Position numbers and translations under genes: made by a program. 64,000 nt of DNA from Radicibacter daui (GTDB taxonomy: Bacteria > Pseudomonadota > Alphaproteobacteria > Radicibacterales > Radicibacteraceae), in NCBI GenBank assembly GCA_030657355.1, contig CP131056.1, positions 637,001 to 701,000 of the forward strand, read 5' to 3'. Under the pieces are notes generated by a model that worked only from the letters and a program-made list of their open reading frames with translations, was not told the DNA's origin and searched no databases. Position 1 is the stretch's first letter; each line of letters begins with the position of its first letter. Shown here piece after piece: positions 1 to 64,000 of the stretch.

Positions 1-212
1 CCGTCAGCGACATTCCCGGCAAGGCGCGTATCGCCGACATCCGCATGAGCCAGGCGGTTGCCGCCGGCGCCGGCACCGTTGCTGTCGGCTGCCCGCAATG
101 CACCGCCATGCTGGAAGGTGTGACTGGCGAGCGGCCGGAAGTGCTCGATATCGCCGAACTCCTGCTGCGGGCGGTGGAAGCCGCCGGGGACGGACAGGAG
201 CAGGCAGCATGA
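1..212 (+). CDS. C-terminal fragment of DgcB-like (Fe-S)-binding oxidoreductase
   Basis: Only the last 69 codons are in the window (frame starting at base 3, stop 210-212). The visible part has a Gly-Cys-Pro-x-Cys motif followed by Met-Leu-Glu-Gly and a helical tail ending in an ALLR-type stretch. This fits the end of a CCG-domain Fe-S protein of the heterodisulfide-reductase/DgcB type. The stop overlaps the start of the next gene, an ETF alpha-like subunit. That arrangement is typical of dgcAB-etf modules, in which electrons from dimethylglycine demethylation pass to an ETF. Assignment rests on the cysteine motif plus context; the N-terminal ferredoxin part is outside the window. Confidence 0.7.
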   Translation, partial: VSDIPGKARIADIRMSQAVAAGAGTVAVGCPQCTAMLEGVTGERPEVLDIAELLLRAVEAAGDGQEQAA

Positions 213-1447
213 GCCGGTTGCGCCGCGATCCCCGCAGCGAATGGCAGGCCCGGCGTGTGCCGGCTGCCGGCAGTTCTGCTACCCGGCTGCGTTATGCGCT
301 GGGCGTCGAGGCTATCCCGGCAACAGAGGTGGCAGTTGGCCCCACCGGGCGCCCCCGGCGTGATCCCCGCACTGCTGTCGCACGTCTTGCCGTGCCCGGT
401 ACCGCCCGGCTCCGGCTGGACCGCTCCGGCCTTTCCCGCAGCGTGACTGGCGCTGGTGCCGTCTCCGCTGCTCCGCAGGAAAAGCTGGTCATCGTCGAGG
501 CGCCGGATTTCTGGGTGCTAGCCCTTGTCGAGGCGCCGGGCGGCCAGCCCACCCCGCATGACCGGCAGGTGCTGGGCGCAGCCCGATTGCTGGCCGGTCC
601 CGGCGCGCGTGAAGGTGGCGGCGGGGTGATACTCGTGTCGGCGGAGCCCGTCACCGGTGCCGGCCGTCTGGGCGCCGACCGGGTCGTTACCCTGCCGGTG
701 CTCGCGGGCGATCCGGTGGCAGCGGCAGAGGCGCTTGCCGTGCTTGCCGGGCATTTTTCCGCCCGCCACCTGCTGGCGCCCGAGAGCCCGCTGGCAGGTG
801 ACCTTGCCCGCCGGACGGCCGCGTTGCTGGAAGAAAGCCTGTTTGCCGAGGCCGAGCTGGTGAGCGCCGACCAGGTGGCGCGCCGCCGGGGTGCCGGACG
901 GCTGGAGGAGCGGCGCCGCCCGCCCCGTTGCCTCACCATCGGGCTCGACCGGGTCGCCATGCATGGCGGCAGCCTGCATGAAGCACGAGAACTGGCGTTT
1001 TCTGCTTCGGCATCGACCGCATCGGCGAGTGCCGGTTCCATCCTTTCCATCGGCCCCGTCGAGCGTGATGCGGCGACCGTGCCGCTGGCCGAGGCTGAAT
1101 TTGTTGTCTCCGCCGGCAATGGCGTCACGGATTTCGACCTGTTTCGCCAGCTGGCCAGCGCACTGGGCGGCGTGCCGGGGGCAAGCCGCGTGGTCTGCGA
1201 TGCCGGCCTCATGCCGCGTGACCGTCAGGTGGGCGCGTCCGGTACGGTGTTGACGGCGGCGGGTTATTTCGCGCTCGGCATTGCCGGCGCTCCGCAGCAT
1301 CTGCAGGGCATTGCCGGGGTGGAACATGTGGTGGCGGTCAACACCGACCTGCATGCCAAGATGATCGAGCGGGCAAGCCTTGCCGTGGTCGCCGATGCGC
1401 AGGCCGTCATGCCGGCGCTGCTGGCCTTGCTGGAGGCCGGGGAATGA
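209..1447 (+). CDS. Electron transfer flavoprotein alpha-like subunit of the DgcB module
   Basis: The product is 412 aa. The C-terminal third carries the ETF-alpha FAD domain: a GLMP-RxRQVGxSG stretch, then a G-I-x-G-A-x-QH-x-x-G-I-x-G segment and VAVN-D near the end. The N-terminus is unusually basic and proline-rich (MSRLRRDPRSEW...), a feature I associate with ETF alpha paralogues next to dgcAB rather than housekeeping EtfA. ATG 209 overlaps the upstream stop (ATGA), so it is preferred over an in-frame ATG at 98 inside the upstream gene. The last four bases overlap the ETF beta gene. Predicted role: FAD-bearing half of a dedicated ETF that takes electrons from a methylated-glycine dehydrogenase. 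Confidence 0.85.
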   Translation: MSRLRRDPRSEWQARRVPAAGSSATRLRYALGVEAIPATEVAVGPTGRPRRDPRTAVARLAVPGTARLRLDRSGLSRSVTGAGAVSAAPQEKLVIVEAPDFWVLALVEAPGGQPTPHDRQVLGAARLLAGPGAREGGGGVILVSAEPVTGAGRLGADRVVTLPVLAGDPVAAAEALAVLAGHFSARHLLAPESPLAGDLARRTAALLEESLFAEAELVSADQVARRRGAGRLEERRRPPRCLTIGLDRVAMHGGSLHEARELAFSASASTASASAGSILSIGPVERDAATVPLAEAEFVVSAGNGVTDFDLFRQLASALGGVPGASRVVCDAGLMPRDRQVGASGTVLTAAGYFALGIAGAPQHLQGIAGVEHVVAVNTDLHAKMIERASLAVVADAQAVMPALLALLEAGE

Positions 1448-2220
1448 AGGCGGTTGTTCTGCTCTCCGCCGGCCTGCATCCGGTCTCCGCCCGTCCGGCC
1501 CCTGTGCCGGTTGAAATGCAGGCTATCGCTCTTGCCCGGACGCTTGGCGCGGCGGCGGCGGGGCTGCACGCCGGCCCCGGTGGACCGGGTGTGGCCGACG
1601 CGCTCGGGCATGGTCTTGCCCGTATCGGCCATCTGCCGCTGGCCCGTGGGGCCGATCCGCTGGAGGCCCTTGTCAACCATCTGGCGGCGCATCCGCCGGA
1701 ACTGGTGCTGGCCGGCCGCTGTGGGCAGGGTGGGGAAGACAGCGGCCTGCTCCCTTATGCCCTCGCAGCACGCCTCGGCTGGCCGCTGATCGCCGACGCC
1801 GTGGCGCTGGAGATGCAGGGTCCGGGTGTGCTCGCCGTACGTCAGGCGCTGGAGCGAGGCGGGCGCCGCACGATTACCGTACGGCTTCCGGCGGTGGTCA
1901 CCGTACACCCGGCAGCCCCTGCCGCCGCTGCCTTCGCCTGGGGGCAGGCCCGGCGCGGAGTTTTGGAGGTGCTGCCGGTCCCGTCCGGCTTTGCGGGAGA
2001 TGCGGTCCCGGCGCCGGAACTGCGCCCCTATCGCCCGCGCCCCCGTCTCATCCGTGGCGCCGCCTCGGGTGGCTCGGCGGCGGACCGGTTGAAGGCGGCA
2101 ACGGAAAGTGCGGCAGCGGATGGCAAGCTGATGGTGGGCCCGTCGCCGGAAGAGGCAGCGCGGGAGATCCTGGCCCATCTGCGCAAGCTTGGACTGGTGC
2201 CGCCGCGCCAGCCGCGCTGA
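1444..2220 (+). CDS. Electron transfer flavoprotein beta-like subunit
   Basis: The product is 258 aa, close to the usual 250-260 aa of ETF beta. It shows the family pattern: an N-terminal strand (MKAVVLLSAG), an LARTLGAAAAGLHAGP-like helix, a G-x-x-x-G-E-DSG-LL-PY-A-A-LGWP motif around residue 100, and an R-Y-R-P-RPR-like stretch followed by a Lys/Glu-rich tail. The ATG overlaps the ETF alpha stop by four bases, indicating translational coupling. The protein should form the heterodimer that binds AMP and contacts the FAD domain. It closes the left-edge operon; about 110 bp without a clear terminator separates it from lysA. Confidence 0.85.
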   Translation: MKAVVLLSAGLHPVSARPAPVPVEMQAIALARTLGAAAAGLHAGPGGPGVADALGHGLARIGHLPLARGADPLEALVNHLAAHPPELVLAGRCGQGGEDSGLLPYALAARLGWPLIADAVALEMQGPGVLAVRQALERGGRRTITVRLPAVVTVHPAAPAAAAFAWGQARRGVLEVLPVPSGFAGDAVPAPELRPYRPRPRLIRGAASGGSAADRLKAATESAAADGKLMVGPSPEEAAREILAHLRKLGLVPPRQPR

Positions 2221-2331
2221 AAATCTTGGCTAAAATCTCTGCGAGCGTGCTTGCAGCAGTTTTATGTCCGTGCCGCCCATGATATGGCCGAAGGCTCTTG
2301 TCGCCGGCCTTCAAGGATTGGACACGGGGTT

Positions 2332-3570
2332 ATGGAACGTAGCGGGCTTTCCGGCCAGATGATTGCCGCGGTGGCTGCCACCAATGGCACGCCGGTGTGG
2401 ATTTACGATGCCGCCACCATCGAGGGGCAGATCGCGAAGCTGAAGAGCTTCGACACCATCCGCTATGCCCAGAAAGCCAACAGCAATCTCTCGATCCTGA
2501 AGCTCATGCGCCGCAATGGCGTAAAGGTCGACAGCGTCTCCAATGGCGAACTCGACCGCGCCCTTGCCGCCGGCTACAGCCCGGAAGCGGAAAAGGGCGA
2601 GGTCGTCTTTACCGCCGATGTGATGGACCGCGCGACGCTGGAGCGTGTGGTGGCCCAGCGCATCGCCGTCAACTGCGGTTCGCCCGACATGGTGCGCCAG
2701 CTGGCGGAGAAGAATCCCGGCCATCCGGTCTGGCTGCGCATCAATCCCGGCTTCGGCCACGGTCATTCCGCCAAGACCAATACCGGTGGCCCCAGCAGCA
2801 AGCACGGCATCTGGCACGAATATCTCGACGAGGTGCTGTCCATCCTCGATGCCGGCAACCTGCAGCTCGAAGGGCTGCACATGCATATCGGCTCGGGCGT
2901 CGATTACCAGCACCTGTCGCGGGTGTGCGATGCCATGGTGGCGCTCACCCAGCGGGTGCGCCGCCCGGTACCCAACATCTCGGCCGGCGGCGGGCTTTCC
3001 ACCCCCTACCGTGCCGGCGAAAAGCCGCTCGACACCGAGCATTATTTCCGCCTGTGGGACGAGGCGCGCAACGCCATCGGCAACATGACCGGCACGGTGC
3101 CGAAGCTGGAGATCGAGCCGGGGCGTTTCCTCGTTTCCCATTCCGGCGTGCTGGTGGGCGAGGTACGGGCGGTCAAGAAGGTGGCGGACAAGTGGTACGT
3201 CATCCTCGATACCGGCTTTAACGAACTCGCCCGTCCGGCCATCTACGGCGCTTACCATGAGGTCTCCTTCCTCACGCCGGCCGGCGAGCCGGTGAAAGGC
3301 CCGGCCCACCCGATTGCCGTTGCCGGTCCGCTGTGCGAATCCGGCGACGTGTTCACGCAAGGCGAAGGCGGGGTGGTGGATTTCCGCCCGCTGCCGCTGC
3401 CGAAGGTGGGCGATCTTGCCGTCTTCGGCGATGCCGGCGCTTACGGCGCCAGCATGTCCTCCAACTACAACACCCGCCCGCTGGCCGCCGAAGTGATGGT
3501 GGAAGGCGGTGAGCCCCGCCTCATCCGCCGCCGCCAGACGGTTGCCGACCTGCTGGCGCTGGAGGGCTGA
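2332..3570 (+). CDS. lysA: Diaminopimelate decarboxylase (PLP fold III)
   Basis: The product is 412 aa and belongs to the Orn/DAP/Arg decarboxylase family. Lys48 in the RYAQKAN motif is the expected PLP Schiff-base lysine. HMHIGSG, the Gly-rich SAGGGLSTPY phosphate-binding loop and EPGR follow. Cys335 in GPLCESGD is the catalytic cysteine donated across the dimer, and Tyr371 lies in DAGAYG. The enzyme decarboxylates meso-DAP to L-lysine. A longer frame begins at TTG 2251, but the upstream residues do not resemble the family and ATG 2332 gives the normal length. It stands alone between the ETF pair and an unrelated gene, so a specialised decarboxylase paralogue cannot be excluded. Confidence 0.87.
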   Translation: MERSGLSGQMIAAVAATNGTPVWIYDAATIEGQIAKLKSFDTIRYAQKANSNLSILKLMRRNGVKVDSVSNGELDRALAAGYSPEAEKGEVVFTADVMDRATLERVVAQRIAVNCGSPDMVRQLAEKNPGHPVWLRINPGFGHGHSAKTNTGGPSSKHGIWHEYLDEVLSILDAGNLQLEGLHMHIGSGVDYQHLSRVCDAMVALTQRVRRPVPNISAGGGLSTPYRAGEKPLDTEHYFRLWDEARNAIGNMTGTVPKLEIEPGRFLVSHSGVLVGEVRAVKKVADKWYVILDTGFNELARPAIYGAYHEVSFLTPAGEPVKGPAHPIAVAGPLCESGDVFTQGEGGVVDFRPLPLPKVGDLAVFGDAGAYGASMSSNYNTRPLAAEVMVEGGEPRLIRRRQTVADLLALEG

Positions 3571-3641
3571 GCATTTCTGAGGGGTGCCGTGTACTGGTTA
3601 TTCTCGATCATGCCTACGGTGAACGGCTGCGGGCGATAGGG

Positions 3642-3986
3642 ATGCATCGGCCAGTGTGGATAGAGCGCAGCCCTGACAACGAGGCGACTGTGCGAATTTT
3701 ATGGGCCGAGCAGGCGGCGCTCGACCTGCCGCGCGAGGTTACGTTGATGGAGACGATTCCGCAGGCAACTGCAGAAGAGCGTTTCTTGTCAAAGCTTGCC
3801 AGCATAGACCTTCACCATGGACCCTGTTCCACGGCAATGCCCTATACCGAGCTGGAGGTCATCGGGTGCGAACTTACGCCACCGGTTCGAGGCGCGCTGG
3901 AGAATCTGGGTTTCCGCGACTTTGCAAAATCAATGGGGTTCTTTGTCGCGAGACGATCGCTAGACGCTGCAATCGGCGCCTATTGA
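3642..3986 (+). CDS. Small hypothetical protein, N-terminus probably extends upstream
   Basis: From ATG 3642 the product is 114 aa with no motif I can name. The sequence is protein-like (HRPVWIERSPDNE..., IDLHHG, YTELEVIGCELTPPVRGALENLGFRDF), soluble, and without a signal peptide. The same frame reads back to about 3588 as RVLVILDHAYGERLRAIG, which looks like a genuine first beta-strand and helix. The protein may therefore begin near 3591-3594 with a non-ATG codon, behind the GAGGGG at 3579-3584 that overlaps the end of lysA. Function is unknown. It could be translationally coupled to lysA. Confidence 0.6.
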   Translation: MHRPVWIERSPDNEATVRILWAEQAALDLPREVTLMETIPQATAEERFLSKLASIDLHHGPCSTAMPYTELEVIGCELTPPVRGALENLGFRDFAKSMGFFVARRSLDAAIGAY

Positions 3987-4110
3987 TCGCACCTTCTTGA
4001 TTGTAGTTTTCGCATAGTTAACTCCGCCTCTATGGCAACATCAGTTGCGGTCGCCTTCGATCGAGGTCGTTCGAGGTTGCTAGCCATGATCGCGCTGTCC
4101 AAGTGGGTTG

Positions 4111-4818
4111 ATGATGCCTGATTTCAGCCGCCGGTCTCCGGACAGCGAGTTGATGGATGAAGACGGCATTTCCTATGCCGAATTCCATCACTGCCTGGGA
4201 GAGCTTGAGGTCATCAATGGCCTGACGCTTGCCTATCGCCCGACACTCTCCTGGCTCAGGGGGGTGATGAAGGTGAGCGATGCCCGGTCGCTTTGTGTGC
4301 TTGATGCCGGCAGCGGCGGCGGCGACATGCTGCGCCGGGTGGAACGGCTGGCCCGGCACCTTGGCCGGACCGTCCGGCTGATCGGCGTCGATCTCAACCC
4401 GTGGTCAAAGCGGGCGGCGGAGCAGATCGCGCCGGGTGTTGGCATCCGCTACGAGACGGCCGATATCTTTGCCTTCGAGCCGGAGACGCAGGTGGATGTC
4501 ATCCTCTGTTCGCTCTTTACCCACCATCTCACCAATGAGCAGATCGTGCAGTATCTGCGCTGGGTGGATGGCCGGGCAAACCGCGGCTGGTTCATCAACG
4601 ATCTACACCGCCATCCGCTGCCCTACTATTTCATCAAGCTGATGACGCGGCTCTTCAGTCGCAACCGGCTCATCTGCAACGATGCGGCTGTTTCGGTCTC
4701 CCGCTCCTTCACCGTAACCGAGTGGCAGGAGCTGCTGCGGCAGGCCGGGCTTGAGGGGCGTGCCCGCGTGCGCTGGATGTTTCCCTTCCGGATATGCGTA
4801 TCATGCCGCAAGGACTAG
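4111..4818 (+). CDS. Class I SAM-dependent methyltransferase
   Basis: The product is about 235 aa. Motif I is VLDAGSGGGDML near residue 66; an acidic ID-LNPW motif ends beta-2, and VDVILCSLFTHHL follows as motif IV. The C-terminal part (RHPLPYYFIKLMTRLFSRN, SRSFTVTEWQELLRQAG) resembles O- or C-methyltransferases found next to geranylgeranyl-reductase-type flavoproteins. A TTG at 4108 is in frame, but ATG 4111 or 4114 is more likely. The last 25 bases overlap the flavoprotein gene, so the two are co-translated. Such pairs often accompany a type III polyketide synthase; none is present in the window. The substrate is unknown. Confidence 0.8.
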   Translation: MMPDFSRRSPDSELMDEDGISYAEFHHCLGELEVINGLTLAYRPTLSWLRGVMKVSDARSLCVLDAGSGGGDMLRRVERLARHLGRTVRLIGVDLNPWSKRAAEQIAPGVGIRYETADIFAFEPETQVDVILCSLFTHHLTNEQIVQYLRWVDGRANRGWFINDLHRHPLPYYFIKLMTRLFSRNRLICNDAAVSVSRSFTVTEWQELLRQAGLEGRARVRWMFPFRICVSCRKD

Positions 4819-5933
4819 GCGCGGCCAACGCCGTCATCATCGGCGGCGGTCCGGCGGGGGCTGCCGCAGCCATTTTGCTGGCCCGAGCCGGAAAACAGGT
4901 GGTGCTTGCCGAGCGGGCGCCCGGCCCTCATCACAAGGTGTGCGGCGAATTCATCAGCTGGGAAGCCCGGCCGATGCTGGAGGCCCTTGGCGTCGATGTC
5001 TCCGCTCTTGGCGGCCCGGCAATCGGGCATCTGCGCCTCACGGCGGGCGCCGGCATTATCGAAGCTCCGCTGCTGCACCCGGCACGCAGCCTGTCGCGCT
5101 ACGCGATGGATGACGCCCTGCTGCAACAGGCGCAGGCCGCCGGGGTCCAGCTGCTGCGCGGCACAGCCGTAACCGGGCTGGAGCGACGGCAGGGAAAGGC
5201 GATCGACTGGTCCGTTACCTTCGCTGGCAGCGACAGGATCACCGTGCCGGCAGTCTTTCTGGCGACGGGAAAACATGAGCTGCGCGGCTGGCCGCGCCCG
5301 CGGGAAGCGGCCAACGACCTCATCGGCTTCAAGATGCATCTGGAGCTGACACCCCCGCAGCAGGCTGCGCTTGCCGGAACTGTCGAGATTTCGCTTTTCG
5401 ATGGCGGTTATGCCGGTCTGGAGCCGGTAGAAGGTAGCGTCAGCAATCTTTGTTTCCTTGTCGACAAGGCGGTTTATGCCGCTTGCGGGAAGGATTGGCC
5501 GGCGCTGCTGCGCTGGCTCGCCCTGAAGGCGCCGCTGCTGGGCGAGCGTCTTGCCGGTGCACGCGAACTCTGGCCCCGGGCACTTGCCGTCTACGGCATC
5601 CCCTATGGTCACCTTGCCGCCCCGGTGCCGGAGGAAGAGGGGCTTTACCGGCTGGGCGACCAGATGGCCGTCATCCCTTCCTTTGCCGGGGACGGCATGG
5701 CGATTGCGCTGCGCAGCGGCTTTCTCGCTGCCGGGAGTTATCTCGGCGCCCAAGGGGCTCTGCACTATCACCGCGCCGCCCGCCGGGAGTTTCGCCGGCC
5801 CGTCCGTTTTGCCAGCTGGCTTGCCCGCGCCGCAGCCGCACCGGCCGGGCGCCGGGCAGTCTTTGCGCTCGCCCGTATGGCGCCTGCCCTGCTGCCTGTA
5901 CTGATGGGGGCGACCCGCGTTCCCGGGCGCTGA
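4794..5933 (+). CDS. FAD-dependent oxidoreductase, geranylgeranyl-reductase-like family
   Basis: The product is 379 aa. An N-terminal Rossmann dinucleotide site (AVIIGGGPAGAAAAILLARAG) is followed by a KVCGEFIS motif, in which the Cys is characteristic of geranylgeranyl-reductase-related flavoproteins, and by a C-terminal FAD motif GDQMAVIPSFAGDGMAIALRSG. ATG 4794 and ATG 4803 are both possible; both overlap the methyltransferase gene. The partner methyltransferase suggests joint tailoring (reduction or oxidation plus methylation) of one metabolite. The final 50 residues are Arg/Ala-rich and may lie against the membrane. No transmembrane segment is obvious. Confidence 0.82.
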   Translation: MRIMPQGLGAANAVIIGGGPAGAAAAILLARAGKQVVLAERAPGPHHKVCGEFISWEARPMLEALGVDVSALGGPAIGHLRLTAGAGIIEAPLLHPARSLSRYAMDDALLQQAQAAGVQLLRGTAVTGLERRQGKAIDWSVTFAGSDRITVPAVFLATGKHELRGWPRPREAANDLIGFKMHLELTPPQQAALAGTVEISLFDGGYAGLEPVEGSVSNLCFLVDKAVYAACGKDWPALLRWLALKAPLLGERLAGARELWPRALAVYGIPYGHLAAPVPEEEGLYRLGDQMAVIPSFAGDGMAIALRSGFLAAGSYLGAQGALHYHRAARREFRRPVRFASWLARAAAAPAGRRAVFALARMAPALLPVLMGATRVPGR

Positions 5934-5944
5934 TGCGGTCTCCG

Positions 5945-5983
5945 TTGACTGGAGAGAATATGAATCATATATGTTTCATATAT
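5945..5983 (+). promoter_or_regulatory. Promoter and putative operator of the parD-like/map pair
   Basis: TTGACT at 5945-5950 is followed 17 bp later by TATATG at 5968-5973. Across the -10 lie two exact copies of TCATATAT at 5965-5972 and 5976-5983, 11 bp apart and so on the same face of the helix. The AT-rich block is sharply out of character with the GC-rich surroundings. Ribbon-helix-helix antitoxins often autorepress through such repeats. The operator role is inferred. Confidence 0.55.
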
Positions 5984-6005
5984 AAATCGTGCGGTTGGAG
6001 TTCCC

Positions 6006-6212
6006 ATGGGTATCGTGAAGGTCGATGATGCGCTGCATGAGGAAGCCCGCCGTGTCAGCACGGTGATGTGCCGCTCCATCAATGCCCAGGCCGAGTTCTG
6101 GATGAAGATCGGCATGCTGGCCGAGGCCAATCCGACCCTATCCTTCAACGACATCGTGCAGGGGCAACTGGCAGCCGCGCAGGCGGGTGACCAGGACGAG
6201 GCTGCCGCCTGA
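6006..6212 (+). CDS. ParD-like antitoxin-family protein
   Basis: The product is 68 aa: a short beta-strand (GIVKVDDALHEEARRVS) followed by two helices, including RSINAQAEFWMKIGMLAEANP. This matches the ParD_like group of ribbon-helix-helix antitoxin relatives. TTGGAG seven bases upstream of ATG 6006 is a plausible RBS. The stop lies one base before the methionine aminopeptidase start, so the two are tightly coupled. No recognisable ParE/RelE toxin is adjacent, so it is either a lone regulator or has the aminopeptidase as functional partner. The second possibility is inference from position only. Confidence 0.8.
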   Translation: MGIVKVDDALHEEARRVSTVMCRSINAQAEFWMKIGMLAEANPTLSFNDIVQGQLAAAQAGDQDEAAA

Positions 6213-6213
6213 C

Positions 6214-6993
6214 ATGGTCAAGACGGCGGACGAGCTGGCGCTGATGCGGATATCGGGCCGGCTGCTGGCCTCGGTGTTCGAAATGCTGGACGGGCTGGAG
6301 CTTGCCGGCCTTTCGACCTTGCAGATCAACGACCTCGTCGAGGATTTCATTACCGTCGACCTCGCTGCCCGCCCGGCAAGCAAGGGGCAGTATGGCTTCG
6401 AGCATGTGCTGAACTGCTCGATCAACCATGTCGTCTGCCACGGTGTGCCGGACCCCGGGCAGATCATCCGGGACGGCGACATCATCAATCTCGACATCAC
6501 GCTGGAAAAGAACGGCTTCATCGCCGATTCCAGCAAGACCTACCTTGTCGGCAATGCGCCGCTCGCGGCCCGCCGGCTGGTCCGGGTAGCGAGGGAGGCG
6601 ATGTGGCAGGGTATCCGGCAGGTGCGCCCGGGCGCACATCTGGGCGATATCGGCTTTGCCATCGAGCGCCATGCCAGACGCAACGGCTACTCGGTGGTGC
6701 GGGATTATTGCGGTCACGGCATCGGCCGCGAGATGCATGAGGAACCGCAGGTGCTCAATTTCGGCAAGCCGGGCACCGGCCTGCGCCTGCGGGAGGGCAT
6801 GGTCTTTACCATCGAGCCGATGGTCAATCAGGGCACCCGCAAGGTGGTGACGGGCGAGGACGGGTGGACGGTCGTCACCAGCGACCGCAAGCTCTCAGCC
6901 CAGTTCGAGCATACCGTTGCCGTGACCGCCAGAGGCGTGGAGGTGCTGACCTTGCGCCGGGACGAAACACCGCTGCCGGGGCGCAGCGCATAA
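6214..6993 (+). CDS. map: Type I methionine aminopeptidase
   Basis: The product is 259 aa and of the short, zinc-finger-less type Ia. The full metal-ligand set is visible at near-canonical positions: Asp94 (NLDIT), Asp105 (IADSS), His168 (CGHGIG), Glu201 (FTIEP) and Glu232 (QFEHT). His76 (CHGVP) matches the substrate-contacting histidine. It removes N-terminal methionine from nascent proteins. A GTG at 6187 is in frame but lies within the parD-like gene; ATG 6214 gives the canonical length. The usual DTS motif reads DSS here. Genomes commonly carry more than one map; this copy, tied to a ParD-like gene, may be the non-housekeeping one. Confidence 0.92.
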   Translation: MVKTADELALMRISGRLLASVFEMLDGLELAGLSTLQINDLVEDFITVDLAARPASKGQYGFEHVLNCSINHVVCHGVPDPGQIIRDGDIINLDITLEKNGFIADSSKTYLVGNAPLAARRLVRVAREAMWQGIRQVRPGAHLGDIGFAIERHARRNGYSVVRDYCGHGIGREMHEEPQVLNFGKPGTGLRLREGMVFTIEPMVNQGTRKVVTGEDGWTVVTSDRKLSAQFEHTVAVTARGVEVLTLRRDETPLPGRSA

Positions 6994-7005
6994 TCTGGCG
7001 CCGGT

Positions 7006-7854
7006 TCAGTTGCGGGCATGCACCACATGAAAGAGCGGGCCGGGAGACAGCCCGTCCTGCCGGCCTGCGAAATATTCAGCCGCAAGGGCGCCCGATCCCC
7101 TGTCTTCGATCTGCCGGAAACCGAGGCCGGTAAGCGCGGCGTGCAAATCGGCCGGTTCGAAGGCGGTCACCCACGGCTCGCCCTTGGCTGCCGCTGCTTC
7201 TGCCATCGCGCGGTAGGCGCGGCGAACGGGCTCCGCCGCATTCTCATGCGGCTCGCCATAGTCAAAGACGATCTCGCCCGCCCCTGCCGGCAGGCTGGCG
7301 ACGAAGGCAAAGGTCTGCATCAGGGCGTCGCGCGCCACATAGGGCACGATGCCCAGCAGGGTGAAGCAGGCAGCCTTTCCCGTCTCCAGTCCGGCTTCCG
7401 CCAGCGCCTCGCCGAGCACGCGTGTTTCAAAATCCAGCGCCAGGAATTTGAGGCTGGCGGGCGGGGTGATGCCCACCGCGGCCAGCTGCTGGCGTTTCCA
7501 GTCCTGCGTTGCCGGATGATCGACTTCGAAGAAACGCACGTCTGGAAAGTCCGGGGCCAGCCGGCAGGCCAGCGTGTCGAGCCCGGCGCCGAGGGTTACG
7601 ATCTGGCGCACGCCGCGGGCAAGCGCCGCCCGCACCGCAGCCTCGGCGATCGCGGCGCGGACAACCACCGAGCCGCGCAGGCGGCGGCGCTCGCCGGGAT
7701 CGGCCAGTTGCCGCCCCAGCGCCTCCGCACCCACGGTGCCCAGAATGGCCTCGGCCAGCGGGTCGGGGAAGACCACCGGCACGTCGATCCGCTGGTGGGC
7801 GGCGCGCAGTACAGCGACGGAGAGAGCCGTTACGCTCGGCCTTGTTTCCAGCAT
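7006..7854 (-). CDS. LCMT-type class I SAM methyltransferase
   Basis: The product is 282 aa from ATG 7854, which has AAGGAAGG upstream; a TTG at 7875 is in frame but lies before that RBS. Family marks of the leucine-carboxyl-methyltransferase (PF04072) group are R-SVVVRAAIAEAAV near residue 70, VTLGAGLDTLACRL (SAM motif I), FFEVDHPATQDWKRQ, and a TLLGIVPYV-like motif near residue 170. Members methylate carboxyl groups of small acids or unknown substrates. It is divergent from the MFS gene at 7971, so a shared regulatory region is likely. No substrate can be named. Confidence 0.8.
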   Translation of the reverse strand: MLETRPSVTALSVAVLRAAHQRIDVPVVFPDPLAEAILGTVGAEALGRQLADPGERRRLRGSVVVRAAIAEAAVRAALARGVRQIVTLGAGLDTLACRLAPDFPDVRFFEVDHPATQDWKRQQLAAVGITPPASLKFLALDFETRVLGEALAEAGLETGKAACFTLLGIVPYVARDALMQTFAFVASLPAGAGEIVFDYGEPHENAAEPVRRAYRAMAEAAAAKGEPWVTAFEPADLHAALTGLGFRQIEDRGSGALAAEYFAGRQDGLSPGPLFHVVHARN

Positions 7855-7970
7855 TTCGGCGTTCCTTCCTTGCAAATTGTCAGGAGACTATCCGTCTCTT
7901 CCCACCGCATCATCCGGCAGCCTATAGAGATTGCACACAAATGAAGCGGAAATAGGGGAGGGCGGCCGGC

Positions 7971-9203
7971 ATGGCTGAAGGCGGTATCACGGCACCGGGC
8001 GGCTTTTCGCCCGAAGCGCGCCGCAACCTGCTGATCCTTGTTCTCGCCCAGGCGCTGGGCGGGGCAAGCGCGCCGATCGTCATTTCGCTTGGCGGCGTTG
8101 TGGGCAAGATTCTCGCGCCCGGCGGCGCGCTGGTGACGCTGCCGGTCAGCGTCTACAATCTCGGCCTTGCCCTCGGCACCATTCCCGCCGCGCTCATCAT
8201 GCGCAAGCTCGGGCGCCAGACCGGTTATTTCGTCGGCGCCCTCGTCAGCATCCTTGCCGGCATGACGGCGGCCGGCGGCATCTGGCTCGGCAGTTTTGCC
8301 CTTTTCTGCACCGGCACGCTGATGGCAGGGCTCTATGCCTCCTATGTGCAGAGCTACCGTTTCGCCGCCGCTGACGCGGTGGGGCCGGAGGCGCGGGCCC
8401 GCGCCATCTCCTGGGTCATGATCGGCGGGCTCTTTGCCGCCATCATCGGTCCGCAGATGGTGATCTGGACCCGTGATGCCATTCATGGCGTGCCTTATGC
8501 CGGCGGTTTTCTCGGTCAGGCGATGCTCGCGGTGCTGGCCTTGCCGGTTCTCGCGCAGCTGCGTCTGCCGCGCGGTGCGGCAACGCCGGGTCCGGGCGCG
8601 CCGGCGGCGCCGGCGGGCCGGCCGCTCTCTGAAATCGCCCGCCAGCCGCGTTTCCTGCTGGCGGTTGCCTCCGGTGTCGTCAGCTACGGCCTCATGAGCT
8701 TCGTCATGACCGCCGCACCCGTCGCCATCGTCGGCTGCGGGTTCAGCGTCGGGCAGGCGGCGCTGGGTATCCAGTGGCATGTGCTGGCTATGTTCGCCCC
8801 CAGCTTCGTGACCGGGCGCCTCGTGACCCGTTTCGGCAAGGAGAAGGTAACGGCGACCGGCCTGCTGCTCATCGCCGTTTCGGCCATCGTTGCGCTCAGC
8901 GGGCTGGAGCTTGGCCATTTCTGGGTCTCGCTCATCCTGCTCGGCGTCGGGTGGAATTTCGGCTTCATCGGCGCCACCGCGATGGTGACAGACTGCCACT
9001 CGCCCGAAGAGCGCACCCGCGTTCAGGGCCTTAATGACTTTCTTGTCTTCGGCTCCACCGCTGCGGCCTCTTTTCTCTCCGGCACGCTGCTGACGGCGGG
9101 CGGATGGGCGCTCATCAACACCGTGGTTTTCCCGGTGGTGGCGATCATCCTGATGCCGCTTCTCTGGCGTATGGCGCGTGGCAGGGGCATGCGGCCGGCC
9201 TGA
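7971..9203 (+). CDS. MFS transporter
   Basis: The product is 410 aa with about 12 hydrophobic segments in two six-helix halves, separated by a polar Ala/Pro/Gly-rich loop near residues 203-225. A typical MFS loop (IMRKLGRQTGYFVG) lies between TM2 and TM3 near residue 80. AGGGGAGG precedes the ATG. YASYVQSYRFAAAD and the WxxH-like region in TM8 resemble the YcaD/NarK-like MFS class whose members are annotated only generally. The substrate is unknown. The only contextual clue is the divergent methyltransferase. Confidence 0.82.
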   Translation: MAEGGITAPGGFSPEARRNLLILVLAQALGGASAPIVISLGGVVGKILAPGGALVTLPVSVYNLGLALGTIPAALIMRKLGRQTGYFVGALVSILAGMTAAGGIWLGSFALFCTGTLMAGLYASYVQSYRFAAADAVGPEARARAISWVMIGGLFAAIIGPQMVIWTRDAIHGVPYAGGFLGQAMLAVLALPVLAQLRLPRGAATPGPGAPAAPAGRPLSEIARQPRFLLAVASGVVSYGLMSFVMTAAPVAIVGCGFSVGQAALGIQWHVLAMFAPSFVTGRLVTRFGKEKVTATGLLLIAVSAIVALSGLELGHFWVSLILLGVGWNFGFIGATAMVTDCHSPEERTRVQGLNDFLVFGSTAAASFLSGTLLTAGGWALINTVVFPVVAIILMPLLWRMARGRGMRPA

Positions 9204-9227
9204 GGCCCGGATAGCCGACCTTCTGCT

Positions 9228-10370
9228 TTAGTCGAAGACCCGGTTCGCCGCCCGGCGGCTCAGTTGGTCGGGAACGGCGGCAGCCACTTCCTCCGCTGCC
9301 AGCATTTCCAGCGGAGCGGCGGCGTCGGCATAGAGCGCCTCGGCCCGGGCGCCGGTGGGGGATTTGCCGTAGAGCGCCTTGAACTGGCGCGAGAAATGGG
9401 CGCCGTCGGAAAAACCGGCATCGAGCGCGATGTCGGTGATGGAGCGCGGGGTGTTGTCCAGGAGCCAGGCCGCGTAGCGCAGGCGCAGATTGCGATAGAA
9501 GATCGCCGGTCGCTGCCCCATCTCGGCCAGAAACAGCCGCTCGAGCTGCCGGGTGGAAAGGTTGAGCCGTCCGGCGATATCGGCAATCGGCAGCGGGGCC
9601 GCGATATGCTGCTCCATGAGCAGCAGCGCCCGGCGCACATGCTGGTTATCGACGGCCACGGAAACCGGCGGATGCGGCTGGGCATCGCTGCCGGGGCGCA
9701 CGCGCTCCAGCAGCAGCACATGGCGTGCCTTCTGCGCCACGGAGCGGCCGATATGGCGCTCGATGAGATGCGCAGCAAGATCCGCCGCGCCGCCGCCGCC
9801 CGAGCAGGTGATGCGCTTGCCGTCGATGAGATAAAGCCGGTCCGCCACCGCGTTGTGGTCGGGGAATTCCTCGGCAAAATCCTGGAAGTGATACCAGCTG
9901 ACGCACACGCGCCGGCCCTTCATCAGCCCGGCGCGGCACAGGATGAAGCTGCCGGTGCAGATGCCCACCAGCGTTACGCCAGCGGCAGCCGCCTGCTTCA
10001 GATAGGCCTCCGTCTCGTCGTCAATCTGCCGGCCGGCATGCAGGATGCCGCCCACCACCACGATGTAGTCGAAGGCTGCCGGGTCGGTGAGAGAGGACGT
10101 CCGGGCAATCGCCGTGCCGCAAGAGGCACGCACCGGCTCCGCCGTCGAACTCATGATCTGCCAGCGCGCCAGAATGGGGCGGCTGAGGTCGCCTTCATCG
10201 GCGGCAAGGCGCAGATGATCGACGAAGAGAGAGAAGGCGGAGAGGGTAAAGTTGCGCGCCAGAATGAAGCCGACGCTGAGCGGCTTGCGACCGGACGGCG
10301 TCTTGCCGTTGGTGCCGGAGCCGGTCAGGACGGAAGGCAGCGCGATTGCCATCTTCTCAGCACTCGACAT
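9228..10370 (-). CDS. GlxA/GbdR-family transcriptional regulator (DJ-1/PfpI + AraC HTH)
   Basis: The product is 380 aa from ATG 10370; ATG 10352 is equally possible, and neither has a clear RBS. The N-terminal half is a DJ-1/PfpI-like class I amidotransferase fold (SVGFILARNFTLSAF, VVVGGILHAG, VGICTGSFILCRAGLMKGRR). The C-terminal half is a double AraC helix-turn-helix (IADIAGRLNLSTRQLERLF, ITDIALDAGFSDGAHFSRQFKALYGKSP). GbdR, the regulator of glycine betaine and dimethylglycine catabolism in pseudomonads, has this architecture. Its position at the end of the sox-sdaA operon makes a GbdR/SouR-like role probable. The effector is inferred, not shown. Confidence 0.82.
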   Translation of the reverse strand: MSSAEKMAIALPSVLTGSGTNGKTPSGRKPLSVGFILARNFTLSAFSLFVDHLRLAADEGDLSRPILARWQIMSSTAEPVRASCGTAIARTSSLTDPAAFDYIVVVGGILHAGRQIDDETEAYLKQAAAAGVTLVGICTGSFILCRAGLMKGRRVCVSWYHFQDFAEEFPDHNAVADRLYLIDGKRITCSGGGGAADLAAHLIERHIGRSVAQKARHVLLLERVRPGSDAQPHPPVSVAVDNQHVRRALLLMEQHIAAPLPIADIAGRLNLSTRQLERLFLAEMGQRPAIFYRNLRLRYAAWLLDNTPRSITDIALDAGFSDGAHFSRQFKALYGKSPTGARAEALYADAAAPLEMLAAEEVAAAVPDQLSRRAANRVFD

Positions 10371-11727
10371 AGTTGACGGCAAGGCCGCCCTGGGAGGTTT
10401 CACGGTATTTGGACTGCATGTCCTCGCCGGTCTCGCGCATGGTGGCGATCACCTGATCGAGCGTGACCAGATGCGTGCCATCGCCCAGCATGGCCAGCGA
10501 AGCGGCGTTGATGGCCTTTACCGCGCCAAAGGCGTTGCGCTCGATGCAGGGGATCTGCACGAGCCCGCCAATGGGGTCGCAGGTCATGCCCAGATGATGC
10601 TCCATGCCGATCTCGGCGGCATTTTCCACCTGCCTGGGCGTGCCGCCCAGCGCGGCGGCAAGGCCGGCAGCGGCCATGGAGCAGGCAGAGCCAACCTCGC
10701 CCTGGCAGCCGACCTCGGCGCCGGAGATGGAGGCGTTCATCTTGCAAAGGCTGCCGATGGCGGTTGCGGTCAGAAGGAAGGTGCGCATGCCTTCAGCCGA
10801 AGCCGGCGGGCAATGGTCGCGGTAATAACGCAGCACCGCCGGCACCACGCCGGCCGCGCCGTTGGTCGGTGCCGTGACCACCCGGCCGCCGGCAGCGTTT
10901 TCTTCATTCACGGCAATGGCATAGAGGCTGATCCAGTCCATCACCTCATGCTGGGCCTTGCTGTTGGAATGGCGGTTGGCTTCCAGCGTCTCGAATATCT
11001 TGGCGGCACGCCGCTTGACCTTGAGGCCCCCCGGCAGCTCGCCATGGGTGCGCATGCCGCGGTCGATGCAGGCCATCATCACATCGATGACGGCATCCAT
11101 ATGCGCATTGACCTCTGTTGCCGGGCGCAGGGCGCTTTCATTGGCGAGTACGATGTCGGCGATGGAAAGACCGTGTTTCTGGCACAGCGACAGCAGGCCC
11201 TTGCCGGTGCGGAAGGCATAAGGCAGCTTCGGCGGGGCCGCTGGCGGGCGTGCCACTTCGCTTTCGCGCGCCACGAAGCCGCCGCCCACCGAACACCAGC
11301 GCTCGACGCGGATGACATTGCCGCCCGCATCATAGGCGGTAAAGGCCATGGTGTTGGGGTGCTGCGGGGTTGGGGAGAGCGTGTCGAGGATCAGGTCCTC
11401 TTCCAGGGTAAAGGAGATGTGCCGGTAGCCGCCCAGCAGCAGCTGGCCCCCGGCTACCGCCTCGCTCCACAAAACCTCGGCCCGGTCCGCGTCCACCGTA
11501 TCCGGCATCTCACCGCACAAACCCAGCACCGCGGCACGGTCGCTGCCATGGCCTTTGCCGGTCCAGGCCAGCGAGCCGAACAGCTCCGTGCGCACACGGG
11601 AGACAAGGTCGATCTCGCGCGCCTCGGTGAGGGTGGAGAGGAACGATGCGGCAGCACGCATCGGCCCCACTGTATGAGAGGAGGACGGGCCAATACCGAT
11701 CTTGAAGAGCTCAAAAACGCTGATCAT
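10357..11727 (-). CDS. sdaA: L-serine ammonia-lyase (single-chain, Fe-S)
   Basis: The product is 456 aa and starts [23 protein letters not shown], the signature of the beta domain. The alpha domain has [17 protein letters not shown] and MTCDPIGG, supplying cysteines for the [4Fe-4S] cluster. The chain ends in Cys456 (YVEC), the C-terminal cysteine that inserts into the active site in the Legionella enzyme. It deaminates L-serine to pyruvate and ammonia. Sitting directly behind soxG, it would complete sarcosine to glycine to serine (via GlyA and 5,10-methylene-THF) to pyruvate. The 27-bp gap to soxG holds no obvious terminator, so I read it as part of the sox operon. Confidence 0.93.
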
Positions 11728-11754
11728 CCCGTCCGCCGATATCCCTAAATCAGG

Positions 11755-12324
11755 TCACGCGCCATATTCGCGCCGCGCCTCTTCCAGCTGCGCCCACACA
11801 TAGGCCGCAAAAGAACGCCAAACCTCAAGCCTGAACCTGTTTTCAGCAATCCGCCAGAGCACGATTTCAGCCTTGTGGAAGATCGTGCGTGTGCACATGC
11901 CCACCGGAAATGCCTTGGCCGACAGGTCCAGCGGGCAGCCGGAATTGATCACATCAGCGGCGTGCGAGCCTTCGATTTCCAGCGCGGTGTTGCGGTGGCT
12001 CACCTCCACGAGGGAGTGCGGCAGACCGGCAAGCGCGCTTTCCATCTTCGCTGCAATCTCCGCCGCCTCGCCGTCACCGGCGATCAGCAGCCACTCATCC
12101 GGCCCCAGCCACAAGGCATGGCGCCCGCTTTCACTCGCTGCCCGGCAGGCAGTTTGCGGCAAGGCCACGCCAAAGGCCTCTCCCGCCGGGCCAAAGGCTT
12201 CCGGCCGGCCGCGAAAGTTGAAGCGGCTTGCCGGCGGGCAGGTCCGAAGGGAAGCGGCGGCGATGGCCGGAGCCCGGGCCGACAGGGCATCAAGCGCCCC
12301 GGTTCTGATGGCGGTCTCAACCAT
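11755..12324 (-). CDS. soxG: Sarcosine oxidase gamma subunit
   Basis: The product is 189 aa. It resembles the GcvT-fold gamma subunit: CPPASRFNFRGRPEAFGPAGEAFGVALP, a LWLGPDEWLLI motif near residue 73, VEVSHRNTALEIEG, and a SGCPLDLSAKAFPVG-CTRTIF-KAEI block. Its start overlaps the soxA stop by eight bases, indicating coupling. The subunit packs against the alpha chain of heterotetrameric sarcosine oxidase in the cytoplasm and has no cofactor of its own. It is the least conserved Sox subunit, but context leaves little doubt. Confidence 0.92.
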   Translation of the reverse strand: MVETAIRTGALDALSARAPAIAAASLRTCPPASRFNFRGRPEAFGPAGEAFGVALPQTACRAASESGRHALWLGPDEWLLIAGDGEAAEIAAKMESALAGLPHSLVEVSHRNTALEIEGSHAADVINSGCPLDLSAKAFPVGMCTRTIFHKAEIVLWRIAENRFRLEVWRSFAAYVWAQLEEARREYGA

Positions 12325-15300
12325 TGAGGCGCACCCCTTCCTTGTCGAAGAATATCGGCTCCACCACCTTCACCGGAATGGCACGGCCCGGCATCGGCAC
12401 ATAAAGCGTCTCGCCCAGGCGCGCCCGCCCGCCCTTGACCATGGCAAGCGCAATGGAGTGGCCGAGCACCGAGCTCATATAGGAGGAGGTGACCTGGCCC
12501 AGCACCGTCATGGGCGCTGGCTGCTTCGGGTCGGCCACGATCTGCGCGCCTTCCTCCAGCACCTCGGCGGGCACGTCGGTCAGCAGACCGACCATCTGCT
12601 TGCGGTCCGGCTTCTGGAACTCGTCGCGGACGATCGAGCGTTTGCCGACGAAATCCTTCTTGGCCTTGCCCACCGCCCAGCCAAGGCCGACATCGTCCGG
12701 CACCGCCGTGCCGTCGGTTTCCTGGCCGACGATGATGTAGCCCTTCTCTGCCCGTAGCACATGCATGGTCTCGGTGCCGTAGGGGGTGATGTCATAGGCC
12801 TTGCCGGCAGCAAACACCGCTTCCCACACCGCGCGGCCATAATCGGCCGGCACGTTGATCTCGAAGCCCAGTTCGCCGGTAAAGCTCACGCGGAAAAGCC
12901 GGGTCGGCACGCCGCAGATCTTGCCGACGGCGACGCTCATATGCGGCATGGCTTCCGGCGACAGGTCGATGCCTTCCACCAGCGGTTCGATCACCTTGCG
13001 GGCGTTGGGGCCCTGTACGGCAATCACCGCCCATTCTTCGGTGGTGGAGGTCAGCCACACCTCAAGGTCGGCCCATTCGGTCTGCAGATAATCTTCCATA
13101 TGGGCGAGCACACGCGGCGCGCCGCCGGTCGTGGTCGTCACGTGGAAGCGGTCATCCGCCATGCGTCCCACCACGCCGTCATCCATCACGAAGCCGTCTT
13201 CGCGCAGCATGACGCCGTAACGCAGCCGCCCCGGCTCCAGCTTGGTCCAGGCATTGGTGTAGATGCGGTTCATGAAGGTGGCGGCATCCTTGCCCACCAC
13301 CTCGATCTTGCCGAGCGTGGAGGCATCGAAGATGCCCACGCTGTCGCGCACCGCCTTGCATTCCCGCTCCACGGCGGCGTGCATGTCCTCGCCAGCCTTT
13401 GGGAAATAATGCGCACGCTTCCAGATGCCCACATCCTCGAAGGCCGCGCCCTGCTCCGCTGCCCAGCCATGGATCGGCGTGGTGCGCACGGGGTCGAACA
13501 GGTCGCCGCGCGAGGCGCCGGCAAAGGCGCCGAAGCTCACGGGCGTATAAGGCGGGCGGAAGGTGGTGAGGCCGATCTCCGGAATGTCCCGCTCCAGCGC
13601 TTCCGACACGATGCCGAGGGCATTCATGTTGGAGGTCTTGCCCTGGTCGGTCGCCATGCCGGTGGTGGTATAGCGCTTTACATGCTCGATGGAGCGGAAG
13701 CCCTCCCGGGTGGCAAGGCGGATATCCTTGGCCGTGACATCATTCTGGAAGTCGACAAAGGCCTTCACCCGCGAGGCATCGCGCCCGTGGGGCGCGGCGC
13801 CCAGGAAGCTGCCGGGGTCGCTTTCCAGCGTACCGGCCACGGCGAAGGTCCGTGCCGTCACACCGCCAAAACCGGCGGACTTCGCCGCGCCCTCGCCCTG
13901 GGCAAAACCATCGGCGATTACGGCGGAGAGCGCATAGAGCCCCCGGCACGCACCCGCCGAGCGTTCCCGCTCCGCCGGGCGGCCCGGCACATAGGCCTTG
14001 AGATGCTCGTCAAACCGCAGCTTGCCCTTGGACTGGGAGAAGAGATGCACGCTGGGCGTAATGCCACCCGACATCAGCACCAGGTCGCACTCCACCTGCC
14101 GCTCATCCATCGCGCTGCCATCGGCACCGATGCGGGCGAGCGTGGCGCTTTTGACGCGCAGGCGACCGGCGGTACCGGTCACGCTGGTGCCCGGCAGTAC
14201 ATCGATACCGGCAGCCTTCGCCGCTTCCACCAGCGGCCCTTCCGGGTGGTGGCGCAGATCGGCAATGGCGGCAATCTCGATGCCGGCCTTCTTGAGGTCC
14301 AGCGCAGCGCGGTAGGCACCGTCATGGGCGGTAAAGACCACGGCGCGTTTGCCGGGCTTCACGCCATAGCGGTTCACATAAATGCGGGCGGAATCCGCCA
14401 GCATCACGCCTGGCCGGTCATTCTCCGGGAACACCATCGGGCGCTCCAGGCTGCCGGCGGCGATCACGACCTCACCGGCATGCACGGTCCAGAAGCGCTC
14501 GCGCGGCAGATGGGCCGGCGGATTGGCGAGATGGTCGGTCAGCCGTTCGCTGAGGCCGATGGAATTGTGCGGGTAATAACCGAAAGCCTGCGTGCGGGAG
14601 AGCAGGGTGACGTTGGCACGGGCTTTCAGCGCCGCCACCATCTCCGCCACCCAGTCGATGGCGCTCTTGCCGTCAATGGTCGCTTCCGTCTCGGCCAGCA
14701 GGGAGCCGCCGAATTCCGGCTGGTCATCCGCCAGCATGACCCTGGCGCCGCTTTCCGCCGCCGCCAGCGCGGCGGCCAGGCCCGCCGGGCCACCTCCGAT
14801 CACCAGCACATCGCAATGGGCATAACGCTGGCTGTAGCGGTCGGCGTCGGCTTCCGTCGGCGCCTTGCCGAGGCCGGCCATGGAGCGGATCTTGGGCTCG
14901 TAAAAAGCGTCCCATGCCTTTCGCGGCCACATGAAGGTCTTGTAGTAAAAGCCCGCCGGAAAGAAGGGCGAGAGCATGTCGTTGATGGCGCCGACATCGA
15001 ACATCAGCGACGGCCAGCGGTTCTGGCTTTCCGCCACCAGCCCGTCATAGAGCTCCTGCATCGTCATGCGCACATTGGGCGTGTAATGCGCCTGATCGCG
15101 GCCCACCCCCACCAGCGCATTCGGCTCATCCGCTCCGGCTGAGAGGATGCCGCGCGGGCGATGATATTTGAACGAGCGTCCGGCCAGCAGCACGCCATTG
15201 GCAATCAGCGCCGAAGCGAGCGTGTCGCCCTCAAAGCCCTGATACTTCTTGCCGTCGAAGGTAAAGGAGATGGGTTTCTGCCGGTTGATGCGGCCGCCGG

Positions 15301-15325
15301 AAGGAAGACGATAGGCGCCGCTCAT
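12317..15325 (-). CDS. soxA: Sarcosine oxidase alpha subunit
   Basis: The product is 1002 aa, as expected. Domains in order are: an N-terminal ferredoxin-like region (FTFDGKKYQGFEGDTLASALIANG..., residues about 20-100) that forms part of the NAD-site side; a Rossmann fold with GGGPAG at 177-182; a central FAD/NAD-type domain; and a C-terminal GcvT-like tetrahydrofolate-binding domain from about residue 600 (GIFDASTLGKIEV, LRAEKGYIIVGQETDG, DVGLGWAVGKAKKDFVGKRS). It oxidises sarcosine with SoxB and passes the one-carbon unit to THF as 5,10-methylene-THF. The start overlaps the soxD stop by four bases. Confidence 0.96.
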   Translation of the reverse strand: MSGAYRLPSGGRINRQKPISFTFDGKKYQGFEGDTLASALIANGVLLAGRSFKYHRPRGILSAGADEPNALVGVGRDQAHYTPNVRMTMQELYDGLVAESQNRWPSLMFDVGAINDMLSPFFPAGFYYKTFMWPRKAWDAFYEPKIRSMAGLGKAPTEADADRYSQRYAHCDVLVIGGGPAGLAAALAAAESGARVMLADDQPEFGGSLLAETEATIDGKSAIDWVAEMVAALKARANVTLLSRTQAFGYYPHNSIGLSERLTDHLANPPAHLPRERFWTVHAGEVVIAAGSLERPMVFPENDRPGVMLADSARIYVNRYGVKPGKRAVVFTAHDGAYRAALDLKKAGIEIAAIADLRHHPEGPLVEAAKAAGIDVLPGTSVTGTAGRLRVKSATLARIGADGSAMDERQVECDLVLMSGGITPSVHLFSQSKGKLRFDEHLKAYVPGRPAERERSAGACRGLYALSAVIADGFAQGEGAAKSAGFGGVTARTFAVAGTLESDPGSFLGAAPHGRDASRVKAFVDFQNDVTAKDIRLATREGFRSIEHVKRYTTTGMATDQGKTSNMNALGIVSEALERDIPEIGLTTFRPPYTPVSFGAFAGASRGDLFDPVRTTPIHGWAAEQGAAFEDVGIWKRAHYFPKAGEDMHAAVERECKAVRDSVGIFDASTLGKIEVVGKDAATFMNRIYTNAWTKLEPGRLRYGVMLREDGFVMDDGVVGRMADDRFHVTTTTGGAPRVLAHMEDYLQTEWADLEVWLTSTTEEWAVIAVQGPNARKVIEPLVEGIDLSPEAMPHMSVAVGKICGVPTRLFRVSFTGELGFEINVPADYGRAVWEAVFAAGKAYDITPYGTETMHVLRAEKGYIIVGQETDGTAVPDDVGLGWAVGKAKKDFVGKRSIVRDEFQKPDRKQMVGLLTDVPAEVLEEGAQIVADPKQPAPMTVLGQVTSSYMSSVLGHSIALAMVKGGRARLGETLYVPMPGRAIPVKVVEPIFFDKEGVRLNG

Positions 15326-15660
15326 TTGCTCTTCTCCTCACCCGCAGCCGCACGCGGGCCGCCCGCCAGAATTCTGGCAAGCGCGTCCATGTCGGGCTTC
15401 GCCTCTCCCACCTTGTAGGAGGCAAGGATGGTGTCGCTGATGGTATCGCGCACCACATTGAAATAACGCGCGCAGCCATGGATATGGCGCCAGCGCTCGG
15501 CATGCAGCCCCTTGGGGTTGCTGCGCAGATAGAGAAAGGCGCCCCACGCCTCGTCATCGAGGGTGGAAGGGTCTTCTGGCCGTGCGATATGCGCTTCGCC
15601 GCCATAACGGAACTCCAGTTCCGGGCGCGGACCGCAATAGGGGCAGGGGATGACAAGCAT
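15322..15660 (-). CDS. soxD: Sarcosine oxidase delta subunit
   Basis: The product is 112 aa from ATG 15660, preceded by AAGGAG; the frame is open further upstream, but that part lies in soxB and does not fit the family. Cys6, Cys9 (CPYCG), His59 and Cys63 (HIHGCARYFN) match the zinc site known for SoxD. The motif FRYGGEAHIARP is also typical. It is a small structural subunit that clamps the alpha and beta chains. The last residues are Lys/Glu-rich and overlap the soxA start. Confidence 0.95.
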   Translation of the reverse strand: MLVIPCPYCGPRPELEFRYGGEAHIARPEDPSTLDDEAWGAFLYLRSNPKGLHAERWRHIHGCARYFNVVRDTISDTILASYKVGEAKPDMDALARILAGGPRAAAGEEKSK

Positions 15661-15685
15661 TTGAGATCCGGCTCCTTTGCGGGGG

Positions 15686-16942
15686 TCAGTGCGCGACGGC
15701 CGCGGCCGCGGCCTCGTCGATAAGGCGGCCTTCGCGGAAACGCTCCAGCGTGAAGGGCGCGTTGATCGGGTGCGGCTCATCCTTGGCGATGGTCCAGGCC
15801 AGCAGGTTGCCGGCGCCGGGCGTTGCCTTGAAGCCGCCGGTGCCCCAGCCGCAATTGACATAGAGGCCCTTGACCGGCGTCTTGCCGAGGATAGGCGAGC
15901 GGTCGGGTGTCACATCCACGATGCCGCCCCACATGCGCAGCATGCGCAGGCGGCGGAACATCGGCACCAGCTCGCAGATGGCGTCCAGCGTATGGGTGGC
16001 AATGTGCAGCGCCCCGCGCTGGCTGTAGCTGGTATAGGCGTCGGTGCCGGCGCCGATCACCATCTCGCCCTTGTCGGACTGGCTGATATAGGCGTGGATG
16101 GTGTTGGACATGACCACGCAGTTAAAGGCGGGCTTCACCGGTTCGGAGACCAGCGCCTGCAGCGGGTAACTTTCCAGCGGCATGCGCACGCCCGCCATAT
16201 CCAGCACCATGCTGGTATGGCCGGCAGCCGAAACGCCCACCTTCTTGGTCTTGATCGTCCCGCGCGTGGTCTCCACCGCTTCAACCGCGCCCGAAGCGTC
16301 GCGGCGGATGGCGGTAACCTCGCAGTTCTGGATGATATCGACGCCCAGCGCATCGGCGGCGCGGGCAAAACCCCAGGCCACGGCGTCATGGCGGGCCGTG
16401 CCGCCGCGCCGTTGCAGGGCGCCGCCCAGGATCGGGTAGCGCATGTCCTTGCCGCCGACATTGATCGCGGGGCAGAACTCCTTCACCTCTTCCGGTGTCA
16501 GCCATTCATTGTCCACGCCATTGGCGCGGTTGGCATGCACATGCCGTTTGAAGGACTGGATGTCGTGGATGTTGTGCGCCAGCATCAGGACGCCGCGCTG
16601 GGAGAACATGGTGTTGTAGTTGAGGTCCTGAGACAGGCCCTCCCACAGCTTCACCGCATGGTCGTAAAGCGCTGCGCTCTCATCGAACAGATAGTTGGAG
16701 CGGATGATGGTGGTGTTGCGCCCGGTATTGCCGCCGCCGATCCAGCCCTTTTCCAGCACGGCGATGTTGCGCATGCCGTGTTCCTTGGCGAGGTAATAGG
16801 CAGCGCCAAGCCCATGGCCGCCGCCGCCTACGATCACCGCGTCATAGGACTGTTTGGGCTCTGGGTCGCGCCACTGCGCCTGCCAGCTCTTGTGAGCGCC
16901 GAAAGCGCGCGCGATGAGGCCGAAGCCTGAAAATTTCTGCAT
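15686..16942 (-). CDS. soxB: Sarcosine oxidase beta subunit
   Basis: The product is 418 aa from ATG 16942, which has GGGAG 11 bases upstream; a longer frame to 17020 adds residues unlike the family. The N-terminus [14 protein letters not shown] is characteristic of SoxB. The FAD Rossmann motif [17 protein letters not shown] starts near residue 36. [18 protein letters not shown] near the C-terminus is the conserved FAD contact. The subunit binds FAD and, through a histidine, covalent FMN at the alpha/beta interface; sarcosine is oxidised at the FAD. First gene of the minus-strand soxBDAG-sdaA-regulator operon. Confidence 0.95.
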
Positions 16943-17035
16943 GACCGGATAGCGCTCCCGCCGGAGTGAGCCGCCATGATGGGGTTTCACACTCTGGCGC
17001 CGCGAGAACGGACACGGCAAGAAATTTGTCTATTT

Positions 17036-17047
17036 GCGACATGTCGC
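17036..17047. promoter_or_regulatory. 12-bp perfect palindrome upstream of soxB
   Basis: GCGACATGTCGC is a perfect palindrome about 95 bp upstream of the soxB start, in the 129-bp gap behind the convergently read copper gene. It sits where an operator for the sox operon would be expected, possibly for the GlxA/GbdR-like regulator encoded at the operon's end. I see no second copy in the window. Confidence 0.35.
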
Positions 17048-17071
17048 TTTATGGGCTGACGGACAGGCCTG

Positions 17072-18745
17072 TCAGGGCGAAACCTGCACCTCCCCTTCGA
17101 AACGCACCTGTTTGAAGTCGCTGATGAGGGCGGCGGCTTTTACCTGCCAGAGGCCCGGTACCGGCAACTGCAGGTCGGAGAGCTGCCACATGCCGTCGCT
17201 TGAGGGCGCCAGCGCCCGGCTGAGTGCCCCGATTCCCGCAGCCGGGCTGGCAAATTCCAGCCGGATTTCCATCGGGTCGAGCATCACGTCATCGGCATCA
17301 TGCAGCATGGCGGAAACGGGCATCGGCGCGGTCGTCACCCCTTCGTCGAAGGTGATGTAGAGCGTGTACCCCTCGGCCTTGAGCGCAATCTGTTTCGGGG
17401 CCTGCGCGGTCAGCCGGGCGGCGGTTGTGGCCGCCTCGGCGGCGGCCAGCGCGCGCGGCGGCGGGGTAAAGCGCCAGCCGGCGACGACCGTCAGCAATGC
17501 CGCCACCAGCAGCAGTTCCAGCCCGATGATCCGCTTAAGGGTTTGCCGGGCCCCGCAGGCTTCGGCGTTGCCGCCGCCAAGGGCGGGGGATGTCAGCCGC
17601 CAGCGGTTGAAGGCGGCAATGGCCAGCAGCACAAGGACGAGAACCAGCTTTGCCGATAGAAGCCGGCCGTACCCGGTCCGCCACAGATCGGCAGGGCTTG
17701 CCAGTTGCAGCAGCGTCAGCGTTGCCCCGCCGGCAATCAGCACGGCAATCGCCGGGGCAATGCGGCGTGAGAAGAAAGCCAGCAGCCGGCGCGCCTCATC
17801 CGCCGGCCCCTTGAGGGCTGCCAGCAACACCACAAGGCCGCCAACCCAGAAGGCGGCCGCCCCTGAATGCAGGAAAACGGCAGGGCGGGAGAGCCATTGC
17901 GGCGGGGCGCTGGCCGCATGGCCGCTGACAGCCAGCGCAAGGGCGCCTGCTGCCAGTGCGGCAAGGCCGAGCAGGCGGCTTTGCGGGGCGAGGCTGAGGA
18001 GGCCCATGGCCTGGGCAATCAGGGCGATGATGACGGTGCGGCCATAACTGGTGGCAAGGCCGGCCTGCCAGGTTGTCTTGTGTGCCAGCGCGCCAAAACC
18101 GGCTCCCAGCGCGTCCAGACCCTGAAGGCCGAGCGCCAGAATGGTGGCGGCAAAACCGGTCATCAGCAGCACGGCGGTGAGGCTCCTTGTGCCTGCGCCG
18201 AGTTTGCTGTCGGCTGCGGCCGCAAAGGCCAGAATGCCAAGGCCGGCAACAAGGCCGCCATAGATCAGGATGCGGCAGGCCCAGAGGGTTATCATCAAGG
18301 CCGGGGGTGGCCCTCCGCCAGCCTTTGCCAGCAATGCCGCTTCTCCTGTGCTGGCGGCAGCATCGCTGCCGAGATGGAAGAGAACGGCCCCGCCGACCGG
18401 GTGCCCGTCTTCGGATGTCACCCGCCAGCTCAGCACATAGGGCCCGTGCGCCCAGCCAGCGGCCGGGGCTGGCGGAGCGTCGATGACCAGCCGGTTTCCC
18501 TCCAGCCGGGAGCCGGCGAGGGCTGTTGCAGCACCGTCCGGCCCGGTCAGCGTCAGCGTGGTCGGGGCGACAGGTTCGGTAAAGGTTACGGAGAAGCCAT
18601 GGGGCATTGCCTCCAGCGCCCCGCCGTCCGCCGGGTCGGTGGCGATCAGCCCGGCATGGGCCAGGGCTGTGGTGGGGGCAAGGCCCGGCGCCAGCGCGAA
18701 GAGCGCAAGCAGCAGCAGGCCGGCAAGGCGGCGAGGCGCGGTCAT
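17072..18745 (-). CDS. CopC-CopD fusion, copper uptake/resistance membrane protein
   Basis: The product is 557 aa from ATG 18745. A signal peptide (residues 1-29, ending TALA) precedes a CopC domain whose first mature residue, His30, is the N-terminal copper ligand; a further His lies in SEDGHPVGGAVLFHLG. From about residue 155 come eight or so transmembrane helices of a CopD domain, followed by a C-terminal beta-rich extracytoplasmic domain (about 465-557) similar to that of YcnJ. It probably imports or handles periplasmic copper. It is the last gene of DUF2946-ycnI-copCD. The 78-bp gap to ycnI makes one transcript likely. Confidence 0.87.
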   Translation of the reverse strand: MTAPRRLAGLLLLALFALAPGLAPTTALAHAGLIATDPADGGALEAMPHGFSVTFTEPVAPTTLTLTGPDGAATALAGSRLEGNRLVIDAPPAPAAGWAHGPYVLSWRVTSEDGHPVGGAVLFHLGSDAAASTGEAALLAKAGGGPPPALMITLWACRILIYGGLVAGLGILAFAAAADSKLGAGTRSLTAVLLMTGFAATILALGLQGLDALGAGFGALAHKTTWQAGLATSYGRTVIIALIAQAMGLLSLAPQSRLLGLAALAAGALALAVSGHAASAPPQWLSRPAVFLHSGAAAFWVGGLVVLLAALKGPADEARRLLAFFSRRIAPAIAVLIAGGATLTLLQLASPADLWRTGYGRLLSAKLVLVLVLLAIAAFNRWRLTSPALGGGNAEACGARQTLKRIIGLELLLVAALLTVVAGWRFTPPPRALAAAEAATTAARLTAQAPKQIALKAEGYTLYITFDEGVTTAPMPVSAMLHDADDVMLDPMEIRLEFASPAAGIGALSRALAPSSDGMWQLSDLQLPVPGLWQVKAAALISDFKQVRFEGEVQVSP

Positions 18746-18823
18746 GGCCGGATCTCCGGAAACGCAAAAAAAAGAGGCAGGGCCTGCCGTCGGGAAAACC
18801 TGCAGGCCCCGCACTTCGCAGCG

Positions 18824-19348
18824 TCAGTTCTTCGGCGTCAGCTTCAGGCCCGGAGCCGGCGTCTCATAATCATCGGCATCCTTGCCGTCAGCCGGGATGT
18901 CGATCCAGCGCTCAGCCTTGTCACCGCATTGCTGAACCACCGGGAAATAGAGCTTCTTGCCCGCTTCCAGGCTGTCGGTCAGGAAAGCGCGGAAGACGAA
19001 CTCGTCATAAAACTCGTCCGGCAGAGTGCCGCCGGCCCAGCTGAGCTCGGTCACGCCTTCGCTTACCGCCTCGCCATAATAGCTGTAGCCCCTGGCGTAC
19101 TTGCCCTTGGTGGTGGTGAGTGTCCAGCCGGCCTTCGGCATCGGCTTCACGGCAATCACACCTTCTGGGATCTGCACCTTGATGGCGGTGGTTGCTGCAC
19201 CGTCGCAGCCATGGGGTACGCGCAGCACGGCCTTGTAGGTGCTGCCGACAGCAGCCTGCTGCGTCTCCAGCGTGATGTGGGCAAAAGCAGGCAGGGAAAG
19301 GGTCATCGCGCCGGCCAGAATGGCGGCGCCGAAAAGAGTCTTGGGCAT
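18824..19348 (-). CDS. YcnI-like copper-binding protein (DUF1775)
   Basis: The product is 174 aa. A signal peptide ends AFA-H, so the mature chain begins with His24, the ligand of the monohistidine brace described for Bacillus YcnI. The body has RVPHGCDGAATTAIKVQIPEGV, AGWTL and PADGKDADDYETPAP, all family hallmarks. It is a periplasmic copper chaperone, probably delivering to or receiving from the CopCD fusion encoded downstream. Two inverted repeats (19382-19400 and 19439-19462) precede its start and may adjust its expression relative to the upstream DUF2946 gene. Confidence 0.88.
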   Translation of the reverse strand: MPKTLFGAAILAGAMTLSLPAFAHITLETQQAAVGSTYKAVLRVPHGCDGAATTAIKVQIPEGVIAVKPMPKAGWTLTTTKGKYARGYSYYGEAVSEGVTELSWAGGTLPDEFYDEFVFRAFLTDSLEAGKKLYFPVVQQCGDKAERWIDIPADGKDADDYETPAPGLKLTPKN

Positions 19349-19381
19349 CGGTTGGTTCCTTGCAGAACAAGCCTTCCGGAG

Positions 19382-19400
19382 CGCCCTTGTTTGAAGGGCG
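19382..19400. repeat. Hairpin in ycnI leader
   Basis: CGCCCTT (19382-19388) and AAGGGCG (19394-19400) form a perfect 7-bp stem with loop GTTTG, 34 bp upstream of the ycnI start. No T-run follows on the minus strand, so it is more likely a processing or translation element than an intrinsic terminator. Confidence 0.5.
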
Positions 19401-19438
19401 GCACACGGGGTCAGGCGGTCAGATCGCGGAGTTGAGGC

Positions 19439-19462
19439 GGGCTCGTCCTCGTGGACGAGCCC
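19439..19462. repeat. Strong hairpin between DUF2946 gene and ycnI
   Basis: GGGCTCGTCC (19439-19448) and GGACGAGCCC (19453-19462) form a perfect 10-bp stem with a 4-base loop, just past the DUF2946 stop. There is no T tract. It could cause partial termination or stabilise mRNA ends within the copper operon. Confidence 0.6.
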
Positions 19463-19468
19463 CTGGTG

Positions 19469-19948
19469 TCAGGCCGCGAGGGCTGGCGGGGCACGCGGCT
19501 CTGCCGGGTGCTGCCTTGGATCCGCTGCAAGGAAAAGGAGGCGCGGCTGCGGCAGGATCGGTGCCGCTTCGCTGGTGAATTCTGCCGGATGAAGCGTAAA
19601 GCTGACCGTCGCCGGCTCACCCAGTGCGCCGGCACTGTGCGCCGCCACAAGGCAGAACGGGCAGCCCTGCTTCATGGCGCCTGAGGGCACCTTGCCGGAG
19701 GCGGCATCGCCGGCCGGCAGGGTGATGAGGCGCGTTCCGTCCGGGGTGCAGATGAGGATCAGTTGGCCGGCTTCGCCGGCACCGTCGGGACTTGTCGCCG
19801 AAAGTCCGGCGGCGGCACCGGCCATAGCCGGGGCCATGCCGAAACCGACGCCGGCGCCGAGCACCTGCAGGAACAAGGCAAGCCCCAGCAGCGCGCGTAT
19901 CAGCCCGCCGCCCAGGGTTTGTTCTGCCAGATGCCGCATCCGCTTCAT
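19469..19948 (-). CDS. DUF2946 family protein
   Basis: The product is 159 aa. One hydrophobic segment near residues 17-36 acts as signal or membrane anchor. A CTPDG motif, then MKQGCPFCLVAAHSAGA around residues 92-108, supplies a Cys-x-x-Cys typical of DUF2946 proteins, which are usually linked to copper genes. The Pro/Ala-rich tail is typical. It is first of three minus-strand genes with ycnI and copCD. The CPFC motif suggests periplasmic metal or thiol chemistry; the exact role is unknown. Confidence 0.75.
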   Translation of the reverse strand: MKRMRHLAEQTLGGGLIRALLGLALFLQVLGAGVGFGMAPAMAGAAAGLSATSPDGAGEAGQLILICTPDGTRLITLPAGDAASGKVPSGAMKQGCPFCLVAAHSAGALGEPATVSFTLHPAEFTSEAAPILPQPRLLFLAADPRQHPAEPRAPPALAA

Positions 19949-20030
19949 GGGGATATCGCTCTAACAGAGCGCCGGCGGCCTGTCATGGCTTGCCGTCTTT
20001 TGCGGCCCATGGACAAAACGCCCAAGGACA

Positions 20031-20064
20031 AAAGGCCGGCTCCCTTTGGCGGGAGCCGGCCTTT
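20031..20064 (-). terminator. Intrinsic terminator of aldehyde dehydrogenase gene
   Basis: A perfect 14-bp inverted repeat (20031-20044 with 20051-20064, loop of 6) lies 23 bp past the stop at 20087. On the minus strand it ends in TTTT. It separates the dehydrogenase from the DUF2946 copper gene. Confidence 0.85.
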
Positions 20065-20086
20065 AGCCGGATGGCAGATGCCCGGA

Positions 20087-21538
20087 TCAGATCGGGTAAT
20101 GGCCGTGTTCGGTCTCGATGGTGATCCAGCGCAGTTCGGTGAATTCGGCGATGCCGGCCTTGCCGCCAAAGCGGCCATAACCGCTGTCCTTCACGCCGCC
20201 GAACGGCATCTGCGCCTCGTCATGCACGGTAGGGCCGTTTATGTGGCACATGCCGGATTCGATGCGTTTGGCCACCTTGAGCGCGCGCGGAATATCGCGG
20301 CTGAAGACGGCGGCGGAAAGGCCGTATTCGGTATCGTTCGCGACCCGGATTGCCTCTTCATCTCCGCGCACCCGCACCACGGAGACGACGGGGCCGAAGG
20401 ATTCCTCGTTATAGATGCGCATGGCGGGGGTCACCCGGTCGAGCACTGCTGCCGTCATGATGGTACCGGTGCGCTCGCCGCCGGCCACCAGCTTCGCCCC
20501 TTTGGCCACGGCATCCTTGATCAGCGCTTCCACCCGGTCGGCCGCTTCCGTGCCGACAAGGGAGCCGAGCGGCACATCGCCCTCGCGCGGGTCGCCGGCC
20601 TTCAGCGAGGCGGCCTTGATCGCCAGCTTCTGCACGAAGCTGTCGGCAACTGCCTCGTCCACCACCAGCCGCTCGGTGGACATACAAATCTGCCCCTGGT
20701 TCATGAAGGCGCTGAAGGCGGCGGCCTTCACCGCTTCTTCAAGGTCCGCATCGTCCAGCACCAGCAGCGGGGCCTTGCCACCCAGCTCCAGCAGGGCGGG
20801 CTTCAGATGTTTGGCGGCAACCTGAGCGATGATGCGGCCCACCCGGGTTGAACCGGTGAAGTTAACGCGCCGCACCGCCGGGTGGGCAATCAGCGCCTCC
20901 ACTACCTGCGGCGCGGCTTCTGGCGCGTTGGTCACCACATTGACAACGCCCTGGCCAAGGCCGGCATCGCGCATCACCTCGCCGATCAGCCGGTGGGTGG
21001 CCGGGCAGATTTCAGAGGCTTTCAGCACCACGGTGTTGCCGCAGGCAAGCGGCAGGGCAATGGCGCGCACACCGAGGATGACCGGCGCGTTCCACGGGGC
21101 GATGCCCAGCACCACACCGGCCGGCTGGCGCACCGCCATGGCAATGCAGCCCGGCTTGTCGGAAGGGATGACCTCGCCGGCCACCTGTGTCGTCATCGCG
21201 GCCGCTTCGCGCAGCATGCCGGCGGCAAGATAGACATTGAAGCCGGCCCAGCCAGCCGTCGCGCCGATCTCGTTCGCCATCGCGGTGATGAAATCCTTGG
21301 TGCGGGCCTGCAAGAGGTCCGCCGCCTTCATCAGCCGCGCTCGGCGCTCATTAGGGCCAAGGGCAGACCAGGCGGGAAAAGCCGCGGCGGCGGCATCCGC
21401 CGCCTTTCGCGCATCGCTGGTGGTGGCCGCGGCCGCTTCGGTCGCCGGCTCCCCGCTTACCGGGTTGCGGCGCTGGTAGGTCGCCCCCTCGCTGGCGGCG
21501 ATATCCTCGTCATTGATGAGCAGCTTGGTGGTCAGCAT
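20087..21538 (-). CDS. Vanillin/aromatic aldehyde dehydrogenase (NAD+)
   Basis: The product is 483 aa from ATG 21538, with GGGAGG upstream. ALDH landmarks are GVVLGIAPWNAPVILGVRAIALPLACGN (N-terminal cofactor region), NFTGSTRVG, LELGGKAPL with the general-base Glu, NQGQICMSTERLVV with the catalytic Cys, and a C-terminus CHINGPTVHDEAQMPFGGVKDSGYGRFGG...ELRWITI. That tail strongly resembles vanillin and salicylaldehyde dehydrogenases. Beside pca genes, it may oxidise vanillin or protocatechualdehyde toward protocatechuate. Divergent from an AraC regulator. No vanAB demethylase is seen in the window, so protocatechualdehyde is the more self-contained substrate. Confidence 0.87.
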   Translation of the reverse strand: MLTTKLLINDEDIAASEGATYQRRNPVSGEPATEAAAATTSDARKAADAAAAAFPAWSALGPNERRARLMKAADLLQARTKDFITAMANEIGATAGWAGFNVYLAAGMLREAAAMTTQVAGEVIPSDKPGCIAMAVRQPAGVVLGIAPWNAPVILGVRAIALPLACGNTVVLKASEICPATHRLIGEVMRDAGLGQGVVNVVTNAPEAAPQVVEALIAHPAVRRVNFTGSTRVGRIIAQVAAKHLKPALLELGGKAPLLVLDDADLEEAVKAAAFSAFMNQGQICMSTERLVVDEAVADSFVQKLAIKAASLKAGDPREGDVPLGSLVGTEAADRVEALIKDAVAKGAKLVAGGERTGTIMTAAVLDRVTPAMRIYNEESFGPVVSVVRVRGDEEAIRVANDTEYGLSAAVFSRDIPRALKVAKRIESGMCHINGPTVHDEAQMPFGGVKDSGYGRFGGKAGIAEFTELRWITIETEHGHYPI

Positions 21539-21689
21539 GGCGATTTTCCTCCCGGGGATTTTTTCCGGGGATGTGCCCCGGCTTTTGTGGGAAGCAGTGT
21601 AGGGGCAGCAGGCCGTCGGCTGAAAATGGATGAAACTGGCGAAATATTGTATTTTTCTGGTCAGGTTCCCACCGCTGTCTGCGCTGCCG

Positions 21690-22616
21690 ATGTCCGTTTC
21701 ACCTGCCCTCTCCGGTTCCTCCTCCTCCCGCCGCAATCAGGTGGCGGCAGTGGAGCTGTTGTCTGTCGAGCCGATACAGCCGGCGCTTTCGAGGCGGGAA
21801 TGGGTGCTGGCCGATCACGGTGCCCGGCGGACTGTCCATGCCGTGCTGCTGACCGGGGGAGAGGGTCGCCTTAAGGGGAGGGATGGGGTGCTGGCCCTTA
21901 CCGCGCCCGGCCTCGTCTGGTTGCCGGCGGGGGAAGCGGAGCGCTTGCAGGTCGATGCCGCCGGCAGCGGCTATCTGCTGAAGGCGAGCGAAGATCTGCT
22001 GATGCGCTGTGTAGCCGACAGTGCTGAAGCTCCCTCCTTGCGCCACCTCGCCGCCCGTACCCTGCTGCTGGAAGGGGAGCGTCTTGCCCCTGCACTTCCC
22101 GAGCTGCCCGCTGCCTTCGAAGCCATCCGGCAGGAACTTCGGGCGCTGGAGCCCGGAGCGATGGCCGCCCTTCGGGCCCGGTTTACCCTTCTCCTGCTGC
22201 TGCTCTGGCGCCGTGCCGGCCTTGCGGCGGAGACTGAATCGGAGCGGGCTGCCGGCTCTGAAGTAATGGAGCGGTTCGCCCATCTGATCGAGCGGCACTA
22301 CCGTGAGCACTGGCGGGTCGGCGATTATGCCCGGGCCCTCGGTATTACTACCGACCATCTTCATGCGCTGTGCCAGCGCGAGGCGGCTGCCGGACCGCTG
22401 GTGCTGGTGCATAGGCGCCTTGTGGCGGAAGCCTGTTTACGGCTGGTACAGACAGGCCAGCCGGTAGAGCAGATCGCCTACAGTCTCGGCTTTCGCGATG
22501 CTGCGTATTTCAACCGCTTTTTCCGCCGCCTGACCGGTTCGGCGCCGGGTGCCTGGCGGCGGCGCCAGCAGGAACTGGCGCCGCAGGAGGCCAGCACCTA
22601 TGCCGCCTGGCCCTGA
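21690..22616 (+). CDS. AraC-family transcriptional regulator
   Basis: The product is 308 aa from ATG 21690; ATG 21630 is also in frame, and neither has a good RBS. A cupin-like effector domain lies in the first 190 residues. The C-terminal AraC/XylS DNA-binding domain has HWRVGDYARALGITTDHLHALCQREAAAGPLVLVHRRLVAEACLRLVQTGQPVEQIAYSLGFRDAAYFNRFFRRLTGSAPGAWR. Divergent arrangement with the aldehyde dehydrogenase makes that gene the obvious target; the following pcaB could be another. The inducer is probably an aromatic aldehyde or acid (inference). Confidence 0.82.
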   Translation: MSVSPALSGSSSSRRNQVAAVELLSVEPIQPALSRREWVLADHGARRTVHAVLLTGGEGRLKGRDGVLALTAPGLVWLPAGEAERLQVDAAGSGYLLKASEDLLMRCVADSAEAPSLRHLAARTLLLEGERLAPALPELPAAFEAIRQELRALEPGAMAALRARFTLLLLLLWRRAGLAAETESERAAGSEVMERFAHLIERHYREHWRVGDYARALGITTDHLHALCQREAAAGPLVLVHRRLVAEACLRLVQTGQPVEQIAYSLGFRDAAYFNRFFRRLTGSAPGAWRRRQQELAPQEASTYAAWP

Positions 22617-22655
22617 CGAATCTTCAATGATTTCATTGGTTTTTGCTCCGGTTTC

Positions 22656-22670
22656 GTTCGCACGGCGCAC
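22656..22670 (+). promoter_or_regulatory. PcaR-type operator upstream of pcaB
   Basis: GTTCG-CACGG-CGCAC has the same half-sites and 5-bp spacing as the 15-bp element I recall for Pseudomonas PcaR (GTTCG-N5-CGCAC). It lies about 100 bp before pcaB, in the gap after the AraC gene, so pcaB-pcaL probably has its own PcaR-controlled promoter. Confidence 0.6.
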
Positions 22671-22771
22671 AGTTGCGCTTTTTGCGTCTTGAGGGCTTGA
22701 CCGCCGGGGCGGCTGGGCCGCATAGCGGCGGGAGTGCCGGGAATAACCCGGCCAACCGGGAGGCCGTACGC

Positions 22772-24142
22772 ATGGCTTTTTCGTCGCTTGATTCCGCGCT
22801 GGTCGGCCCGCTGTTTGTGACGCCGCAGATGGCGGAGGTCTTCAGCGAGCGCACGCAGATCGCCGCCATGCTGCGCATGGAAACGGCGCTTGCCCGCGCC
22901 GAGGCTGCACTCGGCATCGTTCCGGCGGAACTCGCTGCGGCACTCGGCGCCATCACCCCGGATCACCTCGATATCGCCGCGCTGGGGCAGGCGACCGGCG
23001 TTGCCGGCGTTCCCGTCATCCCCTTCGTCAAGGCGGTGCAGGCCCTGCTGCCGAAGGAACTGGAACCGGCCTTCCATAAAGGCGCCACCACGCAGGATGT
23101 GGTCGATACCGCCCTTGCCCTGCAAATGGCCGCCGCCTTCCCGCTGCTGGCGCAGGATCTGGCCGCTACCCTCACCGGGCTTACCGCGCTGGCGGACAGG
23201 CACCGCGCCACCGCCTGCGCCGGGCGCACCTATGGCCAGCACGCCGCGCCCGTCAGCTTCGGCTACAAGGCTGCCGTCTGGCTGGCCGGGCTCAGCGATG
23301 TCGCGGCCGCGCTGCCGGTGCTCAAATCCCGCGTCTGTGCCGTATCGCTGGGCGGGCCGGTCGGCACGCTTTCCGGCCTTGGTGCCCATGGTGTGGCGGT
23401 GATGGAAGCCGTGGCTGCCGATCTTGGCCTTTCTGCCCCCGTCATCACCTGGCACACGCTGCGCGGGCGGGTGGTGGAGGCGGGCTCCTGGCTTAGCCAG
23501 CTCATCGGCGCGCTCGCAAAATTTGCCGGCGACGTTGCCCACCTTGCCTCCACCGAAGTGGGGGAGGTGGCGGAACCGTTCATGCCCGGGCGTGGCGGCT
23601 CTTCCGCCATGCCGCACAAGCGCAACCCGGTGGGGGCGACCGTCATTCTGGCCGCGCAGGCTGCCGCAAAGGGGCACCTCATCACGCTCTTCGATGCCAT
23701 GGCGGCCGCGCATGAGCGCCCGGCCGGCCTCTGGCATGGCGAATGGCACGCCCTGCCGCAGCTTTTTGGCCTCGCCTCTGGCGCACTCGCCGAAGCCCGG
23801 CGCCTTGCCGAGGGGCTGGTGGTGGATGGGGGGCGCATGCGGCGCAATCTCGATCTGACGCAGGGCCTCCTCTTCACCGACGCCGTTGCCGCCCGTCTGG
23901 CCCCCAGCCTTGGGCGCGGCGCCGCCCATCATCGGGTGGAGGAATTTGCCGCTGCCGTGCGCGATACCGGTCGCTCGCTGAAACAGGTGCTGGAGGCAGC
24001 CCCCGGCCTGCCACCGGAGCTGACCGGCGAGGCGCTTGCCACCCTGTTTGATCCATCCCCGGCGCTGAAGCGCGCCGAGCCGCTGATTGACCGTGCGCTG
24101 GTCGAAGCCCGGCGCGTCGCTCAAGCCCTTCAGGAGTTCTGA
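22772..24142 (+). CDS. pcaB: 3-carboxy-cis,cis-muconate cycloisomerase
   Basis: The product is 456 aa from ATG 22772 with GGGAGG upstream. It is a fumarase/adenylosuccinate-lyase fold enzyme: SLDSALVGPLFVTPQMAEVFSERTQIAAMLRMETALARAEAALG at the N-terminus, HKGATTQDVVDTA near residue 105, TYGQHAAPVSFGYK near 152, and the signature loop GGSSAMPHKRNPV near 275. It converts 3-carboxymuconate to 4-carboxymuconolactone. It is about 450 aa, like Pseudomonas PcaB, rather than the ~350 aa of some rhizobial forms. The stop lies four bases before pcaL. Confidence 0.95.
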   Translation: MAFSSLDSALVGPLFVTPQMAEVFSERTQIAAMLRMETALARAEAALGIVPAELAAALGAITPDHLDIAALGQATGVAGVPVIPFVKAVQALLPKELEPAFHKGATTQDVVDTALALQMAAAFPLLAQDLAATLTGLTALADRHRATACAGRTYGQHAAPVSFGYKAAVWLAGLSDVAAALPVLKSRVCAVSLGGPVGTLSGLGAHGVAVMEAVAADLGLSAPVITWHTLRGRVVEAGSWLSQLIGALAKFAGDVAHLASTEVGEVAEPFMPGRGGSSAMPHKRNPVGATVILAAQAAAKGHLITLFDAMAAAHERPAGLWHGEWHALPQLFGLASGALAEARRLAEGLVVDGGRMRRNLDLTQGLLFTDAVAARLAPSLGRGAAHHRVEEFAAAVRDTGRSLKQVLEAAPGLPPELTGEALATLFDPSPALKRAEPLIDRALVEARRVAQALQEF

Positions 24143-24146
24143 TCCC

Positions 24147-25343
24147 ATGCCGCTCATCAATGCCGGCGCCGCCACGCTCCATTATGACCTGACCGGCCCG
24201 GAAGGCGCGCCGGTCATCCTTTTTTCCAACTCTCTCGGCACCAAGCTCGAGATGTGGGACGGGGTGGTGGCGAAGCTTGCCGGGCGCTGGCGCTGCCTGC
24301 GGTACGATACGCGCGGCCATGGCCGCTCCCCGGTGGTGGAAAACGGGGCGGTGGCGACCCATCGCCTTGAAGATCTGGCCGATGATATGGCCGGGCTGTT
24401 GAAGGCGCTCGATATTCAAAGTGCGCATATCGCCGGCCTGTCGCTGGGCGGCATGACGGCGCAGGCTTTCGGCGCCCGCCATCCGGCCATGACCCGCACG
24501 CTCACCCTGATGGCAACCGGCGCCCGGCTGGAGCCGGTATCCGCCTGGGTGGACAGGGCAGCAAAGGTGCGGGCATCCGGTATGGATTGGCTGGTCGAGC
24601 CGACCATGAGCCGCTGGTTTACCCCCAGCTTCCACACCAGCCATCCCGAAGCGGTTGCTGAATGCCGGCGCATTTTTGCCGCCAATAATCCGGCAGGTTA
24701 TGCTGCCTGCTGCGATGCCATCTCGGTGATGGATCTGCGGGAGAGCAACAAGGCAATTACGGCGCCGACCCTTATCATCGCCGGTGCCAATGATGAAGCA
24801 ACGCCCCCGGCGCTGAGTGTCGAGATGCAAGGCCGCATTCCGGGCAGCGAGCTCGTCATCCTGAGCGACGCCGCCCATCTGCTGGCAAGCCAGCATCCGG
24901 CACTGGTGGCGGAGTATCTCGAAAGCTTCCTGCTGCGCCATGAGCCGCAGCCGGCGCAAAAGCGTGCGGGCGGCCCTAGTTTTGAGGAAGGGCTCGCCAA
25001 CCGCAAATCGGTGCTGGGGGCAGAGCATGTAGAGCGCTCGCTGGCCAAGGCCGGCGACTTCGCCATGCCGTGGCAGGATTTTATCACCCGCACCGCCTGG
25101 GGCGAGATCTGGGGCGATGAAACGCTGCCGCGAAAGACACGCTCCATCATCACCCTTGCCATGATGGTCGCCCTGCACCGGGAGGAGGAGTTCAAGCTCC
25201 ATGTCCGCCCGGCGCTAAAGAACGGCGTGACCATTTCCGAGCTACAATCGCTCCTCATGCAAACCGCCATCTATGGCGGCGTGCCGGCGGCCAATGCGGC
25301 TTTCCGCTGGGTGCGTGAGGTGCTGGGGGACGAGCTGGATTAA
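24147..25343 (+). CDS. pcaL: Fused 3-oxoadipate enol-lactonase / 4-carboxymuconolactone decarboxylase
   Basis: The product is 398 aa and combines two enzymes. Residues about 1-262 are an alpha/beta-hydrolase (PcaD) with nucleophile Ser99 in GLSLGG, acid Asp near ANDEATPP and His in SDAAHLLA. Residues about 270-398 are PcaC (GLANRKSVLGAEHVERSL, DFITRTAWGEIWGDETLPRKTRSIITLAMMVAL, MQTAIYGGVPAANAAFRW). It performs two consecutive steps, from 4-carboxymuconolactone to 3-oxoadipate. AGGAG precedes ATG 24147. Such fusions are called pcaL. It ends 17 bp from the convergent pcaR. Confidence 0.95.
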   Translation: MPLINAGAATLHYDLTGPEGAPVILFSNSLGTKLEMWDGVVAKLAGRWRCLRYDTRGHGRSPVVENGAVATHRLEDLADDMAGLLKALDIQSAHIAGLSLGGMTAQAFGARHPAMTRTLTLMATGARLEPVSAWVDRAAKVRASGMDWLVEPTMSRWFTPSFHTSHPEAVAECRRIFAANNPAGYAACCDAISVMDLRESNKAITAPTLIIAGANDEATPPALSVEMQGRIPGSELVILSDAAHLLASQHPALVAEYLESFLLRHEPQPAQKRAGGPSFEEGLANRKSVLGAEHVERSLAKAGDFAMPWQDFITRTAWGEIWGDETLPRKTRSIITLAMMVALHREEEFKLHVRPALKNGVTISELQSLLMQTAIYGGVPAANAAFRWVREVLGDELD

Positions 25344-25360
25344 TCGGCCGGTGGCGGGGC

Positions 25361-26194
25361 TCAGCCCCCGCCCAGCACCGCCGAAACTTCCTGCGCCGTC
25401 GCGCGCAGCGTCTCCAGAATGGGCCCGGTCAGGCGGTCGAGGTCTACACGGCCGGCCTGGGTGCCGATATTCATTGCCGCCACCACCTGCCCGCCGGGGC
25501 CGAGAACGGGCACGGCGATGGAGCGCAGGCCAAGCTCCAGCTCCTGATCCATCAGCGCATAACCCTGCTGGCGTACCCTCGTCAGTTCCTCGCGCAGCGA
25601 GTCCGGCGTCACGCGGGTAAAGGGCGTGTGCGGCGTGCGGTCCATGTTCGGCAGGCGCCGCTCCATCTCCGCTTCCGGCAGGGCGGCCAGCAGCACCCGG
25701 CCCATCGAGGTGTGGAAGGCCGGCAGGCGGGAGCCGACAGAAAGCCCGATGGACATGATGCGCCGCGTGGCCGCACGGGCCACATAGACGATCTCGTCGC
25801 CATCCAGAATCGAGAGCGAGCAGCTTTCATTCAGCGTTTCGCTCACCCGCTCGAGGAAGGGTTGGGCAATACGCGGCAGTGGCATGGATGAGAGATAGGA
25901 GTAGCCGATGGTCAGCACGCGCGGCGTCAGGCTGAAATAACGCCCGTCATTTTCGGCATAACCCAGCTCCACCAGCGTCAGCAGCGAGCGGCGCACGGTG
26001 GCGCGCGTCAGGCCGGTGGCCTTGGCGGCATCGGCCAGTGTCATGCGCGGACGCCCGGCGCCGAAGGCGCGCATCACCGCAAGGCCGCGCGCCAGCGCGG
26101 TGACGAAGGTGCCGTCGCCACCCTCGGGTGCCGATACCTCATTATGCACTGATAAGGCTTGGTTTTCTGCCTTTTTTGTCCCCGGCGTTTCCAT
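25361..26194 (-). CDS. pcaR: IclR-family regulator of the beta-ketoadipate pathway
   Basis: The product is 277 aa. An N-terminal winged HTH (TFVTALARGLAVMRAFG...MTLADAAKATGLTRATVRRSLLTLVELGYAENDGRYFSLTPRVLTIGYSYLSS) is followed by an IclR effector domain containing SILDGDEIVYVAR, SVGSRLPAFHTSMGRVLLA and LRSIAVPVLGPGGQVVAAMNIGTQA. The fit is to the PcaR/PcaU/PobR subgroup. It is divergent from pcaI across a region carrying a perfect GTTCG-N5-CGAAC element. In Pseudomonas PcaR activates pca genes with beta-ketoadipate; the same is likely here. Confidence 0.92.
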   Translation of the reverse strand: METPGTKKAENQALSVHNEVSAPEGGDGTFVTALARGLAVMRAFGAGRPRMTLADAAKATGLTRATVRRSLLTLVELGYAENDGRYFSLTPRVLTIGYSYLSSMPLPRIAQPFLERVSETLNESCSLSILDGDEIVYVARAATRRIMSIGLSVGSRLPAFHTSMGRVLLAALPEAEMERRLPNMDRTPHTPFTRVTPDSLREELTRVRQQGYALMDQELELGLRSIAVPVLGPGGQVVAAMNIGTQAGRVDLDRLTGPILETLRATAQEVSAVLGGG

Positions 26195-26212
26195 CTGCGG
26201 CCTGTTGTTTTG

Positions 26213-26280
26213 GTTCGCTATACGAACAACGTATCAGATTTCGAACATTTCTTGACAGCGATATTTCCCGCTTCCATGCT
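26213..26280 (+). promoter_or_regulatory. pcaR-pcaI divergent control region
   Basis: GTTCG (26213-26217) and CGAAC (26223-26227) form a perfect inverted repeat with 5-bp spacing. A further TTCGAAC lies at 26240-26246, so CGAAC recurs as a direct repeat 19 bp on. TTGACA at 26252-26257 and CATGCT at 26275-26280 (17-bp spacing) give a promoter toward pcaI. The sites sit just upstream of the -35, as expected for activation, and next to pcaR, as expected for autorepression. The pcaI leader would be about 145 nt. Confidence 0.65.
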
Positions 26281-26429
26281 TTTTGCCGAGAAGAGCCGGC
26301 CTCTGGCCCCTCCCGTTTTCCGGCTGCCAAGGGCGGCGGGGAGCAGCGGAGACGGGGCGAGGGAAGAGCCGGCGCCCGGCGCGGCCAGTCGGTCCGGCGG
26401 GACAAAATATTTCCGGGAGTAAACGGGCC

Positions 26430-27278
26430 TTGGCAGAGTTTCTGTCCCTTGCCGATGCCGTTGCCGCCAATGTGCGCGACGGTGATCTGGTCGCCATGGA
26501 AGGGTTCACCCACCTCATCCCTTACGCCGCCGGCCATGAGGTCATCCGCCAGAAGCGCAAGCATTTGACGCTGGTGCGCATGACGCCGGACATCATCTAT
26601 GACCAGTTGATCGGCGTCGGCGCGGTCGACAAGCTGATCTTCTCCTGGGGCGGCAATCCGGGCGTCGGCTCCCTCCACCGCATGCGCGATGCGGTGGAGA
26701 AGGGCTGGCCGGTGCCGCTGGCGGTGGAAGAACATTCCCACGCCGCCATGGCCAACGCCTACGAGGCCGGCGCCGCCAACCTGCCTTTTGCCGTGCTGCG
26801 CGGTTACAAGGGCGTCGACCTGCCGAAGGTCAATCCCAACATCCGCTCCGTTACCTGCCCCTATACCGGTGAAGTGCTGGCAACCGTTCCCGCCATCCGG
26901 CCGGATGTCACCATCATCCATGCCCAACGGGCGGACCGGCGCGGCAATGTGCTGCTGGAAGGTATCGTCGGCGTGCAGAAGGAAGCGGTGCTGGCGGCCA
27001 AGCGCTCCATCGTCACGGTGGAGGAGATCGTGGACGATCTCGCTGCCCCCAGCCCCAATTCGGTGGTGCTGCCTTCCTGGACGGTAGGCGCCATCGCGGC
27101 TGTGCCGGGCGGGGCCTATCCGTCCTACGCCCATGGCTACTATCCGCGCGCCAATGATTTCTACAAGGCGTGGGATGCCATTGCCCGCGAGCGGGACAGC
27201 TTCAATGCCTGGATCGAGGAAAACGTCATGGCCCGAACGGCGGACGATTTTGCGGTCCATGCCAGCCGCGCTGCGTAA
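26430..27278 (+). CDS. pcaI: 3-oxoadipate CoA-transferase subunit A
   Basis: The product is 282 aa when started at TTG 26430, ten bases after GGGAG; this gives the N-terminus (M)AEFLSLADAVAANVRDGDLVAMEGFTHLIPYAAGHEVIRQ expected for PcaI. The frame is open upstream to 26283, but the added Arg/Pro/Gly-rich residues are not protein-like. Family I CoA-transferase marks include SWGGNPGVGSLHRMRDAVE, CPYTGEVLATVPAIRPDV and HAQRADRRGNV. With PcaJ it transfers CoA from succinyl-CoA to 3-oxoadipate. The rare start codon may hold its level down or tune it to PcaJ. Confidence 0.93.
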   Translation: MAEFLSLADAVAANVRDGDLVAMEGFTHLIPYAAGHEVIRQKRKHLTLVRMTPDIIYDQLIGVGAVDKLIFSWGGNPGVGSLHRMRDAVEKGWPVPLAVEEHSHAAMANAYEAGAANLPFAVLRGYKGVDLPKVNPNIRSVTCPYTGEVLATVPAIRPDVTIIHAQRADRRGNVLLEGIVGVQKEAVLAAKRSIVTVEEIVDDLAAPSPNSVVLPSWTVGAIAAVPGGAYPSYAHGYYPRANDFYKAWDAIARERDSFNAWIEENVMARTADDFAVHASRAA

Positions 27279-27290
27279 GGAAGGCAAGCC

Positions 27291-28076
27291 ATGAGCGATT
27301 ATACGCCCACCGAGATCATGACCGTGGTCGCGGCCCGTGCCCTCAGCAGCAAGGATGTCTGCTTCGTCGGCATCGGCGCGCCGTCGGCCGCTTGCAACCT
27401 TGCCCGCCTCACCCATGCGCCGGGCATTACCCTTATCTATGAATCCGGCACCATCGATACCAAACCCGAGGTGTTGCCGCTGTCCATCGGCGATGGCGAG
27501 CTGTGCGAAACGGCGCTTACCACCGTGTCGGTGCCGGAGATGTTCCGCTACTGGCTGCAGGGCGGGCGCATCACCGTCGGTTTCCTCGGCGGTGCGCAGA
27601 TCGACCGCTTCGCCAACCTCAATACCACCGTGGTCGGGCCTTACGATCATCCGAAGGTGCGCCTGCCGGGCGGCGGCGGGGCGCCGGAAATCGCCACCAA
27701 TTGCGGCGAGATTTTTATCACCATGGCGCTCTCCCCGCGCGCCTTTGTGGAAAAGCTGCCCTTCATCACCTCGCTTGGTCACGGCACCGGCCCCGGCAGC
27801 CGCGCGGCGCTGGGCGTGACGACAAAGGGGCCGACCCGCGTCATTACCGACATGTGCGTGATGGAGCCGGACCCGGAGAGCCGCGAGCTCACCGTTGTTT
27901 CCCTGCATCCGGGCGTCACGGCCGATCAGGTGAAGGAAGCCTGCGGCTGGCCGCTCAAATTTGCTGCCGATCTCAAGGAAACACCGGCCCCGACGGCTGA
28001 AGAGATCAAGGTTCTGCGCGAGCTGCAGGAGCGCACGCGCCTCAAGCATGGCGGCAAGCAGGGAGAAGCAGCATGA
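27291..28076 (+). CDS. pcaJ: 3-oxoadipate CoA-transferase subunit B
   Basis: The product is 261 aa. The catalytic glutamate is Glu51 in IYESGTID. GGGGAPEIATNCGEIFITM near residue 130 and the SLHPGVTADQVKEACGWPL motif near 204 are typical of the beta subunit. AAGGAAGG precedes the ATG, and the 12-bp gap after pcaI indicates coupled expression. The last four bases overlap the pcaF start. Confidence 0.94.
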   Translation: MSDYTPTEIMTVVAARALSSKDVCFVGIGAPSAACNLARLTHAPGITLIYESGTIDTKPEVLPLSIGDGELCETALTTVSVPEMFRYWLQGGRITVGFLGGAQIDRFANLNTTVVGPYDHPKVRLPGGGGAPEIATNCGEIFITMALSPRAFVEKLPFITSLGHGTGPGSRAALGVTTKGPTRVITDMCVMEPDPESRELTVVSLHPGVTADQVKEACGWPLKFAADLKETPAPTAEEIKVLRELQERTRLKHGGKQGEAA

Positions 28077-29281
28077 GCGAGGCTTTTGTCTGCGACTTCG
28101 TGCGCACGCCGGTTGGCCGTTTTGGCGGCGCGCTCGCGCGCCTTCGCACCGACGATATGGCTGCCGCGCCGCTGGCCGAGTTGCTGAAGCGCCACCCGTT
28201 TCTGGCTCAGGGCACCGAGGAGGTTTATTTCGGCTGCGCCAACCAGGCCGGCGAGGATAACCGCAACGTTGCCCGCATGGCCCTGCTGCTTGCCGGCCTG
28301 CCGGAGACGGTGCCGGGCGTAACCCTCAACCGCCTCTGCGCTTCCGGTCTTGATGCCGTGGCGGCTGCCGCCCGTGCCGTGCGCGCCGGGGAGAGCGAGC
28401 TGGTAATTGCCGGCGGTGTTGAATCCATGAGCCGGGCGCCTTTCGTCATGGGTAAGGCCGAAGGGGCCTTCCAGCGCTCGGCTGAACTTTATGACACCAC
28501 CATCGGCTGGCGTTTCGTCAATCCGGCGATGAAGGCGGCCTACGGCGTCGATTCCATGCCGGAGACGGGCGAGAATGTCGCGACCGATTTTGGCGTGAGC
28601 CGCGCCGATCAAGACGCTTTTGCCGTGCGCTCCCAGCAGCGCGCCGCGGCGGCGGAAGCTGCCGGCGTGCTGGCTGCCGATATCGTGCCGGTCTCCGTGC
28701 CCGGCACGGGCAAGGCCGGGCCGGTACTGGTCAGCAAGGATGAGGGCTTGCGCCCCGACACCAGCCTTGAAGGGCTGGCGAAGCTGAAGCCCGTCGTGCG
28801 GCCGGATGGCACGGTGACGGCGGGCAACGCCTCCAGCATCAATGACGGTGCAGCGGCGATGATCATCGCCAGCGAAGCGGCGGTGAAGAAATGTGGCCTG
28901 ACGCCGCGCGCGCGTATTCTGGGCGCGGCCTCAGGCGGCGTGCTGCCGCGGGTGATGGGCATGGGCCCGGTGCCGGCGGTGCAGAAGCTCTGTGCCCGCC
29001 TTGGCATCACGCCGGCGGATTTCGACGTAATCGAACTGAACGAGGCTTTCGCCTCGCAGGCGATTGCGGTGCTGCGCGAGCTTGGCATTGCCGAGGATGC
29101 GGAGCATGTGAACCCCAATGGCGGGGCGATTGCCATCGGCCATCCGCTCGGCATGTCCGGCGCGCGCATTCTGGGCGCCGCCGTGCAGGAGCTGTGGCGC
29201 CGGGGCGGCCGCTACGGGCTCGCCACCATGTGTGTCGGCGTCGGCCAGGGCATGGCCGTGGCGCTGGAACGGGTGGCCTGA
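28073..29281 (+). CDS. pcaF: 3-oxoadipyl-CoA thiolase
   Basis: The product is 402 aa. Thiolase catalytic residues are Cys89 (NRLCASGLDAV), His357 (AIGHPLGMSGAR) and Cys387 (TMCVGVGQG). It cleaves 3-oxoadipyl-CoA to succinyl-CoA and acetyl-CoA. CDFVRTPVGRFGGALA at the start and GAEDNRN-like GEDNRNVARMALLLAGLP mark the PcaF/PaaJ type. Overlapping ATGA with pcaJ. About 100 bp then separate it from pcaH, with no clear terminator. Confidence 0.95.
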   Translation: MSEAFVCDFVRTPVGRFGGALARLRTDDMAAAPLAELLKRHPFLAQGTEEVYFGCANQAGEDNRNVARMALLLAGLPETVPGVTLNRLCASGLDAVAAAARAVRAGESELVIAGGVESMSRAPFVMGKAEGAFQRSAELYDTTIGWRFVNPAMKAAYGVDSMPETGENVATDFGVSRADQDAFAVRSQQRAAAAEAAGVLAADIVPVSVPGTGKAGPVLVSKDEGLRPDTSLEGLAKLKPVVRPDGTVTAGNASSINDGAAAMIIASEAAVKKCGLTPRARILGAASGGVLPRVMGMGPVPAVQKLCARLGITPADFDVIELNEAFASQAIAVLRELGIAEDAEHVNPNGGAIAIGHPLGMSGARILGAAVQELWRRGGRYGLATMCVGVGQGMAVALERVA

Positions 29282-29383
29282 GGAACAAGGGGCGGCCGGC
29301 TGGTGCCGCTCAAAAAAGCAACAAGGCCCTGAGGCCGGCAACAAGACCGGCAGGCCGAATGCGATGTTGGAGGAAACCGAGTT

Positions 29384-30094
29384 ATGAGCCGCATTTACCC
29401 GATTGGCAGCCTGGCGGCGCACCCGCCGTCGCTGTCCCCCGGTTACAAGAGCACGGTGCTGCGCACCCCCAGCCGGCCGCTCATCCGTATTCCGCAGACG
29501 ATGTCGGAGTTGAGCGGCCCGGTCTTCGGCCATGAGAGTGTCGGCGAGAAGGACAATGACCTGACGCTGCAGCATGCCGGCGAACCGCTGGGCGAGCGCA
29601 TCATCGTCAGCGGCCGGGTCATGGATGAAGATGGCCGTCCGATCCCCAATACGCTGATCGAGGTCTGGCAGGCCAATGCCGCCGGCCGCTACGTCCATGT
29701 CGTGGACCAGCACCCGGCCCCGCTCGATCCCAATTTCTCCGGTGCCGGTCGCACGGTGACGGATGAAAACGGCTTTTACCGGTTCGTCACCGTCAAGCCG
29801 GGTGCCTATCCCTGGCGCAACCACCACAATGCCTGGCGCCCTGCCCATATCCATCTGTCGCTGTTCGGGCCGAGCTTCCTTACCCGCCTAATCACGCAGA
29901 TGTATTTCCCGGGTGATCCGCTCTTTGCCTTCGACCCCATCTTCAACTCGATCACCGACGAAAAGGCGCGTGTTCGCCTGATCTCGAAGTTCGACCTGGC
30001 AACGACCGAGCCGGAATGGGCGCTCGGTTACAAGTTCGACATCGTGCTGCGCGGCCGCGAGCAGACGCCGTTCGAGGATCCGCATCATGACTGA
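29384..30094 (+). CDS. pcaH: Protocatechuate 3,4-dioxygenase beta subunit
   Basis: The product is 236 aa. All four iron ligands of the intradiol dioxygenase are present: Tyr103 (AGRYVH), Tyr142 (AYPWRN), His155 and His157 (PAHIH). The arginine following the AYPW motif and SGRVMDEDGRPIPNTLIEVWQANAAGRY are family hallmarks. It opens the protocatechuate ring to 3-carboxymuconate together with PcaG. GGAGG precedes the ATG. The last eight bases overlap pcaG. Confidence 0.96.
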   Translation: MSRIYPIGSLAAHPPSLSPGYKSTVLRTPSRPLIRIPQTMSELSGPVFGHESVGEKDNDLTLQHAGEPLGERIIVSGRVMDEDGRPIPNTLIEVWQANAAGRYVHVVDQHPAPLDPNFSGAGRTVTDENGFYRFVTVKPGAYPWRNHHNAWRPAHIHLSLFGPSFLTRLITQMYFPGDPLFAFDPIFNSITDEKARVRLISKFDLATTEPEWALGYKFDIVLRGREQTPFEDPHHD

Positions 30095-30704
30095 GACCGC
30101 CACCCGCCCCGAGGGCATCACTCCGTCGCAAACGGTGGGGCCGTTCTTCGCCTATGCGCTTACCCCGCATGCTTATGATTTTCCCGAGCTGGTGACCGGC
30201 AACCTGCTGGCCGGTCCGGATGCGGGCGAGGTAAGCGGCGAGCGCATTACCATCACCGGGCGCCTGTTCGATGCAGAAGGCAACGTCATCCCCGATGCCA
30301 TGATCGAGATCTGGCAGGCCGATGGCGAAGGGCGTTTTGCCGGCCATGATGCGGCGCTTTCCAATAGCGCCTTCCGCGGCTTCGGCCGGGTGGAGTGCGA
30401 AAAGGACGGGCGCTTTACCTTCACCACCGTCAAACCCGGCCCGCTGCCGGGGCCGGATGGCGGGCGCCAGGCGCCGCACGTCAATATCGGCCTCTTCGCC
30501 CGTGGCCTTTTGAACCGGCTCTTCACCCGCTTTTATTTCAGCGACGATGCCGCCGCCCATGGCGGGGACCCGGTGCTGGCGCTGGTGCCGGCTGACCAGC
30601 GCGCCACCCTCATCGCCACCCGTGGCAGTGACGGCGGCAAGACGGTTTACAATCTCGATATCCATCTCGGCGGCGGCGCCGAGACGGTGTTCTTCGAGGC
30701 GTGA
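30087..30704 (+). CDS. pcaG: Protocatechuate 3,4-dioxygenase alpha subunit
   Basis: The product is 205 aa. It shows the PcaG pattern ITPSQTVGPFFAYALTP, ITGRLFDAEGNVIPDAMIEIWQADGEGRF, FTFTTVKPGPLPGPDGGRQAPHVNIGLFARGLLNRLFTRFYF. The iron-ligand tyrosines and histidines of the beta subunit are missing, as expected for alpha. Overlap with pcaH ensures equimolar synthesis. A strong terminator follows. Confidence 0.95.
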   Translation: MTETATRPEGITPSQTVGPFFAYALTPHAYDFPELVTGNLLAGPDAGEVSGERITITGRLFDAEGNVIPDAMIEIWQADGEGRFAGHDAALSNSAFRGFGRVECEKDGRFTFTTVKPGPLPGPDGGRQAPHVNIGLFARGLLNRLFTRFYFSDDAAAHGGDPVLALVPADQRATLIATRGSDGGKTVYNLDIHLGGGAETVFFEA

Positions 30705-30729
30705 GGCGAGACCTGCATCCGTTGACGGC

Positions 30730-30760
30730 AAAAAGGGGGACGGTTTCGTTCCCCTTTTTT
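30730..30760 (+). terminator. Intrinsic terminator after pcaG
   Basis: AAAAAGGGGG-ACG (30730-30742) pairs with CGT-TCCCCTTTTT (30747-30759), one G-T pair included, around a GTTT loop; a T6 run is part of the 3' arm. The A-run on the 5' side may let it work in both directions. It ends the pca operon. Confidence 0.9.
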
Positions 30761-30805
30761 ATTGGCCTGCGGCAACGCCGCAGGCTGAGGCGAGGCGGAT
30801 AAGGT

Positions 30806-30859
30806 TTGACAGCCGGAATGAGCCGTCTCATATTTTTTGTACATCAAGGTACAAAAAAT
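30806..30859 (+). promoter_or_regulatory. Promoter with 28-bp palindromic operator before the TetR gene
   Basis: TTGACA (30806-30811), 17 bp, then CATATT (30829-30834). Starting inside the -10 is a perfect inverted repeat: ATTTTTTGTAC (30832-30842), 6-bp spacer, GTACAAAAAAT (30849-30859). An operator here would cover the transcription start and so repress. The adjacent TetR protein is the natural candidate. Confidence 0.7.
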
Positions 30860-30958
30860 AAACACAAGGGCAGGGAACAGGGAGACGGTCTTCCAGGATG
30901 TCGGACGCAGGCCCCATTGAGCGGGACCGTCCGGCCGGAAGACCACCCGGACGCTGGC

Positions 30959-31702
30959 ATGGGCACATCGGAAAAACCCGAAGAACTGCGGCAGGCCACT
31001 GCCGTTGAACTCGCGCCTCGCGCCGGGCGCGGCCGGCGTCGGCATGACGATAATGTGGATGCCGAAGCGATATCGGCAGCGACGCGTGCCGATATCCTGC
31101 AGGTCGCTGAGGAGGAATTCGCGGCCCACGGCTATGACCGGGCGAACATTGTCGAGATTGCCCGGCGAACCCGCACCAGCAAGCGGATGATCTATTATTA
31201 TTTCGAGAGCAAGCACGGCCTCTACAAGGCGGTGTTGAAGGGGGCCTACGCCTCCCTGCGGCAAGAAGGGGCCTTTGAGAACAAGGCCGGTCTGCCTCCG
31301 GTCGAGGCGCTACGCAAATATGCCGAAGCCATCTTCGACAGCCATCTGCGGCACCCCCGGCTCGTCCGGCTGTCGCTCTATGAAAATATCGGCCGGGCGG
31401 AAACGCTTAATGAGCTGCGCGATGCAATCGGCGACTACCCAAGCAATCTCGAGCCGCTGGAGGGCATTCTGGCTGCCGGAGAGGCTGACGGTTCCATCCG
31501 CCCGGGGCTGCGCCGGATGGACCTCTACCTGATGGCCACGGGCCTCAGCTTCCACACCATCTCAAACGCCCATTCCATCAAGTCCATCTTCGACCATGAC
31601 ATGCTGGCGGAAGAGGAGTCGCGAGCGCGTCGGCGGATGATCGGCGACATGATCTGCCGTTATGCGGCAACTCCGAAATGGCTGGCCGATCATGACGGGT
31701 GA
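30959..31702 (+). CDS. TetR-family transcriptional regulator
   Basis: The product is 247 aa from ATG 30959; the frame is open to 30806, but that stretch is the promoter and palindrome. The N-terminal tail is long and basic. The HTH reads ATRADILQVAEEEFAAHGYDRANIVEIARRTRTSKRMIYYYFESKHGLYKAVLKGAY, at about residues 45-105. The all-helical effector domain ends with MICRYAATPKWLADHDG. Such TetR proteins are common next to quinate/shikimate or aromatic-acid genes. No RBS is evident. It probably binds the palindrome at 30832-30859 and may also control the downstream LysR gene, which starts 18 bp after its stop. Confidence 0.8.
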   Translation: MGTSEKPEELRQATAVELAPRAGRGRRRHDDNVDAEAISAATRADILQVAEEEFAAHGYDRANIVEIARRTRTSKRMIYYYFESKHGLYKAVLKGAYASLRQEGAFENKAGLPPVEALRKYAEAIFDSHLRHPRLVRLSLYENIGRAETLNELRDAIGDYPSNLEPLEGILAAGEADGSIRPGLRRMDLYLMATGLSFHTISNAHSIKSIFDHDMLAEEESRARRRMIGDMICRYAATPKWLADHDG

Positions 31703-31720
31703 CGTCTGGAGGCACCTGTC

Positions 31721-32653
31721 ATGATGACCTTGCGCCAGATCGAGGTCGTGCGCGCCATCATGGTTGCCGGCAGCATTGCCGGGGCCGCGCGGCTGCTCAA
31801 CGTGGCGCAGCCGGGTGTCAGCCGCACGATGAAGCATCTGGATTCCACACTCGGCTTTCATCTCTTCGTGCGGCAGAACGGCCGCTACGTACCCTCTCCT
31901 GAGGCGCGGCGGGTGTTTGACCAGCTGCAGGAGATGCACAAGAAACTCGAGGACCTTCAATTTTCGATCGGGCAGCTAAACCGCGGCAAGGATGTCGAAT
32001 GGTCCCTGGCCTCGGTTCCCAGCATCGCGAATGTCATGGTTCCGCGTGCCATTGCCGGCTTACGGGCTCGCTATCCTGATCTCGTGGTCGATTTTGACAT
32101 CATCAAGCTTGAGGATGCGATCGACTATCTGCTGCTGGAGCGGGGTGAGCTGGCGGTCATGAGCTACCGGCTGGAGCATCCAGCGCTTACCTTCGAGCCA
32201 CTGGCCATCGGGCATCTCGTTTGTATCTGCGCGCCCGATCATCCGCTTGCCGGGCTCGGTGAGGTGACTGTTGCGCAGATCGCAGCCTTCCCCCTCATCG
32301 GCATTGATCCCAATGACCCCTACGGCGGCATCATGGCCGGCCTGTTTCAGCGGGCAGGTCTTTCCTATGACATCTCGATCCGCGCTCGCTTCGGCACAAC
32401 CGTCTGCGCATTGGTCAAACAGAACCTCGGTGTCGCCGTCATAGACATCTTTACGGTTGCCGACCGGCAGAACAGCGGGCTTGCCATCCTTCCGATCCGG
32501 GAGCCCACCGTCTTTCAGACCTATGTGGGCATGCGCAAGGATGCCGAACTTTCCAGCTATGCGGAAACTTTCGTCCGGCAATTGCGCCAGACCATGACGG
32601 CGACACTTGCGGCCGGAACCCCAGGTTCAGGGGCGAAAAGGGGGCATGTATAA
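31721..32653 (+). CDS. LysR-family transcriptional regulator
   Basis: The product is 310 aa. The winged HTH is TLRQIEVVRAIMVAGSIAGAARLLNVAQPGVSRTMKHLDSTLGFHLFVRQNGRYVPSPEA, residues 3-62. The substrate-binding-protein-like effector domain follows (SLASVPSIANVMVPRAIAGLRARYPDLVVDFD...). GGAGG is eight bases before the ATG. It is read with the TetR gene and lies upstream of the AroE-liv-quiC set, whose leader contains palindromes. It is a good candidate activator of that operon. The inducer is likely a hydroaromatic acid (inference). Confidence 0.82.
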   Translation: MMTLRQIEVVRAIMVAGSIAGAARLLNVAQPGVSRTMKHLDSTLGFHLFVRQNGRYVPSPEARRVFDQLQEMHKKLEDLQFSIGQLNRGKDVEWSLASVPSIANVMVPRAIAGLRARYPDLVVDFDIIKLEDAIDYLLLERGELAVMSYRLEHPALTFEPLAIGHLVCICAPDHPLAGLGEVTVAQIAAFPLIGIDPNDPYGGIMAGLFQRAGLSYDISIRARFGTTVCALVKQNLGVAVIDIFTVADRQNSGLAILPIREPTVFQTYVGMRKDAELSSYAETFVRQLRQTMTATLAAGTPGSGAKRGHV

Positions 32654-32672
32654 CATGATGATATGCCCCCTT
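32638..32672 (+). terminator. Hairpin overlapping the LysR stop codon
   Basis: AAGGGGGCAT (32638-32647) and ATGCCCCCTT (32663-32672) form a perfect 10-bp stem around a 15-base loop that contains the stop codon. The T-run is only two bases, so termination strength is uncertain. Confidence 0.55.
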
Positions 32673-32777
32673 GAGCCCTTGGTATTTGATTTTCCTCTCT
32701 TGCGGCCAGAAGCTGACCAAAAGGGAGGTGAAGTTGATTTCCGTTAGATTTTCGAATTTGCGTGGGTGTTGGAAGAT

Positions 32778-32803
32778 ATTTTGTGCAAAATCTGATCGAT
32801 TTT
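32778..32803. promoter_or_regulatory. Two overlapping palindromes upstream of the shikimate operon
   Basis: ATTTTG-TG-CAAAAT (32778-32791) overlaps AAAATC-TGATC-GATTTT (32787-32803). Both are perfect inverted repeats in an AT-rich gap 145-170 bp before the AroE-like gene. ATC-N5-GAT is reminiscent of LysR-type half-sites. The neighbouring LysR and TetR proteins are candidate binders. Confidence 0.5.
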
Positions 32804-32842
32804 GGCGAATGGTTTTGGTTCGTGGCGGGTGCTTTTACTTTA

Positions 32843-32878
32843 AAAATTCAAAATTAATTTTTTTTAATTTTGAATTTT
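32843..32878. repeat. 36-bp AT-rich perfect inverted repeat
   Basis: The arms AAAATTCAAAATTAA (32843-32857) and its exact complement (32864-32878) flank six T residues. Each arm has only one G/C base, against a genome near 65% G+C. It lies 70 bp before the AroE-like gene, after the probable promoter. It could form a leader hairpin, a cruciform or a protein site. Confidence 0.75.
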
Positions 32879-32947
32879 GGTGTGAAATATCGCTGCATCG
32901 ATTTGGCTTGGTGACCCCGAATAATCTGGCCGGGGAGCTGTGCTGAA

Positions 32948-33760
32948 ATGGCCATCTCTCTTTCTGGCGAAACCCGGCTGTTTCCTGTGGTGGGTGATCC
33001 CATCGCCCAGGTGAAGTCACCCGCCCTGCTATCTGCCCTGATGGCGGACAGAGCGCGGGATGCGATCGTACCGCCGGTACATGTCGCTCCTGCTGATCTC
33101 GCACCGGTCATCGGCGCATTCGGAATGCTCCGGAATCTCGACGGTGTTTTGGTTACCGTTCCGCACAAGATAGCGGCCTTTTCCTTGTGTTCCCGGGTAA
33201 CGGACCGCGCCAGGTTTGCCGGGTCGGTCAACGTTATGCGCAAGGCGGCGGGAGGCTGGCTTGGCGACAACACCGACGGTCAGGGATTCGTCAACGGCAT
33301 CGAGCTGGCCGGGCAGTCGGTGGCCGATAAAAAAGTGCTTCTGGTCGGGTGCGGCGGTGCCGGTTCCGCCATTGCGCTCGAATTCATGATAGGCGGCGCC
33401 GCGCAGCTTGCCCTTCACGATATCGATCAGGCCCGGCGCGACCGGGTGATCGACGCCCTTTCCTGGCGCTTTCCCGGCAAGGTCGTAACCGGCGGCACTG
33501 ACCCCTCGGGTTTCGACATCATCGCCAATGCAACGCCCATGGGCATGCAGCCGGGCGACCCATTGCCTGTCGATGTGGCCGGTCTGTCATCCGGCCAGTT
33601 TGTCGCCTGCGTGATTACCAAGCCGGAAAATTCTCCGCTCGTTGAGGCAGCCCGGCAGCGTGGCTGCCGGACGATGAACGGGCTCGGGATGTTCATGGCG
33701 CAGGCCGACATCCTCGCGGATTTTCTGCTCTTCTCTGACAAAACGGCCCGGGAGGACTGA
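32948..33760 (+). CDS. AroE-like shikimate/quinate dehydrogenase (catabolic type)
   Basis: The product is 270 aa. Catalytic Lys74 (TVPHK), Asn95 (GSVNVMR) and Asp110 (DNTDGQGF) are all present. The NAD(P)-binding motif is VLLVGCGGAGSAIALEF at about 129-145. In biosynthetic AroE the N-terminal motif is SKSP; here it reads Q-V-K-S-P (residues 21-25), so Ser24 is kept and the first serine is Val22. That resembles the catabolic AroE-like paralogues. It would oxidise shikimate (or a related acid) to 3-dehydroshikimate, the substrate of the QuiC enzyme at 39294. First gene of the uptake/degradation operon. Confidence 0.87.
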   Translation: MAISLSGETRLFPVVGDPIAQVKSPALLSALMADRARDAIVPPVHVAPADLAPVIGAFGMLRNLDGVLVTVPHKIAAFSLCSRVTDRARFAGSVNVMRKAAGGWLGDNTDGQGFVNGIELAGQSVADKKVLLVGCGGAGSAIALEFMIGGAAQLALHDIDQARRDRVIDALSWRFPGKVVTGGTDPSGFDIIANATPMGMQPGDPLPVDVAGLSSGQFVACVITKPENSPLVEAARQRGCRTMNGLGMFMAQADILADFLLFSDKTARED

Positions 33761-33851
33761 CAGAAGAGAGGAGTGTCTCCAGCTGAAAAATCGGGGCGAT
33801 GGTGCTTGGGAGACGGCGCCTCAAATCGGCCCGGCTAACAGGGAGGGAATG

Positions 33852-34988
33852 ATGAAACTGGTAAAACTGCTGGCCATTTCTGCTACGGCAATGGCGATTG
33901 CGGGTGCGGCGCATGCGGCCGATACAGTCAAGGTCGGCATGATCGCCGAACTGTCCGGTCCCGGTGCCCCGTCCGGTACCAACTGGCGGGACGGAACGCG
34001 TCTTGCCACCGAAGAAATCAATGCGGATGGCGGCATTCTCGGCAAGCAGGTCGAGGTCAGCGAATTTGATACCCAGACCGACCCGCAGACCTCGCGCGCC
34101 CTTGTCCAGAAAGCCATCGACGATGGCGCCTATGCCATCTGGGGGACGGTCTATTCCGGTTCAACGATGGTCAACATGCTGGTCGCCCAGCAGAACAGTG
34201 TGCCGCAATTCGTCGGTTCCGAAGCCCCGGCCATCGTGCAGAAGGGCAACCCTTTCGTCTTCCGCACCTCTTCCGGCGCACAGAAGGGTATTCCCGACCT
34301 CACCTCCTATTTCAAGCGCACGCTTGATGCCAAGACGGTCGGCATTGCCTGGGTCAATAATGAGTTCGGCAAGGGCGGCCATGATGTCTTTGCCGCGCAA
34401 ATGGAAAAGCTGGGCATCAAGGTCGTGGCAGATGTCGCCTCCGAGCAGGGCCAGACCGACTATGCTGCCGACGTCTCCAAGCTCAAGGAAGCCGCTCCGG
34501 CGGCCATCTTCGTCTACATGAACCAGGAAGAATCCGCGCGTTTCCTGATTGAGGCGAAAAAGCAGGGCCTGACCATGCCGCTGATCGGCGAGGTTACCCT
34601 GACCGAGGCCAAGGTGGTTGAGCTGGCCGGTGATGCTGCCGAAGGCGCTATCGCCCATGTCGGCCTGACCGCCAGCGCCACCAGTGTGCCGGGTATCGCC
34701 GAGTTCGTGACGAAGTTCGAGGCCAAGTTCAATCGCCACCCGACACATGATGCCATCAAGGGTTATATCGGGGCCTGGGCGACGAAATACGTCACCGAAA
34801 TGGTCGGCAAGTTTGACGGGGAGGCGTTCTCCAACGTCATGCACGGGCTCTGCCTCGATGCGAAAAGCTATCCGCACATGCTTCTCGACACCTGCTGGGA
34901 TGAGCATGGCGAGATGTCCCGCCCGAGCTTCATGGTTCAGGTGACGGGCGGCAAGGCGGAAGTGATCGGGATCGTCAACTCGAACTGA
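33852..34988 (+). CDS. Liv-type ABC transporter substrate-binding protein
   Basis: The product is 378 aa. ATG 33852 is four bases after GGGAGGG; ATG 33849 is an alternative. A signal peptide ends AHA-A near residue 22. The mature chain starts DTVKVGMIAELSGPGAPSGTNWRDGTRLATEEINADGGILGKQVEVSEFDTQTDP, a classic LivK/type I periplasmic-binding fold. Family members bind branched-chain amino acids or aromatic and hydroaromatic acids. Its place between the AroE-like and permease genes argues for a shikimate-type ligand. First of five transport genes. Confidence 0.9.
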   Translation: MKLVKLLAISATAMAIAGAAHAADTVKVGMIAELSGPGAPSGTNWRDGTRLATEEINADGGILGKQVEVSEFDTQTDPQTSRALVQKAIDDGAYAIWGTVYSGSTMVNMLVAQQNSVPQFVGSEAPAIVQKGNPFVFRTSSGAQKGIPDLTSYFKRTLDAKTVGIAWVNNEFGKGGHDVFAAQMEKLGIKVVADVASEQGQTDYAADVSKLKEAAPAAIFVYMNQEESARFLIEAKKQGLTMPLIGEVTLTEAKVVELAGDAAEGAIAHVGLTASATSVPGIAEFVTKFEAKFNRHPTHDAIKGYIGAWATKYVTEMVGKFDGEAFSNVMHGLCLDAKSYPHMLLDTCWDEHGEMSRPSFMVQVTGGKAEVIGIVNSN

Positions 34989-35067
34989 TCCGGGCCCTTC
35001 GTTGCAGCGGCGGCTCCCCTGCGAGCCGCCGCTGTGCTCCCGCTACTCGAGAGCAGAAAACACCGAC

Positions 35068-35946
35068 ATGTCCCAGTTTCTCCAGGTAATGCTGTCCGGC
35101 CTGGCGACCGGCTCGATCTACGCCCTTGTGGCGATTGGCTTCACGCTCATCTGGCAATCGGCGAAAACCGTCAATTTTGCCCAGGGCGAGTTCGTGATGC
35201 TGCCCGCCTTTTTTGTCCTTGTCTGCACCAAGGTACTGGCCCTGCCACTATGGCTGGCCCTGATCGTTGCCCTCGCGGTCACGGTCGTCGTGCTGGGTGT
35301 ACTGTTCAAGAAACTGGTCGTAGAGCCAATCCTGCCCTCGGGCGGCATCCCGCTCACCATCGCGACCATGGCTCTCGCCATCTTTTTGAAAGAGAGCGTG
35401 AAGGAATTTTATGGCGCCGAGGCCCAACCCTTTCCGCCGCTGTTTCCTTCCCAGACGCTCAATGTCTTCGGCGCGGTCATCTCGTTGCAGGACATTTGCA
35501 ATCTCGTGGTTGCGCTGGCGATCGTGGTGGTGCTGACCCTGTTCCTCAATCGCACCCGAACAGGTCGCTGCATGCAGGCCGCGGCCCAGAACCCGGCAGT
35601 GGCGGAAATTCTCGGCATCAACGTGAGGCGCATGGTGCTCTACGCCTTCCTCATCAATGGTGCGCTGGCGGCTCTCGCTTCGTTTCTCATTACCCCGGTT
35701 TATCTGGCCAAATTCTCCAATGGCGAGGTCCTGGGCCTCATCGCCTTCATTGCCGCCATTGTCGGCGGCTTCAACCAGATCAGGGGTGCGCTTGCCGGCG
35801 GCTTGCTGATCGGCGTGCTCGATAACCTGACCGCGACCTATGTCACGGCTGAGTATCGCGCCGCCCTGCCGCTCGTCCTGCTGATCGTCGTCATTCTGGT
35901 GCGCCCGCAGGGACTGCTCGGCACCTCGGAAGGGAGGGCCGTTTGA
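35068..35946 (+). CDS. ABC transporter permease, LivH type
   Basis: The product is 292 aa from ATG 35068; an upstream TTG-type start at 35002 lacks family similarity. It has about eight hydrophobic helices, beginning SQFLQVMLSGLATGSIYALVAIGFTLIWQSAKTVNFAQGEFVMLPAFF, the LivH signature. The EAA-like loop region (AQNPAVAEILGINVRRMVLYAF) near residue 180 contacts the ATPases. It is inner-membrane. The stop shares one base with the livM start. Confidence 0.92.
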   Translation: MSQFLQVMLSGLATGSIYALVAIGFTLIWQSAKTVNFAQGEFVMLPAFFVLVCTKVLALPLWLALIVALAVTVVVLGVLFKKLVVEPILPSGGIPLTIATMALAIFLKESVKEFYGAEAQPFPPLFPSQTLNVFGAVISLQDICNLVVALAIVVVLTLFLNRTRTGRCMQAAAQNPAVAEILGINVRRMVLYAFLINGALAALASFLITPVYLAKFSNGEVLGLIAFIAAIVGGFNQIRGALAGGLLIGVLDNLTATYVTAEYRAALPLVLLIVVILVRPQGLLGTSEGRAV

Positions 35947-36929
35947 TGACCCGCCTCAACAAGCGCCCGGCGCTTTTGCTTTTCTTGCTGGTGCTGGCTA
36001 TTCTCGCACCGCTGGGTCACGGCAATTACATCATCTATGTGCTGACTTCGTGGCTGATTTTTTCCATTGCTGCCATGGGGCTCAATCTCACGCTTGGATA
36101 TGCTGGCCAGATCTCGCTGGCCCAGGCCTCCTTCATGGCCATTGGCGCCTATACGACGGCGATCATGACCCTGGCGGGTTGGCACTGGCTCATTGCTGCC
36201 CCGGTGGGCATGGTTCTGTGTTTTCTGGTTGGCCTGGTGCTGGGTTATCCAGCGCTCAGGGTCAAAGGCCACTTCCTTGCCTTCGTCACGCTGGCCTTCA
36301 ACACGCTGGTCTTCCTTGTCCTGCGTAATGAGGACTGGCTGACCGGCGGTTCCTATGGCCTCTCCAGCATGCCGCGCCCGGATTTCTATCTGTTCAAGAC
36401 GCTCAAGCAGTTGCCCTTCTACTATTTCACGCTCGCGGTAACGGTCGTTGCCGCGCTGGTGCTGTGGGGCATCGTGCGGTCTCCCTGGGGGCGTGCCTTC
36501 AAGGCTCTGCGGGAAAACCCGGTCCGGGCGGAAAGTCTTGGGGTCGATACGCGGCGCATCACCCTGCTGGCCTTTGCCATCGGCTCTGCCTATGCGGGGC
36601 TTGCCGGGGCGCTGGTCTCGCCGCTGGTGCAATATATCGACCCGGGCTCCTTCGGCCTGTCGCAGTCGCTGCGCATCCTGCTGATGGTCGTGGTGGGGGG
36701 CTCCGGCTTCTTTTTCGGGCCCTTTGTCGGCGCTGCGGTGGTCATCCTGCTGCCAGAGATGCTGCGCTTCACCGCGGGCTACTACCTCATCATCTATTCG
36801 GCTCTGGTCATCGTCATGCTGGCTTACGTGCCGAACGGCCTGATTGGCATCGGCACGCGGCTGCGCGAGCGGTTCTGGCCGCAGCACCGGGCCCGTGGTG
36901 ACCTTGCAAAAGGAGCACAGCTCAAGTGA
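35946..36929 (+). CDS. ABC transporter permease, LivM type
   Basis: The product is 327 aa from ATG 35946 (TGATG junction with the LivH gene). Hydrophobic helices begin at the N-terminus. AAMGLNLTLGYAGQISLAQASFMAIGAYTTAIM near residue 38 is the LivM signature, and REN-PVRAESLGVDTRRITLLAFAIGSAYAGLAGAL near 195 is the coupling loop. It pairs with LivH in the membrane. The C-terminal tail is basic and cytoplasmic, overlapping livG by four bases. Confidence 0.92.
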   Translation: MTRLNKRPALLLFLLVLAILAPLGHGNYIIYVLTSWLIFSIAAMGLNLTLGYAGQISLAQASFMAIGAYTTAIMTLAGWHWLIAAPVGMVLCFLVGLVLGYPALRVKGHFLAFVTLAFNTLVFLVLRNEDWLTGGSYGLSSMPRPDFYLFKTLKQLPFYYFTLAVTVVAALVLWGIVRSPWGRAFKALRENPVRAESLGVDTRRITLLAFAIGSAYAGLAGALVSPLVQYIDPGSFGLSQSLRILLMVVVGGSGFFFGPFVGAAVVILLPEMLRFTAGYYLIIYSALVIVMLAYVPNGLIGIGTRLRERFWPQHRARGDLAKGAQLK

Positions 36930-37672
36930 CCGCTCCCGCTCTTTCAGTCCGCAACATCTCCAAGACTTTTGGCACGATCCGGGCCGTCAACGATGTGAGC
37001 TTTGATGTTCGCACCGGTGAAATTCTGGGCCTCATCGGGCCCAATGGCTCGGGAAAATCCACGCTCTTCAACTGCATTCTCGGCCAGTTACCACCCGATG
37101 GCGGCGCTGTGCATGTCGCAGGACAGCAGGTTTCAGGCAGTCGGGCCTGCGACCTCAGCAAGCTCGGGGTGGGCCGCACCTTCCAGCAGCTCTCGGTTTT
37201 TCCGCAGATGAGCGTGCTCGATAACGTGATCCTCGCCGGGCAGGAGCATCATGGCTCCATGCTCTCCCGCCTCTTCGGTAAACCGGACGCCGGCCTGACT
37301 GCAGATGCGGAGAAGATGATTTCCTTCTTCCGCCTTGAACATCTGCGCGATGAACTGGCGGGCTCCCTTTCCTACGGTCAGCAGAAGTTGCTCGATGCGG
37401 CGATGGCCTTCATGGCGGGGCCGGGGCTGGTGCTGCTGGATGAGCCTGCGGGCGGGGTCAATCTCACCATGCTCGCTCACCTCAAGGAGCGGCTGCAGAC
37501 CTACAACGCCGAACACGGGACGACTTTCGTGGTCATCGAGCACAACATGGAGTTCGTCATGTCCTTGTGCTCGCGCATCATCGTGCTGGCGGAGGGGGCC
37601 ATCATCGCTGAAGGAACGCCGGACGAGATCCGCTCCAACCAGCAGGTCATCGACGCGTATCTGGGAGGCTGA
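36926..37672 (+). CDS. ABC transporter ATPase, LivG type
   Basis: The product is 248 aa with a GTG start; AAGGAG lies about 12 bases upstream. Walker A is GPNGSGKST, the signature is LSYGQQKLLDAA, Walker B is LVLLDEPAGGVN, and the H-loop is VVIEHNM. The long insert after VGRTFQQLSVFPQMSVLDNV is typical of LivG. It energises uptake with LivF. The GTG overlaps the LivM stop. Confidence 0.93.
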   Translation: MTAPALSVRNISKTFGTIRAVNDVSFDVRTGEILGLIGPNGSGKSTLFNCILGQLPPDGGAVHVAGQQVSGSRACDLSKLGVGRTFQQLSVFPQMSVLDNVILAGQEHHGSMLSRLFGKPDAGLTADAEKMISFFRLEHLRDELAGSLSYGQQKLLDAAMAFMAGPGLVLLDEPAGGVNLTMLAHLKERLQTYNAEHGTTFVVIEHNMEFVMSLCSRIIVLAEGAIIAEGTPDEIRSNQQVIDAYLGG

Positions 37673-37674
37673 TG

Positions 37675-38412
37675 ATGCTTGAGCTCAGGAACATCTACGG
37701 CGGCTACGGCAACATCACGATCCTGAACGGTACGTCCTTCAGGATTCCGCCGGCCTCCATCACCACGGTCATCGGGCCGAACGGCGCCGGAAAATCCACC
37801 GTCTTCAAGGCGATCTTCGGTCTCCTCAACATTCACTCGGGAGAAATCCTGTTCGACGGGCAGGATGTCACCGGCCTCAGCCCGGCCCGGATGCTGGCGC
37901 AGGGCGTTACCTATGTGCCGCAAGGGCGCAACGTCATTCCGCAGCTCTCGGTCTTCCACAATCTGGAGCTCGGCGGCATCACGGCCCCGGATCAGGACCG
38001 GGTCAGGGCTCGCATGGAAGAGGTCATGGACCAGTTCCCGATGCTGCGCCAGCGCCGCAACCAGAAAGCCATCGAGCTTTCCGGCGGTCAGCAGAAGCAG
38101 CTCGAGATTGCCCGAGCCCTGCTGCTGGACCCGCGGCTTATCCTCATCGACGAGCCTTCCATCGGTCTGTCGCCCAATCTGGTGCAGGAGGTGTTTCGTA
38201 CTCTGCAAAGGCTGCGCGACCAGGGGGTAACCATCCTGATGGTCGAGCAGAATGCCAAGGCGGCTCTCGCCATGTCCGATTACGGACTGGTGCTGGAACT
38301 GGGCCAGACCCGCCTGCACGACCGGGCAGACAAGCTGCTGGCCGACCCCCGGGTGGGGCAGCTGTTTCTTGGCGGCCATGTGGAAGAGACCACGTCCGCA
38401 GATGCGCATTGA
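37675..38412 (+). CDS. ABC transporter ATPase, LivF type
   Basis: The product is 245 aa. ATG 37675 is six bases after GGGAGG; ATG 37672 is an alternative overlapping the LivG stop. Walker A GPNGAGKST, signature LSGGQQKQLEIARALL, Walker B LILIDEPSIGLSP and MVEQNA (H-loop position as Gln-Asn, usual for LivF) are present. It ends inside the first codons of the SMP-30 gene, so the lactonase-like protein is made with the transporter. Confidence 0.93.
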   Translation: MLELRNIYGGYGNITILNGTSFRIPPASITTVIGPNGAGKSTVFKAIFGLLNIHSGEILFDGQDVTGLSPARMLAQGVTYVPQGRNVIPQLSVFHNLELGGITAPDQDRVRARMEEVMDQFPMLRQRRNQKAIELSGGQQKQLEIARALLLDPRLILIDEPSIGLSPNLVQEVFRTLQRLRDQGVTILMVEQNAKAALAMSDYGLVLELGQTRLHDRADKLLADPRVGQLFLGGHVEETTSADAH

Positions 38413-39280
38413 ACAGATCTCGGCCGAGCCGTGCCAGCTCGGTGAGTGTCCGCTCTGGTGCGAGCGCACTGCCAGGCTCTGGTGGGTGGATGTCCTGCAG
38501 GGGCACCTGTGGTCCGTCGAACCGGGGGGCGACATTCCCCGGCGTCACCGGGTCAGGGCGCGCCGTCTCGGCTCCATCGCGCTTTACGAGGACGGCGCTC
38601 TGTTGCTGGCCTGTGATGACGGGCTCTACCGTTTCGATCCGGAAACCGGGGAACAGCAGTTCCTGCTAGACCCCAAGCCGGATCGGCCGGCTCATCGCCT
38701 GAATGACGGTCGCACGGACCCTTATGGCAGCTTCTGGGTCGGTTGCCTGCAGGAGGATGATTACCGGCCGGGCGGGCGGCTCTATCGTATTGCGCCCGAT
38801 GGCACGTGCCATGTCGAGGCGCAGGGGCTTTCAATTCCCAATGCCCTTGCTTTCGATCCCGGACGGGGGCGGATGTATTTCGGAGATACCCGCGCCTACA
38901 CGATCTGGGCCTGCGATCAGTTGCCAGGTGGAGGGCTCGCCAACCGGCGGGTGTTTGCCACCCTGCCGCCGCCGGCACGGCCTGACGGCAGCTGCCTCGA
39001 CCGTGATGGCAATTTGTGGAACGCCATCTATGCCGGCGGGCGCCTTCATCAGTATTCCCCGGCCGGCGAGCTGCTTCAGCAGATAACACTGCCAGTCAGC
39101 CATCCTACCTGCCTTGCCTTTGGCGGGCCGGACCTGGGGACGCTTTTCGTAACCAGTGCCGCCCGGCCGCTCTCTGCGGAAGAACGTCATCGCGAGCCGC
39201 TGGCCGGGCAGGTTCTGGCTCTCAGGCCCGGTGCCGTGGGCCGGCCCGAATACCGGCTGCACCCGGCCTCTACCCTTTAA
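38402..39280 (+). CDS. SMP-30/gluconolactonase-family protein
   Basis: The product is 292 aa from ATG 38402, overlapping livF by 11 bases. It is a six-bladed beta-propeller of the regucalcin type. Metal-site residues appear as Glu in LGECPLW, Asn and Asp in RLNDGRTDPYGSFWVG, Asn in IPNALAFDP, and Asp in RPDGSCLDRDGNLWNA. Family members hydrolyse sugar or related lactones using Ca2+ or Zn2+. In a shikimate/quinate uptake operon it may open a lactone such as a quinide, but that is speculation from context. No signal peptide is seen, so it is cytoplasmic. Confidence 0.82.
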   Translation: MRIEQISAEPCQLGECPLWCERTARLWWVDVLQGHLWSVEPGGDIPRRHRVRARRLGSIALYEDGALLLACDDGLYRFDPETGEQQFLLDPKPDRPAHRLNDGRTDPYGSFWVGCLQEDDYRPGGRLYRIAPDGTCHVEAQGLSIPNALAFDPGRGRMYFGDTRAYTIWACDQLPGGGLANRRVFATLPPPARPDGSCLDRDGNLWNAIYAGGRLHQYSPAGELLQQITLPVSHPTCLAFGGPDLGTLFVTSAARPLSAEERHREPLAGQVLALRPGAVGRPEYRLHPASTL

Positions 39281-39293
39281 GGAACCAGCCGCC

Positions 39294-41186
39294 ATGAAGA
39301 CCTCGATCGCGACAGTCTCCATATCGGGGAATTTTGAAGAGAAGCTGGCTGCTATCCGTGAGGCCGGATATGACGGGCTTGAGATTTTCGAGCAGGATTT
39401 TCTGGCCGATGCGGCAGGTCCGGCTGAAATCGGACGCATGATCCGCGACCAGGGGCTGGAGATCCTGCTCTTTCAGCCATTCCGTGATTTTGAAGGCATG
39501 CCTGCCGCCGAGCGGGTCAGGGCTTTTGACCGGGCGGAACGCAAGTTCGATCTGATGCAGGCGCTGGGCACTGATCTTATGCTGGTGTGTTCCAGCGTTT
39601 CGCCGCTGGCGCTCGGCGGGATCGACCGTGCGGCCGATGATCTGGCGGAGCTGGGGGAACGGGCGCGGGCGCGGGGCCTCCGGGTCGGGTATGAAGCGCT
39701 GGCCTGGGGGCGGCATGTGAATGACCATCGCGACGCATGGGAAATCGTGCGCCGGGCGGATCATCCCAATATCGGCCTTATCCTCGACAGCTTCCACTCG
39801 CTGGCCCGCAAGATCGATCCGGATACCATCCGGCGCATTCCGGGCGACCGCATTTTCTTCGTCCAGCTTGCCGATGCGCCAGTGATCGAGATGGATCTGC
39901 TCTACTGGTCGCGCCACTTCCGTAACATGCCGGGCGAAGGCGATCTGCCAGTGGCCGACTTCATGGCGGCGGTAATGTCCACCGGCTATCGCGGCCCCAT
40001 CAGCCTTGAGATTTTTAACGACCAGTTCCGGGGCGGCGATACCAAGCTGGTTGCCCGCGATGGTTATCGCTCACTCATTTCCCTCATGGACACTGTCCGC
40101 CGGCAGGAGCCGGAGCTGAAGATCGACCTGCCTCCGCTGCCGCCCCCTGCAACCCTGGAAGGGGCGGCGTTTCTGGAGTTCTGCAGCCGTGGGGCGGAGG
40201 CGGAAAATCTGGAACGCCTGCTGGCGACCCTCGGTTTCAGCCGTGCCGGTCATCACGTCTCCAAGCAGGTGGCACTCTGGCGGCAGGGTGACGTCCATTT
40301 GCTGGTCAATCGGCAGACGGAGGGATATGCGGCAAGTGCCTATGCGATGCATGGCACAACGGTGTGCGATATCGGCCTTTCGGTGAGCAATGCCAGGGCG
40401 ACCATCGAGCGGGCGACGCGGCTCGGGTCGCGGCCATTTCATCAGCCTGCCGGGCCGGGTGAACTCGATATTCCGGCGATCCGCGGCCTCAGCGGCAGCC
40501 TGCTGCATTTCATCGACAAGGCCTCCGGCCTTTCTTCCTTGTGGGAGGTCGATTTCCGGCCAGAGGAGGATGGAGAAGCTGCGGCGGGCGCCGGCTTGCT
40601 GCGGGTCGACCATATCGCCCAGACCATGTCCTATCAGGACATGCTCAGCTGGACGTTGTTCTACACCGCGCTTTTCCGCATGAAGAAATCGCCGATGATC
40701 GACGTGATCGATCCGGACGGGATCGTGCGCAGCCAGGCCGTCGAGGCGGAAGATTGCAGCCTGCGCATTACCCTGAATGGCGCGGATACTCACAGGACCC
40801 TTGCCGGCGAGTTTCTCTCGGGCAGTTTCGGCGCCAGCGTCCAGCATGTGGCCATGGCGACGGATGACATCTTCTCGACCGCTTCCCGGTTGCAGCAGCT
40901 GGGGTTCCTGCCCCTGCCGATCACGCCCAACTATTACGGCGACCTTGCTGCCCGCTTCGATATTGCTCCGGAACTTCTGGAGCGGATGCAGGCGGCAAAT
41001 ATCCTTTATGACCGGGATGCCGGTGGAGAGTTTTTCCAGCTTTATTCCCCGCCACTCGAAAACGGCATGTTCTTCGAGATTGTCGAACGGCGGGGGGGCT
41101 ATGCCGGCTATGGCGCTCCCAATGCCCCGTTCCGCATTGCCGCGCAGAAACGGTTTTTGCGTCCCAAGGGTGTGCCGCGGCGGTAG
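39294..41186 (+). CDS. quiC: 3-dehydroshikimate dehydratase fused to HPPD-like domain
   Basis: The product is 630 aa with AAGGA before ATG 39294. Residues 1-~285 are a TIM-barrel sugar-phosphate-isomerase/AP-endonuclease-2 domain (FEEKLAAIREAGYDGLEIFEQDF, LGLILDSFHSLARKIDP-like, ISLEIFNDQFRGGD) with the dehydratase metal ligands. Residues ~300-630 are a vicinal-oxygen-chelate repeat like 4-hydroxyphenylpyruvate dioxygenase (LLRVDHIAQTMSYQDMLSW, VQHVAMATDDIFST, GGEFFQLYSPPLENGMFFEIVERR). Pseudomonas QuiC1 has the same two-domain layout. It dehydrates 3-dehydroshikimate to protocatechuate, feeding pcaHG. The role of the second domain is unclear. Confidence 0.9.
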   Translation: MKTSIATVSISGNFEEKLAAIREAGYDGLEIFEQDFLADAAGPAEIGRMIRDQGLEILLFQPFRDFEGMPAAERVRAFDRAERKFDLMQALGTDLMLVCSSVSPLALGGIDRAADDLAELGERARARGLRVGYEALAWGRHVNDHRDAWEIVRRADHPNIGLILDSFHSLARKIDPDTIRRIPGDRIFFVQLADAPVIEMDLLYWSRHFRNMPGEGDLPVADFMAAVMSTGYRGPISLEIFNDQFRGGDTKLVARDGYRSLISLMDTVRRQEPELKIDLPPLPPPATLEGAAFLEFCSRGAEAENLERLLATLGFSRAGHHVSKQVALWRQGDVHLLVNRQTEGYAASAYAMHGTTVCDIGLSVSNARATIERATRLGSRPFHQPAGPGELDIPAIRGLSGSLLHFIDKASGLSSLWEVDFRPEEDGEAAAGAGLLRVDHIAQTMSYQDMLSWTLFYTALFRMKKSPMIDVIDPDGIVRSQAVEAEDCSLRITLNGADTHRTLAGEFLSGSFGASVQHVAMATDDIFSTASRLQQLGFLPLPITPNYYGDLAARFDIAPELLERMQAANILYDRDAGGEFFQLYSPPLENGMFFEIVERRGGYAGYGAPNAPFRIAAQKRFLRPKGVPRR

Positions 41187-41203
41187 CGGGCGTCGCAATC
41201 GCT

Positions 41204-42421
41204 TCAGGCTATCGCGCCGGTCTCTCTCAGGGCTGTAAGCTCTGCTGCCCCCAGTCCCAGCCAGCGGGCAAGTGCCTCGTTTGTCTGTTCGCCCAGAAGC
41301 GGCGGGGCGGTGCGGTAATCGACGGGCGTTTCTGACAACCGCAGCGGGTTGGCAACCGAGGGCACCGGGCCAAGCGCAGGGTGCGGTAGTCCCAGCGCCA
41401 GCTGATGGTCCTTCACATGCGCGTCGTCGAACACCCGGTCGAGCGTATTGATCGGGCCGCAGGGCACGCCGGCGACCTCCAGGCTGGAGCGCCAGTCATC
41501 GAGCGGGCGGGTCAGCATGACGGGGCGGATCAGGTCGATGAGGGTGGCGCGGTTGGCAACGCGCGCGGCATTGGTGGCAAAGCGTTGGTCGGCCGCCCAG
41601 CCCGGCGCGCCAGCGATGGTGGCAAAACGGCGGAACTGCTCGTCATTGCCCACCGCCACCACGATATGCCCGTCCGCCACGGCAAAAGCCTGATAGGGCA
41701 CGATGTTGGGGTGGGCATTGCCCATGCGCCCGGGCGCGATGCCGCTGACGAGGAAGTTGAGCGCCTGGTTGGCAAGGGTTGCCACCTGCACATCCATCAG
41801 CGCGATATCGATCTGCTGGCCGGTGCCGGTTTTGTCGCGCGCCGAAAGCGCGGCAAGGCAGCCGATGGTGGCGTAAAGCCCGGTCATGATGTCGGCAAGC
41901 GCCACGCCCACCTTCACCGGCCCGCCACCCGCGGCATCCGGCTCTCCGGTCAGCGACATCAGGCCGCCCATGGCCTGGATCATGAAGTCGTAACCCGCGC
42001 GCTCGGCATAAGGCCCGTCCTGGCCGAAACCGGTGATGGAGCAGTAAATGAGGCGCGGATTGATGGCCTTCAGGCTCTGGTAATCGAGCCCGTAGCGCGC
42101 CAGCCCGCCGACCTTGAAATTCTCCAGCACGATGTCGGCTTCTGCGGCCAGGCGCCTTATGAGCGTCGCGCCGGCCGGGTTTGCCATGTCGATGGCGACG
42201 GACTGCTTGTTGCGGTTGGCGCTGAGGAAATAGGCGCTCTGCTTTGCGCCATCTTCGCCCTCCACGAAGGGCGGCCCCCAGCCGCGTGTGTCGTCGCCGC
42301 TACCGGGCTTTTCCACCTTCAGCACGTCGGCGCCCAGATCGCCGAGCGTCTGGCTGGCCCAGGGGCCGGCCAGCACGCGGCTCAGATCGAGCACCTTGAT
42401 ATGCGACAAGGCGCCGCTCAT
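41204..42421 (-). CDS. CaiB/BaiF family (class III) CoA-transferase
   Basis: The product is 405 aa from ATG 42421. LSHIKVLDLSRVLAGPWASQTLGDLGADVLKVE opens the chain. The catalytic Asp is in ERAGYDFMIQAMGGLMSLTGEPD near residue 168, and the C-terminal VPCGPINTLDRVFDDAHVKDHQL is typical. Members move CoA between small acids, for example succinyl-CoA to glutarate. It is convergent with quiC (17-bp gap) and divergent from glpD, so it is probably not part of the shikimate operon. The CoA acceptor cannot be told from sequence. Confidence 0.85.
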   Translation of the reverse strand: MSGALSHIKVLDLSRVLAGPWASQTLGDLGADVLKVEKPGSGDDTRGWGPPFVEGEDGAKQSAYFLSANRNKQSVAIDMANPAGATLIRRLAAEADIVLENFKVGGLARYGLDYQSLKAINPRLIYCSITGFGQDGPYAERAGYDFMIQAMGGLMSLTGEPDAAGGGPVKVGVALADIMTGLYATIGCLAALSARDKTGTGQQIDIALMDVQVATLANQALNFLVSGIAPGRMGNAHPNIVPYQAFAVADGHIVVAVGNDEQFRRFATIAGAPGWAADQRFATNAARVANRATLIDLIRPVMLTRPLDDWRSSLEVAGVPCGPINTLDRVFDDAHVKDHQLALGLPHPALGPVPSVANPLRLSETPVDYRTAPPLLGEQTNEALARWLGLGAAELTALRETGAIA

Positions 42422-42550
42422 GGCGCGCACCCGGAAGGCGAAAGCGGAAGGCAAGCGGGCATCATGGGCGTTTCCTGCAGCCGATCTCTTGTTTTTTCAA
42501 TGCATAGCCGCTTGGCGCGGAGGGCGCAAACCGGTGCCGTCACGTGTCTG

Positions 42551-42630
42551 AAACGAAACCGTTATATTTCGAATTAAAGTTTCGTTTCTTTCGTTTGTTA
42601 TTGACAAATGCCGGACGCGGGCGCGTTATC
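42551..42630 (+). promoter_or_regulatory. glpD promoter with GlpR/DeoR-like boxes
   Basis: TTTCGTTT occurs twice in tandem at 42580-42587 and 42589-42596, 9 bp apart. Its complement AAACGAAA lies at 42551-42558, and a partial TTTCGAA is at 42567-42573. Directly after comes TTGACA (42601-42606), 18 bp, GTTATC (42625-42630). TTTCG-type repeats are the usual target of DeoR-family GlpR repressors. No glpR gene lies in the window. Confidence 0.6.
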
Positions 42631-42703
42631 CGCCCCGGTGGTTGCCCCCCATGCTCGGGCATGGCGAGGGGCGGCCTTTCGGCTCCAGGGAAAGCAGCAG
42701 GAC

Positions 42704-44251
42704 ATGGTTGAGGCTGGTCAGCCGGCGGCAGGCGTCGGGCAGCAGGTTTTCGATCTCGCCATCATTGGCGGCGGCATCAATGGCTGCGGTATCGCCCGCG
42801 ACGCCGCAGGGCGCGGGCTCAGCGTCTTTCTGGCCGAGCAGGATGATCTGGCAAGCGCCACCTCGTCAGCCAGTACCAAGCTCATCCATGGCGGCCTGCG
42901 TTATCTGGAATATTACGAGTTTCGCCTTGTGCGCGAGGCACTGATGGAGCGCGAAGTGCTGCTGAAGGCGGCGCCGCACATCATCTGGCCGCTGCGTTTC
43001 GTGCTGCCGCATCACAAGGGGCTGCGCCCGTTCTGGCTGCTGCGCCTCGGCCTTTTCCTTTACGACCACCTGGGCGGTCGCAAGCTGCTGCCGGCAACCC
43101 GCGTGCTGGATCTCAAGAAGGCCGAGCCCGGCGAGCCGCTGAAGCCACTGTTCGACCGCGCCTTCGAATATTCGGACTGCTGGGTGCAGGACAGCCGGCT
43201 TGTTGCGCTCAACGCCGTCGATGCCGCCGCGCGCGGCGCCGAAATCGCCGTGCGCACCCGCGTGACCTCGGCCCGCCGCGAAGGGGCGCTATGGCGGGTA
43301 AGCGTACGCGATCTCGTTAGCGGGGAAGAGCGGCAGGTGATGGCCCGTGCGCTGATCAACGCCGCCGGCCCCTGGGTGTCGAAAGTGATTTCCGAGACGG
43401 TCGGCAGCAATTCGGCCGAGAAAGTGCGCCTTGTGAAGGGCAGCCATATCGTGACGAAGAAGCTCTTCGATCATGATCGCTGCTACATCTTCCAGAATGC
43501 GGATGGCCGCATCATCTTCGCCATCCCCTACGAGCAGGATTTCACCCTCATCGGCACCACCGATGTGGATTTCGGCTCCGAGCCGGGCATGGCGAAAATC
43601 ACCGATGCCGAGGTCGATTACCTGCTGGCAGCCGCCGGCGAGTATTTCGTCCAGCCGCTTGGCCGCAGCGATGTGGTGTGGACCTATTCGGGCGTGCGTC
43701 CGCTTTATGATGATGGCGCCTCGAAAGCGCAGGCCGCTACCCGCGACTATGTGCTGAAGCTGGAAGGCGGGGAGGGAGAAGCACCGCTCCTCAACATCTT
43801 CGGCGGCAAGATCACCACCTATCGCCGCCTTGCCGAACATGCGCTGGAAAAGCTGGCCCCGGCACTTGCCGGCATGGGCAAGCCCTGGACGGTGGGCGGC
43901 ACGCTGCCGGGTGGTGATTTCGCTCCCGGCGATGCCGGCAAACTCGCGGGCAATCTGCGGGCCCGGCATCCCTACCTCACCGATCGTCACGCCGCCCGCC
44001 TCGTGCGCCATTACGGCACGGGTGCCGCACGGATGCTGGAGGGTGTTACCGGCGCAGAAGGGCTCGGGCGTCTTTTCGGTGCCGATCTTTATGAGGTGGA
44101 GGCCGCCTGGCTGCTCGCCCATGAGTTTGCGCGCAGCGCTGCCGATATTCTCTGGCGCCGCACCAAGCTCGGCCTGCGGCTGACGGCGGCGGAGGCCGAG
44201 GAGCTCCAGCGCTGGATTGACGAGGCCGGCCAGCGGCTCGTCGCGGCCTGA
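42704..44251 (+). CDS. glpD: Aerobic glycerol-3-phosphate dehydrogenase
   Basis: The product is 515 aa from ATG 42704; an in-frame ATG at 42608 falls between the -35 and -10 and is rejected. FAD motif: FDLAIIGGGINGCGIARDAAGRGLSVFLAEQDDLASATSSASTKLIHGGLRYLEYYEFRLV, all GlpD hallmarks. NAAGPWV, GSHIV and TTDVDFG-P follow, then WTYSGVRPLYDDGASKAQAATRDY and GGKITTYRRLAE. It oxidises sn-glycerol-3-phosphate to DHAP and reduces ubiquinone at the inner membrane. No glpK or glpF lies adjacent. Confidence 0.95.
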   Translation: MVEAGQPAAGVGQQVFDLAIIGGGINGCGIARDAAGRGLSVFLAEQDDLASATSSASTKLIHGGLRYLEYYEFRLVREALMEREVLLKAAPHIIWPLRFVLPHHKGLRPFWLLRLGLFLYDHLGGRKLLPATRVLDLKKAEPGEPLKPLFDRAFEYSDCWVQDSRLVALNAVDAAARGAEIAVRTRVTSARREGALWRVSVRDLVSGEERQVMARALINAAGPWVSKVISETVGSNSAEKVRLVKGSHIVTKKLFDHDRCYIFQNADGRIIFAIPYEQDFTLIGTTDVDFGSEPGMAKITDAEVDYLLAAAGEYFVQPLGRSDVVWTYSGVRPLYDDGASKAQAATRDYVLKLEGGEGEAPLLNIFGGKITTYRRLAEHALEKLAPALAGMGKPWTVGGTLPGGDFAPGDAGKLAGNLRARHPYLTDRHAARLVRHYGTGAARMLEGVTGAEGLGRLFGADLYEVEAAWLLAHEFARSAADILWRRTKLGLRLTAAEAEELQRWIDEAGQRLVAA

Positions 44252-44307
44252 CTCGGGCTGGCCCTTCCCGCATGATCTGACCTGCCGGCGCCTTGTCCGG
44301 CCTGATG

Positions 44308-44343
44308 CCCCTGCCGCATTTTCTGATGCGGCGGGGGTATTTT
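44308..44343 (+). terminator. Intrinsic terminator of glpD
   Basis: CCCC-T-GCCGCAT (44308-44319) pairs with ATGCGGC-G-GGGG (44326-44337), one G-T pair included, around loop TTTCTG, followed by TATTTT. It is 57 bp past the glpD stop. Confidence 0.85.
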
Positions 44344-44585
44344 GCATTGCCGGTTAGTCGTCGCCGCTGGGTATATAAAAATCGAGTCTCGTATATCATT
44401 TAGTCTTATCAATGACGTATAAACCTCAGAAGAATCGCAGGATTTCTGCGGATAAAATGCCATTTTAATTAAAATTGAGCAGATGAATTGAAAAATAATA
44501 ATCCATATTGTATGACTTAATCCGCTCGGGATCAGCCCCGTGCCAGAGAAAAATAATCGCCCTATCGGGAGGGAGAGTTTCAACA
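44344..44585 (+). other. AT-rich promoter/leader region of the ytfQ operon
   Basis: This gene-free stretch of about 240 bp is far more AT-rich than its flanks. It holds a short hairpin CGCAG-N5-CTGCG (44436-44450) and a perfect 14-bp palindrome ATTTTAATTAAAAT (44462-44475). GGGAGGGAG just before ATG 44586 is a strong RBS. The palindrome is a candidate site for a sugar-responsive regulator. No convincing -35/-10 pair stands out. Confidence 0.4.
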
Positions 44586-45530
44586 ATGCTGAACAAGACG
44601 CTCGCCGGGCTGGTGCTCGGCGCCGGGGTTGCTTTTGCCTGCGCACAGGCCAGCGCCCTGACTATCGGTTTTTCGCAGATCGGCTCGGAAAGCGGCTGGC
44701 GCACCTCCGAGACCGCCTCGATCAAGGCCGAAGCCGAAAAGCGCGGCATCGACCTTAAATTCTCCGACGCCCAGCAGAAGCAGGAGAACCAGATCAAGGC
44801 GCTGCGCTCCTTCATCGCCCAGGGCGTGGATGGCATCCTCCTCGCCCCGGTGGTGGAAACCGGCTGGGACCAGGTGCTGAAGGAAGCCAAGGACGCCAAG
44901 ATTCCGGTGGTGCTGGTTGACCGCGGCGTGGCCGCAGACCCCTCGCTCTACCTCACCAAGGTCGCCTCCGACTTTGCCGAGGAAGGCTCGCTGGCTGCTT
45001 CCTGGCTTGCCGCCCATACCAATGGCAAGTGCGATATTGTCGAGCTGCAGGGCACCGTCGGCTCTTCCGCCGCGATTGACCGCAAGAAGGGTTTCGAAGC
45101 TGTCGTCAGCAACTTCCCCAACATGAAGATCATTCGCTCCCAGTCGGGTGACTTCACCCGCGCCGGCGGCAAGGAAGTGATGGAAAGCTTCCTCAAGGCC
45201 GAAAATGGCGGCAAGTCGATCTGCGCGCTTTATGCCCATAATGACGACATGGCCCTTGGTGCCATCCAGGCCATCAAGGAAGCCGGCCTCAAGCCGGGCA
45301 AGGACATCACCATCATCTCCATCGACGGTGTGCCGGACATCTTCAAGGCGATGGCCGATGGCGAAACCAACGCCACCATCGAGCTGAACCCGCATCTGGG
45401 CGGCCCCTCCTTCGACGCCATCAATGCCGCCAAGGAAGGCAAGGAAGTGCCGAAGTGGATCAAGGCCAACGGCCCGCTCTACCTGCCGGATACGGCAGCG
45501 GCGGAATACGCCAAGCGTACGGCCAAGTAA
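44586..45530 (+). CDS. ytfQ: Galactofuranose-type sugar ABC transporter substrate-binding protein
   Basis: The product is 314 aa. A signal peptide of about 24 residues ends ASA. LTIGFSQIGSESGWRTSETASIKAEAEKRGIDLKFSDAQQKQENQIKALRSFIAQGVDGILLAPVVETGWD is nearly diagnostic of YtfQ. LYLTKVASDFAEEGSLAASWLA, SGDFTRAGGKEVMESFL and YAHNDDMALGAIQAIKEAG follow. It is a periplasmic binder of hexofuranoses such as galactofuranose in the E. coli system. First of ytfQ-ytfR-ytfT-yjfF. Confidence 0.92.
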   Translation: MLNKTLAGLVLGAGVAFACAQASALTIGFSQIGSESGWRTSETASIKAEAEKRGIDLKFSDAQQKQENQIKALRSFIAQGVDGILLAPVVETGWDQVLKEAKDAKIPVVLVDRGVAADPSLYLTKVASDFAEEGSLAASWLAAHTNGKCDIVELQGTVGSSAAIDRKKGFEAVVSNFPNMKIIRSQSGDFTRAGGKEVMESFLKAENGGKSICALYAHNDDMALGAIQAIKEAGLKPGKDITIISIDGVPDIFKAMADGETNATIELNPHLGGPSFDAINAAKEGKEVPKWIKANGPLYLPDTAAAEYAKRTAK

Positions 45531-45624
45531 GGACCTCGCCGGCCCCCTCCGGGGCGGAACGAGAAATGGAAGGGCCGGCTCACGGCTGGCCCTTCCCCTC
45601 TGGTTTTATAGGGGAGTTTCCTTG

Positions 45625-47183
<1,559 letters not shown>

Positions 47184-47187
<4 letters not shown>

Positions 47188-48248
47188 ACGGGCTTTCCTC
47201 CTCCCGCAACAAGGCTGCCACTGCCGGCGAGCCGGGGCTCGTTGCCGGTTTCCTGCGCAGCCGGGCCTTCTGGCCGGTGCTGGTGCTGCTGCTCATCCTG
47301 ATGGCCAATGCCTTCATCTCGCCCGGCTTCTTCGAGGTGACGATTGTCGACGGGCACCTGTTCGGCAGCCTTGTCGATGTGGTGCATCGCGGGGCGCCCA
47401 CGGCGCTGGTCGCCGTCGGTATGGCCGTGGTGATCGGCACGCGCGGCATCGATCTTTCCGTCGGCGCTATCATCGCCATCTGCGGGGCAGTCATGGCCGT
47501 GCTCACCCGCGACACCGGGTTTTCACCGGCAGTGATCATGCTGGCGGTGATGGGCACCGGAGCCCTTTGCGGCTTGTGGAACGGGGTGCTGGTGGCCTTC
47601 CTCGGCATCCAGCCCATCATCGCCACGCTCATCCTGATGGTGGCCGGGCGCGGGATCGCCCAGATGATCACCGACGGGCAAATCGTCACCTTCCACAGTG
47701 CCTTCTTCGAGGCGCTGGGGGCGGGGCATTTCGCTTACATTCCTGTGCGGGTGGAGGTGGCGCTTGCCGCCGTTCTGCTGCTGGCGCTTCTCCTGCGCCG
47801 CACCGCGCTCGGCCTGTTTGTCGAGGCTGTCGGCGGCAATGCCGCCGCCAGCCGGCTTGCCGGTATCGAGGCGCGCGGCATCACCGTCTTTGCCTATGTC
47901 ATCTCCGGCCTGTGTGCGGCGCTTGCCGGCATCATCATCGCTGCCGACATTCGCGGGGCGGATGCCAACAATGCCGGCCTGTGGCTGGAGCTGGATGCCA
48001 TCCTGTCCGTCGTCATCGGCGGTGCCTCGCTGATGGGTGGGCGGTTCTATATCGGCCTTACCGTCATCGGCGCGCTTACCATCCAGTCGCTCACCACCGG
48101 CATTCTGGTGAGCGGCCTGCCGCCGCAATATAACCTCATCGTCAAGGCGGCCGCCGTGCTGGTCGTGCTGCTGTTGCAGGCGCCGCGCTCACGCGCGCTG
48201 CTGCGCGCCCGCCTTGGCGGTCTCTTCGGGGGCAAGCGTCATGTTTAA
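47184..48248 (+). CDS. ytfT: Sugar ABC transporter permease
   Basis: The product is 354 aa. It has about ten hydrophobic helices of the BPD_transp_2 (RbsC-like) family: VDVVHRGAPTALVAVGMAVVIGTRGIDLSVGAIIAICGAV, FLGIQPIIATLILMVAGRGIAQMITDGQIVTFH, GGNAAASRLAGIEARGITVFAYVISGLCAALAGIIIAADIRGADANNAG. The last motif is characteristic of YtfT. It overlaps both neighbours by a few bases. Inner-membrane subunit paired with YjfF. Confidence 0.93.
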
Positions 48249-49224
48249 GTCTTTCTTCAGCGAGCGCACGCTGCCGCTGGCCGCCACCATCCTCGTGTGC
48301 CTGGCGCTCTATGGCTGGGGCATGATCCAGTATCGCGGTTTCCGCGATACGCTGGTGCTGGGTAACCTGCTGACGGATAACGCCTTCCTCATCATCACCG
48401 CCATCGGCATGACCTTCGTCATCCTCGCCGGCGGTATCGATCTCAGTGTCGGCTCGATGATCGCTTTTGTCGGCGTGCTGATTGCGGTGCTGACGCGCGA
48501 TTTCGGCTTTCACCCGCTGGCTGCTGCTTTTGTCGCGCTGGTGATCGGTTCCCTGCTGGGCGGGGCGATGGGCTGGCTTATCCAGGCTTTCGACATCCAG
48601 CCCTTCATCATCACCCTTGCCGGCATGTTCTTCCTGCGCGGCATGGCTTTTCTCATCAATCTCGACAGCGTGCCCATCTCGCATCCCTTCGTGGATGCCT
48701 TTGCCGCCTTCCGCATTCCCCTGCCGGGCAAGGGCTGGCTCAGCGCCTCGGCGCTCGTCATGCTGGCGGCAGTGGCAGGCGGTATCGTCATCGCCCACTT
48801 CACCCGCTTTGGCCGCAACGTCTATGCCGTGGGCGGCGACCGTGCCTCGGCGGCGCTGATGGGCGTGCCGGTGGGGCGCACCACCGTTCGGGTCTATGCC
48901 CTCAGCGGCTTTTTCAGCGCGCTTGGCGGCGTCATCTACGCCTTCTATACCGCCTCTTCCTATCCGCTGGCGGCGGTGGGGGTGGAGCTGGATGCCATCG
49001 CTGCCGTGGTCATCGGCGGCACACTGCTGGCGGGCGGTATCGGCTTCATTGCCGGTACCTTCATCGGTGGCCTCATCCAGGGCATCATCCAGACGCTGAT
49101 CGCCTTTGACGGCTCGCTCAACAGCTGGTGGACGAAGATCGTGATCGGCGGGCTGCTCTTCACCTTCATCGTCATGCAGCGCCTGCTCACCCGCTCCTTT
49201 GTCGGCCTGCGCAAGGCCGCCTGA
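48241..49224 (+). CDS. yjfF: Sugar ABC transporter permease
   Basis: The product is 327 aa from ATG 48241, overlapping ytfT by eight bases. NAFLIITAIGMTFVILAGGIDLSVGSMIAFVGVLIAVLTRDFGFHP and FDIQPFIITLAGMFFLRGMAFLINLDSVPI match YjfF. The coupling region is GGDRASAALMGVPVGRTTVRVYALSGFFSALGGVIYAFYTASSYPLAAVGVELDAIAAVVIGGTLLAGG. It is the second permease of the galactofuranose-type importer and the operon end. No strong terminator is seen in the 26 bp before the convergent peptidase gene. Confidence 0.93.
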   Translation: MFKSFFSERTLPLAATILVCLALYGWGMIQYRGFRDTLVLGNLLTDNAFLIITAIGMTFVILAGGIDLSVGSMIAFVGVLIAVLTRDFGFHPLAAAFVALVIGSLLGGAMGWLIQAFDIQPFIITLAGMFFLRGMAFLINLDSVPISHPFVDAFAAFRIPLPGKGWLSASALVMLAAVAGGIVIAHFTRFGRNVYAVGGDRASAALMGVPVGRTTVRVYALSGFFSALGGVIYAFYTASSYPLAAVGVELDAIAAVVIGGTLLAGGIGFIAGTFIGGLIQGIIQTLIAFDGSLNSWWTKIVIGGLLFTFIVMQRLLTRSFVGLRKAA

Positions 49225-49250
49225 AGGGCGGCCTTTCCGGTCGCCTCCTC

Positions 49251-50423
49251 TCAGCTCTGGGGCCCGAGATCGTCATTGTCGATGTCGGGCTTCAGCGCCT
49301 GCTGCGCTTCCTCGATCGGTTGGCGGGTAAAGCCCGTGATGCCCTCGCTCGTCGGCTCGAAGTCGCGCACGATGGCAACCTTGCTTTCGGCATAGGCGGT
49401 GATCAGCTCGGCGAGCGAGCGCAGCGCATGCATATGGATGCGTTCATAGCCGTGCGAGGCATCGACGCCGAAGGTGATCAGCGCCGTGCGCACATCGGCG
49501 CCCGCTTCCACGGCGCTCGCTGAATCCGAGCGGTAGTAACGGAAGATGTCCTTCTGGCAGCGGATGTCATTTTCCGCGCACAGGGCCGCCAGCTTCTTGG
49601 TCAGGTGATAGTCGAACGGGCCGGTCTGGTCGGCCATGGCGAGGGTAACGCCGAATTCGGACGAGTTCTGCCCCGGCGCGGAGGTGCCGTTATCCACTGC
49701 GATCATCGAGGCGACATCGGGGGTGAGGATCGATGCCGCGCCCACGCCAACCTCTTCCGTAATCGTGAAGAGGAAATGGATGTCTACCGGCGTGCGCATA
49801 TTGTCGTCCTGCATCGCCTTCAGGGCGGCGAGCGCGATGGCAACGCCGGCCTTGTTGTCGAGATGGCGCGAGACGATGAAGCCGTTATCGATGAATTCCG
49901 GCTGTGGATCGATGGCGACGATATCGCCGATCTCGATACCCAGCCGCTCGAGGTCGGCAATGCTGCGCGCGAGCGCATCCACGCGCAGTTCCACATGCGG
50001 CCAGCCTACGGGCTGGGTATCGATCTCTTCATTATAGGTATGGCCGGAGGCCTTGAGCGGCAGGATGGTGCCGCGATAGGCGCCCTTGTCGGTAAAGAGC
50101 GTGGTGCGCGCACCTTCGGCAAACCGCGCTGACCAGTGGCCGATGGGCACCAGCGCCAGGCGCCCGTTTTCCTTCAGCAGCTTTACCTGCGCGCCGAGCG
50201 TGTCGAGATGGGTCACGATGGCACGCGCGCCCTTGCGCTGGGAGCCCTGGCGAATGGCACGGATGGCGCCGCGCCGCGTCAGCTCGGCGTCGAGCCCCAG
50301 CTTCTGCAGCTCCCGAGTGACGTAGCGCACGACCGTGTCCGTGTATCCCGTCGGGCTCGGGATCGACAGCAGCTTCGCCAGCACCTTCTGGAGATAGTCG
50401 GTGTCAATCTTGAGCCGGGCCAT
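49251..50423 (-). CDS. M42-family peptidase of the NAGGN osmoprotectant system
   Basis: The product is 390 aa from ATG 50423; ATG 50447 is an alternative inside the upstream gene. Metallopeptidase residues: His72 (THLDTLGA), SRHLDNKAGVAIALAALK (bridging Asp), TITEEVGVGAAS (general base and metal Glu), AVDNG (metal Asp), and DASHGYERIHMHAL near the end. Enzymes of this subgroup are found only in clusters making N-acetylglutaminylglutamine amide; the peptidase probably trims or recycles the dipeptide. It overlaps the synthetase gene by 20 bases. Confidence 0.9.
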   Translation of the reverse strand: MARLKIDTDYLQKVLAKLLSIPSPTGYTDTVVRYVTRELQKLGLDAELTRRGAIRAIRQGSQRKGARAIVTHLDTLGAQVKLLKENGRLALVPIGHWSARFAEGARTTLFTDKGAYRGTILPLKASGHTYNEEIDTQPVGWPHVELRVDALARSIADLERLGIEIGDIVAIDPQPEFIDNGFIVSRHLDNKAGVAIALAALKAMQDDNMRTPVDIHFLFTITEEVGVGAASILTPDVASMIAVDNGTSAPGQNSSEFGVTLAMADQTGPFDYHLTKKLAALCAENDIRCQKDIFRYYRSDSASAVEAGADVRTALITFGVDASHGYERIHMHALRSLAELITAYAESKVAIVRDFEPTSEGITGFTRQPIEEAQQALKPDIDNDDLGPQS

Positions 50424-52182
50424 GCGCTCCCCCGTTCTGGTGTTCATGGGCGTGCAGCAGCTTGCGCACATTTGTGGGCATCGAGAGCGGGAACAGCAGG
50501 TCGACAAAGCGCTCGGCTGTCGGCTGCGGTTCGTGGTTGGCAAGCCCCGGCCGCTCGTTGGCCTCGATGAAGGCGTAAGTCTCCTCCAGCGGCGACTTCA
50601 CCATGAAGTCGATGCCGACCACCGGAATGTCGATGGCGCGTGCTGCCTCGATGGCGGCCTGGACGAGGGTGGGGTGCACCACTTCCGTCACGTCATGAAT
50701 GGTGCCGCCGGTGTGCAGGTTCGCCGTCTTGCGCACCAGCAGGGTCTCGCCTTCCGCCAGCACGCTTTCCAGCTGCTTGCCGCTGGCGGCGAGCGTGCGC
50801 TCGGTCTCGCCGTCAACGGGGATGGAGGATTCGCCGCCGGTGGCCGCCCGGCGGCGGCGGCTTTGCGCTTCGATCAGTTCAGCGATCGTGCTCCGGCCGT
50901 CGCCGATCACCATCGGCGGCTTGCGGATGGCGGCCGCCACCAGTTTGAAGTTGATAACGACCAGCCGCAGATCCTGCCCATCGATCATCTCCTCGATCAG
51001 CACATCATTGGAGACCTGCCGCGCATCCTCGATGGCTGCCTGCACCGCCTCGACACTGGTAAGGCCGATGGAGATGCCGCGGCCCTGTTCGCCGCGCGCC
51101 GGCTTGACGACAACGCTGCCATGTTTCTTGAGGAAGGAGGCAATCGCTCCGGGGGCTTCACCGGCGCCGATCTGCCGCGGCACCACCACGCCGGCCCGTT
51201 CGACAACCCGCCGGGTCACCGCCTTGTCGTCGCAAATCGACATGGCAACGGCCGTTGTGTACTCGCTGAGCGACTCCCGGCAGCGCACGAAGCTGCCGCC
51301 ATAGGTCATGCGGAAAAAGCCGCCCTCGGCATCGATGATATCCACCTGGATGCCGCGCCGGCGCGCTTCCTTGACGATGATGCCGGCATAGGGGTTCAGC
51401 TCCTGTTCCACCTCCGGGGGGCCGGTAAAGAGCTTCTCATTGATAGAGTTCTTGCGCTTGACGGAGAACAGCGGCACCCGCTCGAAGCCCACCTTCTCGT
51501 AAAGCGCAATCGCCTGCTCGTTGTCATGCAGCACGGAAAGGTCGAGCCAGGCCGCGCCCCGTGCCTTGAAATACTCCGCCAGCCGGTGGACCAGCACCTC
51601 GCCAATACCGGGCTGGCGTGCCTGCGGGTCGGTTGCCAGGCACCAGAGCGAGGCACCCTTTTCCGGGTCGTTGAAGGCCCGGGCATGGTCAACGCCCGTC
51701 ACCGTGCCGATGATCTCGCCGGTGCGCTCGTCTTCCGCCACGAAATAGATCAGCGAGCGTGCATCGCGCTTGGACCAGAAATATTCCGGCGGCACCTGCA
51801 CCATGCCGCGGGAGGCATAGATGCGGTTCATGGCCACGGCATCGTCGCGCGAAGTGAGGCGCCGGACAAAAAAGCCGTGCGGCGTGCGGCCGGCAGGCTG
51901 ATATCCGGCCAGATCGAGCCGGAAGGTATGCGAGGGGTCGAGGAATATTTCCTGCGGTGCTTTGGCCAGCAGCACGTGCGGGTCGGTCACGTAAACCGCG
52001 ATATCCCGGCAGTCTGCCTTCTCCTCGCGCAGCGCGCCCGTCAGCTTTTCCACGCTGTCGAAGGTCTGGGTAAAGATCAGCCGCCCCCAGCCGCAATCGA
52101 GGGCGTAGTTGGCGGCGGCCTCACCCGGCGGCAACTCGTCGGCTGCCGTCTCCTGCATCCCGGCCTCTGTTTTCATCGACAT
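50404..52182 (-). CDS. ngg: N-acetylglutaminylglutamine synthetase (GNAT + ATP-grasp)
   Basis: The product is 592 aa with AAGGGGG upstream of ATG 52182. Residues ~105-260 are a GNAT acetyltransferase (FFVRRLTSRDDAVAMNRIYASRGMV, SLWCLATDPQARQPGIGEVLVHRLAEYFKARGAAWLDLSVLHDNEQAIALYEKVGFERV). Residues ~300-580 are an ATP-grasp ligase (VVVKPARGEQGRGISIGL, VLIEEMIDGQDLRLVVINFKLVAAAIRKPP, ANERPGL). It acetylates and joins two glutamines. With the amidotransferase it makes the compatible solute NAGGN. The 13-bp gap to the amidotransferase gene indicates one operon. Confidence 0.92.
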   Translation of the reverse strand: MSMKTEAGMQETAADELPPGEAAANYALDCGWGRLIFTQTFDSVEKLTGALREEKADCRDIAVYVTDPHVLLAKAPQEIFLDPSHTFRLDLAGYQPAGRTPHGFFVRRLTSRDDAVAMNRIYASRGMVQVPPEYFWSKRDARSLIYFVAEDERTGEIIGTVTGVDHARAFNDPEKGASLWCLATDPQARQPGIGEVLVHRLAEYFKARGAAWLDLSVLHDNEQAIALYEKVGFERVPLFSVKRKNSINEKLFTGPPEVEQELNPYAGIIVKEARRRGIQVDIIDAEGGFFRMTYGGSFVRCRESLSEYTTAVAMSICDDKAVTRRVVERAGVVVPRQIGAGEAPGAIASFLKKHGSVVVKPARGEQGRGISIGLTSVEAVQAAIEDARQVSNDVLIEEMIDGQDLRLVVINFKLVAAAIRKPPMVIGDGRSTIAELIEAQSRRRRAATGGESSIPVDGETERTLAASGKQLESVLAEGETLLVRKTANLHTGGTIHDVTEVVHPTLVQAAIEAARAIDIPVVGIDFMVKSPLEETYAFIEANERPGLANHEPQPTAERFVDLLFPLSMPTNVRKLLHAHEHQNGGAHGPAQD

Positions 52183-52195
52183 GGCAGCGCCCCCT

Positions 52196-53971
52196 TCAGA
52201 TCTGATGCGCCTGCAACCACATCTCCAGCAGGGCGGCCTGCCAGAGCTCGGAACCCCTCAGCGGCGTGATGTGCTCGGACGGGGCGGCAAAGAGCTTGTC
52301 CAGCCATTCCGGGCGGAAGAGCCCGCGCGATGTCGCGGCGCTGGAGGTCAGCGTGTCCTTCACCATGTCGAGGAACGGGCCCTCGATATATTTGAGCTGC
52401 GGAACCGGGAAATAACCCTTCTTGCGGTCGATCACCTCATGCGGGATGACCTGCCGCGCGGCATCCTTCAGGACGCCCTTGCCGCCATCGGCCAGCTTGA
52501 ATTCCGGCGGGATAGTCGCCGCCAGCTCCACCAGTTCATGGTCGAGGAAGGGCACGCGCGCTTCCAGCCCCCAGGCCATGGTCATGTTGTCGACGCGCTT
52601 GACCGGGTCGTCGACCAGCATGATCTGGGAATCCAGCCTTAGCGCCCGGTCCACCGGCGTTGCCGCATCCGGCATCATCAGATGCGCGGCAACCAGTTCC
52701 AGGCTCTCATCCGCCTCCGGCATCCACTCGGCGCCAAGCTGGGTAGAAAGTGTGGCATGCGGCCGGTCGAAGAAGACTTTTGCATAGTCCCCGACCACGT
52801 CATTGGAGTTGCCGAGCGGCGGATACCAGTGATAACCGCCGAAAACCTCGTCCGCCCCCTGGCCCGACTGCACCACCTTGATGTGCTTCGAAACCTCGCG
52901 GGAGAGCAGGTAGAAGCCGATATTGTCATAGGAGACCATCGGCTCGGACTGCGCCTTGATGGTGCCGGGCAGGTTTTCCATCAGCTCGCTGCCGGGCACG
53001 AAGATCTTGTGATGGTCGGTGCCGTAGTGCCGGGCAATCAGGTCGGAATAGACGAACTCGTCACCCTTCTCGCCATTGGCTTCTTCAAAGCCGATGGAGA
53101 AGGTCTTGAGGTCATGCTGCCCCTCTTCGGCCAGCAGCCCGACGATCACGCTTGAATCGACGCCGCCGGAAAGCAGCACGCCCACCGGCACGTCTGCCAC
53201 CATGCGTCGGCGCACGGCAAGGCGCAGCGCTTCCAGCACCCGGTCGCGCCAGTCCTCGCGCGTCAGCCCGGCATCTTCCGGCCGGCGCAGATAGGCGGGC
53301 TGCCAGTAGCGGTGTTCGCGCTCGCTGCCATCGGCCTCGTAACGGCGGATGGTGGCCGGCGGCAGCTTGCGGACGCCCTTCAGGATGGTGCGCGGCGGCG
53401 GCACCACGGCGTGGAAGCTCATGTAGTTGTGGAGCGCCGCCTTGTCGATGTCGCCATCTACGTCGCCCGCCGCCAGGATGGCCGGCAGGGAGGAGGCAAA
53501 GCGCAGCCGCGCCCCTTTGCGGGAATAATAGAACGGCTTGATGCCAAACCGGTCGCGCGCCACCGTCACCGCGCCGCTTTCGCGCTCATGGATGGCAAAG
53601 GCGAACATGCCGTGGAAGCGCTCCACGCACGCCTCGCCCCAGCAATGGAACGCCTTGAGGATCACCTCGGTGTCGCCGTGGGAAAAGAAGCTGTAGCCCT
53701 TTGCCACCAGTTCGGCCCTGAGCTCGGGATAGTTATAGATGCAGCCATTGAAGACGACGGTCAGGCCAAGCGCCGGGTCCGTCATCGGCTGGGCGGCATT
53801 TTCGGAGAGATCGATGATCCTGAGGCGCCGGTGGCCGAAGGCAACCGGCCCTCTTGCCAGAACCCCGCTGCCATCCGGCCCCCGCGGGGCCAGTACCGAC
53901 ACCATCCTGTCGACAGCGGAGGTATCGGCAAACGAACCATCGAAACGTATCTCTCCGGCAATTCCACACAT
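52196..53971 (-). CDS. asnO: N-acetylglutaminylglutamine amidotransferase (asparagine-synthetase-like)
   Basis: The product is 591 aa. The start must be ATG 53971 because Cys2 (MCGIAGE) is the class II glutaminase nucleophile; a GTG at 53980 is in frame. Glutaminase marks RGPDGSG, GHRRLRIIDL and FNGCIYNY are followed by the synthetase PP-loop SGGVDSS at 268-274 and GQGADEVFGGYHWY. It amidates the C-terminus of N-acetylglutaminylglutamine. First gene of the osmolyte operon; AAGGAAGG lies 11 bases upstream. Expression is expected to rise with osmolarity (family knowledge). Confidence 0.93.
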   Translation of the reverse strand: MCGIAGEIRFDGSFADTSAVDRMVSVLAPRGPDGSGVLARGPVAFGHRRLRIIDLSENAAQPMTDPALGLTVVFNGCIYNYPELRAELVAKGYSFFSHGDTEVILKAFHCWGEACVERFHGMFAFAIHERESGAVTVARDRFGIKPFYYSRKGARLRFASSLPAILAAGDVDGDIDKAALHNYMSFHAVVPPPRTILKGVRKLPPATIRRYEADGSEREHRYWQPAYLRRPEDAGLTREDWRDRVLEALRLAVRRRMVADVPVGVLLSGGVDSSVIVGLLAEEGQHDLKTFSIGFEEANGEKGDEFVYSDLIARHYGTDHHKIFVPGSELMENLPGTIKAQSEPMVSYDNIGFYLLSREVSKHIKVVQSGQGADEVFGGYHWYPPLGNSNDVVGDYAKVFFDRPHATLSTQLGAEWMPEADESLELVAAHLMMPDAATPVDRALRLDSQIMLVDDPVKRVDNMTMAWGLEARVPFLDHELVELAATIPPEFKLADGGKGVLKDAARQVIPHEVIDRKKGYFPVPQLKYIEGPFLDMVKDTLTSSAATSRGLFRPEWLDKLFAAPSEHITPLRGSELWQAALLEMWLQAHQI

Positions 53972-54061
53972 AGGGCTCACACCTTCCTTTTCTTCAGGCC
54001 TTGCTCAGGGGTCCTTTCTGCCGACCAAATCCATGGCCGCCCGGAACGGGATAAAAGCAAA

Positions 54062-54084
54062 AGGCGCGGGTGTTATCCGCGCCT
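54062..54084 (-). terminator. Terminator-like hairpin in the asnO leader
   Basis: AGGCGCGG (54062-54069) and CCGCGCCT (54077-54084) form a perfect 8-bp stem with a 7-base loop. Read on the minus strand it is followed by TTTGCTTTTA. It lies 90 bp upstream of the asnO start and points toward it. It is either an attenuator or insulates a promoter closer to asnO. Confidence 0.6.
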
Positions 54085-54206
54085 GTTGAATGAATATGTA
54101 GGGCAGTTGGTTCAAAATTTCAAATGCAGGGGCGATATATGGTGAGATCAAGATTGTATTCTGGTGCCGGAAATATCGCCTGACACCCTCATATTAAAAG
54201 GAATTT

Positions 54207-54266
54207 ATGACCATTGCGCTTATGAGAATTTTCCTCATCATCCGCGGTGATTTTCTGAAAAGTTAG
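54207..54266 (+). CDS. Possible 19-residue hydrophobic peptide
   Basis: ATG 54207 follows AAAAGGAA with a 3-base gap to the purine-rich core and encodes 19 residues (MTIALMRIFLIIRGDFLKS). The residues are Ile/Leu/Phe-rich with basic ends. It sits in the AT-rich gap upstream of gst. It could be a leader peptide or chance. No homology can be judged at this length. Confidence 0.2.
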   Translation: MTIALMRIFLIIRGDFLKS

Positions 54267-54386
54267 ATTGATTTCAGGTGTGGGCGAAGGCCGCTGTCCG
54301 GGGTTCAGGCAAGTAGGGCCCGGGACACGGCTGGACAACACGGCCCGCCGGGCTACTCTTCCCCAAAAGGGGAGGCATCACTGGCC

Positions 54387-55001
54387 ATGAAACTCTATTA
54401 CGCGCCCGGCTCCTGCGCGCTTGCCGTGCATGTTGCGCTCGTTGAGGCAGGGCTGGATTTCGATCTGGAGCGGGTCAGCTTTGCCGGCAAGCGCACCGAA
54501 AGCGGTGCCGATTATCTGGCCATCAACCCCAAGGGCAAGGTGCCGGCGCTAGAACTCGATGACGGCGCGGTGCTGACCGAAGTGGCCGTGCTGCTGCAAT
54601 ATGTGGCGGACCATGCGCCGGAAAAGGCGCTGGCCCCGGCACCCGGCAGCCCGGCGCGCTACCGGCTGCAGGAGTGGCTCAATTTTATCGCCACCGAACT
54701 GCATGCCCTGCTGACGCCGCTTTTTTCCCGCTCCATGCCAGAAGATTATCGCCTCGTTGTCCGGTCGGCCGTGCAGGCCCGTTTCGGTTATGTGGCAAAA
54801 AAGCTGGCAGACGGGCGTCCCTGGCTCATGGGGCCGGACTTCACCGTGGCCGATGCCTATGCCGTCTCCATGCTCGGCTGGGCCGATACGCTCAATTTCA
54901 ACTTCTCCGATTGGCCACAGATCGGGGACTATCACCGCCGCCTGCTGGCGCGCCCTGCGGTGCGCGCGGCGATGGAAGCGGAAGGGCTGATCCCCGGCTG
55001 A
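54387..55001 (+). CDS. gst: Glutathione S-transferase, beta-class-like
   Basis: The product is 204 aa. Cys10 in MKLYYAPGSCALAVHVALVEAG is the beta-class catalytic cysteine. The cis-Pro motif is GKVPALELDDGAVLTEVAVLLQYVAD. The C-terminal all-helical domain has GPDFTVADAYAVSMLGWA, the N-capping and hydrophobic-staple motif. It is cytosolic and conjugates or reduces electrophiles with glutathione. GGGGAGG lies upstream of the ATG. No substrate clue comes from its neighbours. Confidence 0.9.
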   Translation: MKLYYAPGSCALAVHVALVEAGLDFDLERVSFAGKRTESGADYLAINPKGKVPALELDDGAVLTEVAVLLQYVADHAPEKALAPAPGSPARYRLQEWLNFIATELHALLTPLFSRSMPEDYRLVVRSAVQARFGYVAKKLADGRPWLMGPDFTVADAYAVSMLGWADTLNFNFSDWPQIGDYHRRLLARPAVRAAMEAEGLIPG

Positions 55002-55043
55002 CAAGGGCCGGCGGCAATCGAATAACGGGTGGGGAGGATCATA

Positions 55044-56042
55044 ATGACGGAATTTCGCTGGGGTATTCTGGGGGCGGCCCGTATTGCCGAGCGTGCCTTT
55101 ATCCCTGCCGTGCGTGCCGGCCGGGAAGGCGAAGTGGTGGCCGTTGCCGCCCGCTCGGGCGAGCGTGCCCGCTCCTATGCCCGTCAGCACGGCATTACCC
55201 GTTCTCATGAAGGCTACGAGGCGCTGCTGGCCGATCCGGAGGTGGATGGCGTCTATATCCCGCTGCCCAACGATGTGCATGTGCGGCTTGCCATCGCCGC
55301 GCTGGAAGCGGGCAAGCATGTGCTGGTGGAAAAGCCGGTCGGCCTTAATGCCGGCGAGGTGGAAAAGCTGATCGCCGCCCGCGATGCCACCGGCAAGCTG
55401 GCGCTTGACGGGCTGATGGTGCGCCATCACCCGCAGTGGCAGAAGGCGCGCGCGCTGATCCGCGATGGGCGTATCGGCGCGCTCAAGTCCGTGCAGGCGG
55501 CCTTCAGCTTCGGCCGGGTCTCGCCGGAGGATTACCGGCTCGATGCCAGCAAGGGCGGCGGCGCGCTGCTCGATATCGGCATCTACTGCATCACTGCCGC
55601 CCGTTATTTCTTCGGCGAGGAGCCGGAGGCGGTGATTGGCCAGCTGGCGCGCGGGCCGCTGGGCGCCGACCATGCCTTCGATGGCATGATGCGCTTTTCC
55701 GGGGGCCGGCAGGCCAGCTTTACCACCGCCATCGACCGGGTGAATTATCAGCGTGTCCATGCCTTCGGCGAAACCGGCCATATCCAGATCGCCATGCCGT
55801 TCAATGCTCCCAATGGCGGTTTGACGCGGCTTTATGTGAGCGATGGCGACGATCTGCCCGGGCTCGGCGAAGCCATCGCCATTCCGCCCGCCAACCAGTA
55901 TGCCCTGCTGGTGGATGGTTTTGCCCGCGCCGCCCGCGGGCAGGAGGTGGCGCCCTGGCCGCTCGAGGATGCGCTCGCGACCGCCCGGATCATGGATGCC
56001 TTTTTCCGTTCGACGGAAAGCGGCAAGTGGGAAAGCCCCTGA
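55044..56042 (+). CDS. Gfo/Idh/MocA-family NAD(P)-dependent oxidoreductase
   Basis: The product is 332 aa from ATG 55044, with GGGGAGGA upstream. Rossmann motif: FRWGILGAARIAERAFIPAV. VDGVYIPLPNDVHVRLAIAALEAGKHVLVEKPVGLN contains the conserved EKP lysine. RDGRIGALKSVQAAFSF, GGGALLDIGIYCI (with the catalytic-region Asp) and the C-terminal beta-sheet domain follow. Members act on sugars, dihydrodiols or inositols; the substrate is not predictable here. A strong terminator follows. Confidence 0.87.
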   Translation: MTEFRWGILGAARIAERAFIPAVRAGREGEVVAVAARSGERARSYARQHGITRSHEGYEALLADPEVDGVYIPLPNDVHVRLAIAALEAGKHVLVEKPVGLNAGEVEKLIAARDATGKLALDGLMVRHHPQWQKARALIRDGRIGALKSVQAAFSFGRVSPEDYRLDASKGGGALLDIGIYCITAARYFFGEEPEAVIGQLARGPLGADHAFDGMMRFSGGRQASFTTAIDRVNYQRVHAFGETGHIQIAMPFNAPNGGLTRLYVSDGDDLPGLGEAIAIPPANQYALLVDGFARAARGQEVAPWPLEDALATARIMDAFFRSTESGKWESP

Positions 56043-56074
56043 AGACTGCGGACGAGCGTTTCAGGCTGCGGAGG

Positions 56075-56104
56075 GCCCCGGCTGATCGCCGGGGCTTTCT
56101 TTTT
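56075..56104 (+). terminator. Intrinsic terminator after the Gfo/Idh/MocA gene
   Basis: GCCCCGGC (56075-56082) and GCCGGGGC (56088-56095) form a perfect 8-bp stem with loop TGATC, followed by TTTCTTTTT. Confidence 0.92.
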
Positions 56105-56172
56105 GGCCGTCGGTGCGATAAGAACAAAATAGGAACAAAAGCCTCATCTGAGGCCGTAGCCAGGAGCTGTCG

Positions 56173-57330
56173 ATGGCTGAGCCGTTCAAGAATGTGTTTA
56201 ACCGTGCCGTGGTGCGCGAGATGGCCCGCCATCTTCACCGGGCCGCCGGGCAGGTCGGCACCGGCTTCGATGCTGCCGGTTTCGTCGAGATGGCGGGAAC
56301 GGGGCTGGAGGCGCTGGAGCTGAAACAGCGCGCCGCCCATATCGAGGAAGCGCTGGTCCGGTTTCTGCCGGCCGGCTTCGTGGTGACCGACGCACTGCTT
56401 CGCGCCAGCCTGCATCCGGATGCCGATGGCCCGCTTTCCGGCATGGCGTCGGATGAAGAAGGGATCAGGGGGTGGCCCATCATGCCGATGGGGGCCGCGG
56501 CCGTTCGGATCGGGGCCGGGCGGACAGCAGAGGTGCTCGATCTCCTCAAGGAAATGACCCGGCATTTTTCCAGTGAGTTCGCCATTCGTGCAGTGCTGCT
56601 GGCCGAACCGGAAGCCTCGCTTGCCATTCTTGCCGGCTGGCTCTCCCATCCCAGCGAGCATGTGCGCCGGCTGGTGAGCGAAGGCACGCGCCCGCGCCTG
56701 CCCTGGGCGCCGCAACTGCCGGGCTTCATTGCCGATCCGGCGCCGCTCCTGCCGCTTCTGGAAGCGCTCAAGGATGATCCGTCCGACTATGTGCGCCGGT
56801 CTGTTGCCAACAATCTCAACGATATCGCCCGCGACCATCCGGAGTTGGTGGTGGAACTTGCGCAGCGCTGGTCAGAGTGGGCATCGCGTGAGCGGGCGGC
56901 CCTGCTGCGCCATGCCTGCCGCGGCCTCATCAAGCGCGGCCATGCCGGGGCATTGGCGGTTCTGGGCTTTGGCGGGGAGGGAGCAGGGGCTGGCGACATC
57001 ACCCTCGGCGCGCTGGAAGTGCTGACGCCGACCGTCACCCTTGGCGGAGCGCTGGAGTTTACGGCGACGCTGAACTCTGCCGCATCGGCGCCGGTCAAGG
57101 TGGCGGTCGATTATGTCGTCCATCACGTGACGGCGCGCGGCACGCTTTCGCCCAAGGTCTTCAAGGGCAAGGTGGTTACCCTGGCGCCGGGCGGAAGCAT
57201 CATCTTCACGCGCCGGCATGCCGTGCGGCCCATCACCACGCGCACCTATTATGCCGGCGAGCACCGGCTGGAAGTTCAGATCAACGGCATCCGCCATGGC
57301 GATGGCCGTTTCCGGCTCGATCTTGGCTGA
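56173..57330 (+). CDS. AlkC/AlkD-family DNA alkylation repair protein
   Basis: The product is 385 aa with AGGAG eight bases before the ATG. The first ~260 residues are HEAT-like helical repeats: GIRGWPIMPMGAAAVRIG, FSSEFAIRAVLLAEPEASLAILAGWLSHPSEHVRRLVSEGTRPRLPWAPQL, LKDDPSDYVRRSVANNLNDIARDHPELV. This matches the DNA alkylation repair HEAT glycosylases that excise 3-methyladenine without base flipping. Residues ~275-385 form a beta-rich tail (TPTVTLGGALEFTATLNSAASAPVKVAVDYVVHHV...YYAGEHRLEVQINGIRHGDGRFRLDL) like an Ig-type domain, a feature known from AlkC. AlkC is therefore more likely than AlkD. Confidence 0.85.
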   Translation: MAEPFKNVFNRAVVREMARHLHRAAGQVGTGFDAAGFVEMAGTGLEALELKQRAAHIEEALVRFLPAGFVVTDALLRASLHPDADGPLSGMASDEEGIRGWPIMPMGAAAVRIGAGRTAEVLDLLKEMTRHFSSEFAIRAVLLAEPEASLAILAGWLSHPSEHVRRLVSEGTRPRLPWAPQLPGFIADPAPLLPLLEALKDDPSDYVRRSVANNLNDIARDHPELVVELAQRWSEWASRERAALLRHACRGLIKRGHAGALAVLGFGGEGAGAGDITLGALEVLTPTVTLGGALEFTATLNSAASAPVKVAVDYVVHHVTARGTLSPKVFKGKVVTLAPGGSIIFTRRHAVRPITTRTYYAGEHRLEVQINGIRHGDGRFRLDLG

Positions 57331-57401
57331 ACGAAGGGCCGAAGGATTGCGGCCAAGTTCGCTCTTGGCGTGCGGGGCGGGGATGGCGCACAGTTCGCTC
57401 C

Positions 57402-58157
57402 ATGAGCGGAAAAGACAAGAACATCGAACGCCTTGCGCGTTTGCAGGAAGAACTGGCCCTGCTTCAGCATGCCTACGGGCGGCAAGGGCTGAAAGGCATC
57501 ATCGCCCTTGAAGGGTGGGATGCGGCTGGCAAGGGCGGCCTTATCCGCCGCATTGGCTGGGCGCTCGACCCGCGCCCGCTCAGGGTATGGCAAATCTCCG
57601 CCCCCAGCGCGCATGAGCGCCGGCAGCACTGGCTGCAGCGCTTCTGGGAACGGGTGCCGCTGACCGGCGAGATCGCCATCTTCGACCGCTCCTGGTACGG
57701 CCGCGTGCTGGTGGAGCGGATCGAAGGCTTCGCCACCGAGGTGGAGTGGAAGCGTGCCTATGACGAGATCAACGCCTTCGAGCGCACCCTGGTCGATAGT
57801 GGCATCCGCCTGTGCAAGCTCTTCCTCGATATCTCGCCGGAAGAGCAGATGAAGCGTTTCCTTGAACGCTATACCGAACCCGGCAAGCGGTGGAAGCTGA
57901 CCGAGGACGATATCCGCAACCGCGCCCACTGGGACGCCTATGCGGACGCTTATCGCGACATGGTCAAGCTGACGAGCCAGCCCGGCGCCGAATGGTACCG
58001 GGTCGATGCCAATGACAAGCACGCCGCGCGCTGCGACGGCCTTTCCGAGATCCTGAAGGTGCTCGGCAAAGGCGTGGATGTGGCGCCGCCGGATGTGCCG
58101 CCGCTGGTCAAGGCCTTCATGGAAGAGCAGTTGCGGGGGGAGCGCGGCAGCAAGTAG
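57402..58157 (+). CDS. ppk2: Polyphosphate kinase 2 family protein
   Basis: The product is 251 aa. Walker A is GWDAAGKGG at 38-46, the lid region has RRQHWLQRFWERVP, and Walker B is IFDRSWYGRVLVERIEGF near residue 96. KLFLDISPEEQMKRFLERYTEPGKRWKLTEDDIRNRAHWD is typical of single-domain PPK2. It transfers phosphate between polyphosphate and nucleotides in the cytoplasm; which nucleotide class cannot be judged by eye. It starts 71 bp after the alkylation-repair gene with no clear RBS, and may share its transcript. Confidence 0.92.
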   Translation: MSGKDKNIERLARLQEELALLQHAYGRQGLKGIIALEGWDAAGKGGLIRRIGWALDPRPLRVWQISAPSAHERRQHWLQRFWERVPLTGEIAIFDRSWYGRVLVERIEGFATEVEWKRAYDEINAFERTLVDSGIRLCKLFLDISPEEQMKRFLERYTEPGKRWKLTEDDIRNRAHWDAYADAYRDMVKLTSQPGAEWYRVDANDKHAARCDGLSEILKVLGKGVDVAPPDVPPLVKAFMEEQLRGERGSK

Positions 58158-58214
58158 CCGCGTCCGTCCCGGTCAGTCCTGTCGCAGAAGCCCGTGCCTG
58201 GGAAGGCCGGTGGT

Positions 58215-58601
58215 TCAGACCGCGCTGGCGAGCGTCATGGCGATGGTCATGGCGTCGGCGCGCGGGCCGGCAAGGCGAACGACTTCGGCTTGCAGCCAGT
58301 TGTCCTTCGTCAGGCGCTCGGCGATGCGCTGGGCCTGGTGGCGCGGGCGCCCGGCCAGGATCAGGCAGCCGACGGCAAGTTTGCTTGCCTCCAGCCAGTC
58401 CACATCGGCGGTGTAGGGGGCTTCGCCCTCGACATCCTCTTCCAGTAGCGAGCGACGGCGCGGCTTGCCCTTTGGCCAGCCATCGCGGCTGGTGGCAAGG
58501 CGATAGCCCGGATCCGTCTTCTGGACCGGCACTTCTTCGGTAAGGGCATTATAAAAGAACTGGGCCATGCGTCGGCCCACGCGGGTAAATGCTGCACTCA
58601 T
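58215..58601 (-). CDS. Hypothetical protein
   Basis: The product is 128 aa and I do not recognise it. The N-terminal half is charged with a basic patch (KGKPRRRSLLEEDVEGE). The C-terminal half is helical (WLEASKLAVGCLILAGRPRHQAQRIAERLTKDNWLQAEVVRLAG...MTIAMTLASAV). There is no signal peptide or membrane segment. Coding is supported by protein-like composition and by a GGTTG-TCATG start context behind AT-rich DNA at 58670-58730. It is convergent with ppk2, 57 bp away. Confidence 0.6.
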   Translation of the reverse strand: MSAAFTRVGRRMAQFFYNALTEEVPVQKTDPGYRLATSRDGWPKGKPRRRSLLEEDVEGEAPYTADVDWLEASKLAVGCLILAGRPRHQAQRIAERLTKDNWLQAEVVRLAGPRADAMTIAMTLASAV

Positions 58602-58833
58602 GACAACCTTCCTGGTTGAAATGCGCCGGTGCGCCGGCTGCGAGGGTGCCTACCCGTCTGCATGACGGGGATTTGGTAAATTTAAAGAAAATTTAGATAA
58701 AATGCGAGACAAATTTTATGAGAAATCGGCCTTGGGTATCCGGCTTGCGGACGATGACCGAATGACTCAGTGCCACCCGGTCGCGGGCGGTTTTAAAGGC
58801 CGGATTTTAAGGAAAAATCAGTCAGGCAGGAAG

Positions 58834-58909
58834 TGGTGGAGCTGAGGGGAATCGAACCCCTGACCTCCTCATTGCGAACGAGGCGCTCTCCCAACTGAGC
58901 TACAGCCCC
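58834..58909 (-). tRNA. tRNA-Ala (CGC)
   Basis: A full cloverleaf reads on the minus strand: acceptor GGGGCTG with CAGCTCC, D-stem GCTC/GAGC, anticodon stem CCTCG/TGAGG with loop TTCGCAA (anticodon CGC), and T-stem AGGGG/CCCCT with TTCGATT. The G3-U70 pair that identifies alanine tRNA is present. Discriminator A and an encoded CCA follow (58834-58836). It decodes GCG codons, which are common in this genome. Confidence 0.97.
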
Positions 58910-58926
58910 TGCCTTGAAGTGTCGGA

Positions 58927-58956
58927 CGTATAGGGCCCCGAAAGACCGCCTGTCAA
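58927..58956 (-). promoter_or_regulatory. Sigma-70 promoter of tRNA-Ala
   Basis: On the minus strand a consensus TTGACA (58956-58951) is followed at 17 bp by CTATAC or at 18 bp by TATACG. The tRNA begins 18 bp further on. A GC-rich discriminator follows, as is common for stable RNA promoters. Confidence 0.8.
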
Positions 58957-58969
58957 GCCGGTTTCATGT

Positions 58970-59001
58970 GGCTGCGCGCGGGTTTGGGCCCGCGCGCAGC
59001 C
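58970..59001 (-). terminator. Strong hairpin after the 364-aa hypothetical gene
   Basis: GGCTGCGCGCGGG (58970-58982) and its exact complement (58989-59001) form a 13-bp stem with a 6-base loop, six bases past the stop. It lacks a T-run but sits between the gene and the tRNA promoter, as a terminator would. Confidence 0.65.
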
Positions 59002-59007
59002 ACCATT

Positions 59008-60102
59008 TCAGGTGACGACATTCACCTTCGGCATCTTCACATCGCCCTCGCCCTTTTCGATGTCCTTCGGGGTTCCGAAGATCGGCACCGAGGCGTCGAG
59101 GCGCAGCGCCATATAGACGCCGTCGGAAGGCTGGCTGGTGGAATTTGCCATGGCGGTGACGTTGATCTGGCTTGCCAGCTTCGGGTCCTGCTGCGCCGCC
59201 TTTTTGGCAGCAGCCTGGAGCTGCTCCTGCTCGGCTTCCGCCTTGGCCTGACGGGCCTTTTCCAGTTCTTCCATCATCTTGCGCAGCTTCTTGACCAGCT
59301 CGGCCGGGTCGAGGCCCTTGCCCTCGTTCTGCGGGATGGAGAAGGTCGGCGTATAGACCGGCAGATTGTCGATGGTATTGCCGCTGCCGGCGCCGTCCGA
59401 AGACTGGCCGCTTGCAGCCTGCGTTTGCTCGGCGGCGACCTTCTGGATTTCCACCGACACTGCCTTGGCGGAGAAGGTGCCCGTTGCCGGGTCGACATAA
59501 AGCTCCAGCGACTTGGCCGAGAGCGTGCCCATATACATGGAGCCATTGGGCCCCTGGCTGTACTGCTCCAGCGTGTCGATGGCGACGGCGGAGATGGAGA
59601 AGGCATTGCCCTGGGCATAGGCTTTGCGCGCGGCATCCGTCAGCGCAGCGGCGCCTTGCGAGGCCTGGTCATCATTGTAGCCGACCATGCCGAGCATGGA
59701 GGTGAGGTCGCGTTGCAGCAGCTGGAACGCCGCCTCGATCGGGTCGGTTGTACTGTCCTTGGAGGTGCCGGTGGCGGTGACAGCGCCGCTGCCGGTCGCG
59801 GTGCCGTCGGCGGCATCGTCGCCGGCGCTGGACGCGCTGCGGCCGTTGGTGCCGGCCTGCAGGCGTCCGGAGAGGTCGAGCACGCTGGCTGCACCATGGC
59901 GTCCGCTGCCGGTACCGCTGTTGTCGGAGGAGGTGGAGTTGCCGCCGGCGTTGCTGCCATTGGCAATCTGCCCGGCGCTCGAAGCGCCGCCGGTCAGGGA
60001 ATTGCCAAGGCCAAGGCTGTCATCCAGCCCGCGCCCGCTGCGGAAATTGTCGAAAAGAGACTGGCCGAGCCGTGTGAGGCTGCCGAAATTATCTGAAATC
60101 AT
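59008..60102 (-). CDS. Hypothetical protein, low-complexity N-half and coiled-coil C-half
   Basis: The product is 364 aa from ATG 60102; the frame is open to 60147. I do not recognise a family. Residues ~1-130 are Gly/Ser/Asn/Thr/Ala-rich (MISDNFGSLTRLGQSLFDNFRSG..., many GS and TG pairs). Residues ~135-245 look folded (AAFQLLQRDLTSMLGMVGYNDDQAS, AFSISAVAIDTLEQYSQGPNGSMYMGTLSAKSLELYVDPATGTFSAKAVSVEIQKVA). Residues ~280-325 are a charged heptad-like helix (ELVKKLRKMMEELEKARQAKAEAEQEQLQAAAKKAAQQ). The tail is basic. There is no signal peptide. The pattern recalls flagellar or type III secreted proteins, but no flagellar gene is nearby. Confidence 0.65.
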   Translation of the reverse strand: MISDNFGSLTRLGQSLFDNFRSGRGLDDSLGLGNSLTGGASSAGQIANGSNAGGNSTSSDNSGTGSGRHGAASVLDLSGRLQAGTNGRSASSAGDDAADGTATGSGAVTATGTSKDSTTDPIEAAFQLLQRDLTSMLGMVGYNDDQASQGAAALTDAARKAYAQGNAFSISAVAIDTLEQYSQGPNGSMYMGTLSAKSLELYVDPATGTFSAKAVSVEIQKVAAEQTQAASGQSSDGAGSGNTIDNLPVYTPTFSIPQNEGKGLDPAELVKKLRKMMEELEKARQAKAEAEQEQLQAAAKKAAQQDPKLASQINVTAMANSTSQPSDGVYMALRLDASVPIFGTPKDIEKGEGDVKMPKVNVVT

Positions 60103-60183
60103 GACACCCGTACCCCTGGCGAGGCCGGGCGCAGAAAAGCAAGGCACGTGCGTGTGCGAAGCGGGTCCTGCATGGTCCCAGAC

Positions 60184-60232
60184 CTCTCATCCTGAGAGAA
60201 ACTCCCCCCGCGCGGCGTCATGCCGCAGGGGG
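60184..60232. repeat. Two adjacent hairpins in the 60103-60364 gap
   Basis: CTCTCA-TCC-TGAGAG (60184-60198) is directly followed by a C5/G5 stem enclosing CGGC-GTCAT-GCCG (60204-60232). They lie in the presumed leader of the 364-aa hypothetical gene. Function is unknown. Confidence 0.4.
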
Positions 60233-60315
60233 CGCCCCGGCTTCCTGCCGGTTGTGCTGCGGAAAATAGCGTATTTCCGGAAAAACAATAAATAAAATTT
60301 GATCTAATTGTCGCA

Positions 60316-60352
60316 GGCCGCAGGAATCCGGGCTTCCGGGATTCCTGCGGCC
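60316..60352 (-). terminator. Terminator of the aldo/keto reductase gene
   Basis: GGCCGCAGGAATCC (60316-60329) and its exact complement (60339-60352) form a 14-bp stem, 13 bp past the stop. On the minus strand the sequence then becomes AT-rich, without an immediate T-run. Confidence 0.75.
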
Positions 60353-60364
60353 GGCAGTCAGGCT

Positions 60365-61396
60365 TTAATCTGCGCTGGAACGGGCCCAGAGATTGATGCC
60401 GGATTCGGTCGCGTGCCGGTCGATCTCGGCCAGCTCGTCGGCGGTGAAGTCCAGCTTGTCGAGGGCCTTCACGCAGTCCCTTACCTGTTCGGCGCGGCTG
60501 GCGCCGATAAGGGCGGAGGTCACGCGCTGGTCGCGCAGCACCCAGGCAAGGGCCATCTGCGCCAGCGTCTGGCCGCGCTTTGCCGCCATGTCGTTGAGCG
60601 CGCGGATCTTGCTGAGCGTCTGCTCGGTCAGTGCAGCTTCCTTGAGCGCACCGGTCGGGTTCGCCGCCCGGCTGTCGGCCGGCACCTCTTTGAGGTAGCG
60701 GTCAGTCAGCATGCCCTGCGCCAGCGGGGTAAAGGCAATGCAGCCGATGCCTTCGTCTCCCAGCGTGTCCATCAGGCCCTGTTCCACCCAGCGGTTCAGC
60801 ATGTTGTAGCTGGGCTGGTGGATGAGGCAGGGCGTGCCCAGTTCCTTGAGGATGGCAGCGGCCTCAGCCGTGCGCTGGGCGGAGTAGGAGGAGATGCCGG
60901 CATAAAGCGCGCGGCCCGACCGCACGATGTGGTCCAGCGCCATCATCGTTTCTTCCAGCGGCGTATTCGGGTCGAAGCGGTGGGAATAGAAAATGTCGAC
61001 ATAGTCGAGCCCCATGCGCTTCAGGCTCTGGTCGCAGCTGGCGATCAGGTACTTGCGGCTGCCCCACTCGCCATAGGGGCCCGGCCACATGCGGTAGCCG
61101 GCCTTGCTGGAGACGATCAGTTCATCGCGCCAGGGCTTGAGGTCGCGTTTCAGAATCTCGCCGAAACACTCTTCCGCGCTGCCCGGGGGCGGGCCGTAAT
61201 TGTTGGCGAGGTCGAAATGGGTGATGCCGAGGTCGAAGGCGGTCAGCACCATGTCGCGCGAGCGCTCATACTGGGTGATGTGGCCGAAATTGTGCCACAG
61301 GCCGAGCGAGATGGCGGGCAGGTGCAGGCCGGAGCGGCCGGTGCGGCGGTACTGCATCCGCTCGTAGCGCTCTTCTGCCGGACGATAGATGCTCAT
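60365..61396 (-). CDS. yghZ: Aldo/keto reductase, L-glyceraldehyde-3-phosphate reductase type
   Basis: The product is 343 aa, with GAGGAGG before ATG 61396. It is YghZ/Gpr-like: RYERMQYRRTGRSGLHLPAISLGLWHNFG at the N-terminus, the catalytic tetrad in FDLANNYGPPPGSAEE (Asp, Tyr), SSKAG (Lys) and YSHRFDPNTP (His), and the NADPH-binding SALIGASRAEQVRDCV at the C-terminus. E. coli YghZ reduces L-glyceraldehyde-3-phosphate and methylglyoxal, and is called an aldehyde detoxification enzyme. It is divergent from secA. Confidence 0.9.
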   Translation of the reverse strand: MSIYRPAEERYERMQYRRTGRSGLHLPAISLGLWHNFGHITQYERSRDMVLTAFDLGITHFDLANNYGPPPGSAEECFGEILKRDLKPWRDELIVSSKAGYRMWPGPYGEWGSRKYLIASCDQSLKRMGLDYVDIFYSHRFDPNTPLEETMMALDHIVRSGRALYAGISSYSAQRTAEAAAILKELGTPCLIHQPSYNMLNRWVEQGLMDTLGDEGIGCIAFTPLAQGMLTDRYLKEVPADSRAANPTGALKEAALTEQTLSKIRALNDMAAKRGQTLAQMALAWVLRDQRVTSALIGASRAEQVRDCVKALDKLDFTADELAEIDRHATESGINLWARSSAD

Positions 61397-61811
61397 GGGG
61401 CGTGCCTCCTCGGGAACAAGTGTCTGATTTCTTTTTAAATCGATCTAATGACGCTTTTAGGTCAAGGCGCGGATGGCTGTAAAGCCACTCACGGAAAAGG
61501 GCATTTCCCGGGACCGGGGAACCGGGTTGCGGATCGTCCGTTTCCAACGGGGCGGAGCAGCCGAAAAGCAGGCGAACTGCCGCCTTTGCGGGCGGTGCGC
61601 GCCAGCGTCGCCCCCCGCCGACGTTGACAGTGCCCCTGCCCATCCTTATGTGGAACGTGCGGCAAGAAGGTTCGTCTTCCGGACGGGCATTTTGCTGTCA
61701 CCCGAGTTTCCCGGTCCGGTCCTCATCCTGGGTATTTCGCGCAGTCATGCGCACCAGAGGGCCGGTCGCATAAAACAGGCCCCCGGTAAGGGGGACATTC
61801 GAGGAACGAGT
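61397..61811. other. Divergent intergenic region between yghZ and secA
   Basis: About 415 bp. The yghZ side (61425-61460) is AT-rich and likely holds its promoter. The secA side has a perfect hairpin CCCCC-GGTAA-GGGGG (61780-61794) ten bases before the GAGGAA RBS (61801-61806). The secA frame happens to stay open back to ATG 61473, but nothing there resembles SecA. No other gene is supported. Confidence 0.4.
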
Positions 61812-64000
61812 ATGATCGGTGCCCTCGCGCGTGCCTTGTTCGGCTCCGCCAACGACCGTGCAGTCAAGCGTCTTGCCAGTGTCGTCAAGGAAGTCTCCGC
61901 GCTTGAGCCGCAGATGAAGGCGATGTCGGACGACGAGTTGAAGGCGCAGACCCAGCGCTTCCGCGATCGTCTTGCCGCCGGCGAAACACTCGACCAGCTC
62001 ATGCCCGAAGCCTTCGCCACCGTGCGCGAGGCCTCCGTTCGTGCCCTCGGCATGCGCCCCTTCGATGTCCAGCTTGTCGGCGGCGCTGTGCTGCATCAGG
62101 GCCGCATCGCCGAGATGAAGACCGGCGAAGGCAAGACGCTGGTTGCCACCCTCGCGGTCTATCTCAACGCTCTTGGCGGCAAGGGCGTGCATGTCGTCAC
62201 CGTTAACGACTACCTCGCCAAGCGCGACGCCGAGACCATGTCCCGCCTTTACGGCTGGCTGGGGCTCACCACCGGCGTCATCGTGCATGGCAAGGACGAT
62301 AACGAGCGCCGCGTCTCCTATGCGTGCGACGTTACCTACGGCACCAACAACGAATTCGGCTTCGACTACCTGCGCGACAATATGAAGTTCCGCCGCGCCG
62401 ACATGGTGCAGCGTCCCTTCAACTTCGCCATCGTCGACGAAGTGGACTCGATCCTCATCGACGAGGCGCGCACCCCGCTCATCATCTCTGGCGCCGCGCA
62501 GGACAGCTCGGAGATGTATGTCGCCGTCGATACGCTGATGCGCGGCCTTGGCGCCGAGGATTTCGAGAAGGACGAGAAGCTGCGCTCCGTCACCCTCACG
62601 GAAGAGGGCATGGAGAAGGTGCAGAACCTTGCCCGCGAGCAGGGGCTGCTGCCGACCGGCGAGCTTTATGACGCCCACAACGTAAACCTTGTTGCCCACG
62701 TCACTGCCGCCCTCAAGGCGCACACGCTCTTCCGCCGCGATACCGATTACATCGTCAAGGACGGCAAGGTCGTCATCATCGACGAGTTCACCGGCCGCAT
62801 GATGGAAGGCCGGCGTTATTCCGAGGGCCTGCACCAGGCGCTGGAAGCCAAGGAACATGTGAAGATCCAGCAGGAAAACCAGACGCTGGCATCCATCACC
62901 TTCCAGAACTACTTCCGCCTCTATCCCAAGCTGGCCGGCATGACCGGTACGGCCGCGACCGAGGCCGGCGAGTTCGCCGAGATCTACAATCTCGAAGTGG
63001 TCGAGATTCCGACCAACGTGCCGGTTGCGCGCATCGACAATAACGACGAGGTCTACAAGACCCGTGCCGCCAAGTACGACGCCATCGTCAAGCAGATCGA
63101 GGATTGCGCCACCCGTGGCCAGCCGGTTCTGGTCGGCACCGTCTCGATCGAGAAGTCCGAGCAGCTTTCCGCCGAGCTCACCCGCCGCAAGGTCAAGCAC
63201 CAGGTGCTAAACGCGCGCCATCATGAGCGCGAGGCCTACATCATCGCCCAGGCCGGCGAGCCGTCTGCGGTGACCATCGCCACCAACATGGCGGGCCGCG
63301 GCACCGACATCAAACTCGGCGGCAATGCCGAGATGCGCATCGAGAGCGAACTGGCCAGCGTCACCGACGAAGCCGAGCGCAAGGCGAAGGCCGAGGCGAT
63401 CACCGCCGAGGTTGCCGCCAACAAGGAAAAGGTGCTGGCCGCCGGCGGTCTCTACATCATCGGCACCGAACGGCATGAAAGCCGCCGCATCGACAACCAG
63501 CTGCGCGGCCGCTCCGGCCGTCAGGGCGACCCGGGCGCTTCCAAGTTCTTCCTGTCGCTGGAAGACGACCTGATGCGCATCTTCGGTTCCGACCGCATTG
63601 CCGGCATGCTGGACAAGCTGGGCCTCAAGGAAGACGAGGCTATCGACCATCCATGGCTCAACAAGGCTCTGGCCAAGGCGCAGTCCAAGGTCGAGGCCCA
63701 GCACTTCGACATGCGCAAGAACGTGCTGAAGTTCGACGACGTGATGAACGACCAGCGCAAGGTCGTTTACGAGCAGCGCCTCGAGATCATGGAAGCCGAG
63801 GATGTGTCGGAGACCATCGAGGATATGCGTCTTGCCACCATCAATGGACTGGTGACGGCCAATATCCCCGAAAACAGCTATGCCGAGCAGTGGAACGTCT
63901 CCGGCCTGCACGAGGAAGTGCGCCGTGTGCTGGCGCTCGATGCACCGGTGAGCGAGTGGGCGAAGGAAGAGGGTGTCGGCGGCGCCGAGATCGAGGAGCG
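61812..64000 (+). CDS. secA: Preprotein translocase ATPase SecA (3' end outside window)
   Basis: The first 729 codons are visible from ATG 61812, which has GAGGAA upstream. [12 protein letters not shown] at the N-terminus and Walker A MKTGEGKT at 102-109 are canonical. [31 protein letters not shown], the [19 protein letters not shown] box, [44 protein letters not shown] and [25 protein letters not shown] all follow in order. It is the motor that drives Sec-dependent export through SecYEG. About 170-200 residues, including any C-terminal zinc motif, lie beyond the window. Longer frames on the opposite strand here are shadows. Confidence 0.98.

Follow-up and report, generated by a model that had tools for sequence, protein, structure and literature searches.

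In our comparison of the region between a LysR-family regulator gene and the quinate/shikimate-type operon that follows it, we found that the regulator gene carries a conserved LysR-type box at its stop codon, and this is a firmer result than the AT-rich hairpin further downstream to which a first-pass annotation had drawn attention. The hairpin (32843-32878 of the window, by which we mean the whole 64,000-nucleotide stretch of DNA that was analyzed) is a real, non-random inverted repeat that is ordinary in kind and may or may not have a function; it is a single element, found in none of the compared loci. Quinate/shikimate loci of Alphaproteobacteria repeatedly show such a box on the lysR stop codon, so that the start of the operon becomes predictable and the role of the hairpin directly testable.

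The genes of the locus run in the order pcaI-pcaJ-pcaF-pcaH-pcaG, tetR, lysR and, beyond the intergenic gap, an aroE-like dehydrogenase gene, five ABC-transporter genes and the gene for a QuiC-like dehydratase, a set that we take to represent the route from quinate/shikimate to protocatechuate. The calls of pcaF, pcaH and pcaG passed their curated cut-offs, and those of pcaI and pcaJ were weak (E-values of 1.9e-5 and 2.5e-7, below cut-off). For the remaining genes that concern us (lysR, aroE, the transporter genes and quiC) the matches fell below curated cut-offs, and the names we give them hold for the family. The LysR-family regulator gene (31721-32653, plus strand), homologs of which adjoin quinate/shikimate genes in other loci, did not reach the equivalog cut-off, and the first gene of the operon, a shikimate/quinate dehydrogenase-like gene of the aroE family (32948-33760, plus strand), matched TIGR00507 with an E-value of 6.3e-39, below the curated cut-off. 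The transporter genes (33849-38412, plus strand) are of the branched-chain-amino-acid type at family level and encode a binding protein, two permeases and two ATPases. The 3-dehydroshikimate dehydratase-like gene (39294-41186, plus strand) is of the QuiC kind, joining a TIM barrel to an HPPD-like part, and matched the QuiC model with an E-value of 2.9e-200 at 667 bits of 1200 cut-off bits. Elsewhere in the window, an ORF at 24087-25343 joins alpha/beta hydrolase and carboxymuconolactone decarboxylase domains, presumably as a "PcaL"-like PcaD-PcaC fusion, and it is followed on the other strand by the gene for a PcaR/PcaU-family regulator (IclR type) at 25361-26194.

The repeat itself (unstranded) has arms at 32843-32857 and 32864-32878 in which 15 of 15 pairs are complementary, separated by TTTTTT (AAAATTCAAAATTAA-TTTTTT-TTAATTTTGAATTTT), so that the two perfect 15-bp arms and T6 spacer described in the first-pass annotation were confirmed along with the position and the 36-bp length; only the term AT-only had to be given up, as 34 of the 36 bases are A or T and C32849 pairs with G32872. 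We shuffled the regions 32676-32947 (272 bp) and 32821-32900 (80 bp) 1000 times each with dinucleotides preserved, and the longest perfect arms that arose were 10 bp and 12 bp, respectively, with none of the 1000 shuffles of either region reaching the observed 15. The arm has no second copy at one mismatch or fewer in the 5.06-Mb genome, and one place matches it with two mismatches. Within the window the half-site AATTTTGAATTTT had no further match with fewer than two mismatches, and at up to three mismatches there were six matches (both arms counted) against 3.4 expected. A 401-base query around the repeat matched only itself at an E-value of 0.001, and our plasmid and phage searches gave nothing better than an E-value of 0.3 among the matches listed (the best 20 of 50 plasmid records and all 5 of 5 phage records). 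On these results and the lack of a second copy of the arm we set aside a repeat family or mobile element. A coding role also seems unlikely, as the 91-codon ORF that spans the stretch (32671-32946) had no Pfam match.

That the surrounding 250 bp is unusually AT-rich, as had been claimed, was borne out: the richest 250-bp segment lying wholly within the lysR-aroE gap has an A+T fraction of 0.612 against a mean of 0.359 over 464 kb of the same genome, and 165 of 45,851 segments of that size are richer. Those within 0.02 of the gap value or above it fall into 10 islands, the gap's own included. The AT-rich, G/T-skewed stretch of the gap is at 32715-32900 (unstranded, limits approximate). Another AT-rich intergenic island lies at 44321-44591, before an ORF that starts near 44586 and has, by eye, a signal-peptide-like start. 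In a background set composed of the window and sixty 20-kb segments of its genome (1.264 Mb, with 10,000 bases masked) we found 184 perfect inverted repeats with arms of at least 10 and spacers of 3-12, and just two of these had an A+T fraction of at least 0.65, namely 32843-32878 and a palindrome at 30831-30860, which lie 2 kb apart.

The LysR-type box, ATA-n9-TAT at 32650-32664 (plus strand), contains the motif T-N11-A (32651-32663) and overlaps the lysR stop codon (32651-32653). We compared 45 loci, consisting of the window, L004 and L023, 12 plasmid records (used out of 101 that matched in the plasmid search) and 30 loci read from other genomes (41 of 397 genomes matched in the genome search); the lysR homologs compared were 43-67% identical, and it is this homolog that defines a locus, the same-operon status of the next gene not being implied for every one. 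The box pattern TAACATNATGNTA, derived from the window, L004 and L108, was sought from 20 nt before the lysR stop codon to 40 nt after it and was present with one mismatch or fewer in 24 of the 45 loci and with two or fewer in 30, the other 15 having more than two. The reversed pattern was found in 0 of 45 at either level, and shuffled regions gave 0.02 and 0.5 per 45. When the window, L004 and L108 were left out of the 24 with one mismatch or fewer, 21 of 42 loci remained. The match begins right at the lysR stop codon in 21 of these 24 loci (in 19 of the 42 that remain without the three pattern sources), and in the whole genome the pattern has no other match at up to one mismatch.

A second conserved element, GGTATTTG (32681-32688, plus strand), occurs at one mismatch or fewer in 28 of the 45 loci when the first 60 nt beyond the lysR stop are searched, and 16 of these matches are exact; a shuffled control gave 1.8 per 45. 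Its placement varies little: in 24 of the 28 it follows the stop by 26-27 nt, and in the window it lies 27 nt after the box and stop, about 155 bp upstream of the hairpin. We infer that it is an activation site or -35 region. Box and GGTATTTG recur together at lysR homologs of Rhizobiales and Rhodobacterales, and the Skermanella box has two mismatches. As a T-N11-A motif with dyad symmetry that is conserved together with its regulator, the box has the features by which LysR-type promoters are recognized, and boxes of this kind are situated some 65 bp upstream of where transcription begins. Since it is conserved over the lysR stop, the operon promoter is probably near 32686-32722 (plus strand); aligning the lysR-locus rows by eye, we would assign a LysR-dependent -35 to TTGATT at 32686-32691, a weak -10 to about 32709-32714 and the start to about 32717-32722. 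The box on the lysR stop and GGTATTTG thereby support the earlier placement of the hairpin between the promoter and the first gene, provided that the conserved promoter (about 32650-32722), with its predicted start, is the one in use. Because the 3' half of GGTATTTG and the -10 look degenerate in the window beside the other aligned rows, transcription could instead begin at a different promoter within the AT-rich stretch; a sigma-70 scan returned nothing on the plus strand and one weak match on the minus strand. We also observed a 10-bp inverted repeat, AAGGGGGCAT/ATGCCCCCTT at 32638-32672, which has the end of lysR together with the LysR-type box between its arms and is followed by no T-run.

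The gap between lysR and aroE measures 294 bp, and the hairpin ends 69 nt before aroE. Among the 44 other loci the median gap was 134 bp in the 26 with an automatic call of 80-400 bp (the 18 dropped had a call that was shorter or absent, some from a wrong start), with a single gap longer than 294 bp (309 bp, in L146), and in six annotated loci it was 120-171 bp. None of the 44 had, within 300 bp after lysR, a longest perfect repeat with arms of at least 7 and an A+T fraction of at least 0.65, and in two of them (L127 and L128) the repeats in that interval were G+C-rich, the arms being 9 and 10 long. Given the long gap and the absence of an AT-rich repeat from the 44 loci, the hairpin and the AT-rich stretch appear to have been added in this lineage. 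Searches at the level of genus, family and order found this genome alone, and at class level aroE was found in 2 of 385 genomes and lysR likewise in 2 of 385, the genome itself included. When we surveyed 80 loci with an aroE homolog, an AT-rich perfect repeat with arms of at least 9 was seen only in L051, which has a palindrome with 13-bp arms at -108 from the aroE homolog, a half-site unlike that of the window and an adjoining IclR-family gene.

Of the explanations that we weighed for the hairpin, we tentatively prefer, at something short of an even chance, that it is transcribed as a stem-loop in the leader and has little or no effect, the start site, the transcription of the repeat and the smallness of the effect all being presumptive. 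The LysR-type regulator would control the quinate/shikimate operon through the conserved box on the end of its own gene, and transcription would start near 32720, which would place some 125 nt of leader ahead of the hairpin, in an untranslated region that is AT-rich and longer than its counterparts in other lineages. The transcript would fold into a 15-bp stem (14 A-U pairs and one G-C pair) closed by a loop of six U, and the start codon would follow 69 nt further on. This stem-loop would at most tune the stability or processing of the leader and may do nothing; it seems unable to end transcription and would leave the ribosome-binding site unmasked.

The folding results speak for such a structure, as do the conserved box and GGTATTTG upstream and a gap about twice the usual length. 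As RNA, the 46 bases of 32838-32883 fold at -12.5 kcal/mol (z -4.9), and as single-stranded DNA at -11.0 kcal/mol. The DNA figure bears on the cruciform that the first-pass annotation offered as another option: a single strand can fold, and extrusion under natural supercoiling may or may not follow. The flanks may extend this into a longer imperfect RNA stem of 15 + 6 + 7 pairs (32822-32896, plus strand), a weak signal in that 32820-32898 folds at -25.9 kcal/mol and 12 of 300 sequences with the core kept and the flanks shuffled did as well (z -2.04). Beyond the core, the folding of the whole leader is unremarkable beside shuffles that keep that core (z -0.75); this, and the lack of a Pfam match for the ORF across the stretch, is what we observed as regards an alternative antiterminator structure or a leader peptide. 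The region of the ribosome-binding site (32895-32965) folds like its shuffles (z 0.23), and for this ordinary folding we rejected masking of that site by the hairpin. The proposal of an attenuator with T-runs found no support, as we found 0 terminator-like sites on either strand of 32550-33050 (1.0 expected by chance), a single G-C pair among the 15 and no T-run after the stem. A search of Rfam with 32500-33100 gave no family at gathering score and a sub-threshold match to mir-203 (18.1 of 65 bits, E-value 0.27). With no terminator, ordinary folding of the leader and ribosome-binding site, no Rfam family and no enrichment of a MucR pattern described below, we put the leader stem-loop first, ahead of a neutral relic, an operator and MucR-type silencing, in that order. 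Against it stand the poor -10, the 15 of 45 loci that lack the box even at two mismatches, and the operator-like palindrome 2 kb away, which as the sole further AT-rich one in 1.26 Mb favors a role at the level of DNA.

Second, and in our judgment rather unlikely, is that the hairpin is a neutral relic, that is, AT-rich extra leader DNA in which template switching during replication would have turned an imperfect repeat into a perfect one. This would agree with the finding of an AT-rich perfect repeat in 0 of the 44 other loci over the 300 bp after lysR and with the lack of a convincing plasmid or phage match among the matches listed. An offset 14-nt repeat with 86% pairing overlaps the perfect one, so a quasi-palindromic background does exist here. 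However, old neutral arms should decay, and the nearness of the palindrome at tetR would have to be a coincidence, for which our post hoc estimate is about 4/1264.

Third comes an operator, also unlikely, at which a dimeric regulator would bind the palindrome and repress the operon, either by acting as a roadblock or by covering a further, internal promoter. The dyad is perfect. Of the 184 repeats in the 1.264-Mb background set just one other is an AT-rich palindrome, and it is located 2 kb from the hairpin, has a spacer of the same 6 nt and covers the -10 and start of tetR, which keeps an operator role in contention. That palindrome (30831-30860, unstranded), TATTTTTTGTAC-ATCAAG-GTACAAAAAATA with 12-bp arms, spans the -10 and expected start of a predicted tetR promoter (TTGACA-17-CATATT, 10 of 12 matches) and from its position is probably a TetR operator; its core has no further copy in the genome at up to two mismatches, and two places match with three. 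However, we saw no likeness between the two palindromes, the hairpin is at 36 bp long for one dimer, its arm lacks a second copy in the genome at one mismatch or fewer, and no promoter-like site lies over it on the plus strand. Dyads of the form GAAT-N3-ATTC occur at most 300 bp upstream of aroE homologs in 18 of 80 other loci, so palindromic control sites are common in this position, and the AT-rich palindrome at -108 in L051, with its adjoining IclR-family gene, adds to the case. The dyad GAAT-N3-ATTC, which is probably an IclR-type operator to which an IclR-family protein would bind, is nevertheless missing from the lysR-aroE gap, and the longer form GGAAT-N3-ATTC had four one-mismatch matches in the window against 10.3 expected, 0 of them in the gap. 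In L051 dyads of this kind are found at about 1994-2164, and they are present in other regions upstream of aroE homologs as well.

The first-pass annotation also suggested a target of a nucleoid silencer of the MucR or H-NS kind. We consider it improbable that the AT-rich stretch nucleates MucR, with the LysR-type regulator counteracting the silencing and the palindrome being incidental. The genome encodes one ROS_MUCR protein (E-value 8.6e-52) and 464 kb of it contain about 10 AT-rich islands, the gap stretch among them, and such silencing could operate on that account. In Brucella and Sinorhizobium, AT-rich DNA in promoter regions is bound by MucR, which the Brucella activator MdrA can displace (PMC8857273, PMC10746212). 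However, A-tracts are reported to weaken MucR binding (PMC5881533), and A-tracts dominate the hairpin, where by eye 32838-32883 has three T-A steps and several A-tracts. The flexible pattern TTx3Gx3Tx10TT, which we searched without the insertions or deletions that the published pattern allows, occurred 1, 1 and 0 times in three 200-bp segments here and is not clearly commoner than in AT-matched segments of the same genome (mean 0.47, n = 219), and silencing of this type would leave the perfect palindrome unexplained. More doubtful still is that the palindrome is a second, lineage-specific control downstream of a conserved LysR-type promoter with a decayed -10, acting as the operator of a dimeric protein or as a temperature-sensing or processing A-U leader stem-loop.

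Set beside known systems, the hairpin resembles Rho-independent attenuators in lying in a probable leader before a first gene and differs from them in its A-U stem, the lack of a following U-run and the lack of any terminator found. It shares with the palindromic TetR- and IclR-type operators of aromatic catabolism an AT-rich dyad near regulator genes, and the tetR palindrome is of that kind by position, but the repeat is longer, shares no half-site that we saw, has no known cognate regulator and has no second copy. As at MucR/Ros targets, the DNA that precedes the operon is AT-rich and a mucR gene is present in the genome, whereas a perfect A-tract-rich palindrome is absent from the target descriptions consulted, the word stem "palindrom" occurring 0 times in the text of PMC5881533. 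A further likeness, to LysR-type promoters and to PcaQ of Sinorhizobium meliloti in particular, concerns the promoter and not the hairpin. The LysR consensus given there is CTATA-n9-TATAG, the core of which our ATA-n9-TAT box fits, and the PcaQ box lies 65.5 bp before its structural gene (PMC5002191), whereas the box described here sits on the regulator's own stop codon, about 290 bp before the first gene of a co-directional operon.
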